Assembly (NCBI RefSeq): GCF_965363235.1
Contig: NC_134846.1
Location: 72,142,724-72,206,723 of the forward strand
Direction: 5' to 3'
Length of the DNA stretch: 64,000 nt
Origin: Mytilus galloprovincialis
Taxonomy: Eukaryota > Mollusca > Bivalvia > Mytilida > Mytilidae
Shown: positions 1 through 64,000 of the stretch, in pieces
How the letters are laid out: each line of letters opens with the position of its first letter
How positions within the stretch are numbered: the first letter of the stretch is position 1
Program-made: the position numbers and the translations under genes
The notes under the pieces: generated by a model
The model's database searches: none
Told to the model about the DNA's origin: nothing
The model's input: only the letters and a program-made list of their open reading frames with translations

Positions 1-696
1 CAACAAAAAAAACTTAATGTTAAGGATTCTAAATCATATTGGTTAAGTATATTTAAGTACATATACTACTAAAAATAAATCAAGTATCAACAGTCTACAA
101 CACATTCTTTATAAGCAGTACTTATTAGGTATCTAAAAATTTCAACCATTTATTAATTTGAGTCAGTAAAAATTATAATTTCAGATGACCCCTTACATAA
201 AAATATGTTGAAGGTTTACCAGTTGACAGGCAAATATCTCAAATATTGTCTGTCAGTTACATTTAATCCAAGTGAAAACAATCCATATACAATTTTATTT
301 TAATACTAATCAAATTTTAATTATATTGGGAATTGTACATGTACTCCCACTCAGTTCCACAGAAAGTGAATCCTTTGGACAGTGGTAATACAATGAACTA
401 CTGTTGCCTTTATCTATCCACAAGTACCTGAGTTTTCAGTTTGGACACATGGGTGCTAATGCAACATGTTACCAAATATATTCTTTTAAATAACTAAAAT
501 AAAAACTTGTATCATCTGAATATAACCATGACATGAATCAGGACATATTGTTCATATTGCATTTAAAATGTTAAGATGGAAATGGAAAATCAAGACAAAG
601 AAAAACCAGAGGTAATAAGAAGTATTAACATTTTAAGTAGTCATAAAATATCCATATTTAATTGAGAACAACAAATCAGTGGAATTTCATATTTTA

Positions 697-765
697 TACT
701 GTGGATTCATGTATTTTGTGGATATCATTTTTTTGTGGATTGAGAAAAAAACTTGTATTTTAATG
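697..765. repeat. Fragment of a dispersed 'tgtggattcat' element
   Basis: It starts tactgtggattcat and carries a 'gtggatatca' motif, as does the longer copy at 9138-9338. Only one end of the element is recognisable. I know this as a common short interspersed repeat in bivalve genomes; the family name was not determined. Confidence 0.45.
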
Positions 766-1984
766 GATATTTTATGTATTGGTTTTGCAAATCAGAAAAC
801 TGTGAAGACAATATCAATGACAAAAACTGAAGAATAGAGAGTATTTCCTTTAGTGTTGAAAAAAAGTTTTGATGGCACATTGAACTTCCCTTTATTATAT
901 CATTGTATGTTTCAGTTTGTTAAATATTTTATATGAAAATTATCATGCTTAAATAAATTAGTAAATTTGATAAATGGAAAAATTAACCAAAAAGAATGCA
1001 AGGTAACTAAGACTACTAGGATATAAACCTCTTGATAATACAATTTACTTCTTTTTGTCAGATTACTTAAAATTATTCTTAATTCTGAAATTACTAAAAC
1101 ACTACAGTTATTGTTCTTAACAATTAAAAGTAAAAATATTGAATTCATATTTTTATTATAAATTATCTGAACATCAAAAAATTTTACAAAAGGGGAACAG
1201 AGTAGCAGAATTTAGTTTTTACATTTTTTATATATTTGACCATTTTCTTATTTTTTTTATCAATAAATTTCATCAATTCTTAATTTTGATGGAGAAGACA
1301 AGTAAAATCCAATTCTTGCATCTATGAATGTTAATGCCTGTATTTCAAAAATGATGTCAAAATCATGGTATATAACATCTGTACTGCAAAATCCTTATAA
1401 AAAATGGTTGTATAACAATTTATCCTCCAAGAATTATTTTTCCCAACATATCTACCACAGCTGTGCCACAGACATTCGCATTGGACAAGATGACAAACTG
1501 TATAAAAATTCATAAAATTTGATATAAAACTATAACATATGTGACAACTACTGCTAATAATATAAATAAACAAGACTAAGTAAAAATTATCATATTTCTA
1601 ATATATACCTGAGAATTCTAGGAAATAAGTTGGTAAAAACACTAAATCGCCACTGTCATGAAGATTTACATCTATTTTATATTTTTTTTAATATATCGGT
1701 ACTTCAAGTTTATAACAGAACTATTCCTTATTCATTAAAGAATGACTGTTGATTTGAAATAACTATCAAGACATTTGGTCTTTAAAAAATCTAGATTTTC
1801 CTAAAGTCATTGAAGCATTAGATACAGTTTATTTTCAGTAATATGGGTTGGGCTATATAAGAGGGCTGAAAAAAATGATATACATGTAAAATTTTAGGTA
1901 TGGTAAAAACTTTAAATATAAAATATATATTCAGAAATGGTTGACTTTTACTTGAGTATTTCAGGAGTGAAATTCATTGATATA

Positions 1985-2184
1985 CCATATAGCAGGTTAT
2001 TTTCGCAGGTGTAATATTTCACGATTTGAATTGAATAAGGTATACGAAATATTTTATGGTTATTATTTTGGCAGATTTAAAACTTTTATCAATACCTTTG
2101 CATGAACACTTTTAAATTGGCGGAATTTATTTTGGTGATTTTGTTCTATTGGCAAAAATAAGCGAAAATAACCCACTATACAGT
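1985..2184. mobile_element. Short inverted-repeat element (MITE-like), about 200 bp
   Basis: The left end reads atagcaggttattttcgc and the right end is an imperfect reverse complement, gcgaaaataacccactat. No coding capacity lies between. No target duplication could be defined. It is a non-autonomous DNA-transposon relic by structure only. Confidence 0.5.
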
Positions 2185-3294
2185 AATACTTTGGGTATAA
2201 GGTATTAGAAATATTAACCAAAATAATGTTACTGAAACCATTAAAGCAAAGGGACAAATATTAAATTGATCAAAAATGGTATCACAAATAGCAAATGTTC
2301 TCACATAACTAAATCATTCAAAACTAAGTGTAAAAACAGCACACAAAAAACTGTGCTTAATCTTAAATAGTAAGTTGTGTAGGAAATAATGCAAAAAAAA
2401 TCATGCTGTAATAACCAGCATATTGCATAGTTTTAAATGCACATTAAAATAGATATTCTAACAAAATAATATGTATTACAAGTCAAATAAATTAAACAAA
2501 TAAATACAATTGTTTTTGTATATATTATATTCGAAATGTGGTTAATTAAACAAGAAAATGAGTTAATCATATGTAAAAGAGAAAACAGACATTTTTAGAT
2601 TTTTTTTTAATTTTTTTTTTTTTTTCATTGCCAATACATGTGATCACAATTTTTTTGACAATGTTAACAATGAATAACATTTAGTTATAGATACAAGTTT
2701 ATCTGGATAGATGGGTCTATCCTACATTCTTCAATATTTTTGTGATTCAAAAAAGAGTAAAAAAAATAAATAAAAGGCAAAAAAACCAAAGAAGACTATT
2801 TAATTACCTTTCCAGCAATGTAAAATAAATAGTTTCAAATTCAAAATAAAAAAAAAAAAGTCTGGTTTTATCAAATTTAGTTGTACCAACAATTTTCTCA
2901 AGTTGAACAATATATTACAATACTGAAAATCTGCAAACTTATATGTTGTATTTTTTTTTAAATAATAGTATTCCAAACTGACTATAGCAAATTACAATAG
3001 AAATGGACTAGTTCTGTAATAACCTGCTTGTCCCAAAATCTCTGATACAAGTGATAATTAAAAAGATTCTCCACATCTCACACCTTTTTATATCAACCAC
3101 AGAATCCTCCAGCATCACTGTGTTAATCAAATTTGTGTCTATAAGCCCTTGAGTTTCAACACTCAAAGATTTCCTTTTTAGAAAATATCAAACTCAGACA
3201 ACTGTTTGATTTAAAGATTGTGAGTTTGTAGAGTTTTAAAAAAAAAAACACAAACTTTTGAGCTAAATAACATTGTGTAAACTTTTCCTGTGTA

Positions 3295-3522
3295 TTACTG
3301 TTGTCCGGGATGAAGTCTGTATACTAACATTCTAGTATTATGAACTCCTGTATTGATAACAAGGTGTTTAGAATCAGCTGTGAACTTCATCTGTTGGACA
3401 TCTAAGGGTATCTTCAGTTTGACGACGTCTGTTCCTGTAGTGATGTCCCAGAGAATCAGCATGTTATTCAGACACCTAGAGGCAACCCATTTACTGTCTG
3501 GTGATATAGCAATGGTGACCAC
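3295..3522 (-). CDS. Copy 1, exon 10 (last WD repeat, stop)
   Basis: Reads VVTIAISPDSKWVAS and LILWDITTG, one WD blade that is completed across the intron from KKRHTAS at the end of exon 9. It ends in RLHPGQQ and a stop. The acceptor is TTTGCAG at 3523-3529. Exon 9 ends and exon 10 begins in phase 0, as in copy 2. Confidence 0.9.
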   Translation of the reverse strand: MVTIAISPDSKWVASRCLNNMLILWDITTGTDVVKLKIPLDVQQMKFTADSKHLVINTGVHNTRMLVYRLHPGQQ

Positions 3523-6500
3523 CTGCAAATCATATTACATGTCTTTTAAATTATGAAAAACATTTCTACATTATTTTTTCTGGCTCTTGAGATTTTTTTG
3601 ACTCACGAGTCATATAACTCAATTATCTCTTCACATTCAAGCTCAAAATTACTCTTTAAAATTATATTATAGTTCAACGGTAAATATATAAAAATATATT
3701 GTTTGCATTTATTTATGATGACTGAGATGTGAACTTTACTCATGCAATTTAGATATATCTTTTACTAAACAAATGCTGAACTGAAAAACATAGGTAATCA
3801 ATTATACAAATTACAAAGTGTTTCTTGTTCTGCACAGTATGTTAAGTAATTTAAAACCAGAAAAGCAAAACAAATATTGAGTTATAAACTCATATGGAGT
3901 TATAAACTCATATGGAGTTATAAACTCATATGGAGTTATAAACTCATATGGAGTTATAAACTCATATGCAATTCTAATTTCAAAGTCAATGGAGGAGCAT
4001 GGACTATTAATCATAAGAGATATTAGATGGTAACCAGACCTACTCCACTGAATCCTTGTCATAGAATAAATTACTGGCAAAAATTGAAATGTAAATCTTG
4101 CATTATTGCATTAAAAAAATAAGGAGATGTGGTATGTAATAAATAGAAATTAATACATGGCCTTTTCCATATCAGCCTGAGTATCATCCCGAGACCCCCA
4201 TATCAGCCCAAGACGGAGTCGAGGTGTTGATATGGGTCAAGGGATGATACCCAGGCTGATATGGAAAAGGTCATGTATTAATCGCTTTATCATATACTTC
4301 CGACAATAGTTTTATGTAAGGCAAATAAACAAATGCAATAACTAAAACAGTCAAAAACTTTATAAAGAAAATAAATTATGAATCAAATATACTATAATTG
4401 TCCAACAACAGCATCACTACCTCCTTATATATGTATGGAAACATTTCCTATAGAGGCATTTTGAAAAATTTAAAGTTTGGAAAAGTTTTATGATCATTAC
4501 TACTCCATGTTTGTTGTACTCTAAAATGATTCATAATTGTCAATGGCATTTGTTAGCAAGTACTAAACTATCCCCACAAAAGTTCCCGTATAGTTTGACG
4601 TCGTCATAAAAAACATCTGACGTTACAATGGAAAAGTAAACAACCAATATCGGAAACACCGGAAGTAACTTGCAAGAGAGGCACTATTATGGGTTTTGTG
4701 CACGAGATGCACCTGATATGGTTTATCAGCCCGGGTGGGAAATTATGGCTTGTGTACTTTCGCTCATTACACATATGCAAAAGCTATCATATTAATGCTA
4801 AGTATATGATAAACAGTAATAAAAATGCATTAAAGTCTGAATTTGCAAAGTATTGATGATAATGCTTATATTTATATCAATTATTGCAGCTATATGGTAA
4901 ATTCTTATACCAAACTGGACATTACCAGAAAAGAATATGCAACCACACTGACAACAATAATAATGTCAATCATACTTGAAAACAATAACCAAGTCTTTTT
5001 CTTGCACATAATTCATTGATTGCATGTGACCCAATTAAATAAAAAAATATTCTTACCGAAGCTGTGTGCCTTTTCTTTGGTTCTTTTCTTCCCACTGGAA
5101 AGCCAGTGTTGGCCTCCCACACAATCATGTAGCCATCTTCAGATCCTATAGCTACATAAAGTCCATCTTTACTTTGTTCCACTGCTAGACTTGTCCCTTC
5201 ACACGATTTACTCAAGTGATCGGCTCGATACATAAATCCAAGTTTTACTCCCTTTGTCACTCTCTGATCAGATTTTCCAGTAGGAATATCCCAGAACACA
5301 ACCCAACGACGAGTGGTGACCATCATGACATTTCCTTGATAGGGGCAGACAACTTCTCCTAGATGTGGACTCTTTGTCAGAATTCGATTACATGGCATTA
5401 GTCCTCCTGTAGCTTGTGTTTTGTCTATAGCATAAAACCTGTGTTTATGAGACTGTGGTAAAAATCCTCCACCTTGTTTACGCCATGATGTTTGGATATC
5501 AGCATATTCTTTTTCAAGAATTTTAACTCTTAGTATGAGATAGCGTTCTGAATCATTTATGGACAGGTCTATTCTCTCATAAGCCAGCTTCTGTTTCAAC
5601 AGAAATGATGTTTTTACTTTGAGAAGACTGATATCTATTATTTCAATAAAATGAGTCTTTTCACAAGTTTTCAAGACATATAATGTCTTATGATCTTTTC
5701 CTTGGCAAAAACTTTCTACATGTCTGATGCTCATTTTCTCCAATCCTTCTTCAAAATCATACACTTTTAAAGTATGAGCTTGACTGTCTAAAACAATACA
5801 CATTGAGTTTATAGTTGCTGATACTTTGTGACCAGTGATTCCCATGTAGATTTTATCTTGAAGTTCTACCTTATCCACGGACCAGATCCTCAAATTTTTG
5901 TCTTCTGAAGCAGTTATGATGCAGTGTCCTTTGAGGTCAACATCAAAACCAACAATATCCTTCTGTGCCAGTAACTCTGAACCCCCACCACTGACCTCTG
6001 TTCTAGATGATTGATCACCATCAGTATTAAGTAATGTTGTCAGCTCCCAAATTTTTGCTGTATTCTTTTTGCTCACTGTGACAACTTGATCTTCAAGCAC
6101 TGCCACTTTCATGATTTCATTTTTTTCAGCCTTGAAATCCCCAAAGTGTTTCCCTGTCTGTGCTTTGTACATAATTATCTGCCCTTGGTTGTCTCCAATA
6201 AAGACTAAATCGTTGATCCAGCTCACTCCAAAGCTTGTTATAGTATTATTTATGTTTAACTGTTGGACAACCTCCCCATTAGAGATGTCATACACAGCTA
6301 CAAAGCCTTGTTCCAACCAAATGGCAGCCAGTGCATGGGAATGTGCTACAGATAACTGCAGTAACTTAGAAGAGCAGTCCTCAGTGATAGTTATTTTGAC
6401 CTCATCTAGGTCAACGACTGTCAAAGTTCCATCTGTTTCTCTATTACTACTTCCTACAAGCAGGTTCTCATTAAAACCAACTGCAGCAAGACCTCTGGTA

Positions 6501-9500
6501 AAAGGATGACTAGTTTTCACCATTTTTCCATTTTCTGCAGCACCAACCACATGGATTCTAATAACTCCATCTTTTTCATTTTCCTTTTCACTAACAACAG
6601 TATTTATAGTGAAAATAATCTTTAAATTGTCAATACTTGTAGTGATAATGTTAGAAACATCATTTGCCTCTTCTCTCAAGGTGATGAAGTCAACTTTCTT
6701 GAAGCTGTTTGTATCCAATATTAGAACATCACCATTGCTAAATAATATTGTCAAATGTAAGAAATCAGTACTGAGACAAACTATTGTGGGATACATCTCT
6801 TTCCCTAGATCTTCAAAAATATCAGCAAACTTCTTCATGTTTGTAAGTTGATTATGTAAATGGAATATCTGAAGGCTGTCCTTGCCTAAGTTTATTACTC
6901 TTTTCTCAGAATGATCCATTATGGGTGGCATTATTGGCTTGAAGTCTTTGTCATGGCTTAGTTGGTTAACATCATTATTAATGGCATCATAAACTAGGTA
7001 CCCTTTTTCATCATCATCTTCCTCTTTCACATTTGTCATCAAAACTGACTCTGAACCACTTGAAATGATATCGTTGACATCGTCATAGATCTTCAAAAGA
7101 GCTGATGAAGCATCTTTTCTTGGTGCAAGACATGGGAATACTGGTATAAGTAAAGGAGTCTTACTGGAGTAGACTGTATCTTTAGCTTGCTGCAGTAATT
7201 CCTTTAGATATTTCTGATCCTCATCTACATGTAATTGTGAAAGTAGATTAATTGCAAGGTTTGTCCCACTTTCATTTCCTGATTTTGAGACAAGGAAGTA
7301 ATTTCTTAATAGAGCCACCTCTTCATCATCTGTTTTGTCCAAATATTCTGTCATGTCGTCCACCAAGGTTGATAAAGGCAGGGCTTGCATTCTCATTGTC
7401 AAGAAATTCAAATTACAAAAGCATTCTGACTTGGCAATTGAAGGATCTATCTGATCTCCAGCATGGGTAATGTGATATGGGGCAGCTATCAGTTTTCTTT
7501 TATTCTTCACAACAAGTGGTTGTTTTGTGACTTGTCTGTCTGCATTCTCCACTGTCAGTTTTCGCCTGTGAAGAGTTATGTCCCTTTGAATACCATCATT
7601 GGCAATGAAATATTCTGCTAAAACCTTGTGTAATTTTTTGCCTGCACTCCCTGTTGCATATCTTCCACGAGCTGTCTCAATGAACTGCCTATGATACCAG
7701 TTCAGTGTTGTTTTACCAAATGATCTTCTCTCTACAATATATTCTCTGAGATCATATCTTATCCTTGCTACAATTACTGGTGGCATTCGTACAATGCAGG
7801 GGACTGGTGGATTATGATAGCGGTAAATATCATCTAGAACTTCATCATCACAAGATAACACATCCTCCCATTCAATATCAGAAATACCATTGTAGGCAAC
7901 TGTAATGTAACCTAGAGCATGGCTTATCAAAACTTCTCCAAATTTCTTTTCCATGTTGTCAAACAGCTGGTTAATGGCCCCTTGTACAGAATCTTGCAAA
8001 ACAAGAGCATGATCTAGTGTGTATGAGTTCCAGCTGACAGCCTCGTCTAAGATAAGTTTTAGAAACAATGGACCTCTGCAATTTCTGAATGCGCTAATTA
8101 TCTGCTTAGTTTGAATTTGTGTAACAGCTCTCTCTTTTTTTGCAAGATATTTGTCAATCATTTCAAATCCTGTATCATCAGGTAAAGACGGAACTTCTAC
8201 AAAGTTTGTAGTATCTGGAAACAGTTTCTGTAATGTGTCTAAAATTTCATGTTCCCTAGGTAATGTAGATACAATTATCCTCAAGTTTGATGGGAGGATT
8301 ATAGGCAGCCAATTTAACAAGTAGGAATCATCTTTTGCTGTAAGCTGATCTAGAGAGTCCAAAAGAATAACAATTGGCTTTTTCACCTTGCTTGACACTC
8401 GACGTAAGAATCTTGGCATATATTCTATTAGGTTTTTCATGTTTTTGTACCCAACTGGCTCCATCAATAGTTTTGCACAGTCAGCAAGTTGTCCACAAAT
8501 TCCATATAGTACATCATATATGTTCAAACTATAACCAGATGTGCCTAAAAATCTTATGATTCCAATGTGAGGCTCCATTTTAAACCATTCTGGCAGACTC
8601 TGCAAGATTTTGGCCATAACAGATGTTTTTCCAGCACCTGACGGAGCATACAGAATAAGAGGCCTTCTGGACTTGTCCTTTAGAATATATTCTTTGGCCT
8701 TCTCCAAAACATCAACTCTACCACAGAAAGTCTCGCATTTTAGTTTACAAAAGTGTTGATGATGCAGTACTTCTTGATAGTCTGAGTAATATTCTGAATC
8801 TCTAATCAGACCTTTCTGGTCTTCTCTGGCCTTATCAATAAGTTTGCAAATGTCTTCGATAAGATCAGCACAAAGACGCCTGACATAATCACGTTGCTCT
8901 GCATGTTTTTCAGGATCAATTCCACCACTATGCCATTTAACTTGATACTTATGGATTCGGCCAGATTTCTTCAATACAGATGGAATTTGTTGTCTTACTT
9001 TCTCTCTTAGCAACTTTGCTTCTTCATCAATTACCATCTAAAAGTAGAGTTTTCAACAATATTGTATTAACCACTTGTACTTTAACATTTTAAATACTTT
9101 GTACTAATGATTCTTAAAAGTTAGAATATTTCATAATACTGTGGATTCATTATTATTTGTTGGATATCAATTTTCGTGGATTTCGTGGGTAATGGTGAAC
9201 CACGAAAAAGTTCAACAAATGACAAATGTTCTTTAGGCTTGTATGCAGACTTTCACAAAACCACGGAATCAAACATCAATGAAAAATGTATGTTTTCCTC
9301 AATCCACGAATATTGGTACCCAAGAAATTAAATGAGTTTTACTTAAATATTTTAATTACATGGTGCATTTGATGATTCATAACTCAGGTACAAAGAATTA
9401 TTTGTCTTTGAAACTTTCAATATTTGAATAAAAAAGAAAATACATTACAAGTGAAATTGATATGTAAAATTGAGAATGAAAGTGGTGAATATGTCAAAGA

Positions 9501-12500
9501 GACAACAACCCAACCAAAGAGCAGAAAAGAGCCAAATGCTACCATGCATGTAATTTATACAGATATTTGATTTGTTTACATTACCTTTGTGGCAATAAGA
9601 ACAAAAATATGAAGTTTATGTGCAAACATAGTTAAATTCAGTTATAACAAATAGTCTATTTGTTTAAGACATTCTTAAATTATAACTTAGAATGTTTATG
9701 AAACAGTTTTTAATTTCATTTTTTTTTCTTAGGTAAAAGTATAATTACATTTTTTTTCTTATGGATATCTACTCAAGATGCTTGGAGATCTATTAATTTC
9801 TGTTTTGCCAATATACATGTAGCTGCCAATATCTTTATATAATCACCCACTTGGTTGCCTCTGGGTTATGTGTTTGCCTCCAGTGCAGGAGGTTGTGATT
9901 TTCAAAACCACTGCTAGGTCTAATCAGACTTAAAATATTGTTTCTGATGCTTCTCCACTTAACATTCAGCATCCTCCAGAATATGCATATTAATTTGCCA
10001 CTGAATGTTAAGCAGCCATCAATCATCACCATTTAAAAAAAAATGTAATTATTTTTTTTCCTGCAAAAGCATTGAAAGGTATTTCAATTGTATGAGTACC
10101 TTTCCATTTTTCATTTTAGTGTCGAAGTATCTTTTAGCTGTATCATCTGTGATATTATTGCCATCCAAACCACGTAAATCTCTCTGATAGGTACTGGTAT
10201 GAAGATTTGGTTCTTTAGCAGTCAAGATTCCTTTATCAACTTCAATCTCAGTAACTGTAATGTAAATGGTTATCATATTGAAGAAAAATATGTTTAAGAA
10301 GTGTAACACAGGACACTGGGTCTGAAGGGTTACACAGGACACTGGGTCTCACCTGTTTAAGAAGGGTTACACAGGACACTGGATCTCGCCTGTTTAAGAA
10401 GGGTTTCACAGGACACTGGGTCTCACCTGTTAAAGAATGGGTTACACAGGACACTGGGTCTCACCTGCAATTGCAGAGTCCTGTTATCAGTTAAATACAG
10501 CAAAATATAAAAAAAAAGACTAATAAATGCATGAATTAAAAGACGGTTTGGGCAGATAAGAATGCTGCGCAAAATTTTCCAATTTGACTATCTGTACATT
10601 ATTTCTGCTATGTCAAGGTTAAAACTGGAACTGTTGGTTCAGTAAAGGGTTTTCAATATGAATAAAAATTTAAAACTTTTATCTTTAGAGTGGGGTGCTC
10701 ATTTTCGCCATATCTTTCCATGTTTTCTTCAGTTTATGTTCAGGTCCTTATGTTTTTGAAGTATACTGATATTTCTATATGAAGATAACTTCAAATGCAA
10801 AATATTCTTAGTTTTAAAACGTGTTTGTTTTGAGAAAAATCATTTAAATGTTGGATTAAAGGGTGTTTGAAATTTCCTGATGTTTTGTCAACCAGGGACA
10901 CGTATTCGCCGTTGTTACATATCAATTTAAAATCAAATAACTGCAACTTTAAACAATATGTATCAAATAAATTTCATTATAGATGAATAGCAGACATTTG
11001 AAAGGTGTAAAAAAAACTGAAATTTAGGGCAATCAGTCAAAGAATTACTAAAGAAATACTTCTTTGAAATCGTTTTTTTCATTCAGGAAATTGGCTGAAA
11101 ATCGTTGTCCGTTTTTTCGGTCCTTTGCGGTAAGTGCTGAAAATTGGTCTCATTTTCAAAAATTATCATATTTGTAATAAAAATATAATTTACCTGCATA
11201 TTTCTTCAATTTCAACCATCCTTTCAAGTTTTTACACCTCAAAATCATAAAACAGCGAAATTGTGTCCAAGGCGAATATGAGCGCCCCACTCTACATGTT
11301 ATATAAACTTACTAAAATAAATACTAGAAACTTAATTTTAATCTATGAATGCCTGGTACTTCTATGTTCTAAAATAGAAGTTTTTTTCATTATCAATTTA
11401 AAGGATTATAACCTGAATAAAAGTATTTGTGTAGTTTGTCCTTGTTGAGTTGTTTAGTATTACAGGCTAAAGTTGCTGCTTTCCTCAGAAGTGTCTGTAG
11501 AGATGTAAAGGTTTCCTCCCAACCCATTGTGTCCTTAGCTCTTGGTTCTTCACATCCAGCAGAATAATCTCCATAGAATGTAAACTGTGATCTGATTGGC
11601 TGAAAGTATTACAATTGTCTTGAAAACATTTACAAAGGTTAAAGAGTAAATAATACCTATTAAGTCACTGCCATTGAAAGCTTGAAATAAAGCAACCATT
11701 CAAGAGGCTTCACTCATAAATTGGTTACCTGTACCTCAACAAACAATTCTTATATCTAAATAAAGTCCAGAACAAAGTTTTAATACTGCAGGCAAAACAC
11801 ATTTTAAGCTGTAATGTGGAATTTAATCAAAACTGAGGTTATTCATATATGATTTTTTAAGCTCAATAGCAAACTCAACAATACCTGTAAAATGTAGAGA
11901 GGTGGTTTAGCATTTTCATCCAGTAAATACCAAACATCCAATAGTTTAATATCAGGTAGAGAGTTTTCCATAGAAACTTTCTTTATGATATCAAATTCTT
12001 CCATATCAATTTCTACTGGGATTGGTCTAAATCCATATCTATCACCTGATATAAACTAAAATATAAAAAACAAAATTGTAAAAACTATAAAGCTTAGCAA
12101 ATAAAATTCCAATGCATTTTACATGTCTATTCCTACATTAGAAACCTGGGTAGTGATATTCTAAAGACCAATTCTGTCTCTTCATTTTTATTTAATTTAA
12201 CTTAATTTCTTGCATTTCAATTTTTTTTTATTTTGCTTCTTACTTTAGGTATACAACTGAACTGAGACCTTTCATAGGAATATCTCTGTTTTCAAAAAGG
12301 AGTTACTTCCCCTCTCATGATATAATAATAAGTGAGTCCACATTAGTTATTGAACTGTTAAGTTGTGATATCTCTTTTTGTCATTATACAGTTACTTTCT
12401 TAATACTGCAAAAACTAATATAAAAAAAGAGAATCTATAAATAAAACTTTCACCAATAATGAAATAAACACTTGTCATAAACATCAAATGGTATCATTAC

Positions 12501-15500
12501 ACAAACTTTTAAGGAAAATGCACAAAAAAAATCAATTAGTTTGAGTGCCACCATCCCCTCACTTAATAAATTTTGGAAAGCCCTTTGTTTGTTAAAGCAA
12601 AAAAAAATTGAAATGTTGGTAGTAAAGTCTTGATTGAAAGTTATTCAACTTACAATGAAATTAGGTCCTAGAGAAAGGTTCTGACAATTTTCTACTTCTA
12701 GCAAACAAATTTTCTCTACAGAATGGTCGTTTTGGCTATCTTCTGTTACACCCCAACGCATATCTACTATCTGAAAGTCGAGGTCATATTTGGCACAATA
12801 TTCCTTCAGGAGTGGATTCACATCTCTGACAATGGCATTTCTTTCTGCTCTCATATCTGAATAATAAACATTAAAATAATGATGTCTTCCTTTTGCATAA
12901 AATCTGAAGGCTATATACTAACCCTCAATGGATAAGTAGGGGCTCAACAGTAAACCATATGTAAACTTATAAGATTGTTCCTTCTGACTGTCAACTATTT
13001 TATACTAATGGTATTGCAGTGGGGTTTAAGGAGAACTTACGGCAATATTTCTGATAAACATTTATCACTTTCATTCAAGTATTTATTGATTACTGCATAT
13101 TTATTTTTTAAAGCATACATGGAAGTATAGCATGAATTTAATAGAGTCATTGGTAAAATAGGTAGAAGCTTGTTAAGATGTTTTGACATATGCTGACATA
13201 ATAAATCAAATGTCCATTTGGGGCCACATAAGTTTAATTGAGGTCTCTGTAAATTAGCTTTGGTGGTGATATTTTAAAAAGTAAATTGTCAAGTAGGACA
13301 TAAAAAATGTTCTTACGATTTTTATTGACGAGCATTTTTTTTCAAAAATCTGGACATTTGGGTTATTTTATTGTTCCCAAGAACACACCTTTAACTAAAA
13401 GTCAAGCTCTTTTTTGACAAAATATTCTTTTATAAGTCTCTTCGTAAACGGCATTGTTTTCAGCCAGTATTTTTTATATAAGTGCATTTCTTTTTGTATA
13501 GGCAAACAGTTCAGTATTTAATTTTGCATTTTAGAAGAGGAGAACATATTTCATATTAATAAGGATTTTTATTTACATGATTTTCAAAAGAACAATAAAT
13601 ATAAACAGTAAATACAGCAATAGGAATCTAATACATGGTTCATATTCAAGTTGAGTCTTGTAATTTCAGAGATGATTTATTATTCTAGTCAGACAGCCAT
13701 TTCTTCCATTCAATAGAAAGCATGTTCATATAGACCTTACAGACATTATTCATCTTCTTAGGTCAGACTTAAGAAAAGATGAATAGAAATTCTTGTAAGT
13801 TCTGTGCAATATATGAGGCGCCATGACTTACATCAAAGGTTGTTTAGTGCAATGCTCTAACAAGTTCTAACATCCACTACAAAATTTATAGCTTCTGAAT
13901 GTCTTGACTAAAGAATGAAGAAGTCTATGAAACTTTTCCCTTAATAACCTCCGGCTGCTTTGCAGAAATACATATCAGAAAATAAGAAAGTTTCAAATAT
14001 TCTTTTCTGATTATGAAAGGAGGAAGGTTTGACAAATTATTTATCCCTCCCCCCCTTTTGTTAGTTTTATTTTACAAGCTACATGAGTGAGATTCTTACC
14101 AGAAAATGTTGAGCTCATGAATATCCTGACTGTAGAGTGAGGTAAATTAGGTAGATCATCCAAACATCCTTCCAATAACTTCTCAAACTTAGCTTCAGCT
14201 TTCTTCATCTGTTCTTCTGTTGTTTTGTCTGAAATAAATCCAGCAAACTTATATTTGCATGTATTAAAGCATTACACTGAAGCTAATCAAAATCTAAAAA
14301 TTACATAAATAGAACACAAATGGATTTATTTCTTCTTACAAGTATATCTTTTAAGAATATTCAATGTATATTTGGTCAAAAATACTAAAGTGCATTTTAC
14401 TTTTTGGTGCCAAGTGAGATACCATTATACTCTCTCTGAGTGAGATACCATTATACTCTCTCTGAGTAAGATACCATTATACTCTCTCTGAGTGAGATAC
14501 CATTATACTCTCTCTGAGTGAGATACCATTATACTCTCTCTACTTGTAACAAGCTGAGTGAGATACCATTATAATCTCTCTACTTGTAACAAGCTGAGTG
14601 AGATACCATTACATGTATACTCTCTCTACTTGTAACAAGCTGAGTGAGATACCATTATACTCTCTCTACTTGTAACAAGCTGAGTGAGATACCATTATAC
14701 TCTTTCTACTTGTAACTACCATTATACTCTCTCTACTTGTAACTACCATTATACTCTCTCTACTTGTAACTACCATTACACCCTCTCTACTTGTAACAAC
14801 ATTTTGTATGCTTTCATTTTTGTAAATGGTGTTTTTTTTTACAACTGCACGTCATTTGTTATAATTGATGATTGAAAAGTCACTCAAATTCTTTATTTGC
14901 CTCAAGCTCTGTGCACTGATTTTCCTTCCTATGATAAATGGTACTGCTGATTTCCTTTCCAAACACTTTCAAATTATTGTGAACAGATTTGATAACTTGA
15001 GTGCATTTTGACAAATTTCAGATTCCCAGTGTAAAAATGGTATTATCTCCCCTTGCTACTATATCTCATACCTTTCAGCCACAGTTACATGATTGTTTGT
15101 TCTTTGAGTTATTGAGTCATAAATTTTTGATTATTACTCATTCTACAGCACAGGATCAAAAATTGAAAAATATTTTGTTTCTGTTTTGAAATAATTCTAA
15201 ATTTTTGTAAGATTAGAGCATCCATTTTTTTTTATATTAGTGTAACTCTTTTACTTAATTCAAAGTTGATAGTATACAATGTAGGGATTTAGACCATTAT
15301 GCTTATGAGATATGAAGTAAAATATTTTTTTATTGTATTGAATCTTTTATTATGAGGGGGGATGGACCTTTATCAGGTGTTTTCAAGCTCGGGATTTCGG
15401 GATTGATCCATTCAGGATCCAGGAATTCTTTTTTCAAATTTCGGGATGTCAGGAATTAAATTTCCCTCAATTTGAGACTTCAGGATTTCATGTTTTTAAG

Positions 15501-18500
15501 AACACGATTTCGGGATCCGGACCCCTATGACCTGCCCTCTATTATAACTTTCACAGAAAATTTATTCAACACAGGAATAACATAGATCCATGTGCTTGAA
15601 AGTAAGTTTATTTATATAGATGTTTATGTATGTATTTCAACAAAATCTGTCCTACTAAGACTTCTAACCTATACAGAAATTATTTTATCAAATTGACAAA
15701 AAACACTCAAGACTCAAGGTATCATCAAATGAAAGTAATTCAAATTTATATACCTTAATATATCTTTTTTCTTTTAATAGTTAAGAAAAAATTATGATGT
15801 TAGAATAGAAAACCAAATATACCATTTGTTCAACAAGTGAAGATAACACATAGTGTAAAACATTTATAAATGCTTTATTTCCTCCATTAACTAAAATAAC
15901 ACTTTTTATCTTAAGACATGAAATGAATCATAGAAATTTCATCAAAAAAAGGTAAAATCTTTGATCATAAATTATATTATGTAAGAAGAACTATATTTTA
16001 AAGTCTTGCTCCTGTTGATGTATATTGTGTAAGCTTTGGATAAAACTTAAACAATGTCAAAATTAAACAAGATTTTTTTACAGTTATATATAGAATAACT
16101 ATGCATTTACTAGAAATATAAGATTTATTTGTACAAGGCTTAGAAACAAGTTGTATAGGAGGCTATGCCAAACATTTCAATTCTATTTCCAGCTGAGTAC
16201 AAATCAAATTTTTATTTCAGGCCATGTACATGTAAGTTATTTCTCTTTATACTGCAACTCTTACAACAGTTTCAAATCAAATATTTTGGTGAAGATTTCA
16301 AAATTTGCTTATGAAGTGGAAAATTTCAGCAAACTTATTATATTCTTAATCAAACTTCATAAATAAAACTCTACAGAGTCAAAGTCATAAACAAGGGGAT
16401 ATAAGGTCAGTGACTGTATATCGCAAATTAATTTATGGTCAGTTGCATTTTTGAGAACAATTGTATATTGTTTATAATGAAATAGATTCCATTTCATTTT
16501 ATTTTTTTTACAACACAATATTATTAGAAATATATATCAACTAACTTTCTTCCTTGCTTGCTGTGGGCTGTACATTTCTGCAAAAGAAAATATTTTATTT
16601 TTATTGTGGTAAAATTAAAGTAAATAACACAATATAATATACAAAATAAAGACAAGATGTACAGTAACTTATATCTATGCTCAATGTTGGGGACTAAATA
16701 TGAGGATCTTTTTTTGATTTGCATAACACTTTAAATAAATTTTTTTCCTCTAACAGAAAGCAGAACTTAAAAAGAAGTGAAATTATCATATGTCACATTA
16801 TATGGTTTAACCAGATGAAGCTTAGTGTCATAAATCACAAAGTTAAAACTTGTTAAACTATTACTGAACAGTGACATGACACTACAGTATTGTATTAAAA
16901 AAGTGTGTAGAAACCTTTCAGAGTCGTGGAAAAGAGTACAAGAACATTGATTTATTGTTGTTTGCTTTACATCCAGTGGCAAATATTTCATGTCTGTCAA
17001 GGACAAAATAATTATCAATTTATAAAATAATGAGGTTCTGTAACATGGGTCAACTTAGATGAAATCTCTCTATTCTGGCAGGATAAGGCTGAGAATTTAT
17101 GCATCATGCACAACCAAACAGACCATATTTCTTTCATAAACCCAGTCACCCTTGGGTACGGTAAAAAGATGTGATGTAATATGAATTTGTAAGAAAAGAA
17201 AAAAGTTGCTGATGTGATTAATTTTCTTCAGTCTTCACCTTCTTGAATAGGCTAATTTTTATTTTAGTTTCTTGTGTATAATTCGGAGTTTAGTATGACA
17301 TCCATTTTCACTGAACTAGACTAGATATTGGTTTAGGGGCCAGCTAAAGGACGCCTCCGGGTGCTTGAGTTTCATGCTGCATTGAACACCTATTGATGAA
17401 CCTCTGCTGTAGTCTTTTCTATGGTTGGGTTGTTATCTCTTTGACACATTCCCCATTTCCATTTTCAATTAAAAAGTTTTTCCCCCCAACATACTTGGAA
17501 GTTTTTGTAACAGGTTTTGTCACTTTTGGTTTTGTTGGCTGTATCTTCTTGACCATCATATTTCCTGTATCCAAAAAGGATGACTGTCTTGTTATACCTT
17601 GACAAACATAGAACACAAATAAATATAAACATTTCATTTTTCAAGTTCAGATTGAATAGTGAAAAAATATTAAAAACATTATGTGATTCTTTATTTTTGT
17701 TTATCTACTGATAAATATTTTTAATACTCATAAACAAAGCAAAATAATTCAATTTTGGATGTAACACGTCTTCTGATTGGCTGACGTTTTTTTGTTATGA
17801 GCCCATAGACATAATGTTGTCATGTGACGGTGACGTCATCAACGTTTTTTCATAGTTTTCTACGGTTTAAAATGGAATTTAGAATTAAATTATAAGAAGT
17901 GACTGTAATATTTTTTCTGTCTATTCGAAATAACATAAAAAATGTGGTGCACACTGTTAAATAACCCGCTACACTTGTTATTCAGTGTGCACCACATTTT
18001 TAATGTTATTTCTTCATTGACAGAAAAAATATTAGTCATTCCTTTAAAAGTGAAACTTTAATATCAGGAAAAAAGGTCATTGATTTCTCTTTTGAATTGT
18101 TTTACATTCTGTCATACATGTGCCGTTTGAAGCTTTAATAGAAGAGAAAACAACAACACTGAAGCAACATAATCTATATTTTATGTATCTTGCAAACCAA
18201 CATGGCATTTGTGATGTTTAATAATTTTCTAATTCAGATAGTGTGATAAAGGGAGAGAATCAAAAATTGAAATTAATTCCATTGCTAATATACATCTGGT
18301 ACTTTGGTTAAGTATAAGTTAGCTTGAACCTCCAGAATTGCCTACTTTAAGGTATGGGTTTTATAGGTCATATGGTGACCTGTAATCGTTCACATCTTTG
18401 GCCTTTTGTCTTAATGGATAGTTATCTCATTGGCAATCATGCCATATCTTTTTGTTTGTGTTTTGTACATAAAAAATTCCAACTGGATAGAAGAATCAAT

Positions 18501-18923
18501 CATTGTAATTACTGAACCAGAACACCTCACAAACAAGAAACATTAACTGAAAACATCATTTATGTGTGCAGCAAAGATTAACATCTCATACCAGTGACTT
18601 TTCATTTGAGCAATGTTCATATTAAATACAAAACAATGCAACAAAGGGAGATAATAGCATAAAAGATAGAGGCTGCTATTCTCTTTTCAAAGGCAATATA
18701 GACAAGTCAATTTGAACACATTTTAAAACAACTATCTTTCAACATATTTATGTCACCATAAAGATAAAAGTGAGTTTTAAATGGTAATATCATTTCTTTA
18801 GAGATACAATGTACCAATTAACAGTTTCTAAACTATCAAAATCAATATACAAAACATTAAGCTTATACCTTGCTTTTTTTTAGACACAGATGTCCTGTCT
18901 GTTTTAGCAGAAGTTGTAGCCAT
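3295..18923 (-). CDS. NACHT and WD-repeat protein, copy 1 (NWD1/NWD2-like STAND ATPase)
   Basis: Ten coding exons join in phase to 1747 codons plus stop: 18923-18869, 17597-17495, 16577-16546, 14228-14100, 12856-12654, 12055-11885, 11599-11413, 10254-10100, 9037-5057, 3522-3295. All introns are GT-AG. The protein starts with a Lys/Thr/Pro-rich tail (residues 1-80). A DUF4062 domain follows, with VRIFMSSTFSDMRAERNA near residues 97-112. A NACHT/STAND ATPase has Walker A APSGAGKTS near 476 and Walker B PIVILLDSLDQ near 566. WD40 repeats run from about residue 1100 to the end. The length matches vertebrate NWD2 (about 1740 residues), and the domain order matches NWD1, NWD2 and TEP1. A cytoplasmic sensor or scaffold role is inferred from the family. 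There is no signal peptide or membrane segment. The start is the first ATG after a probable 5' UTR splice acceptor at 18945. A paralogue lies at 28454-46610. Confidence 0.9.
3879..3968. repeat. 18-bp tandem repeat, five perfect copies
   Basis: The unit gagttataaactcatatg is repeated exactly five times with no visible substitution, so the array is young. On the minus strand it reads as the peptide repeat EFITPY, which has no significance because it is intronic. Confidence 0.95.
4150..4283. repeat. Long hairpin (foldback), about 58-bp arms
   Basis: The left arm (about 4150-4207) contains ccatatcagcctgagtatca. The right arm (about 4225-4283) contains its near-perfect reverse complement, tgatacccaggctgatatgg. 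The short loop contains gacggagtcgagg. It may be one end of a larger relic reaching about 4790, but no matching outer termini were found. Confidence 0.85.
5057..9037 (-). CDS. Copy 1, exon 9: NACHT ATPase and most WD repeats
   Basis: A single uninterrupted exon of 3981 bp (1327 codons) encodes residues 346-1672. In order it carries a linker helix region and the NACHT core (Walker A APSGAGKTS at 8638-8612 approximately, Walker B LLDSLDQ). Then come the conserved NWD helical module (DNMEKKFG, LGYITVAYNGISDIEWEDVL, RRSFGKTTLNWYHRQF) and a run of WD blades ending in IWELTTLL, LRIWSVD and IVWEANTG. The acceptor is TTTTAG directly before an in-frame ATG at 9037, so a gene finder could mistake that ATG for the start. 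The upstream exons in the same phase argue against that. The donor is TCG/GTAAGA. Reading through the donor adds 28 intron-encoded residues, which should be discarded. Confidence 0.95.
9138..9338. mobile_element. MITE-like element in copy 1 intron 8
   Basis: It begins actgtggattcattatta, continues with repeated cgtggattt and ccacgaa motifs, and ends in a degraded mirror image (aatccacgaatattggta). I recognise it as a very common bivalve interspersed element. The right terminus has decayed, so no target duplication can be given. Confidence 0.6.
9339..10099. other. Copy 1 intron 8, remainder
   Basis: AT-rich intron sequence. A short piece at about 9465-9525 (gagacaacaacccaacca) belongs to the same dispersed family as 17240-17475 and 24185-24530. 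Nothing else was recognised. Confidence 0.6.
10100..10254 (-). CDS. Copy 1, exon 8
   Basis: 155 bp, entering with two bases of a split codon and ending in phase 0. It encodes VTEIEVDKGILTAKEPNLHT through TKMKNGK. Its counterpart in copy 2 is 35126-35283, 3 bp longer. It belongs to the linker between DUF4062 and the NACHT core. Confidence 0.85.
10291..10468. repeat. About 37-bp tandem repeat beside exon 8
   Basis: Five copies of acacaggacactgggtct are spaced 26, 37, 37 and 38 bp apart, and most include gtttaagaaggg. The array starts 37 bp upstream of the exon 8 acceptor on the transcribed strand, close enough to affect the branch-point region if its length varies. Confidence 0.9.
10688..11292. 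mobile_element. TA-flanked MITE, about 605 bp (mariner-like by target site)
   Basis: The termini are gagtggggtgctcattttcg on the left and the near reverse complement cgaatatgagcgccccactc on the right. A TA dinucleotide flanks each end (10686-10687 and 11293-11294). There is no transposase frame, so it is non-autonomous. TA targets are typical of Tc1/mariner; assignment beyond that needs a library search. It lies in copy 1 intron 7. Confidence 0.75.
11413..11599 (-). CDS. Copy 1, exon 7
   Basis: 187 bp, starting in phase 0 with PIRSQFTFYGDYSAGCEEPR and ending KLHKYFYS plus one base. The donor GTTATA is a weak match to consensus, but the splice is supported by the identical phase and the aligned exon of copy 2 (35727-35910, donor GTAATT). 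It belongs to the region after DUF4062. Confidence 0.85.
11885..12055 (-). CDS. Copy 1, exon 6 (end of DUF4062)
   Basis: 57 codons, phase 0 at both ends. The motifs GDRYGFRPIP and WYLLDENAKPP match the DUF4062 tail of NWD proteins (a GxxYG motif followed by Y..DENA.PP). The copy 2 counterpart is 36483-36650. Confidence 0.9.
12654..12856 (-). CDS. Copy 1, exon 5 (DUF4062 core)
   Basis: 203 bp. A split Asp codon joins it to exon 4, giving STFSDMRAERNAI. It continues with DFQIVDMRWGVTEDS and LLEVENCQNLSLGPNFI, the hallmarks of DUF4062. The ATG at 12854 is internal, two bases inside the exon, not a start. Copy 2 has the same length at 37067-37269. Confidence 0.9.
12857..14099. other. Copy 1 intron 4
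   Basis: 1.2 kb of AT-rich sequence. No exon, repeat array or element ends were recognised by eye. Confidence 0.6.
14100..14228 (-). CDS. Copy 1, exon 4
   Basis: 129 bp encoding KTTEEQMKKAEAKFEKLLEG, then VRIFMSSTFS. It opens with two bases and closes with one, matching the flanking exons. The second half is nearly identical in nucleotide sequence to copy 2 exon 5 (37612-37737). Confidence 0.88.
14411..14800. repeat. Compound tandem array in copy 1 intron 3
   Basis: It begins as 26-bp units (gtgagataccattatactct), shifts to longer units with an inserted tacttgtaacaagctga, and ends as shorter cttgtaactaccattatac units. The ordered change of unit type suggests stepwise amplification with one internal insertion that was itself amplified. 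Confidence 0.92.
15345..15545. repeat. Dispersed repeat rich in 'cgggatttcggga' motifs
   Basis: The segment has repeated gggatttc/gggatcc motifs and a much higher GC content than its surroundings. It resembles a bivalve interspersed repeat, but the ends were not defined. The rest of this intron (14801-16545) shows no gene. Confidence 0.4.
16546..16577 (-). CDS. Copy 1, exon 3 (32-bp microexon)
   Basis: Acceptor TTTTGCAG and donor GTTAGT. With two bases carried from exon 2 it reads K-NVQPTASKEE and leaves one base, so the split codon joins in frame to NKTTEEQ of exon 4. The phase closure is the main support. The copy 2 equivalent at 39066-39096 is one base shorter. Confidence 0.75.
17240..17475 (+). 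repeat. Dispersed repeat ('cgcctccgggtgcttgag' family)
   Basis: Contains ggacgcctccgggtgcttga and ggttgttatctctttgacac. The reverse complement of much of it is at 24185-24530, and a fragment is near 9465-9525. It is a familiar mussel repeat. No protein-coding frame is seen. Confidence 0.7.
17495..17597 (-). CDS. Copy 1, exon 2 (basic N-terminal tail)
   Basis: 103 bp read as GITRQSSFLDTGNMMVKKIQ and then PTKPKVTKPVTKTSK, a Lys/Pro/Thr-rich, probably disordered tail. The donor is GTATGT. In copy 2 the same stretch is split into two exons (45882-45928 and 43280-43347). Confidence 0.8.
17902..18038. repeat. Foldback element, about 62-bp arms
   Basis: The left arm (17902-17964) includes aatgtggtgcacactg and the right arm (17977-18038) its reverse complement cagtgtgcaccacatt, separated by only 12 bp. 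The arms also share atattttttctgtc/gacagaaaaaatat. It lies in copy 1 intron 1 and is a strong hairpin. Confidence 0.9.
18869..18923 (-). CDS. Copy 1, exon 1 (start codon)
   Basis: Encodes MATTSAKTDRTSVSKKKQ plus one base, with donor GTATAA. The ATG is the first one followed by an open frame after a probable 5' UTR acceptor (TTTTCAG ending at 18946). The parallel structure of copy 2 exon 1 supports the start. Confidence 0.78.
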
Positions 18924-18932
18924 AATTAAATG

Positions 18933-18941
18933 TTAACCCAT
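18933..18941 (-). promoter_or_regulatory. Minimal upstream ORF before copy 1 start
   Basis: The transcript leader contains ATGGGTTAA, a two-codon uORF whose stop ends nine bases before the main ATG. Copy 2 has an equivalent minimal uORF. A role in limiting translation is inferred only. Confidence 0.4.
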
Positions 18942-19289
18942 TACTCTGAAAATGAAAAAAAAAAATTATTTTAGCAAAATATTCAAAAATCCATTTGATT
19001 AGAATCTAATCATAAGGCCAATATTAATAATTATTTTTTTTTCAAAGAAACTGAATAATCTGGTTAGATAATTAAAAAAAAAAAAACTGTTTTTTTGGAC
19101 TGAAGTCCATTAATGATTTCTTATCCCTAACCAACAAGCATTTTCAGTATATCAAAATTTGAAGTGAATATTGCATGATTGGACTCTACAATGTATATAT
19201 ATGTCATCCTTTTTGGATTTCCGACTTGAGTGATTATGTGGAGATCAACATAAGAAAACCCCACACAATTTAAGATGGGAATAAGCTAT

Positions 19290-19800
19290 AATGAGCTTTT
19301 ATTTCTTTGATGAAAGGGTTGCTGCTCTTCAAGGAAGATATCAAACCAAGAATTCCAAGTGGCCAAGTTGAAATCATCCCCTGAAAATTTTACAGATGCC
19401 ACTACAAGTAGGTTGACCGTAACTTGTGGATTATCTCTTTCACAGATGGGAATGAATATGCTCCAATTGTAATTACCCATTCCTGTGTCAATGATGTGAT
19501 CTGCAGAGTCAAATTTTCACAAGGTTTGTGTTAACTTGCCCAACACAACAGGTGACACTATATTATCTGCTTAATTACCCTTCCAGGGCACCTACATGTA
19601 GCTCAGATCACCCCAAGTTTTTGGTGAGGTTCATAAAGATTAGTCGTTAGTATTCTTGTTTTGTTTTGTTGAATGTTGTCAGTCTTTAGGTCTTATATCT
19701 TTTTGGCCATGGCATTGTCAGTGGGTTTTTTAATTTTTATTTAGGTCAGTTTGAATATCCCTTTGGTATTTTTACGCCTCACTTTTAATTATAAAGAGTA
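19290..19800 (+). repeat. Dispersed repeat with 'ggccatggcattgt' 3' segment
   Basis: Its distal part (gatcaccccaagtttttggt, then ggccatggcattgtcagt, then ttttacgcctcact) recurs in altered form at 23500-23620, 24050-24170 and 24640-24800. It looks like the 3' end of a larger interspersed element. The type could not be decided. Confidence 0.5.
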
Positions 19801-20701
19801 AAGATATTTCCTTTTAAATTTTACAAATTGAATTTAAGTTTCTTCATTAATACTAGTAAGAGCTGTCTTAAATTTACAGGCAATACAGATGAATATTTCT
19901 ACATACACAATTTCAACTTCTATCATGAGTTTTTGATTTTTTATTGGTCCCAACCTGTTTAATGTTTAGTACTACTATCTACTGTATCCTTAGGTTTTTG
20001 CATATTTAGGACTTTATGGAAAATTTTAGAACTAAATAATTAAATTATAAGTGAATTGGTTGCTAAAGTTTCTTTCTTTCTTTTTCTAATGTGTTAAAAT
20101 TAAAACCTTCCAAAGTTTGTTTACCCAGGAGACAGAAAAAGGAACTTGTTAATTTAATACACTTCTCCCGAACTCTTTAGTTTTACATATGTCTTTCACC
20201 TTTGAATTGGAAGCATATTTCTTAATGTAAAATGCAAAAAAATGAATTAATTCTTAGTTGGGAAAATTTAAAAAGATATTCGTTTAAAGATACGCTTAAT
20301 ATTGTTTATATCCTAAATTGTCCGGAACAGTTAGTCACAATTTATGGATTGCCAAAGCTGTGTCGGTGCTCAAAGGGAGATAACCAAATAGAACAACTTA
20401 AAATTAATCAAAGTCAGTGAAAGTACTATATGCATGTACATTAACAATATGAATCGTTTTGGTATTAATTTACGATATATTTAAAAATTCTTTGTTTTGG
20501 GATCCAGCTTAAAATTTGGATCATTTTGTTATGTTGATTTAGGTGAATGGATTATTTTCTTGGCATATGAATCAAGTATTTTTTTTAAATTTAAATTGGA
20601 GAGAATTAAAAGATTGAAATTTATACACACGAAAACTAAGTTAAGATTTTTTTCTGAAGTCACAACCACGGAACAATTTGCTTAACTAAAGTTGCATTTA
20701 A

Positions 20702-21288
20702 GGTGGTATGGGAGTCTAAAATAAAAATGATAAAATTTGTTCATACTTTGCCAAAACGTAGTATCTATTGATATATGTTGAAAAATATAATAAAAATTAT
20801 AGGTCACCGCGCATTTTCTCAAGCTACAAGACGTGACAAAATGACACATTTTGTATGGATTATACAGGCAAAAACACCATTTTGGGATTAGAAACTGAAC
20901 CAAATGATAGAATTGTTAACATATGATACTTAAGGAAAAGATAGCTTTCAGACAATGCTTTGAGAATATCAAAAGAAAAGATATGGTCACCGTACGTTTT
21001 TCCCGGCTAAAATACAAAATAGGAAAATTCCATGTAGATTCCTTCAGAAAATGCACTGTTTTAGAGTTACCTCCCCTTTAAATGCCAATAAAAAAAAAAC
21101 CAACCAAAATTAATCAAAATTTGCAAAGATATTAATATTTATAAGTTATATTCTTATAAATTGGTTCTTTTAAATGAAAATTTTCATTAAATATCTGCAT
21201 TCCTGCATCAAATTTTGCTGATAGAAAATCTGGACCTTTGGTTCTCTGTTTTTTACAATCCAAGATGGAGGAAGACACCCATACTACC
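20702..21288. mobile_element. TTAA-flanked MITE, 587 bp
   Basis: The ends are ggtggtatggga on the left and cccatactacc on the right, imperfect inverted repeats. TTAA flanks both sides (20698-20701 and 21289-21292). TTAA targets are used by piggyBac and some Kolobok elements. There is no transposase. Internal motifs ggtcaccg occur twice about 185 bp apart, suggesting an internal duplication. Confidence 0.8.
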
Positions 21289-21905
21289 TTAAATCAACAA
21301 AACTATACGTCTTAGCATAATGCATAAAGCATAAAAGATTTATTTTAAGTCGGGTATTCGTATAACAATACGTTTTTACGTAAAATATCCCTTTCTTTAC
21401 ATTTATCAATTGTTTGGCTACTAGCAACAAATATGCAAAATGAGTTCGCACTGGCTATATGGAATAATAAATGATAAGTTATAATAAGTAGAACATCTCC
21501 CAATCTGAAACTTGTATATCAAAGCAATTAAATGTGGTTCTTAGCAAGTCTTAGCTAGACAATTAGAAATATACATTTGTTGGTGCCAGTTTACATTTAA
21601 GAATATTATGTACCAATTTTGTTAGTTTCAATGAACATTTGCATATTTACAATAGAAACCGCATTCAGCAGATATAAAAACAAGGAAATGTGGGATGATT
21701 GCGGCAATTTGCCAATAAGACAGCTATCCGCCAAAGTTCAAATGAAGACATGCATATGGACGTCTGACCTCTAGATTTCTTTTGTTTTGTATATCGTCGC
21801 ACTGACGTTAATCTTTGATAGATATTTACTCAACAACTTGTGTTATTATATGTATGACCGACACCATGCTGGACATTCAAATATATGGAAAAACTAAATA
21901 GCCAT

Positions 21906-22025
21906 TCAGAAAAAGCATGAATATTTAAAAGCACGAATATCTGAGTCAGAAAAAGAACGAATTTCTAATTCAGAAAAAGCATGAATATCTAATTCAGAAA
22001 AAGCATGAATATATAATTTAGAGAA
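21906..22025. repeat. Short tandem repeat, 'aaaaagcatgaatatctaa' type
   Basis: About five imperfect units of roughly 24-30 bp built on cagaaaaagcatgaatatc. Their reading as repeated SELDIHAF peptides on the minus strand is a by-product of the period. Confidence 0.75.
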
Positions 22026-23136
22026 AGCATTATTATAAATCATGACACATGTAGTAGTTATTGAAACTTGACGACCTGCCTTTGGCCTGATGAAGTATTT
22101 CACACGATATTTATATAAAATTTGAATATTTCCGAATCAGTTCATACAGATAAAACCTTTTATATACAATGCATTTAGAAAATACTGTTTTAGTTAAAGA
22201 ATTGAATGATAAAGTTGAAAGGAAAAAGGAAAAAACAACAACAACCGGAGTTTTTTTTAAAACCGGTATTATGTCATGGCTTATTTTATTGTTATTTTCT
22301 TTTCGTCTATGTCCTTTCATATATTTTACACATATATCTTTACAGAGTTTGTTACAAAAGATTTTATGTCGATGACCCCCATTTTTTTAGACTCCTTCGT
22401 CCAGAAGATGGAACTAAACAACTAAATGGGGCTCACTATTGTTTTATATGACTGACATACAAGTGAGAGGTTAAGGTAGCTATAATCAGTTTAATCCACC
22501 ATTTTCTACATAAGAAAATGTCTGGACCAAGTCAGGAATAGTACAGTTGTTATCCATCCGTTTGATGTGTTCGAACTTTTGATTATGCCATTTTATTAGG
22601 GACTTTCCGTTTTGAATTTTCCTCTGAGTTCAGTATTTTTGTGATTTTACTTTTTATCTTTTATATTAAGGTAAATAAGGCAAACTGCCATATGTTTCCA
22701 CTGAAGATTATAACGGTTTATTGAAGCTTATCATGATCTATCATGATTTCCTTGATTCATAGAGGGTTGCTGTTTACAAGGAAGCTATTGCACCAAAGGT
22801 TTCAAGTGATTAATTTGAAACCACTCCTTCGAACCCTATTAACGTTTTTATCTACTCTCCACTGATTAAAAATCTATGATGTCATGGTAACTAATACATA
22901 TCATTTATTCGTAGACTTAATACAGAAGCTTCTTCATAACAAAAAAAAAAAAAATAAAGAAAAGAAGCTGGCTCTATCCTTTAATTTCACTTTCCTGTGT
23001 ACAGATATGTTGACTTTAACACAGGCTTCAAATAAAGTATACCACAGATACATTTAAAGATACAATTATCTTGTCTATCGTACTTTGTAAAATATCACTC
23101 GGATTAAAACTAAAAATTATCTGAAACTGAACTCCT

Positions 23137-24160
23137 CTTCTTGTCGACTTGTTTCATATGATGCTAATTTCATGCAGAAACTTCAGTCTTCAGAAAAGTT
23201 AAAAGAAGCTAGCATGATATCCTTTAACTTCACTTTTTGCTGTCTTCCAACTAAATAATGTAAAGTTTGGTGACTATGTTGAACAAAGCTATCGCATCGA
23301 ACTTGAAATAAAGGACACACGAGACACAGTTCAGTGTGCCACATATATTGACTAACATCCAGAATTGACGATCAGCATCGATTAAGAAGAAAACTTTATG
23401 ACAAAAGCGTCTGCATATTGACTTTTATCCCTCTCAGATGAAACACTATTACTTCCGTACAGATATGAGCCCCACGACTGGTAAAGCGGGATCTGCTAAC
23501 CTTCAGATCACACCCTGTTTTTGTGAGGTTTGTGTTACTCAGTTTTTCATTTTATATGTCGTATTTCGTATACTCTCTTTTTTTTTGGGGTTCTTTTTTT
23601 GGCCATGGCATTGTGAGTGTTTCTTCTTGTCGACCTGTTCCTGCTGTCATATGAGGCTGATTTCATGCAGGAACTTCAGTCTTCAGAAGAGTTAAAAGAA
23701 GCTAGCATGATATCCTTTAACTTCACTTTCCACTGTGCTCTTACTAAATAATTTAAAGTTTGGTGACTATGTTGAACAAATCTATCGCATCGAACTTGAA
23801 ATAAAGGACACAACAGACACATTTCAGTGTGCCTCATATATTGACTAACATCTAGAATTCACGATGAGGATCGGTTAAGAAGAAAACTTTATGACAAAAG
23901 TGATGATTTCAATGAGTTTTTAATTTCTATATTGCAACATTCCAGCAGCGTCTGCATATGAAATATCTTTCTCTTAGATAAAACAATATTCCTTATAGAG
24001 TATGAGCAACAAGACGGGTAAAGCAGGATCTGCCAACCTTCAGATCACACCTTTTTGTTGGGTTTGTGTTACTCAGTTTTTTATTTTATATGTAGTATTT
24101 TGTATACCCTCTTTGGTCTTTTTATGTTTTTTTTCTTTTTTTTTAGCCATGGCATTGTGA
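23137..24160 (+). repeat. Direct tandem duplication of a roughly 490-bp unit
   Basis: Unit 1 (23137-23622) and unit 2 (23623 to about 24160) share cttcagtcttcagaa, gctagcatgatatccttta, tttggtgactatgttgaaca and atcgcatcgaacttgaaata in the same order, and both finish with gccatggcattgtgag. Unit 2 has a small internal insertion. It is likely an element with a repeated internal module; no protein was recognised. Confidence 0.85.
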
Positions 24161-24184
24161 GTTTATTTACGACTCAAGTTTAAA

Positions 24185-24530
24185 ATTGAGAATGGAAATG
24201 GGGAATGTGCCAAAGAGACAACAACCCGACCATAGAAAAAAACAACAGCAGAAGGTCACCAACAGGTCTTCAATGTAGCGAGAAATTCCCGCACCCGGAG
24301 GCGTCCTTCAACTGGCCCCTAAACAAATATATACTAGTTCAGTGATAATGAACGCCATACTAATTTCCAAATTGTACACAAGAAACTAAAATTAAAATAA
24401 TACAAGACTAACAAAGGCCAGAGGCTCCTGACTTGGGACAGGCGCAAAAATGCGGCGGGGTTTAACATGTTTGTGAGATCTCAATCCTCCCCCTATACCT
24501 CTAGCCAATGTAGAATTGAATGTTTAAATA
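24185..24530 (-). repeat. Dispersed repeat, inverted copy of the 17240 family
   Basis: Contains gagacaacaacccgaccata and cccggaggcgtccttcaact, the reverse complements of motifs at 17240-17475. It extends that family further, to aggggaggattgagatct in reverse. Confidence 0.75.
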
Positions 24531-24895
24531 CCACAATACTGTATAATATTAAGCAGAGACGGACATAATTGAAAGAGATCAAGTTTATTCACTTCAATTT
24601 TACTAAAAAAAGTTTGAATGTTTAAATACCACAATACTTTGAATGTTGTATACCCTCTTTGGTCTTTTTATGTTTTTTTTCTTTTTTTTTAGCCATGGCA
24701 TTGTGTGTTTATTTACGACTCCAGTTTGAATGTTGTATACCCTCTTTGGTCTTTTTATGTTTTTTTTTCGTTTTTTTTAGCCATGGCATTGTGACTCCAG
24801 TTTGAATGTTTAAATACCACAATACTGCATAATATTAAGCAGAGACGGACATAATTGAAAGAGATCAAGTTTATTCACTTCAATTTTACTAAAAA
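24525..24895 (+). repeat. Local patchwork of short direct duplications
   Basis: The block gaatgtttaaataccacaat through ttcacttcaattttacta (24517-24607) is repeated at 24801-24890. Between them the block accctctttggtctttttat is present twice more, copied from 24106-24160. This looks like recent serial local duplication. Confidence 0.85.
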
Positions 24896-26286
24896 AGAAA
24901 AAAAGGCTATGTTTCTGTGTTGATTATCGCCTGCAAAACACATTTTCCCAAAAAATATCCATACCAATGCCTATATAACCAAAATGAAACAAAATAGTTT
25001 CAACTTCCAAGTTAAGTAAAACATAAAAGAGTATTAAAATTACAATAATAGGTTGTTATTGCATCAAACACTGTACTATATTTTTCATTCATGACAGCAT
25101 TAAAACCCTTCAGTGAAAAAGGTGAATAGATTGAACAGAGAACAAGAGAACTAAAAATATCTGAGAAGTTTTGCACATATGAATGGGTTAAACTAGATTT
25201 TCAAGAAATCCAAAATGATGTAGAAATGTTAAAGTTCTATTCCATGTAACCTCTTGATCTACTCTTTACTGCAAGTTATATACATGATTGGTCGGATTCC
25301 CCTGATTGTGATAGCGTGTGAATGTGTTTTTCCAACTAAACTTGAAATACACATGAATTAAGAGACAATAGAACCATAAGCACATTTACCCAGATCCTTA
25401 TATTACAGCGAAGGTATTGAGAATGAAAATCAATTACTGAAAAAAATAACTTCACAAATTCTCCAATGTGAACTTTTCATTTATATTTGTAACAACATTT
25501 CATAAGTACTTGAATATAAAAAATGTTATTTGATCAAGCCCAGAAGAAGAGCCACTATCATATAGTATGCCATATTTTATTCATAGTTCTGGCAATGATT
25601 CTTTTTTATTCAAGTAGTATGCTAGCTAGCAGTCATATGGATATAACACTCAGGAAGTTATTTGGACACTTTCTCCATTAACTATAGATGGCTTAAATGT
25701 AACACCAGAAGTCCTGTGAATTAGTAAATACTTTATTGGTAATAAAATATACCATAACAGTGGAATAAAACAAACAATGTTTAAATTGTGATGGAGGCAG
25801 TTTAAGTGAGTTATTTTTTAATAAAAAAAAAAGAAAATGTTGTATGATTGATAAATGAGATAACTGTCCACCAGACTTCATGCACTGTGCTAGGATTTTT
25901 TGTTTTATGGTATCATGACAACTAATTAATATCAGAGTTCCTGCTGCAAAATATGGACAAAATGATGAAAGATGTAAAATGGGGAATATCATATTAATTT
26001 TGGCAAAATTATTTGAGTATACTTCCAGTATCAAATATGATGAATTGATTTACAATACATGTTATATACAATTTCTTTACACATGAAAACTCTAACAATG
26101 CTTTTTTTTTTATTTTATCTAATTTTCATTTCTAAAAAACATAACTCCTGAAAAAAGTAATTCAGGAGAGTTGACTTTTGAAAATGTTCCAGACATTGCT
26201 GATATAAACCTTTAAGGATGGACACCCGTTTTCCTGTGATTACAGTCGTGTGAAGGAAAAAACATTTCAAAAACTGAACACAGTGT

Positions 26287-26779
26287 TATATATGTTGTGT
26301 ACAAGTTGTAATGTTGTACAAATTATAATTTGTACAGACTTTTTGTACAAGTTATCAGTGTTTTATGACCTGCTGAACAAAAATGGATGATGTAAGCATA
26401 CAGTCTTTTTTGCTTCGCATATTTCTGTCATATTTTCAGAACTTCATGATACAGTCTAATACTGAGCATTGATACAAAAACATTATAAGACCACACAAAG
26501 ATTTTGTATGGATATGAATATGGTATATGGAAAATAATAAAATTAGAATTTAAACCATTCATGTATCATCATTTGCAGTTTGGAGACAAGGAGAATATCA
26601 CTAAATGTTAGGTTGAAGTATATTCATTTGAATTTAAAACATTACATTGGTACATTTTATAAGACTAACCTGTATCACCTGTTGCAAGAAGGTAGGTGTA
26701 AAAAAACTTATAACTAGTACAAAAATCATGTACAAATTATAATTTGTACAAACTTACATCTTGTACACAACATATATAC
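26287..26779. mobile_element. Foldback element with about 50-bp inverted ends
   Basis: The left end carries tatatatgttgtgtacaag and the right end the reverse complement cttgtacacaacatatata. Inside each arm is the palindrome tacaaattataatttgta. About 390 bp without a coding frame lies between. No target duplication is clear. Confidence 0.8.
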
Positions 26780-27854
26780 ATACTATTGCTTGCTCATATA
26801 ATGTGCATGATAACAAAAAAAAAACCAAACCAGGAGAGTTTAATTTTACTTAGGACTGCCTGAAAAAATGGAACATAATAATATTCAAAATCTTGCTCAT
26901 TTTCATAGCTTTCTTTAAAGTTTCTTGTAGTTTTCTGCAATGGATGCTTCCAATGACTTATCTTAATATGACATAAAAATAAGATTACAAAACAACACAC
27001 ATTTCTGAGTTTAATGATGCAAATTTCATGAAAATAGATTTTTTTGGAACATTTAAAAAAAACTTTTTATACATTATTGATGAAAATACTGAAAAGGGAA
27101 TAACATTTGTCAATGTGCTGTTTATCTATTTCTAGTAGGTGAAAACCATAAATAAATTGGACTGTGAAGGGTTTAAACTATCAAAAAAAACCAAAACATA
27201 AAAATATGACAGTTTCAAAATTAAGGAAGTTTGCTGGTCATGTTTTGGGATTTTTGTCAGATTTTCGAAATCCTCTGGTTTTATCCATTGGAATGTCTTA
27301 AAATAATTTGTCCATTGACACCATTTTTCTGTTTAAATATCTTTTACATGTATAATGATAAGCCATCTATTAAAGTCTTATAAAATTTTAATTATTTTTT
27401 AATAGGTTTTGAGAACTAGAACTTGATAAAGCTATGAAAAGTCAAGAGAGAATATTATCCAGCCCAAAATTCAATGGCTAATATCTCAAAAACAAGCACA
27501 TTGACTTAATTTTTTTTTTGCTCTTTTGATTCCTTTATTAATCCCCTATCAATATAAACTAGTGTTTTGAAAGTTAATTATTTTGAAACTGAGAAGCAAA
27601 CTCCCTTAACATAAAAATACTGGTTATACATGGAAGCTAAGATACTATGGAATCCTGTTGTATCATTTCATATGTATATCCTAGCCAAATACATGTATAA
27701 AAATAAATAACAAATTTGTTGCATTACAAAATTATTGTTATTTCAGCTTGAATGAATTAAACAAATTTCATTCCACAGATTCTTATCCTATACTAAGTAA
27801 TATTTATATTTTTTTGTCATGTTTCGCCATTATGAAATGTACACTTACATTCTA

Positions 27855-28522
27855 GTAATTCTGTATTGATTATCAGATGTTTAGAGTCATGATTCACCGG
27901 TTTTAAGTCTGTACACTAACATTCTAGTATTAGAAAACCCTGTAGTTGAAAAACCCACAAACTTTAACATGACGTCCTGTGGACGTCGGTAAGGAACTTT
28001 TATTGTAACTTCAGGCGCGGATCCAGAGAGGTTGGAACCCCCCCTTTTTTTTGGACGATCAATGCATTTGAATGGGGACATGTAATTGGAACCCCCCCTT
28101 TGTCCTGGGTTAGGAACCCCCCCTTTTTAAAATGGCTGGATCCGCCCCTGAACTTCATTCTATTAAGCTGTTGTCACTCTATACCTGAATGTGGCTACTA
28201 CAATACAATCATACAGCTTACAACTTTTGTTTCCTTCACAATATCATGGTGCCGTGACCAGGATATAGCCTGTATTTATAACCAGGTGTTTAGAGTTATG
28301 ATTCACCAGTATGAAGTCTGTAAACTAACATCCTAGTATTACGAAATTCTGTATTGATTACCATGTGTTTAGAGTTATGATTCACCAGTATGAAGTCTGT
28401 AAACTAACATTCTAGTATTACGAAATTCTGTATTGATTACCATGTGTTTAGAGTTATGATTCACCAGTATGAAGTCTGTAAACTAACATCCTAGTATTAC
28501 GGAACCCTGTATTTATTACCAG
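27855..28522 (-). repeat. 79-bp tandem repeat made from copy 2's last coding segment
   Basis: The motif gtgtttagagttatgattca starts at 28286, 28365 and 28444, and the next matching position in the true exon is 28523, an exact 79-bp step each time. On the minus strand each unit encodes HLVINT, then RNTRMLVYRL, then a stop, which is the end of the NACHT/WD protein. A more diverged unit lies at 27855-27940. The copies beyond the first stop should be 3' UTR. Confidence 0.92.
28012..28150. mobile_element. 139-bp MITE with CAGG(C/G)GCGGATCCAG ends
   Basis: The inverted ends are caggcgcggatccag and ctggatccgcccctg. The 5-bp flank aactt is present on both sides (28007-28011 and 28151-28155). The interior has repeated ggaaccccccc tracts. 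Very similar short elements are abundant in bivalves. CAGGGGCG-type ends suggest hAT affinity, although hAT targets are usually 8 bp. Confidence 0.8.
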
Positions 28523-28681
28523 GTGTTTAGAATCAGCTGTAAATTTCATCTGTTGGACATCTGAGGGGATCTTCAGACTAGCCACATCTATTCCAGTAAT
28601 GATGTCCCAGAGAATCAGCATGTTATTTAGGCAGCTAGACACAACCCATCTACTATCTGGGGATATTGTGATATGAACCAC
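28454..28681 (-). CDS. Copy 2, exon 11 (last WD repeat, stop)
   Basis: Reads VVHITISPDSRWVVSSCLNN, then LILWDIITG, ending RLHTGES. The acceptor is TATGCAG and the phase is 0. The final 70 or so bases form the first unit of the 79-bp array, so the stop codon itself is repeated downstream. Confidence 0.9.
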   Translation of the reverse strand: MVHITISPDSRWVVSSCLNNMLILWDIITGIDVASLKIPSDVQQMKFTADSKHLVINTGFRNTRMLVYRLHTGES

Positions 28682-31600
28682 CTGCATAATAAACATCAAA
28701 ACTTATCATTTGATAAATTAAAGGCACAAATGAAATTATTTATCTTATAATTAACATGAAAATGTGTCCAGAAGGCAGATCATGTCTCACTCACATCATC
28801 ACACTTTTAGTTCAGTCAATCATTTAATTGGGACCAAAACCATAATAAATGGCTTAAAAGTAGTATTCTAGGGCAATGAAACCAATAAGAGTTTATTTTT
28901 GTCATTTTGACTTATTTGTAGATTATATTTTGGTGAGCTCTTGGCTTTTACAATTTCTGTCATAGTATATACTAAAAGTGCAAAAATATGTAAAAAAATC
29001 GTATTTGAGGGGAAAAACTCTTAAAGAAAGTCAAAGGTTGATTTTGTCCATGTGACTTGTTCGAAGATCTGATTGTCCTGGTCATTTTTCCTGTTCAGAA
29101 TTTTTCTGTTTTTTATTTTTTTTTATCCAAGATAAAAACACTTTAAAACTTGGTAAAAATTGTTATATAGGACAAAGACTCAATAATGAACTGTCTAAAG
29201 TTTATGAAAATTTCAAAGAAAATAGAACTTTACCTCCTGAGTATTGTACGGATGTCAGTTATTTTTTCATTGAACAGTTTTGGTTTTTGAGGTAAAGCCC
29301 AAAATTATGAAATTTAAAAAATAAAATTACATTTCAGGGGCAATAACTCCAAAATTATTTCTCTAAAAAAGAAAAATTTTGAATTTTTGAGATATGAGCA
29401 GAAAAAAGCATTTTACCCCTATGTTCTTATTTAAGCAAAAGCAGCCATATTTGTTGATGGACCAAATCCTTGGATACAGTTTAATATAAGATACCCTAGG
29501 GACCATTCAGGTACAGTTAAGTAACATTTAAAGATGTTTTCATACAAAAATAAACTGTTATCACAGAGATATGTCTCACCTTTTTGTTATTTTGATAATG
29601 CAAATCTTGAAATTAAAATATTAATACATTAACATGTAAGTTATGCAAATATTCAAAGTCAATAAATCATGACAGTCACTGAAAGTACATGGCTACACAA
29701 TCTCCATGGAAATGAGATATGCCAATGCCAATAAAAACAACTGCATACCAAATACAATTGACTTATTGTAAGTCGATCCCTTTAACAGTCAATGAGCCAT
29801 GATGAGAGGGTAGGGATGTATACTAACCATAGTAATGATACTTGCAAATGCCAATAAATTTGCATACAAAATATCAGTGACTTAACATTAGCAGTTCATC
29901 TTAAGCTGATCTAATCACAAACTAATATATGTAAACTGAAAAAAATTTCAAAGTCAATAAACCATGACTGAGGTGGAAAGTCCAAATAATCACCATGCAA
30001 ATGAGATGTGCCAATGCTTATACAACTGCATACCAAATATCAATGACCTACCACTTGTGGTTAACTATAAACTAGACCTAATCACAATCAAATACATTGT
30101 TGACACCCCACAGGAAACAGCATTATTCTATGTCTAGCTTTTTGACTCCATAAAAGCAAGACTATAAGAACCAGCAATTAGAAAATTATATTTTTAAAGT
30201 TATTCAAGATCAAAGAGTTTAACCTACCGAAGCTGAATGCCTTTTCTTAGGTTCATTTCCTCCTGCAGGCAGACCTGTTTTGGTTTCCCATATAAGCATG
30301 TATCCCTCCTCTGAACCACCTGCAACATAAAGACCATCTTGGCTACATTCCATATTTAATATATAGGGAGGTTCATCCAAATGTTTTGGCTGATACAAAA
30401 ATCCAAGCTTTTCTTTCTTGATAATTCTATAGTCACACTTGCCAGTAGGAATATCCCAGAAACAAACAAAGCGACGTGTAGTGATCATCATTACGTTGCC
30501 TTTATATGGCTGTATAATCTGTCCTAAATGTGGAGTCTTGGTCAAAACTCTATTGCATGGCATTAGACCACCTGTAGCTTGGGGTAGATCAACAGCATAA
30601 AACCTGTGTTTATGAGATTCAGGCATAAACCCAGCATTGCGCCAACTTTGTTTTTGCCATGCTGCTAAAATGTCTTCATATTCTTTCTCATTAACTTTCA
30701 CCCTTATTGCTAAAAAACGTTCAGAATCATTCAATGCGAGATCAATTCTGTCAGTAGTAATATTTTGTTTCAACAGGAATGATTTTTTAATTTTAAGAAG
30801 TCCTACATCAATGATTTTTATAAATTGGTTGTTTTCTGCAGATTTCACTAGATACAATGTCCTACAATCTTTTCCTTGGCAAAAATTTAACACATTGTGG
30901 GTGACCATATTTTCTGCTCCTTTTTTAATGTCCACTATTTTCAGGGTCTTGGTAATTCTATCCAAAACAATACACATTGAGTTAATTGTTGCTAATACTT
31001 TTTGACCAAGGATTCCAATGCGGATTTTATTTTGTAGTTTCACATTATCTACAGACCAGATCCTCAGATTTCTGTCTTCTGAAGCGGTTATTATGGAGTG
31101 TCCTTTTAGGTCAATATCAAAACCAACAATACCTTTCTGTGCCAACAAATCAGATCCCTCTGTACTGACTTCCACAATGGATAACTTATTGACATTAGCT
31201 GTAAGTAATGTTGTCAACTCCCAAACCTTAGCTGTATTTTCCTTGCTCACAGTAACAACTTGATCTTCAAGTACTGCGACTTTGATGATTTCATCCCTAT
31301 CAGCTTTGAAATTTCCAAACTGTTTCCCTGTCTGAGATTTGTACATAATTAACTGTCCTTGGTTGTCACCAATGAAAACTAAATCATTCATCCAGCTCAC
31401 TCCAAAGCTAGTTATAGTATTTATTACATTCAATTGTTGGACAACCTCCCCATTAGAGATGTTATACACAGCTACAAAGCCTTGTTCCAACCAAATGGCC
31501 GCCAGTGCATGGGAATGTGCCACAGATAACTGCAGTACTTTAGAAGAGAGATCTTTATCAATAGCTATACTGGTATCTTCTAAGTTTATAACCGTCAAAG

Positions 31601-34600
31601 TTCCTCTATTTTCCCTATTACTACTTCCAACAAGTAGACTTTCATTATATCCAACTGCAGCAAGGCCTTTAGTAAAAGTATGGTTAGTGTTTACTATCTT
31701 TCCATTGTCTGTACTTCCAATAGCATGGATTCTGACACAACTACTTGTATTCTTTCCCTTTTTTTCTGCACTTATACTCAAGATAACCTTTAGATTTTCT
31801 TCATTTGTAGTTATGATGTTTGAAACACTATCTGGTTTTTCTACCAGTGTGATCAAGTCAACCTTTTTAAAACTGTTTGTATCTAGCGTTAGCACATCAC
31901 CATTGCTGAACAGTATTGTTAAGTGTAGGGAATCAGTACTGAGACAGCTCATTATTGGATAACATTTCTTGGTTCCAATATCTTTACTAACTTTAGAAAA
32001 CATATACTGGTTTGACAGCTGATTGTGTAGATGGAAAGTCTGCAAACTATCTTTCCCTAACTGGATTACTCTTTTCTCTGACTTATCAAGTATGGGTAGC
32101 ATTATGGGTTTGAAATTTTTATTTTGATCCAATTGGTAAATTTCATTATTGATTGCATCATAAATTGAATAATATGCTCCATCTGAATCTTTGACTCTAG
32201 AATTTGTCATCAAAACTGATTCTGTACCATGAGAAACGATATTATTTATATCATTATAGGTCTTCAATAGAGCTGTTGAAGAGTCTTTTCTTGGCGCCAA
32301 ACATGGAAATACAGGGATAAGTAGTGGAGATTTACTGCAGGACACTGTATCTTTTGCTTGTTGAAGTAATTCCTGAAGATATGGTTGATTCTCAGCAATG
32401 TATAACCTTGACAGTAGATTTATGGCAAAGTTGATACCATATAAGTTTTCTGATTTAGAGACAAGGAAGTAATTTCTCAAGAAGGCCACCTCTTCATCAT
32501 CTGTTTTGTCCAAATATTCTGTCATGTCATCCACCAAGGTTGATAAAGGCAGGGCTTGCATTCTCATTGTCAAGAATTTCAAATTACAAAAGCATTCTGA
32601 CTTGGCAATTGAAGGATCTATCTGATCTCCACCATGGGTAATGTGATATGGGGCAGCTATCAGTTTTCTTTTATTTTTTACAACAAGTGGTTGTTTTGTG
32701 ACTTGTCTGTCTGCATTCTCCACTGTCATATTTCTTCTGTGTAGGGTTATGTCCCTTTGAATACCATCATTGGCAATGAAATATTCTGCCAATACTTTGT
32801 GTAATTTTTTGCCTGCACTGCCAGTTGCATATCTTCCATGAGCTGTCTCAAAGAATTGCCTATGATACCAATTCAGAGTTGTTTTTCCAAATGATCTTCT
32901 CTCTACAATATATTCTCTGAGGTCATATCTTATCCTTGCTACAAGTACCGGTGGCATTCGTACAATGCCAAGGACAGGCGGATTATGATAGCGGTAGATA
33001 TCATTCAGTGCTTCGTCATCACAGGATAACACATCCTCCCATTCAATATCAGAAATTCCATTGTAGGCAACTGTAATGTAACCTAGAGAATGGCTAATCA
33101 AGACTTGTCCAAATTTCTTTTCCATGTTGTCAAACAGCTGGTTTATGGCTCCTTGTACTGAATCTTGCAAAACTAAAGCATTATCTGAAATGTAAGAACT
33201 CCAATTTACAGCCTCATCTAGGACCAGTTTAAGGTACAAAGGCCCTCTGCAATTTCTAAATGCATTTATGATTTGGTTAGCTTGATTCTGAGTAACAGCT
33301 CTCTTCCTTTTTGCTAGATATTTTTTCGTCATTTCAAATCCTGTATCATCTGGAAGTTTAGGCAGTTCTATGAAGTTGGTGTTATCTGGAAACATTGTCT
33401 GCAGAGTGTTCAAAATTTCATGTTCCTGTGGTAATGTTGACAAAATCATCTTTATGTTTGTTGGTAGGACTGTTGGCAGCCATTTTAATATAAAAGCATC
33501 ATCTCTTGAAGACAGCTGATCAAGAGAGTCTAGAAGAATAACAATTGGCTTTTTCACCTTGTTTGACACTCGACGCAAGAATCTTGGCATATATTCTAGC
33601 ATGTTCTTCATATTTTTGTAGCCTACTGGTTCCATCATAATTTTAGCACAGTCAGCAAGTTGTCCACAGAGTCCAAAAAGTACATCATATATGTTCAAAC
33701 TGTAGCGAGATGTGCCTAAAAATCTAATAATTCCAATGTGAGGCTCCTTCTTGAACCACACTTGTAAATTTTCCATAATTTTGGCAATAACACATGTTTT
33801 CCCACCACCTGAAGGAGCATGCAAAATAAGAGGCCGTCTAGATTTGTCCTTGAGAATATATTGTTTGGCTTGCTCTAAAACATCAACTCTACCACAGAAA
33901 GCCTCACATTTTAGTTTACAAAAATGCAGATGATGAAGTACTTCATTATAGCTCATGTAAAATTCCCGTTTTCTTATTAGGTTTTTCTGGTCTTCTCTAG
34001 CTTTATCAATAAGTTCAGAAACATCCTGAATGAGATCATCACATAGCTGTTTGATGTATGAAGAATGATCTTTATGTTTTTCAGGATCAACTCCTCCTTC
34101 ATACCAATTAAGATTATATTGATGAATTCTTTTTGATTTCTTTAAGGCAAATGGAACTTTTTCTTCAACCATTTTCCCTCTTAGTAACTTGACTTGATCA
34201 TTTATTATCAACTGAAAAGATATTTTTAATGCAGTATGTTAAAAAGGGTATTGAATGCTTTTTGAGATCTCATATACATACAAACAAGAATGTGTCCAAA
34301 GTACACAGAGCGTGACAGATGCCCCACTTGAACTATCATTTACTATATTCACAGGGTTGTAAAATTAGAGTCAAAACTCTAATTTGGTATTTAAATGAGA
34401 AAGATCATATCATATGGAACATGTGTACTAAGTTTCAAGTTGATTGGACTTCAACTTTATCAAAAACTACCTTAAAATTTACCAAAAACTTTAACCTGAA
34501 GTGAGACAGATGGACAAATGAATGGACGAATTAACAAATGAACGGACAGACAGACGAACAAATGGACACGCATAATGCCCCTAGGTGGGGCCTAAAAATT

Positions 34601-37600
34601 TGAAGACCACATAAAGGCATATATGTCTAAGCCAAACCCAGATACCAAATCAATATTGATGAACTTAAACAATGAATAAAAACAAGACATATCAAGCTAA
34701 TTAAGTTAAGAATGAAGAATGATATAGGGATATACAGTTGATATTGTTTGTATTGACACCTTTAGCAGATGAACCAAGATAAACTAAATTGCTATAAAGA
34801 TAACTGTAGCAGATAGACATTTGATTCATAATTTGTTGATATCTACTTAATATGGTCAATGTCATCGATATCAAAACTTTATGGTGTTTTGTACAAAGTC
34901 CATAAGGGTAACCTATTGCTTAATTTGTATTGTTTACTAAATAGATATGAATTATTGATAATGAAAGTGAGTTAAAAGTTCATTGACTTTCTCTATTCAA
35001 GAAATTCATCAAAAATGTACTCCTAATTATAAACATTGGTTAGTTTAATGTTATAACAGTAGAATTTACCTTGCCCTCCTAATTATAAACATTGGTTGTT
35101 TTAATGTTTTTACAGCAGAATTTACCTTGCCATTTTCCATGTTAGTATCAAAATATCTCTTTACAGCTGTGATATCTCTACTTTTGTCAATGTCTAATCC
35201 CAACAATATTCTTTGGTAGACACTTGTGTGCATTTCAGGTTTATCAGCAGTCAGAATTCCTTTCTTTACTTCTAATTCAGTAACTGAAAGAACAATGTTG
35301 ATATAAACAAAAATAAATCTTCCCTGGTACATAAATTATTATAAGAGTTAAAAAAATAATTTTGCTTCTTGTACTTGACATAGTGACTGTTTGACTATGG
35401 AAAGTCATAAAAACCAAAGGTATTTGAATGAAAGAAAAAGATGACAAATGAGCAATTTCAACCCATTCTAGTTCATATTCTAATACATGTATAAGATGCC
35501 ATAAATTCATCAAAAATTACATCTTCAATGGTTTTCCCTTTTGATTAGAAATACACTAGTAATTTTTGGGGCCCTTTATAGCTTGCTGTTCTGTGTGAGC
35601 CAAGGCACCGTGTTGAAGACTGTACTTTGATCTATAATGTTGGTTTTTTTTACAAACTGTGACTGGAGAATTGTCTCATTGGCACTCATACCACATCTTC
35701 TTATATCTATTATTGGAAATAATTACCTGATTTAAAATAATTATGAAGTTTCTCTTCACTAAGTTGTGCTGCATTACATTGCATTACTGCTTGTCTTAGA
35801 ATATTTTGTAGAAGCATGAAAGTTTTCTCCCAACCAAGTGTGTCTTTAGCTTTCAGTTCTTCACATCCAACAGAATGATCACCATAAAATGTAAACTGTG
35901 ATCTGATTGGCTGAAAAGGAAAATATTTTTCTCCAAATTATCTAATTAGAATAAAATAAGATGAGTTGGTACATTTTGTATATGTCAATGTGACAGCAAC
36001 CCAATGACATAAAAAAAAACACCTAGAGGTCAACACACAGTTTTCAACAATATGTCTTTCTCTAAATTGTCCTTAGTCTAAGAAACAAGTGATTGCATTG
36101 AACAGATATGATAAAAAATTGCAATCAACAACAAATTCTACTAATGAATAAGCTAGAAGCTCTAAAGAGCCTGTGTCGCTCACCTTGGTCTATGTGCATA
36201 ATAAACAAAGGACACTCATGGATTCATGACAAAATTGTGTTTTGATGATGGTGGTGTTTTGTAGATCTTACTTTACTGAACATTTTAGCTGCTTACAATC
36301 ATCTCTATCTATAATGAACTTGGCCCATTAGTTTCAGAGGAAAATATTTTGTAAAAATTTACAATAAATTTACGAAAATTGTTAATAAAAATTGACTATA
36401 AAAGGCTGTTCACAGTATATCTCTATCTGTAATAATATTGAAGATAATAAACCAATAACTGCCACATTTTCTTATACACTACCTGTAAAATATATTTGGG
36501 TGGTTTAGCATTTTCATCAAGTCGATACCAAATATCCAGCAATGCAGCGTTCTCTGCTTCTTTCTCTGCAAATGTTTTTATAATTTCAAACTCTTCCTTC
36601 TCAATTTCTGTAGGTATTGGTGTAAAACCATATCTGTCTCCTGACAATAGCTATTATAAATAAAAGACAAACAACCAATAAAAATATACCTCCTATGCCC
36701 CCAAAGACAATTACCCAGTATTTAATTGGGCTGGATAAGCTAAAGTATTTTCAAAAGATATATGTTTTCTTGCATTTCTATATTCATGAAACTATATGCT
36801 TTAAACTCTATTTAATTATATTTAAAAAGGAGGTACAAGGCATTCAAGTGATTTTAATGAATGCTGAGTGATAGGATTCCTTTGTCAAATCAAATTATCT
36901 AAGTTATCTCCCCTTATATAGAATAGTTTTCAGACTTTTTGAATAAATCAAAACTTATTTCATAAAATCTCATAATTTTCTCATTCAAAACTAAAGCAAG
37001 GAGAAGACATGATAAGCCTTTCAGTGCGATATGATAAAATAAATATCTCTTCAGAATTTTACTTACAATAAAGTTAGGACCAAGAGAAATCTTCTGACAA
37101 TTTTCTACTTCCAACAAACAAATTTTCTCAACGGAATGGTCAATTTGGCTATCTTCTGTTACACCCCAGCGCATGTCTACAAACTGAAAGTCAAGGTTAA
37201 ATTTGGCACAGTACTCCTTCAGCAGTGGATTGACATCTCTGACAATGGCATTTCTTTCAGATCTCATATCTAGTCAAAAAAAGAAGATAAAACTTCAACC
37301 TCATGTCAGTTTTATTTAGATTATTAAATTATCTAAATATTACTTATCTATCAATCAAATTTTACAATTCAAGAGCATCAACTCTGAGTTAATGCAATGG
37401 AAAATGGTGAAAATTGAACCTGAAAAGATTTATGTGAAAAATAACAATATAACAAAATCATCAGATCTTAGCTCATAGCCAACTTAGTTATCATCCCAAA
37501 ACCTTTTAATTATACCATGCTTACACAATTCTATAAAAATCTAAAGGTTATTTGAGGCAACACTTATAATTCAACTTGACAAAATCAGATATCAATATGG

Positions 37601-40600
37601 GAGTAACATACCAGAAAATGTTGAGCTCATGAATATCCTGACTGTAGAATGAGGTAAATTAGGTAGATCATCCAAACATCCTTCTAACAACTTGTCAAAC
37701 TTAGCTTCAGCTTCCTTTATTTGATCTGTTAGTTTGTCTGAAAATGAAAGCATCAATAAATATGTAGGACTCTAAAGTGCGATGGGGACGCTAAAGTACA
37801 ATGGTCACCTAAAGTGCGAAAGTCTACGCTTAAGTCTGATGCCTCCATACGCTAAAGTCTGATAGTCCACGAAAGTATAGACGTATGAAGCGTAGTTGTA
37901 TTACGACGTTAACAGTCGCTTATACTAACCAAAAATGAACATGCCGGAAGATGAAATAAATAATGGAAGCAAACAGATTCAAATTAATGTTTACGTTTAC
38001 GTTAAAATATTGTCGATTTTATTGAAGAGTATAAACGTTGGTAAAATAAAGGCACACGTTTTCAAGCGTAAATCATAAATTGTCCATTAAAACATCAATG
38101 TGTACATACATTGTAGTAAAATATAACATGAATTAATACTCGCTATGAAAAAGGGGAAAGCTTGAACAACAACCCCTTTCTCTTGCATTTAAATTAAAGC
38201 TTGTACAAATAGATTTTATTTATTCCGACAATGACCGAATTTTGTATTTGCAACTGACAAGGGGATGTGTTAACATTAATAGGATGTGTAAACGGCAAGC
38301 TACCTCAGTTATCCAATACGACCCTTAAATTAAAAGCGTATCGCATTATATGTTATATCATAGCAAAATAGATTTAGCAAAAAGACTTGTTTTTAACATT
38401 AGTGCCCTTGAACCTTTCTCTTTTGTTCTATCACACTTTAGCGTGCTATACCATCGCACTTTAGCAAACAAACAACCATCGTACTTTAGCGTAGACCATC
38501 GCACTTTAGCATGACTATCCCACTTTAGAGTACAACAAATATATTTTGGATTCTTCTTATGTAACAAGATTCAAGGGTATACTTAAGTGGTATAAAATAA
38601 TACAGTTGTAGTTGTACATGTTCAAAATTATATGAATAAAAGACTATAAAAAAAATTATACTAGAATTTTGCATAAAAATGGAGAATCTGGGTTTCTCTG
38701 TGTTAAAAAATAAAAAAATAAATCTACATATTTGATATAATGACAGCTATAATATAGCCTATATCAGTATATATAAAACCATTAAAAAATACGCTTAAAA
38801 ATTCCTTTTCAGTACAAATTTTGGTACTTTTTTCTAGTAACTATGATCTTCATCCTAGACATAGGGGTTTCAAAATCAATAGGGATCTTTTTCTAATCAT
38901 ACATTACTATATATTTAATTAAGGTTGCAATTCAATTAATAAAAAGCATTTTTTATTATCCAGAAACCACTTTCATACACACATTTTTTGTCTACTTTTA
39001 GTAACTTTGATTTTGGTGTTAGCCTTAGTTACCTCATAATTAAATTTTGTTAATATTGAATATACCTGATCTTGTTTCTTCCTTCTTTTCATTGTTCTGT
39101 AAGGATCTTTAAATACAGAAAAGATAATAAACAAATATTTTCAAACCATTTCAAAACACAGAAGAAAGATGGACTACTTGTAAATAATAAAGCTATCAAA
39201 TATTTTATATTGGTCTTGCAGACAAAAAAAAGAAAGTATCCCAAATTCTATTACTTTGATTAAAAAATGGTAACCCATAAAACAAATTGATAGATGTGCC
39301 ATTGTACCAATGAATTGAGTGATGCACCTTATGAATATGTGATGCATATTAAGAATTGAGTGATGCACCTTATGAATTGACGGATGCACCTTATGAATTG
39401 AGTGATGCACCTTATGAATTGTGGGAAGCACCTTATGGATTGTGGAATTCACCTTTTGAATTGTGTGATGCACATTAAGAATTGAGGGATGCACCTTATG
39501 AATTGAGGGATGCACCTTATGAATTGAGTGATGAACCTCATGAATTAATGGATGCACCTTATAAACTGAGGGATGCACCTTATGAATTGAGGGGTGCACC
39601 TAAGAAAATGAAGGATGCGCTTTATGAATTGGGTGATGCACCTTATGAATTGAGGGATGCACCTTATGAATTGAAGGGTACACCTTATGAAATGAGGGCT
39701 GTACCTTATGAATTGAGGGATGCAACTTATGAATTAAGGTATGTACCTTATGAAATGAGGGCTGCACCCAATGAATTGAGTGATCACCTTATGAATTTTG
39801 TGATGCACTTTATGAAATGAGGGCTGTACCTTATGAATTGAGGGTTGCACCTTATGAATTGGGTGATGCACCTTATGAATTGAGGGATGCACCTTATGAA
39901 TTGAGGGGTGCATATAATGAATTGGATGATGCACCTTATGAATTGAGGGATGCACCTTATGAATTGAGTGATGAACCTCATGAATAGAGAGCCGTGGTGT
40001 AGTGGTTAGTGCATCGGACTACTAACACAAAGGTTCCTCGTTCGATTCCCGTTTGGGATGAAAATTTCAGGAACTCAATTTCCGGCTCTCCCTTGACACC
40101 ATCTGCGAGTATGGTCTTGAGGAAACGATGATAGTCCGTCGGAAGGGGACGGTAAATGGCTGGCCCATGTTAAGAGAGAGCCATATCTCTTCCACGTTAA
40201 AGACACCCTTGTAGATTTCAAAAAAGAGTAGGCTAATGCCGCTACAAGGCAGCACTCGCACCAAAAATGGGAAAGGGATTAATATAAGTTGCAAAACTTG
40301 TTTCCCAATCCACTATAAATAAATATGTTTAAACTAACCTAATGAATTAATGGATGCACCTTATGAATTGAGGGGTGCACCTTATGAAGGATGCACCTCA
40401 TGAATTGAGGGATGAACTTCATGAATTGAGAGATGCAAACTATGAATTGAGGGATGAACCTCATGAATTGAGTGTTGCACCTTATGAATTGAGGGATGAA
40501 CCTCATGAATTGAGTGTTGCACCTTATGAATTGAAGGATTCACCTTATGAATTTAGGGCTGTACCTTATGAATTGAGGGATGCACCTTATGAATTGAGGG

Positions 40601-43600
40601 ATGAACCTAATGAATTGAGTGATGAACCTCATGAATTAATGGATGCACCTTATAAACTGAGGGATGCACCTTATGAATTGAGGGGTGCACCTTAAGAAAT
40701 GAAGGATGCATCTTATGAATTGGGTGATGCACCTTATGAATTGAGGTATGCACCTTATGAATTGAGTGGTGAACCTCATGAATTGAGGGATGCACCTCAT
40801 GAATTGAAGGATGCACCTCATGAATTGAGGGATGCACCTTATGAATTGAAGGATGCACCTCATGAATTGTTTGAAGCACCTTATGGATTGTGGGGTGCAC
40901 TTTATGAATTTATGGATGTACCTTATGGATTGTAGGGTGCACCTTATATTGAGGGGTGCATCTTGTGAGTTGAGGGATGCACCTTGTGAATTGAGGGGTG
41001 CACCTTAAGAAATGAAGGATGCACCTTATGAATTGGGTGATGCACCTTATGAATTGAGGGTTGCAACTTATGAATTGAGTGATGAACCTCATGAATTGAG
41101 AGCTGCACCTTATGAATTGAGGGATGCACCTTATGAATTGAAGGATGCAACTTGTGAATTGAGGGATGCACCTTGAGAATTGAGGGATGCACCTCATGAA
41201 TTTAGGGCTGTACCGTATAAATTGAGGGATGCACCTTATGAATTGTGGGGTGCACTTTATGAATTGAAGGATGCACCTCATGAATTGAGGGATGCACCTT
41301 ATGAATCAAGGGATGCACCTTATGAATTGAAGGATGCACCTTATGAATTGTTGGAAGCACCTTATGGATTGTGGGGTGCACTTTATGAATTTATGGATGT
41401 ACCTTATGGATTGTGGGGTGCACCTTATGAATTGAGGGATGCACCTTGTGAGTTGAGGGATGCACCTTATGAATTGAGGGATGAACCTCATGAATTGAGT
41501 GATGTACCTTATGAATTGAGTGAAGCACCTTATGGATTGTGGGCTGTACCTTATGAAATGATGGATGCACCTTATGAATTGATGCATGAGGTAAAAATAT
41601 TAATTCCCATGCAATTATGATGGTTCAGGTAAAAAAGAAGAAGAAGAAGAAGAAGAAGAAGAAGAAGAAGAAGAAGAAGAAGAAGAAGAAGAAGAAGAAG
41701 AAGAAGAAGAAGAAGAAGAAGAAGAAGAAGAAGAAGAAGAAGAAGAAGAAGAAGAAGAAGAAGAAGAAGAAGAAGAAGAAGAAGAAGAAGAAGAAGAAGA
41801 AGAAGAAGAAGAAGAAGAAGAAGAAGAAGAAGAAGAAGAAGAAGAAGAAGAAGAAGAAGAAGAAGATGCTTTATTTCCATAAAATGGGCTCACAAGGAGC
41901 ATAATATAATATCATTGTAATATAATATTCTTTTACAAATATAATAAACAACACATAGTTACAAACACAAATAAGAAACAACAGTTATCACATATTAGTA
42001 TATATATAAAACCTTTGTCTCAGGCACACCTCTGGAAAGTAACAAAAAAGAATACTGTGAGTAGGCTAAATATATCTAGCTGAACTGCAAGAGGCACCAA
42101 GGGACGGTGCTATATGGCATGGTGGGTGCATATTAAAATGTGTATCGGGACATTAATGATATTGTAAGATATTGTAAGAAGTCGAACATAAATGGTATGT
42201 CATCCTCGTGCCTGGTGCAGAGGAGTCAGTACTATTTAAAGTGACACAACTGCAAGAGGCACCAAGGGACAATGCTAATTGACATGCCAAAGTGCACAAA
42301 TTACAAAAAAGATAAAATATTACCAGTTTAATAAAGAAAAATAATATCACAAACAAGAAGGTAATAGAACTTGTATGATGTGTCCTGTACCCCACCATGC
42401 CAACCTCGTGCCTAGTGCAGAAAGCCTGATTAAATATTTATCTTTTAAGTTATATTTTATCTTCATCAATTAACTCACAGACAGATATCAAAATATCAAG
42501 ATTCTCTACATTAAGAAGCCATATCAGTTTTTGACTAGGAATCAAATGCTTAAAGTTTGGGCATAGTAAGTCAATAGTGGAATTCAAATAATTTCTCTTA
42601 TCTTGTGATGATGTACATGAGACTAAAAAATGTTTTCATCATCAACTTCATTTGAGGTGCACCTGAGACATATTCTGTCTTGTCGGAGAGTACCCTGAAA
42701 GCGACCTTGTTCAATTCTTAGTCTGTGAGAAGAAATACGCAATCGAGTGAAATTTCTCCTCTGCTCAGGACTCAGGTGATTGTAATATAGTAAGGTATCT
42801 TTCAAGACCAAAATGAGTCTTAAAAGTGCTATAGCTACAAAGCTTCCCATCAGCACAATTATGCATTTGGTTTCTCCACTGTATTTCATAGTGCTCATAC
42901 AAAAACTTTTTAATTAAAATTTTGAATCTAAAGTTGCTTGCAAAGGTTAGACTGTCAACCCCATTAATTTTTTTTTGCAAATAGTTTAAAGATCCATACC
43001 AAGAGGGAATTTTTTATTCAAATAATAGCTTTGACTCTAAATATGCATCTTTTAGTAAGGGAAAGGATGAACCCAAATTTTCAAGCCGGTGCCAGTATCT
43101 GATCATAGATTTGGTGATATCAAAATGTAAAGGAAATCTCCCAAGTTCTGAAAGAGTGGCAAGGTTTGTTGCTCTTTTCCCCACACCTAGTAATAATTTA
43201 CAAATTTTCATATGTAATCTTTCTGAAAAAAGTTTAGGATAGGCTTGATCAACTGTAGAAGATATAAGTTAAAACATACTTCAAGATTTGTGGTGCAGGT
43301 TTTGTCACTTTTACTGTTGTTGGTTTCTTTATCATCATCGCTGTTCTCTATAACAGAAACAGTAGCATATTAATTTAAGATTTTTTATTTGTTTAATGAC
43401 ATCAATATAAAAGTTAGTAAATCATCTAAATCACTCATCTTTTGTGCACCTAAATGGGAATATTTTTTTCAACAGCAAAAATTATCCAATTCAAAATGAG
43501 GAAGCAACATGATCCATGTATTGACTTGTCAAAGATGAGACAAAAAATGATTTACACACTTAAGGTCAAGTTAGAGTAAATTGCTATGTCACAGATTTTG

Positions 43601-46600
43601 GCAATCTTTTTTCCAATTTATGCTCTTTCTCAACAAATGTTCACCTACTTTGAAAGAATTCAATCAATAATATTTTAGAAAAAAAAATAAAATAAATGCA
43701 TTATTTTTCCAATTATCATGTGTGTTCACCAAGCATAAGTTGTATGCAAAATGTTACTAAATCATATCTCTTTATTTCATATCAATTAAATAAAAAAATA
43801 AAAAAAATAAGTAAAGATCACATGAAACTTGTGAGATGCAAACATACTTTTTTTAATGAACAAAAAATACCTAACCTCATTGGATGACTTCTATATACAG
43901 ACTAAAGCCAAATAAACTGTTATCACAGAGATCACCGTGTATCATCGTACAGCGGATATAGGTACTAACCAAGCGGGCGTGAGCGATTTTGATCTTACAA
44001 GGTAACGAAAAATCTTTGTTTTGTTCACATAATATCAATGTGTACTTCAATCTAAACATAATTGCTGTTTTTAGAAATTATTTGGTCATAGGTTGATGAT
44101 TAGAGATGTCTCATTATTTTCCAAAAACAAGAGGGATTACTAAAAGCATGTGCAAATACTTGTAAGAGAAGTTGGCCCTCGTCTCATCCGATATAATTCT
44201 ATATTCATTGCAACTCTTTTTCTGATAGAAGCTAGGTCAATGTGTGTGTGTAATATAAAGTATGGCTGTTTCAATAATTGGCATTGAAATCTTTTATACA
44301 TATGTTATTTTTCGATATTTTATCCCTAAAGAAGCGTTGTGTACAGTGTTTAGCTGACCACATAAATCCTTAAGTACGGTGCATAGTTAAGTTGTTGTAC
44401 ACCGTACACAAAACTTTATTTTCATACTCGTTTATTACCCAAAAAGTTTCAAGGAATGAGTAGTCGCAGGTAGTTTTATGATAGGTAACTATTACTTTTG
44501 CCCTGTATTAGGTTTCTTTCAGATAAAACATGTAAATTTCGCAACAACTGTATCGAAATTGAAAGTTGGTGTTGACATTCACAACTATTTGCGCATGTAT
44601 AAGTTAATTGTTCTTATTAGAATATCAAAGTTGTTTTATGAATAGGAAAAAAATCGAAAATTATTTGGGAGCAGGAATTTCAAATGTTGAGAAATGTACA
44701 TTGAATATTGATAAATCAAAACATAGATTTTCGTTACCGTGTAAGGTCAAAATCGATCATGCCCGCTTGCTTAGTACCTATATCCGGTGTACTGATGATA
44801 CACGGTGGAGATATGTCTTGCTTTTTTGTAATTTTGATTATGCAAATGTCGAAATTAAAATAGCAATACTTCAACATGTTACACAAGTTAGGCAAATATT
44901 CAAAGTCAATGAACCATGACTGAGGTACATGGCTAATCAATCTCCAAGTAAATGAGATGTGCCAATTCTTATACATCGATACCAAATATCATTAATTATA
45001 AGTTGTTCTCTTTAAACAAACCAAAACATAAGCATTAACTTGTAAACTATGTAAAAGTTTCAAAGTCAATGAACCATGAAGAGGGGGTGGGGCTATATAA
45101 TCTCCATGGAAACGATACTTGCAAATGCCAATAAATGTAAATACCTAATATCATTGACCTAACATTAGCAGTTCATCTTAAACCGATCTAATCACTAACG
45201 AATGCATGTAAACTAAGCAAAAGTATCCAAGTTGATAGACCATGACTGAGGGAGCGGGGCCAAATATACTCCATGGAAATGAGATGCACTAACGTTTATA
45301 CAACTGAATAACAATCAATAATGGCCTGCCACTAATGGTTCCCCTTCAACTGACCTAATCACAAACTAATACATGTTAATTAAGCTAACTTTTGAAAGTC
45401 AATAGACCATGACTAAGGGGACGGAGCCAAATAATCTCCATGGAAATGAGAAATGCCCATTCTTATACAGCTGCATACCAAATATCATTGACCTTACACT
45501 AGTGGTTCCCAATAAACACACCTAATCACAAACTAATACATGTACATGTAAAATAAGCAAATGTTTCAAAGTCAATAGACCATGACTGAGGGGACATGGC
45601 CAAATTATCTCCATGGAAATGAGATGTGCCAATGCTAAGACAACTGTAAACCAAATATGATGACCTACAACTTGTGGTTCACCATAAAATAGATCTAATA
45701 TCACTAACTTATACATTGTTGATGCTGTCGCCACCACCCTGGAAATAGCATACCTATGTCTCTCTTTTCGACTCCATCAAGCAAGACAAAAAAGTCAATG
45801 AATACAATAACCTTGGTCTTGGTTATGGATCTGAGAAATTCAGATATACATACATTTGTATCATAAAACATAATGGTATACCTTGCCATTTATAACTGCA
45901 CCAAAAGATGATTTGTGCTTCAACACACCTGTAAGAACATAAAAAAAGTTTATCATGTGTTTTATCTAATTAACAAAAGGTTTTAATATTAGTTCTTTAT
46001 ACACATTATTTCATTCAAAAAATAAAGAATCTGAATTTCCAATGAAGTTCATCTCAGCAGAAAAATAAAAATGCTTGGAATACGAAATGTATTCATTATT
46101 TTTTAACAGTTGTGGTGTTTTTATTCTTAAGATAGATTCTCTCATATAGCTTTCTCATTTTCTTGCTGCAGCCAGTTTGTTTATTGAAATTACTATGCAG
46201 ACCATACTCATATTTGTCTTTTCCTTAAGTTATTTCCTGCTAAGCTATCTAACCTATATCTTGATGTGACCTGTGGTTGCCTTTATGTTTGTTTTGTTTC
46301 TGTGGTTTACAGTAAAACAGTTGTTCAAATTATGACAGAACTTAATAGATTGGTTTGACGAAAAAAATAATACAAAATATGTTGATTTAATAATGTAGAT
46401 ATACCGGTAGCTAAGATAGCTTGGCAGGGGAAAAAATGGCAACGTAGATAGGTCAAGATGATTTTAAGATTTTTCAGTATTTTTCTTCTTCATAATTTCA
46501 GCTATGCATCTACAGGCTGTAACAAGTAAAGAAAAACCTTCATATTACATAATAAAAGTGTTACCTGGCATGTTGGCAGACACAGGAGACTTCTTTGAAC

Positions 46601-46610
46601 CAGCAGACAT
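28454..46610 (-). CDS. NACHT and WD-repeat protein, copy 2 (NWD1/NWD2-like STAND ATPase)
   Basis: Eleven coding exons: 46610-46565, 45928-45882, 43347-43280, 39096-39066, 37737-37612, 37269-37067, 36650-36483, 35910-35727, 35283-35126, 34211-30228, 28681-28454. The architecture is that of copy 1: basic tail, DUF4062 (IFMSSTFSDMRSERNA, VDMRWGVTEDS), NACHT (Walker A APSGGGKTC, Walker B ILLDSLDQLSS) and C-terminal WD repeats. Walker A differs from copy 1 by Ala to Gly and Ser to Cys but keeps GKT, so ATP binding looks possible. As listed, the exons sum to one base short of a whole frame. Using an alternative AG two bases into exon 3 closes the frame to 1746 residues, at the cost of a different 22-residue segment in the tail. 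Function is inferred from the family only. Confidence 0.87.
28682..30227. other. Copy 2 last intron
   Basis: 1.5 kb. The right half is a dispersed repeat (29545-30165, listed separately). Positions 28700-29540 show only AT-rich sequence. Confidence 0.75.
29545..30165 (-). repeat. Dispersed repeat with about 150-bp internal units, uninterrupted copy
   Basis: From aataaactgttatcacagag to ctttttgactccataaaagc. Internal units contain aaagtcaataaaccatgact and ctccatggaaatgagat at intervals near 150 bp. The same family spans about 43910-45790 in an upstream intron of the same gene. Here the junction cacagagatatgtct is intact, while there it is split by an insertion. Confidence 0.85.
30228..34211 (-). 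CDS. Copy 2, exon 10: NACHT ATPase and most WD repeats
   Basis: A single exon of 3984 bp (1328 codons), beginning LIINDQVKLLRGK after the acceptor TTTTCAG and ending KKRHSAS before the donor GTAGGT. Walker A is APSGGGKTC and Walker B is PIVILLDSLDQL. The helical module and WD blades (AKVWELTTLL, LRIWSVDN, LIWETKTG) align with copy 1 exon 9. There is no in-frame ATG at the exon start, whereas copy 1 has one there. That confirms the upstream exons are part of the coding sequence. Confidence 0.95.
34264..34598 (+). repeat. Dispersed repeat ending in a 'gcccctaggtggggc' hairpin
   Basis: Begins aagaatgtgtccaaagtaca, contains aagtttcaagttgattggac and a run of gacagacagacga, and ends with the palindromic cccctaggtgggg. 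It is a familiar bivalve interspersed repeat. It sits in copy 2 intron 9, just upstream of the exon 10 acceptor. The following 34600-35020 shows nothing recognisable. Confidence 0.7.
35021..35132 (-). repeat. 56-bp tandem duplication carrying a 5' splice site
   Basis: The block tcctaattataaacattgg through agaatttaccttgcc occurs at 35021-35075 and again from 35077. The second copy contains the true donor of exon 9 (35126/35125). The first copy contains a second perfect AAG/GTAAATTC donor at 35070/35069, 56 nucleotides further into the intron. Use of that site would shift the frame. Confidence 0.88.
35126..35283 (-). CDS. Copy 2, exon 9
   Basis: 158 bp encoding VTELEVKKGILTADKPEMHT through TNMENGK. 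Acceptor CTTTCAG, donor GTAAAT. It aligns with copy 1 exon 8 with one extra codon and has the same phases. Confidence 0.87.
35519..35712 (-). repeat. Dispersed repeat, inverted relative of 53720-54030
   Basis: Contains tagcttgctgttctgtgtga and gaagactgtactttg. Their reverse complements (in variant form) occur at 53800-53870. It lies in copy 2 intron 8. Confidence 0.6.
35727..35910 (-). CDS. Copy 2, exon 8
   Basis: 184 bp reading PIRSQFTFYGDHSVGCEELK through KLHNYFKS plus one base, donor GTAATT. The homologue is copy 1 exon 7. Confidence 0.88.
36153..36405 (-). mobile_element. Helitron-like repeat, 3' fragment (copy IV)
   Basis: On the minus strand it ends gagcgacacaggctctttag and then agcttCTAG, the same hairpin plus CTAG terminus as the elements at 61070-62297 and 55448-56425. 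Interior motifs such as agatctacaaa and agagataa also match. Only about 250 bp of the 3' end is present. Confidence 0.75.
36483..36650 (-). CDS. Copy 2, exon 7 (end of DUF4062)
   Basis: 56 codons starting LLSGDRYGFTPIP and ending KPPKYILQ. Acceptor ATAATAG. It is one codon shorter than copy 1 exon 6, within the variable KTFAEKEAENAALLD stretch. Confidence 0.88.
37067..37269 (-). CDS. Copy 2, exon 6 (DUF4062 core)
   Basis: 203 bp, as in copy 1. It encodes DMRSERNAIVRDVNPLLKEY, then FVDMRWGVTEDS and LLEVENCQKISLGPNFI. Acceptor GACTAG, donor GTAAGT. Confidence 0.9.
37612..37737 (-). CDS. Copy 2, exon 5
   Basis: 126 bp encoding KLTDQIKEAEAKFDKLLEGC, then VRIFMSSTFS. Acceptor TTTTCAG, donor GTATGT. 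It is one codon shorter than copy 1 exon 4 at its start. Confidence 0.88.
37769..38531. mobile_element. Foldback/MITE with repeated 'ctaaagtgcgatgg' subterminal motifs, 763 bp
   Basis: The outer ends are actctaaagtg and cactttagagt. Just inside each end are three to four copies of ctaaagtgcgatgg-type motifs (right side: ccatcgcactttagc). The centre has no coding frame. Clusters of subterminal repeats are typical transposase-binding arrays of non-autonomous elements. The flanks show no clear target duplication and the family is unknown. Confidence 0.8.
38540..39065. other. Remainder of copy 2 intron 4
   Basis: AT-rich, no exon or repeat recognised. Confidence 0.55.
39066..39096 (-). CDS. Copy 2, exon 4 (31-bp microexon)
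   Basis: Acceptor CTTACAG and donor GTATAT. In the frame demanded by exon 5 it reads NNEKKEETRS plus one base, which requires entry in phase 0. It is one base shorter than the copy 1 microexon, and that creates the frame problem described in the findings. Confidence 0.7.
39300..41590. repeat. 21-bp minisatellite, about 2.3 kb, inside copy 2 intron 3
   Basis: The unit gatgcaccttatgaattgagg repeats some 90 times (two overlapping windows of 20 bases show the whole unit), with many variants (tgaacctcatgaattgag, agcaccttatggattgtg). Because 21 bp is seven codons and most frames lack stops, long frames open on both strands: DAPYELR on plus, HPSIHKV and QFIRCIP on minus. Higher-order structure exists: a block near 39540-39640 recurs near 40615-40735, and one near 40865-40950 recurs near 41345-41430. 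A SINE interrupts it at 39986-40335. Confidence 0.95.
39986..40335 (+). mobile_element. tRNA-derived SINE inserted in the minisatellite
   Basis: It starts agagccgtggtgtagtggtt (A-box region) and has cgttcgattccc (B box), so it has a tRNA-like pol III promoter. A body with gtccgtcggaaggggacg follows, and the tail is ctataaataaatatg. The flanks form a 12-bp target duplication of minisatellite sequence, aacctcatgaat and aacctaatgaat. About 350 bp and apparently full length. Confidence 0.92.
41634..41866. repeat. (GAA/TTC)n microsatellite, about 77 units
   Basis: An uninterrupted aag run of about 232 bp on the plus strand, CTT on the transcribed strand of copy 2. It abuts the end of a LINE 3' UTR whose AATAAA signal lies directly before it. 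It is a purine/pyrimidine tract of a length class that can form triplex DNA. The poly-Lys, poly-Ser and poly-Leu frames here are artefacts. Confidence 0.97.
41867..43240 (-). mobile_element. LINE 3' end (C-terminal RT region, 3' UTR, tail)
   Basis: On the minus strand the order is LGVGKRATNLATLSELGRFP, RYWHRLENLGSS (43211-43014), CSYSTFKTHFGLERYL, then FTRLRISSHRLRIEQGRFQG and RICLRCTSNEVDDEN (down to about 42623). A 3' UTR follows, with two imperfect repeats of cttggtgcctcttgcag, and it ends ggaaataaagcat before the CTT tract. The C-x2-C region is the zinc-knuckle-like end of a CR1/Jockey/L2-type ORF2. The frame is broken, so it is a 5'-truncated dead copy. Confidence 0.85.
43280..43347 (-). 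CDS. Copy 2, exon 3 (basic tail)
   Basis: With acceptor GTTATAG it is 68 bp and reads RTAMMIKKPTTVKVTKPAPQ, clearly like MMVKKIQPTKPKVTKP of copy 1. Donor GTATGT. A second AG two bases downstream gives a 66-bp exon starting NSDDDKETNN that keeps the whole gene in frame. Which acceptor is used cannot be told from sequence. Confidence 0.65.
43890..45790 (-). repeat. Dispersed repeat with about 165-bp internal units, split by an insertion
   Basis: Same family as 29545-30165. Five internal units carry aaagtcaatagaccatgact and tctccatggaaatgaga at intervals near 165 bp between about 44895 and 45700. The right end is tcttttcgactccatcaagc. The insertion at 43933-44807 splits its left end. Confidence 0.85.
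43933..44807. mobile_element. 875-bp DNA transposon relic: CAC...GTG ends, 5-bp target duplication
   Basis: The termini are caccgtgtatcatcgtac and the reverse complement of caccgtgtatcatcagtac. The inverted repeats stay similar for over 100 bp (ggatataggtactaa, gcgggc, ggtaacgaaaa). The flank gagat is duplicated at 43928-43932 and 44808-44812. The paralogous repeat at 29565-29575 has a single gagat, the empty site. No transposase is present. CAC termini with 5-bp duplications fit Transib and RAG-like transposons; the assignment is tentative. Confidence 0.85.
45882..45928 (-). CDS. Copy 2, exon 2
   Basis: 47 bp completing a split Gly codon and reading GVLKHKSSFGAVINGK, ending in phase 0. Acceptor TTACAG, donor GTATAC. 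It aligns with GITRQSSFLDTG of copy 1 exon 2. Confidence 0.72.
45929..46564. other. Copy 2 intron 1
   Basis: AT-rich, no element recognised. Confidence 0.6.
46565..46610 (-). CDS. Copy 2, exon 1 (start codon)
   Basis: Encodes MSAGSKKSPVSANMP plus one base, donor GTAACA. A probable 5' UTR acceptor (AAGCAG) lies 52 bases upstream, so exon 1 of the transcript is non-coding and further upstream. Confidence 0.78.
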
Positions 46611-46628
46611 TATGACCAAATTAAATTG

Positions 46629-46637
46629 TTAATTCAT
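46629..46637 (-). promoter_or_regulatory. Minimal upstream ORF before copy 2 start
   Basis: The leader contains ATGAATTAA, a two-codon uORF ending 18 bases before the main ATG. Copy 1 has a uORF of the same form. Confidence 0.4.
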
Positions 46638-46661
46638 GCCAATTGTGTAGTTTCAGTGAAC

Positions 46662-48718
46662 CTGCTTAAAAACAACAATATCAGCATTCAAATATAGTTA
46701 TTACATTAGAACCAGTAATTTTTCAGATTGGTTCAATCGAGATAGTTATTAAATTACAAAATTTAACTATTGACTATTAAGATGGAATAAATCAGATAAT
46801 CCACGAGTAACAATGTAAGAATCTGTTTCCCCAATGATTATCAAATAAATTTAAATTATTGATTATCAAAATAACAGTGTAGGGACTTCCACATTCCTGA
46901 TTTCTATGTCATATGCTAATATAAATTTGTCAATTTCTCTAACACCTGTGAGCACAATTTGATTCATCCAGAGAGCTGATAAAGGTTATGAAATGTCAAC
47001 TAAACCAATCATTCAATAAGATCATCTGTCAGGGTTATCCAATAATCATATATTGTGTATTTGGTTTATGTACTAGCCTCACTTTTGTGGTTTAAGGGTT
47101 TTAAAAAATACTTTATGTTCTATTGAGGAACGGATGGAAACATAAAATCTTAATATGATGTTATGGAAAAAGTGCTCAGTTAAAATCCCATAGTGCTCTA
47201 AGAAAAATACAGAAGTCTGACTGTTTTTCATACTTAATCTACTGAAACAATTTCATGCCCAAACATTTTGAATATTTTGATATTCATTTATTTAAAGAAA
47301 TCTATTTATGCTTTTCTTTAATCTCACCAATTTGAGCTTCTAGGATTACATTGTGTGATCAGTCACCAGGCATCCAATCCAAACATATCTGTCCCACAAG
47401 TGCGGGAGTCATATTGACAATGGATGTTCATCTATAAATTTTAAAACAAAGCAATAGAGTTCAATTTTCTCTTACTTCTTTATCAAAAAAATGTTGAACT
47501 CACAAATCATTTTTTTTATTTTTTGAATTTTCTTCAACTATTAAAAAAGAAATTCTTGGCTGTAAAATCATTCAGAAATTTTGATACAAATTCTTATTGT
47601 GATTGTTAGTCAGCAGAAAAAAAAGATTACATGAAAAGATGTATTAAAAAAATAAAATGATAAAAATCAATTAATTATTTATGGCAATACGAATACTGCA
47701 AAAAATACCAATGCTAAAGCCCTGAACATTATCTGTTTAAATAGGAGGAATGAGGTATATTTGTGATCAATGGGCACCGGTGAGAGAAAGTACCTATATA
47801 TGATTATTTCAGTAAGACTGTTCATAAGAACATGATTTGTTTATCCAGACAACAACCTATAAAAGCACTAATTTGTGTCCGATAGTCCCGAACATGTACA
47901 TCTTAACCTATTATTATTTTAATACATAGATCTTATTAACTGAAACCTCCTTTTAATGTACATTTTATGCATATTAAAAAGCAAATTCAAATGAAACATA
48001 ATTTTAAATATAAATAAAACTAAATCACATAATTAATTTAAATGAATATACTTGACTTGTATGGTAGAATAGTTTGTAATAAAAAGGTCCATGTAAATAT
48101 GCCATGCATGACATTTCTATCGTTTATTTATATGTGCTGTACATATGTTGGAAAGTTTTGTTTTATCATTTTAAAAAAAATTTAAGTTAAGGGAAAACTC
48201 CATATATATTTGGAGGTGCTCCTAATTAAAGGAGGCTTATACCAAGAAGAAGAAGTACGTACTGTGATTTGCATGATTTGATGTTGTAAATGGATAGAAA
48301 ATAATCAGATGAATACTTTAACAAAATTCTAGTCAAAGAATAAAGATATGATTTGGATGGTGACGAATAGTTTGGTAGTAAGAGAAAAGGAATGATCAGA
48401 TTGGCAAAGACATAATTTAGGTATTTTCTCAAGGACAGGTGCCCGAAGGGAGATAATCAAAGGTTGTCTGCTATCTTCAGCCAGAAAAAAACAGGATGAA
48501 ATAAATTGTATTTTGTAAAATTTGATACAATTTAAGCGTGACTGCCACTGTTTATTTATGTGATTCCCTTCATTTACTTAAAAAGAATACAATGAGTGAT
48601 TCGTTATAAACTGATAAAGTCACATAAAAAATTGCAAGGCAAATTGTCACAGAAAATAATTTAATTGCTAAGATACGTGACCATTCACCTGGCATTCATT
48701 AAAATTGAATATTCAAAC
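46662..48718. other. Divergent intergenic region between copy 2 and the carrier gene
   Basis: About 2.1 kb separates two genes transcribed away from each other. It should contain both promoters and the upstream leader exon of copy 2. It is AT-rich. I could not point to a TATA box, a CpG-rich island or a repeat with confidence. Confidence 0.6.
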
Positions 48719-51700
48719 ATGTCACAGGTTGACAAGACAAAAAGAGTTGGAAGATGGTATTTTGGAGGAGTTGCAAGTGCCATGGCAGCTTGTTGTACAC
48801 ACCCACTTGATTTGATGAAGGTTTGTTAGTGTGTACAATCCAGGATATAACTCTTGAGTTGGTCCTCTCAGTTGCATATATATTGAAATAAGTAAAACTG
48901 TGGAAAAAAATATTGTTAAAAGTAGAAATAGTGATTTTGGCCATAATGAAAGTAGGGTAGAAATTAGCCGTCATTATTTATTCAAGATTTAAATTTTGGC
49001 ATGTTAATAGGGCTCTCGAAAGAAAAAGCACAGATAGATTGTTCTGGGACAAGCATATTTTATTAGAATAATAATGGTCTATAAGCAGTTTAATTTATTT
49101 CATGTTTGACAACGATTTTTTTTTCAACTTGACTTTAACTTAAAAATGCACTGTCTAGCCAAGGGGAAGAAAAATTGTGTTCTGAGGCTTAGGATGGTAA
49201 ATGAGATGTTAAATTTGCTGATCACAGTTCACAGGAAATAAATTTTCCTCATTGCAGCTCACAACTAATTTGATAATCATTAAGCAGGTTGTTAACTCAT
49301 TTCCTGGATAGTTTTAGTACATTTACAATATTTTAAATCAGTTTGAATGTACCTAAGAAAATTACTACTAAATATGATTCTTTTATGGAAAGGCTGACAA
49401 ACAGCCAGTTGGGAATAACAATATTGGGGAAACATGCCATTCAGCAATTTCGTGGTCTGTCTTTTAATCAGCAAAAGTGGATAGATATTCATTTCACCAA
49501 TAAAAACTACTAATTTTAATGATAAATGTATGATAAATATTTCACAAGTAAAGTTATTTTTCAGGTGCATCTACAGACCCAGCAGACTAAAGTTAAAGTC
49601 ACAACATTAATAGGAAGACTGTATAAAAGTGATGGAGTTTTAGGATTTTACAATGGATTGTCAGCATCTGTTACAAGACAGGTACAATATGAAAATAAGA
49701 TGATGTGGTATGAATTCTTATTAGACAACTATCCATCACAGTTCAAATAATGTTGAAGTAAGCAACTTGTGTAACAGCACAACATTAGAACAATTCTGTT
49801 AAAATTAGTTCCAAATAGCTCAACTAAATAGGTCAAAATGATATATAAAAAAAACCTGACATGAAATAAAACCAATTGACACAAAGCACCAATACAAGAG
49901 TACTCTCAATTACTAAAAGCTAGTTCAAAGCAAATTACAACTAATGAATAAATCATGTTCTCCCAGACTAAAGTTCATTTCTGTTGAGAAATTACCTCAG
50001 GAATAAACAGATATTATGAAAGTTGGGAAGAAACAGAATACTATAAAACATTTTTGAGTAAACCTAAGAAAAGCAGGTTTTTTTGCCAGTTTAGTAGTCT
50101 TCAAAAAATATTTATAATACAATTTTTGAACTGCTACTGGAAAAGCAGGGTATTTTGGAAAGAAACAGACATTTTGCTTTGCAACAGAAATCTTACCATC
50201 AAAGAGTGTCTGGTCTGGAAGTGGTTCTACATAAAAGAGAATAATGGAAAAAAATCTGCAGAATAAATTACAAGAAAAGAGAATATGCGGGTACTCAAAT
50301 TTAAAGAATAGAGAATAACGGGGTACAATATATACTAAGGTATAAAGAATAGAGAATAATGGACAAAATATATCTAGAGTCCCAGACCCTCAGCAAGGAA
50401 TAAATGAATATGTTGTTTTATTAATATTCATTATGTATTTGACAGCTTACATATTCAATGACCAGATTTGCTATATATGAAACTGTGAAGAAAAACTTAA
50501 CTAGTGATGGGAGTGTGATGCCACTGTATCAGAAAGTAGGTGTTGCTGGTTTTGCAGGGGCCACTGGAGGATTTATAGGGACACCACCAGATTTAGTCAA
50601 TGTTAGGTAAGTGTAGTATGATAACATTTATATATCAAAGATGTCTTTCACATCATTCAGTTTTTGACATACAAACCTCAAGGAGTTCTAAACTCAGTTA
50701 TTGAATATGAAAAAGAAGATGGGTTGTGATTTCCAATGACACAGATATAAACTGCTATCGGTCATCATGCAGCCTCCAACAATGAGCAAAACCAATACCA
50801 CTTAGTCCGCCATAAAAGGCCCTGAATAAGGATACTTTGAATAATTAAACCTATTTTTAAGTAAAAGTTTTTATTTTTTATCTCAGATTTAGTGCATGGA
50901 AGTAATAAATATAATTTTAGTTAAAAAAAATTAATTTAATACTGTTAGACTAAGTCCTGACATTGAATTATCAGAGGGAAATAAAAGAAAACAGCATATT
51001 GTTTCAAAAATTCAAAATGCACTCAATGAAATGTTATTAAGTTTTGATAACGAGATATAATGCAATATTCAGCATCAAAATGTCTTGTATTTCCCAGTAA
51101 CCATTTCATTTTTTTTCAGAATGCAGAATGATGTGAAACTGCCAAAGGAACAAAGAAGAAAGTATGTATTCAGTATTTTTAATTGAGTTAAATAACTGTA
51201 GATAACCTCAGAAGAAACTCCTAGCACATTTAGGTGTAATACATGTACCACCAAATCAGGCTATAATGTGGTTTCATACCAAAAAGAGTTGAAAAATATT
51301 TTTGTTGAATTTGAAAGTTGTGGATAATAAATCCTGCATTGCAGAAAAAAAAATACTGAGTCATAAACATATTTCTTTGATATTTTAAAGCACTTATCTT
51401 TTTCTCTTCTAATATGGAAATTATACTACTTCACTCAAATATCAGCTGTTGTATGTCCAAACAGATTTTATACTTAATGTAGTTATCATAAGTTTAACGT
51501 TATCTATGTTTATGAAAAGTTTCCTTCTTCCTTTAGCTACAAACATGCAATTGATGGTCTAATCAAAGTATACCAGGAGGGAGGCTTGGCAAGGATGTTT
51601 AGTGGAGCTTCTATGGCCAGTTCAAGAGCTGTCCTGGTGACAGTGGGTCAGGTCAGTTAGTGATATATAGTAGTTTTTCAAATGTAATCAAAAGTACAGT

Positions 51701-54700
51701 TGACTGATAACAGTAAAACATTTTCCCCTTCAAAAGAGATTGTGTAAACATAATTGTTGTTTAAATTTTCCTGATAATTTTCTTTTATGACACACCTGCA
51801 ATAGAAAAAGGGGAGGGTTTTTTTTCAGTTTGTGTATCCTTCGTTAAGTCTGTCCATCCATCTTTTTGCCCATCCCTTATCAAGTTAAAATTTAGTTTAA
51901 AGTAGTTTACTATGAAGTTATTGTTTCGTCAAATAGTTTTACTCCGGTACTTAGGATGCATATTCTTTTGATGTGGAATGATTGACATATTATATGCCAA
52001 ATTAGGGTTTTGATCCAGATTTCAAAGTTTACAAAACACAGAAAAATGAGTTGGTCTTGAATCCTGTAGACATACACCAGTATGCATGTTATATTCTTAA
52101 AAATCTTAATAAGTTGGCATGAAAAATATAAGAGAAAGTGTCAATTCTAAAAAAAAAGTATATCAATGTTTGAAAATTGTAATATCATAAGTTTATACAT
52201 GTATAACAATGATAATTTTAGTACTGTGAAAGATGTTTTCTTAAAATATGCTCTATTTCTGAAATTCCCTAATGATTTCTGAAAATTCAAAGAGCAGTCC
52301 TGCATTTACTATGACAATTCTCTTGATGACTTGAATACTTCTGTAAATGGTTTATTGAAACATAAAGATTTATACCATAATGCTAAAATCATTTATGAAT
52401 GTCATAGTCATGATCATCAGCAATAACAATAATTTCAGAGCTTTCCTAAATTATAAATTTGTTATTATTTATAGCTTGCAGGTTATGATCAGATCAAACA
52501 GCTGTTAATGAAGTCTGGATACTTTAAAGATAACACAGTGACACATTTAACCTGTAGTACTATGGCTGTAAGTTTAATAGGTCAAAGTTTGTTCAAAAGG
52601 AAACCTCATTACGTTTTCCTATACTGTGAAATAATTATAAAACATTTTTTTTATTTTATTATTGCCTAGTCTAATATAAGAGACCATTCAAGTTCATGCA
52701 TATTTATTTACTCTCATGTTATGTATCTTTAATTCTTTTTATTTTAATTTCAATTAATGTATTCGTCTCATTTTGAAATGTATTAGATGTTAACACACAA
52801 AAATGTCTCCCATGCTTTATTGGAATTTTTGAAGGTCATAGTCAACTATTGCTGGTTTGATTGCAAATATTTATGTGGGTATACTTGTAAGTAGGTTAAA
52901 TTCAAAATATTTTAAATTTGTCAGTTATGAATTCTGAGAAACCGAACTGATCAGATCCAAAAACTGCAGCATATAAACAATATTTGATGAATTTTGGAAT
53001 TATACAGAGACATTGTTCAACATGTAAATGTTTTTGCGTAATTGGCTTATCATTATTTTAAAATAAACGTGACAACTGACATGTAATACTAGAAATATTT
53101 GTCTTTTCCTTGTTAAGAGACAGCTGCTGAGCAATATATCTAGCACATATATGACACCCTTGTAGATTTCGAAAAAAGCAGGCTAATGCCCCTACAAGGC
53201 AGAACTATCACCAACAAAGTGATAAGGGATTGATATAAGTTGTTATAAACAGTTTCCTCATCCATTATAGATAAATGTTTAAACTTGTTTACTTTCAGGG
53301 ATGTTTGGCGACAATGCTGACAATGCCATTAGATGTCATGAAGACAAGAATGATGAATAATCCATATCCTGTAAATATTGATTAATATCCAATTGAATAA
53401 CCAATTAAATGAACATACACATATAGCATAGCTTGCTGTATGATATGGGTGGGTTTTGCTTCTTGTTGAAGGCTGTAGGGTGACCTATGGTTGCAACCTT
53501 CTATGTCATTTGATTTGTAACGATTGTACAAGGGCTGTATAGTCAGTCAATGCACTTTAAAACTCCCGTAATCATTTTGTCTCTGGTCGATAACTGTCTT
53601 TATAACAATCATATCACATCTTCTAATTTTTGTATTTGTAAATTTCAAGGAAAAAATCGAGACAAACCACACAATTTAAGAAAAGAAACACTTTTGTAAC
53701 CATTATGACTTAACTATACATAGATGTAAGAAGATGTAGAATCAGTTCCAATGAGACAACTCCCTAACCAAGTCACAATTTTTAAAAGTAAACCATTATA
53801 GGCCAAAGTACGGTCTTCAACACATAGCCTTGGCTCACATCAAACAGCAAGCTATAAAGTGCCCAAAAATTACTAGTGTAAAACCATTCAAACCGGAAAA
53901 CCATCAGTCTATTCTACATAAAAAATGAGAAACAAGAAACACTTATGAACCACATCAACAAATGACAACTACTGAACATCAGATTCCTTAGGACAGGTGC
54001 AAACAATGCAGCGGGTTTAAATGTGTTTTGATCATTTTTAAAGTCATAAGAAACCTCAAATTAAAAAAAATAATGCATATGTTTTTTTATAACTCAATGG
54101 ATAGTTTTCATTATAAAACTTATGTACATATACTTTTTTCTGAAGAAAATTCGTTAATTTATTCATATTTAGAAGAAGTTTACTTTATTTTAATTGCTTC
54201 CTTCCAGGAAGCAATTCCCCCGACATATTTTCCGTATGCAAAGTGACCTCAGTGTGACCCATCTTGTAAAAACCCGGTGATCGCAATATGCATGGATGTC
54301 CTTAAAATAAATCTGAATTTACATGTTAAACACGTGCTCAATTTCCATGCTTTTTGTTGTTTTTTAGTCGATTGTTGACAAACAGGTGACAATCGTTAAA
54401 CTTCGGCTTCAAAACACAAACTTTAATTACCTGCCATATTTTCACAACAACACTGACCGATTGAAAAAAAAATTGACGATTATACCAAATTTACACGAAA
54501 AAAATGATAAATTCGTGCACAGAAGACCAAGTTTATGATGTTTGTATGCATTGGTTCAAGAATTGGAAGAACATTATTTTTCACCGGGCACTCGTTTCTT
54601 ATGACTTTAAAGATCATAGGGTGACCTACAGTTGCTTTCTTCTAACACATTCAGTTTGAGGTGTAGAGTTGTCTCATTGGCATTCATGCCACATCTGCTT

Positions 54701-57007
54701 ATTTTCATATTTATGAATTTCAACGAACAAATCACTTTGAAACCATAATAAATTAACTATACATGAATGAATTAAACCTGTTACTGATATTGTGCAAACA
54801 ACATCAGACTTATTTAGATATATATTTTCTGCCCCAAGTATGGTTGATAAGTTTCAGACTGTGAGTGACTATATGAATGTGAATAATTATAAACATTTCT
54901 ACACCTTGGTTAAACAACCTGAAAGTGGTCAATATATTTTGCCAGTATTTATGAGAATTTAGGATGCAACAATGAAAACATAAAAGTAATGAAACATTTT
55001 CATTCGATGATTGTCTCATAAACCAGCATACCACATCTCCCTATTTTTATATTAATTACCCTATAATATAAATAAATTTTATGCTAATTACAGAGTATCT
55101 TAGCATGTGCAGTTGATATAGCAAAGCAAGGTCCTATAGGATTTTTCAAGGTAAGTTTTAAGAATAAGTATATATTTTTTTAAGAAATAGTTGTAAGGGT
55201 TGAGTTGACTGTAAGCATATAAGATTTGTTTGTTTATTTTGGTAAGTTCTAATAGATAAAAATAGTGATGATATGATATAATCAGTATGGGAATTTGTGT
55301 AAAATATAGAAATCCCTTAAATACCATTGTTCTTCTTAAAGCAATGTGATAACAGCAATAATCATGTAATAGGTCAACCATATTTTGTATATAGAATTAT
55401 GTCAATGTCCACATGTATGTAGTTCAGACACTGTTCTCTTAATCTTGAATGAAACCAAAAATGGCATGAATGTTCCTTATGAGGTGCTGACCAAGTGTTG
55501 TTACTTTGTAGCCGATCCATCATCCAAGATGGCCGCCAGCGGGGACTAAGTTTTACATAGGACCCTATGGGAAATGCATACAAATAACTTCTTTTAGTGA
55601 ACCACTGAATGGAATGAAACCAAACATGGCATGAATGTTCATTATGAGGTGCTGACCAAGTGTTGTTACTTTGTAGCCGATCCATCATCCAAGATGGCCG
55701 CCAGCAGGATACTTAGTTTAACATAGGACCCTATGGGAAATGCATACAAATGACTTCTTTTAGAGAACCACTGAATGGAATGAAACCAAACATGGCATGA
55801 ATGTTCCTTATGAGGTGCTGACCAAGTGTTGTTACTTTGTAGCCGATCCATCATCCAAGATGGCCGCCAGCGGGGGACTTAGTTTAACATAGGACCCTAT
55901 GGGAAATGCATACAAATGACTTCTTTTAGAGAACCACTGAATGGAATGAAACCAAACATGGCATGAATGTTCCTTATGAGGTGCTGACCAAGTGTTGTTA
56001 CTTTGTAGCCGATCCATCATCCAAGATGGCCGCCAGCGGGGGACTTAGTTTAACATAGGACCCTATGGGAAATGCATACAAATGACTTCTTTTAGAGAAC
56101 CACTGAATGGAATGAAACCAAACATGGCATGAATGTTCTTAATGAGATACTGACAAAGTGTTGTTACTTTGTCCCCATTGCAACATCCAAGATGGCTGCC
56201 AGTGGGGGACTTAGTTTAACATAGGACCCTATGGGAAATGCATACAAAAGTCTTCTTCTAAAGAACCACTGAAATGAATGAAATCAAACATAGCATGAAT
56301 GTTCCTTTCCTTATGAGGTGCTGGCCAAGTGTTGTTACTTTTAGCCAAATTTTATATTTTTTTTATATGATTTCAAAAACCCAAGTAGAATCAGGTGAGC
56401 GATACAGGCTCTTGAGAGCCTCTAGTTTTATACCCCATTTTAAAAAAGTGGGGGTAAACTGTTTTTCCTCTGTCTGTCCATTAGTCCATCCATCCCCCCG
56501 TTCATCTGTCCCATGAATATTTTTCCTGACATATTTCTCAGGAACTACATCATAAGGATTTCTGAAATTTGGTTCCAGGGTTTATATAAGTCAGCTATAC
56601 CATGATGTGTGTTTTCAGGTTCATCACTCAACAACTACCTGTATACGGAACACCTTATTATTTTACACATGATAGCCAAGTTGAAATGTTTTGTTGCATC
56701 TTTCTCTGGAACTACAATACAAGGATTTCTGAAATTCGCTTTCAGGGTAAATATAAGTCAGCTACACTGAGTGATGCATTTTCGTATTCATCTCTCAACA
56801 AATTTCTGTTTACCGAAATATTTGAGCTAGGGTATCATCAGTGACCAGTAGCTCACACTTTCACTTATTCTTTCTAATTAAAATGTTTAATAAATTGTTT
56901 ATTTTCAGGGCTTCTTTCCAGCATTTGTGAGATTAGGACCACATACAGTGTTCACTTTCCTCTTCTTTGAACAAATTCGTCAGAACTTTGGAGATGACCC
57001 CAAGTAA
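48719..57007 (+). CDS. SLC25A10: Mitochondrial dicarboxylate carrier, SLC25A10-like
   Basis: Nine coding exons: 48719-48820, 49565-49681, 50446-50606, 51120-51161, 51537-51651, 52475-52567, 53299-53370, 55094-55150, 56909-57007. All splices are GT-AG and the phases close to 285 residues, against 287 for the human protein. The three carrier repeats show the signature at the expected spacing of about 100 residues: THPLDLMK (residues 27-34), GTPPDLVNVR (118-127) and TMPLDVMKTR. Other diagnostic stretches are GFYNGLSASVTRQLTYSMTR and GFFPAFVRLGPHTVFTFLFF. The protein sits in the inner mitochondrial membrane with six helices. It exchanges malate or succinate for phosphate or sulfur oxyanions, by family knowledge. 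The start is the first ATG of an open exon with the expected short N-terminus (WYFGGVASAMAACC). Penultimate exon 8 has an identical second copy at 63313-63369. Confidence 0.96.
53113..53287 (+). mobile_element. 5'-truncated SINE copy in carrier intron 6
   Basis: Shares gacacccttgtagatttc, aggctaatgcc, ctacaaggca and the tail ataaatgtttaaac with the 3' half of the SINE at 39986-40335. It ends 11 bp before the exon 7 acceptor (53298), so the polypyrimidine and branch region of that splice site may be SINE-derived. Confidence 0.85.
53720..54035 (-). repeat. Dispersed repeat in carrier intron 7
   Basis: Contains gatgtaagaagatgtagaat, ggtcttcaacacatagcctt and ggacaggtgcaaacaatgca, relatives of 35519-35712 and of the 24185-24530 family. 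Non-coding. Confidence 0.65.
54036..54611. mobile_element. TIR element of about 575 bp (tttaaagtcataagaaac ends)
   Basis: The left end tttaaagtcataagaaac (54037-54054) and the right end gtttcttatgactttaaa (54594-54611) are perfect inverted repeats. The flank gatcat is on both sides (54030-54035 and 54612-54617). A second copy of the element lies at 61021-62829, enlarged by a 1.2-kb insertion. Confidence 0.85.
54037..55447 (+). repeat. Segmental duplication, copy A (contains carrier exon 8)
   Basis: Collinear with 61021-63666. Over 54600-55440 I count by eye about eight differences, so identity is near 99 percent, and exon 8 is identical. The left boundary coincides with the inverted-repeat end of the 54036 element. 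At the right boundary, copy A jumps from aatcttg straight into the 166-bp array, while copy B has about 290 further bases. Confidence 0.92.
55448..56425 (+). mobile_element. Helitron-like repeat with 166-bp tandem core (copy II)
   Basis: About five and a half units of 166 bp. Each has gaatgaaaccaaacatggca, ccatcatccaagatggccgc and ataggaccctatgggaaatg. The last units are diverged. The 3' end is gagcgatacaggctcttgag, then agcctCTAG, then tttt: a 7-bp hairpin followed by CTAG. The 5' terminus is missing here but is seen at 63843. On the minus strand the array opens repeated MMDRLQSNNTWSAP frames, an artefact. Confidence 0.85.
56426..56850 (+). repeat. Dispersed repeat starting 'taccccattttaaaaaagtg'
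   Basis: It starts with the short hairpin-forming ccccattttaaaaaagtgggg, then has a tgtctgtccattagtccatc stretch and two similar internal segments (caaggatttctgaaatt occurs twice with aagtcagcta). It is a familiar bivalve repeat and ends before the exon 9 acceptor. Confidence 0.65.
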
Positions 57008-59990
57008 ATTTCTAGTCAACGAAAGAAACAGGATTTAGAAATCACAGTATTACCTCTGGTTTAAAAATCAGCTTGCTTTAATAAGTTGATTGTAGAATGT
57101 TTGTCAAATTTCATGTAAAATGGATATGAGGTGTTATTTGGTCAAGCTATGCATTCCTAATAATGGTTCTTAAAGTTCTGTAAGTTATGTTTGATATGTT
57201 TTTATTTTTATGGGTAAATAGTATTCAGTAATGTGCCATATATACAGCAGCATTTTTACAACAAACAAAAAAGCACTTCAGAACTTTTTTAACTAATTTA
57301 TTATGTGATTGTCAGTATTTTGGACTATGGTTTTTATCAGTAAACATATCAGTTTTTGTGAATTTTCACATGGTTTTGTGTAACTTTTTTAATTTCTCTC
57401 TATACAGATTACAGATCATGTACAAATTTTGATTTTAAGCCATCTGGGAAAGCAACATCAGAAGTGTAATTTGTAAAATTTAGAATGTTGTTTTGAATAT
57501 TATTTAAAGTGCTGTCAAAAAAATGTTTTTGTTTGTCCATTCATTGTAAGGTCTATGTGCAATCTGCCATCTAATATTTATTCCATTTGTTAGCAACTAG
57601 GTGATATATAATATGGTTATATATCACATATATACACTTTTTCAAGAGAGGACTACATGTGTCATATTATTGTTAGGCAGTATACATGCTTTGTCTTTAT
57701 TGCTATTTGTTTATGCCAATCAGAGGTTTCAGCTTCACTTTAATTTACACTCCAATAATTCATTTAAATTTTCACGATTGACATAGTCTAATTCATTTAT
57801 AACAAGATGTGGCGTTATTATATCAAACTCACAAATTTCGGCCTTGGACCAAATAAGAAATAATTAACTTTAAAAACTCATTTTTAGAGTAAATTAGATA
57901 AATACCTTTAGTAAATTTCACATAAAAATAATTAAAAAAAAAATATATTAAAAAACTTAATTTGTAAAATGTAATAATTTAGTCATTAATTATCATTTTA
58001 AAAGTGGACTGCAGATTTTGGAATGTATGTATGAATATGCTTTATGGCAATCAGTTATATAGGTATCCAAACTGGAATGTCCAGTCTAAACAATTACTTT
58101 CAATCAGGGACTGCACAGAAATGTCTCACCAATTGATTGCTTAGTTTGGTGTACATATTATTCTTGAATAACATTTGACCTGTTAGTGTAAACAATATTT
58201 TAATCAGAAACAGATAAATAAATGTGTACATAAATACAATACAATGGATTGGAAAACAAGTGTCAAGTCACTTATACAAATTCCTCTCCTTTTGAACGGC
58301 AAAATCAATTACAATGGACAGAAAATGTACAATTATATAATATAATGACATAATACATTTGACCTGTTAGCAATTGATTTGGTGTAAGTCTTGTGCCAAC
58401 CCCTCCTCTTCAATGAGCCTTCCTTTGTATGAAATTATGGATGATAACTGAAATTCATTAAATTTTGTACTTTTGTGATGATAATTGGAAATAAGATGTA
58501 TTGTTAACAAAAGTATAATAACAGGCTGTTAATGCAAGGGAGAAAAAAGATTATTTAATACAATTTATATTTGATATATTTAGTATTTGTACCTATTTAT
58601 TGGTATGCTGGTCATTGTTAATTACATTTGTTAATTTATTTTCGAGTGAAAATATCTTTTACTGTTTCTTTTTAATATTTTAGGTGTATTTTGTATGTTG
58701 ATTTTTTAAAATATTTATAAATGTGATACAGTAATAGTGCTTTATGTTTTAATTTTCTAAGGAGTAACTTAAATTAAAGTTTAATAGAACTTAAAACTTT
58801 TTCTCTTGACAAACTGCTACTTATGTTAGAATGATATTGTTTTCTTAAGGTAGTCCTATAGCCGATGTAATTTGCTTTTGACATTCAGCATGTCTGGGAC
58901 ATTAAGTTTGTCAGATATATAGATATCTATCTCAATAGAAGGATAAGGTATTTCAATTTGTGTTCATTTTAGTTGTATATTTGTAATTATGGATTATATA
59001 ATCTTTGAAGATTACATTTTTTTATTGAGTAATATAGAAAAAAAACTTATTTTAGATTAAATTAGATATAAGAGGTTGATCCTGATAGAAAATATCAGAA
59101 AATGTTTAGTTTGTTTTAGAAAACCTTAGTGAACCTCTATCGTGGAGAAGGAATTATAAGGATGTACAATTTTCTTTTAATTCCTTTTTTGGTAGTCATT
59201 TATCTTTTGTCACATATATTTCACATTATTCAGAGCTTGTTTTAAATGTCAATAGCATGTTTTTTCTATTATATTTACAATTTATCAATAAGAATTGGAT
59301 TATTAGAATTTTTCTAATTACTTTTGATAGTTCTGTAATTGAAAACAGATTATAATTTCTTTTTATGAGGCATATTTTTAATATTTTTTCAATATAGATT
59401 ATTTTCTTAATTAGAAATTGCTAATAATATACAAAAATTGTGCAAAATTATAGCAAGAACAGATAGGAAATATTGTATAATAAGCCTAAAAGTGTATTTT
59501 CTGTAAGACTGAACATTCATATAATGGGAAGTAACTCTATATTCCTGAGAAATTGTTTTTATCAAAGTTTATTTGACATTTATAAATTTTGTATGCAGAT
59601 AGTATTAATTACAGGTAATTGTCATAATCCATGTTCAGAAATTGTTAAGATTCAACTTGCTTTGTTTATGTAACTCACCAGTCTACTATTAACAAATCTG
59701 TTTGTATAAAAGATTTTCAGAGAATAGATACTTGATTAAAAGTTAATATACTGTACTATTTTGTATTAAAGTACTGAGTGCTGAAGTTAACCTATATTTG
59801 TTTAACGTTATGCAGCCATGCTGAACTTATATTTTTATCTTATAAAAAGTTAAACATTGAGAGTTTTTTCTTTTTACTTTGGCCTTGCTTTATTAGTCAG
59901 TGAGCATATTCCTCACAAAAAATAACTACAAAAAATAAAACCCCATGGGTAACATCTGAAATATGAAAATTAATGAAAACCAGAGACAGA
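57008..59990 (+). other. Carrier 3' UTR and AT-rich downstream DNA
   Basis: No conserved coding exon. The first part must be the 3' UTR. Several aataaa signals occur downstream, for example near 58218, so the true cleavage site is undetermined. No repeat family was recognised. Confidence 0.6.
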
Positions 59991-59999
59991 CTCTATAAA

Positions 60000-60735
60000 A
60001 AGTTGAAAAAGTCTTGAAATGTCAACATGAGAAACAAATATAAGCAAATTATACATAAGGTACAAAAACAACTCAGACAATCATACTGGCAATACATAGA
60101 AAATATTGTAACACCAAAACCTGATGAAAATAAATTTTCCAACATGAAGAAATTTTGGTCTTATATTAGAAGCCAAAAAAACTGACTTCAGTGGAATAAC
60201 ATTACTTAAGCAGAATGGGACACAAAACAGAAATCCAATGCACTCAACAGGCAGTTTCAATCAGTTTTCTCAGAACCTAACAAAATTACTGCTACTGAAT
60301 TTGAAAACAATCAGTACATGCAGCAGAAAACAGTTTACCCTACCATGCAAAACATAAATATAACCATCCAAGGTATCTGCAAACTACTTTAAATTTAAAT
60401 CCATCAAAGACAAGTGGACTAGACAAACGTGAGCCACGCATCATTAGGGATTTAGCACACGAATTATCACCAATACTATGCCTTATATATCAAAAATCAT
60501 TAGACACTGGTGAAGTCCCCACTGACTGGTGAACCACACATGATTCTCCAATCTTCAAGAAAGGGTCCAAATATAATCCAGAGAATTATAGACCTATTTC
60601 TATGACATGCGTATGTTGCAAAGTTATGGAAAATGTTGTAGTTAGTCTAATCATGACACACGTAGACAACCATTACATCCAGTATCCCCTACAACATGGC
60701 CTTCAAAAAAATAGATCTTGTATTTCATTCAGGTA
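60000..60735 (+). mobile_element. Decayed LINE reverse-transcriptase fragment
   Basis: Translated pieces in order: SYWQYIENIV with KKFWSYIRSQK, FQSVFSEPNK, ELSPILCLIYQKSLDTGEVP, then FKKGSKYNPENYRPISMTCV and CCKVMENVV, and QHGLQKNRSC. These are the linker and first RT motifs of a CR1/Jockey/L2-type ORF2. Stops and frame changes interrupt it (for example a stop after EVPTDW), and both ends are missing. A short AT-rich piece without features follows to 61020. Confidence 0.88.
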
Positions 60736-61069
60736 GTCTTGACCTATTTATTTGTACAAAAAAACATGCCAGTAGTCATTGGATACTGTAGATCATTTAG
60801 GTAGTCTTGACTCTTGACTTATTCATTTGTATTAAAAAAAAAGACCAGTCAGTTGTCATCTTCACTTCACACACTCATATACGAATATCAATTATATGCT
60901 TACGAGACATGTTGCAATGTTCAATTTATTACTGTATGTGAAAATCAAGACTTGCATAAAAAATATCCCAATATTAGAGGCAGTGGCGTCATTTTTCCTC
61001 AGAGCTTTCAGCTCTTTGATTAAAGTCATAAGAAACCTCAAATTAAAAAAAAATAATGCATATGTTTTT

Positions 61070-62297
61070 AGCTCACCTGGCCGAAAGGCGTCCGTCGTCG
61101 TCCGTCGTTGTCGTCGTCGTCCTGCGTTAACTTTTACAAAAATCTTCTCCTCTGAAACTACTGGGCCAAATTTAACCAAACTTGGCCATAATCATCATTG
61201 GGGTATCTAGTTTAAAAAATGTGTCCGGTGACCCGGCCAACCAACCAAGATGGCCGCCATGGCTAAAAATAGAACATAGTGGTAAAATGCAGTTTTTGGC
61301 TTATAACTCAAAAACCATAGCATTTAGAGCAAATCTGACAGGAAGTAAAATTGTTGGTCAGGTCACGATCTATCTGCCCTGGAATTTTCAGATGAATCAG
61401 ATAATTGGTTGTTGGGTTGCTGCCCCTGACATGGTAATTTTAAGGAAATTTTGCTGTTTTTGGTTATTATCTTGAATATTGTTATAGATAGAGATAAACT
61501 GTAAACAGCAATAATGTTCAGCAAAGTAAGATCTACAAATAAGTCAACATGACCAAAATGGTCAGTTGACCACTTTAGGAGTTATTGCCCTTTATAGTCA
61601 ATTTTTAACCATTTTTCGTAAATCTTAGTAATCTTTTAGAAAAATCTTCTCCTCTGAAACTACTGGGCCAAATTTAACCAAACTTAGCCATAATCATCAT
61701 TGGGGTATCTAGTTAAAAAAATGTTTCCGGTAACTCGGCCACCATGGCTAAAAATATAACATGGGGGTAAAATGCAGTTTTTGGCTTATAACTCAAAAAC
61801 CAAAGCATTAAGAGCAAATCTGACAGAAGTAAAATTGTTGATCAGGTCACGATCTATCTGCCCTGGAATCAGATGAATCGGATAATCGGTTGTTAGGTTG
61901 CTGCCCCTGAATTGGTAATTTTGAGGAAATTTTGCTGTTTTTTTGTTATTATCTTGAATATTATTATAGATAGAGATAAACTGTAAACAGCAATAATATA
62001 CAGCAAAGTAAGAACTAAAAATAAGTCAGTATGACCAAAATAGTCAATTGACCCCCTAAGGAGTTATTGCCCTTCATAGTCAATTTGTAACAATTTTCTT
62101 AAAATTTGAAGATTTTCAATAACATTTTCCACAGAAAGTACTGTTATAGATAGAGATAATGGTAAGCAGCAAGAATGTTTAGTAAAGTAAGATCTACAAA
62201 CACATCACCATCACCAAAACACAATTTTGTCATGAATCCATCTGTGTCCATTGTTTAATATTCACATAGAGCGACACAGGCTCTTTAGAGCCTCTAG
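61070..62297 (+). mobile_element. Helitron-like non-autonomous element, complete copy (copy I)
   Basis: 5' end agctcacctggccgaaagg, then repeated cgtccgtcgtcgt; 3' end gagcgacacaggctctttag, then agcctCTAG. The hairpin is aggctct-tt-agagcct, directly before CTAG. It contains an internal duplication: aaatcttctcctctgaaact occurs near 61140 and again near 61642, with about 500 bp repeated. Copy A at 54070 is the empty site, with only a T-run there and no clear target duplication. Hairpin plus CTRR at a T target fits Helitrons; the 5' end does not show the classic TC. Confidence 0.85.
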
Positions 62298-63312
62298 TTT
62301 TATAACTCAATGGATAGTTTTCATTATAAAACTTACGTACATATACTTTTTTCTGAAGAAAATTCGTTAATTTATTCATATTTAAAAGAAGTTTACTTTA
62401 TTTTAATTGCTTCCTTCCGCAATTCCCCCGACATATTTTCCGTATGCAAATTGACCTCAGTGTGACCCATCTTGTAAAAACCCGGTGATGGCAATACGCA
62501 TGGATGTCCTTAAAATAAACTATTATCTGAATTTACATGTTAAACACGTGCTCAATTTCCATGGTTTTTGTTGTTTTTTAGTCAATTGTTGACAAACAGG
62601 TGACAAAATTAATCGTTAAACTTCGGCTTCAAAACACGAACTTTAATTACCTGCCATATTTTCACAACAACACTGACCGATTGAAAAAAAAATTGACGAT
62701 TATACCAAATTTACACGAAAAAAATAATAAATTCGTGCACAGAAGACTAAGTTTATGATGTTTGTATGCATTGGTTCAAGAATTGGAAGAACATTATTTT
62801 TCACCGGTCACTCGTTTCTTATGACTTTAAAGATCATAGGGTGACCTACAGTTGCTTTCTTCTAACACATTCAGTTTGAGGTGTAGAGTTGTCTCATTGG
62901 CATTCATACCACATCTGCTTATTTTCATATTTATAAATTTCAACGAACAAATCACTTTGAAACCATAATAAATTAACTATACATGAATGAATTAAACCTG
63001 TTACTGATATTGTGCAAACAACATCAGACTTATTTAGATATATATTTTCTGCCCCAAGTATGGTTGATAAGTTTCAGACTGTGAGTGACTATATGAATGT
63101 GAATAATTATAAAGTTTCTACACCTTGGTTAAACAACCTGAAAGTGGTCAATATATTTTGCCAGTATTTATGAGAATTTAGGATGCAACAATGAAAACAT
63201 AAAAGTAATGAAACATTTTCATTCGATGATTGTCTCATAAACCAGCATACCACATCTCCCTATTTTTATATTAATTACCCTATAATATGAATAAATTTTA
63301 TGCTAATTACAG

Positions 63313-63369
63313 AGTATCTTAGCATGTGCAGTTGATATAGCAAAGCAAGGTCCTATAGGATTTTTCAAG
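63313..63369 (+). CDS. Duplicate of carrier exon 8
   Basis: 57 bp, identical to 55094-55150, encoding SILACAVDIAKQGPIGFFK with intact acceptor (TTACAG) and donor (GTAAGT). It lies 6.3 kb downstream of the gene's stop codon, and no other carrier exon precedes it in this copy. It could be part of a partial gene copy continuing beyond the window, or an assembly duplicate. It is not usable by the carrier transcript unless transcription reads through. Confidence 0.9.
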
Positions 63370-63842
63370 GTAAGTTTTAAGAATAAGTATATTTTTTTTT
63401 AAGAAATAGTTGTAAGGGTTGAGTTGACTGTAAGCATATAAGATTTGTTTGTTTATTTTGGTAAGTTCTAATAGATAAAAATAGTGATGATATAATATAA
63501 TCAGTATGGGAATTTGTGTAAAATATAGAAATCCCTTAAATACCATTGTTCTTCTTAAAGCAATGTGATAACAGCAATAATCATGTAATAGGTCAACCAT
63601 ATTTTGTATATAGAATTATGTCAATGTCCACATGTATGTAGTTCAGACACTGTTCTCTTAATCTTGGCAAAATTTTATGGGGTAGTGATCAAGGTTTTGT
63701 TTTCATGATGACAGGTCAGCAATTTTGCTATGATAAAGTTGATATGAAAAGTATAATAAAACCTTTATCTTTAAGACTTTCACATAATTTCAATCATGAT
63801 AAGTATTGCAAACAAGACAATTCAGCCAGTGCCCTCTTTTTT

Positions 63843-64000
63843 AGCTCACCTGGCCCGAAGGGCCAAGTGAGCTTTTCTCATCACTTGGCGTCCATCGTCC
63901 GTCGTCGTCGTTAACTTTTTACATTTTGAACTTCTTCTAGAGAACCACTGAATGGAATGGAAACCAAACATGGCATGAATGTTCCTTATGAGGTGCTGAC
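63843..64000 (+). mobile_element. Helitron-like repeat, 5' end, runs off the window (copy III)
   Basis: Starts agctcacctggcccgaaggg, then gccaagtgagcttttctcat (a terminal hairpin: agctcacctgg and the near complement ccaagtgagct), then gtccgtcgtcgtcg, then directly the 166-bp tandem core (gaaccactgaatggaatgg). It shows that the 55448 array belongs to this element family. Confidence 0.85.

Follow-up and report, generated by a model that had tools for sequence, protein, structure and literature searches.

An 875-bp insertion with CAC ends and 5-bp target-site duplications, a probable member of a MITE-like transposon family in Mytilus galloprovincialis

Genes and repeats in the window

The window, a 64,000-nucleotide stretch of Mytilus galloprovincialis DNA on contig C9, carries an NWD1-like gene on the minus strand, with a large coding exon at 30219-34238 and a further coding exon, placed by sequence, near 36914-37273. 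The latter has no Pfam match. Two large NWD1-like NACHT/WD-repeat exons, at 4970-9037 and 30219-34238, both on the minus strand, look alike by eye, and the exons upstream of them (near 12755 and 37168) are also similar; Pfam was run on the second large exon of the pair only (30219-34238). From sequence, this pairing suggests that the NWD1-like exons may have arisen by tandem gene duplication. A 21-bp minisatellite of approximately 108 copies, open in several frames, occupies 39310-41582 and is followed at 41635-41866 by 77 perfect tandem copies of AAG. Further along lies the feature examined here, an element of 875 bp inserted into a repeat.

Structure of the element and its empty site

The element spans 43933-44807 and is supported by its inverted arms and by candidate copies elsewhere in the genome. 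Its left terminal inverted repeat (43933-44023, plus strand) and right terminal inverted repeat (44717-44807, minus strand) are each about 91 bp long and share 90% identity, bearing out the initial annotation of an 875-bp element with long inverted repeats. The outermost 14 bp of the arms are identical (43933-43946 and 44794-44807), the 65 bp inward of these tips (43947-44011 and 44728-44792) match at 91%, and a local alignment of the two ends extends over approximately 110 bp. The longest stop-to-stop frame that lies fully within the element has 61 codons; a frame of 103 codons extends beyond it.

The insertion is flanked by GAGAT on the left (43928-43932) and on the right (44808-44812), the duplicated target that had been proposed. 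Host-repeat sequence is found on either side, as 23 bp on the left (43910-43932) and as a longer stretch on the right (44808-45716) that includes a 167-bp tandem unit from 44899 (44899-45716). A second copy of the host repeat, at 29548-30097, contains the empty target site: its junction reads cacagagatatgtct without interruption at 29562-29576, and the counterpart of the left GAGAT lies at 29566-29570. The left 23 bp are identical between the two host-repeat copies (43910-43932 and 29548-29570), and the right side shows 72% identity over approximately 500 bp, so the claim that a related copy of this dispersed repeat keeps the empty site is confirmed at 29548. The insertion and its 5-bp duplication are directly visible, because the second copy is continuous through the site. 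Immediately flanking the tips are T on the left side and, read inward, C on the right side; since these two bases differ, the duplication is exactly 5 bp long. Empty site and flanking bases thus agree in fixing the ends and the duplication to the base, as had been stated.

The initial annotation also placed both host-repeat copies in introns of one gene, which we could not establish: no exon was seen above 43.9 kb in long open reading frames and one motif scan. The BIV160 satellite was considered as the identity of the host repeat and set aside, the BIV160 primers printed in PMC5139131 being unlike the host repeat by eye.

A multicopy family with 5-bp target-site duplications

A search of the animal's own genome (1.38 Gb) returned 471 first-look candidates, 40 of which were scored and the best 30 fetched, a sample that favours intact ends and under-represents older or broken copies. 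Among these 30 best-scoring copies, 26 are flanked by an exact 5-bp duplication and none by a duplication at any length from 6 to 10 bp (0/30 at each length). When the flanks were re-paired at random in 2000 trials, exact duplications averaged 0.9 and never exceeded 5, compared with the 26 observed. The exceptions are L006 and L007, which are without a 5-bp duplication, L027, in which four of the five bases match, and L005, whose duplication (ATTAT) is displaced 4 bp outward. Twelve further loci were measured; one that duplicated L004 and three without an aligned tip were dropped. The eight two-ended copies that were kept include six with an exact 5-bp duplication, one with four of five matching bases (L034), and one with none (L038). 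The 5-bp duplication, which the initial annotation had proposed looking for at other copies, therefore recurs in both the best-scoring and the further two-ended copies.

The left tip reads CAC in 28 of the 30 best-scoring copies (exceptions L014 and L026) and the right tip GTG in 28 (exceptions L005 and L009), and a genome-wide count gives 314 occurrences of the 14-base tip, compared with a single one of its reversed control. Divergence of the 30 copies from the family majority sequence is 2.5 to 3.4%, counted as substitutions. One member, L033 (L033:501-770), is a 270-bp internal-deletion form that consists of ends only and has its own AAGAA duplication. This form is compatible with the ends being sufficient for movement, although it may instead have arisen by deletion after insertion.

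The family is fairly young, high-copy and well bounded. It combines inverted repeats, a duplication of fixed length and many non-coding copies, which together define MITE-like non-autonomous cut-and-paste transposons, and we are confident that the element in the window is one member of such a multicopy, non-coding family. By description, it resembles bivalve MITEs in general, which are likewise non-coding and high in copy number (PMC10294476).

Search for an autonomous partner

The first 100 of the 314 tip places, all on contigs C1 to C5, were listed and sorted by hand into 20 pairs of neighbouring, opposite tips and 60 tips that stand singly. Eighteen of the 20 pairs span 751 to 941 bp. The 3,136-bp pair in L031 is an ordinary copy interrupted by 2.2 kb of inserted DNA, and the 270-bp pair is the internal deletion in L033. 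Seventeen single tips were read with 6 kb inward (L034 to L050) and 36 with 280 bp inward (L051 to L086); of the others, one lies in L032 and six terminate copies that had been scored before. Within these 100 of 314 tips, reading for coding relatives covered 53 single tips and three special loci.

No autonomous relative and no transposase with the family's ends was found among the loci read (100 of 314 tips listed). Of the 36 tips read for 280 bp, 34 align best with the family sequence over 161 bp or more; the other two, L061 and L085, leave the family after 85 and 97 bp, respectively. L085, at first a candidate for one end of a coding relative, was rejected: extended as L087, it runs inward into a different dispersed repeat, repeat copies L089 and L090 are continuous through the site, and L085 is a truncated family member within that repeat. 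Across L088, L089 and L090, the dispersed repeat carries the truncated family member at GTAAC in one copy and is uninterrupted in the two others.

At L037, L040, L044, L045 and the upstream tip in L032, similarity to the family ends within 31 to 72 bp. Pfam was run on four open reading frames of the fetched loci (L037, L048, L049 and L041). The long frame beside L037 encodes an acidic repeat protein that lacks any transposase domain, and the Tc1-like (L048), DUF3504 (L049) and zinc-finger (L041) frames lie outside the family alignment; all four were rejected as the partner. L044 and L045, approximately 70 kb apart on C1, are duplicated loci with a variant tip in which 31 bp are similar to the family end and the sequence then becomes unrelated. 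They perhaps represent another family with shared ends.

Searches outside the genome gave no match for three end patterns in viral contigs, no match for one end pattern in prokaryote genome contigs, and no match in phages or plasmids at the blastn level. For a repeat from an animal, such absence is no surprise and carries little information.

Target choice

The 26 exact duplications have a GC content of 21%, compared with 35% in the 7 bases outside each side. When the six further duplications are included, GC is 20%, with A at position 4 in 23 of 32 and T at position 2 in 16 of 32. The resulting motif is RTNAY-like, a pattern read off after the fact. The fly Transib elements hopper and transib2 target CCANTGG, and hobo targets GTNCGNAC/NTNNNNAN, both as given in PMC3276498. 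The target of the family is nearer to that of hobo than to the Transib site, from which it differs in being AT-rich, even though hopper and transib2 share the 5-bp duplication length.

Candidate superfamilies

Several superfamilies are candidates for the enzyme. We consider it quite possible, if somewhat short of an even chance, that the family is related to the CACTA/EnSpm-Mirage-Chapaev elements or belongs to another group (Ginger2, P or an undescribed one) with CAC ends and a 5-bp stagger. Long inverted repeats are known in the P-group element Galileo. The CMCT clade, which includes Transib, mostly has CA..TG ends and 2- to 5-bp duplications, and the ends of EnSpm are CAC..GTG (PMC12730594); Ginger2 makes duplications of 4 or 5 bp (PMC10045372). 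The duplication lengths given for EnSpm/CACTA, 2 to 3 bp (PMC12730594), and for fly P-group elements, 7 to 8 bp (PMC3276498), argue against those two groups.

A hAT5-like transposase is, tentatively, the likeliest single superfamily candidate; the element would then be a non-autonomous hAT5 element moved by a candidate hAT transposase of the group with 5-bp duplications. Inverted repeats of approximately 90 bp are unusual for hAT, the ends of which are usually short, and weigh against this assignment. Duplications of 5 bp are the defining feature of the hAT5 group (Repbase Reports 2007, as cited in PMC12730594), and hAT is among the richest superfamilies in the bivalve genomes described in PMC10294476. 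As in hobo, the second base of the target is preferentially T and the penultimate one A, which parallels NTNNNNAN (PMC3276498). The likeness to the hAT5 group of PMC12730594 thus lies in the duplication and the target bases, whereas the long inverted repeats of the family differ. End sequences of hAT5 elements were sought in print and not found.

It is unlikely, though conceivable, that the mover belongs to a transposase lineage new to the combination of CACCGTG ends with RTNAY targets of 5 bp; this could be a relative of RAG1/Transib whose preference has shifted to AT-rich sites, or an undescribed group with 5-bp duplications.

Doubtful in our view is a non-autonomous Transib/RAG-like element with heptamer-like ends cut via hairpinning by a RAG1-related transposase and with 5-bp duplications. 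This was the superfamily call of the initial annotation, and part of it stands: the tips are CAC, as in Transib in general (PMC7204232), and the duplications are 5 bp long in 26 of 30 copies. The terminal heptamer, CACCGTG, agrees with CACAGTG of the RSS at 6 of 7 positions and with CACTATG of ProtoRAG at 5 of 7 (PMC8289069), a likeness that makes the tip compatible with Transib in the wide sense. The annotation was also right that RAG-like elements occur in bivalves, since they are reported from oysters and mussels, with duplications that are invariably 5 bp where found (PMC7204232). Protostome RAG-like (RAGL) elements share the CAC tip and the 5-bp duplications with the family, and they too include non-autonomous forms (PMC7204232). 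Duplications of 5 bp cannot by themselves serve as a Transib hallmark, however, because they also mark hAT5 and occur in Ginger2.

The remaining comparisons run against the Transib/RAG-like assignment. The ends of protostome RAGL elements are given as CACTWMCAAACKTYKBB, with a conserved AAA at positions 8 to 10 (PMC7204232). Past CAC, the family matches this consensus at 6 of 14 positions, which is the chance level, as random sequence of this composition averages 6.0, and it reads TAT in place of the conserved AAA. No RAG1L or RAG2L was seen with the family's ends among the loci read. The duplications of ProtoRAG, Transib and RAG are GC-leaning (PMC8289069), whereas those of the family are AT-rich. 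Hundreds of copies would also be odd beside the single Transib recorded among 14,275 DDE/D open reading frames in one mollusc survey (PMC10294476). Apart from CAC and the 5-bp length, two features could be examined, and a RAG link is supported by neither; on present evidence an ordinary non-autonomous DNA transposon is more likely than a RAG1-related one. Were the transposase RAG1-related after all, the family would represent a RAG-like transposon with unusual target preferences that had multiplied to hundreds of copies.

Proposed mechanism of movement

Because no autonomous partner was found, we infer the enzyme that moved this MITE-like family. A DDE-type transposase encoded elsewhere would be supplied in trans and would bind the long terminal inverted repeats. 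It would then cut at CAC and attach the ends to target strands staggered by 5 bp. Repair of the gaps, itself a presumed step, would leave the 5-bp duplication that is seen in 26 of 30 copies and against the empty site. The copy in the window landed in a different dispersed repeat, one that contains tandem units. The fixed 5-bp footprint and clear ends provide a clean handle for finding the source transposase.

The family majority sequence contains seven ACGGT motifs, placed at the two tips, close to where each inverted repeat ends internally, and at three sites mid-element. In 2000 mononucleotide shuffles the mean was 0.88 and the maximum 5. Because it is over-represented in the majority sequence, ACGGT is a putative transposase binding site, and the enzyme would probably contact the motifs at the tips, near the inner repeat ends and mid-element. 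Of the seven motifs, five are preserved in the copy in the window. Its internal cluster of three ACGGT/ACCGT motifs lies at 44343-44405, where the first reads ACAGT.
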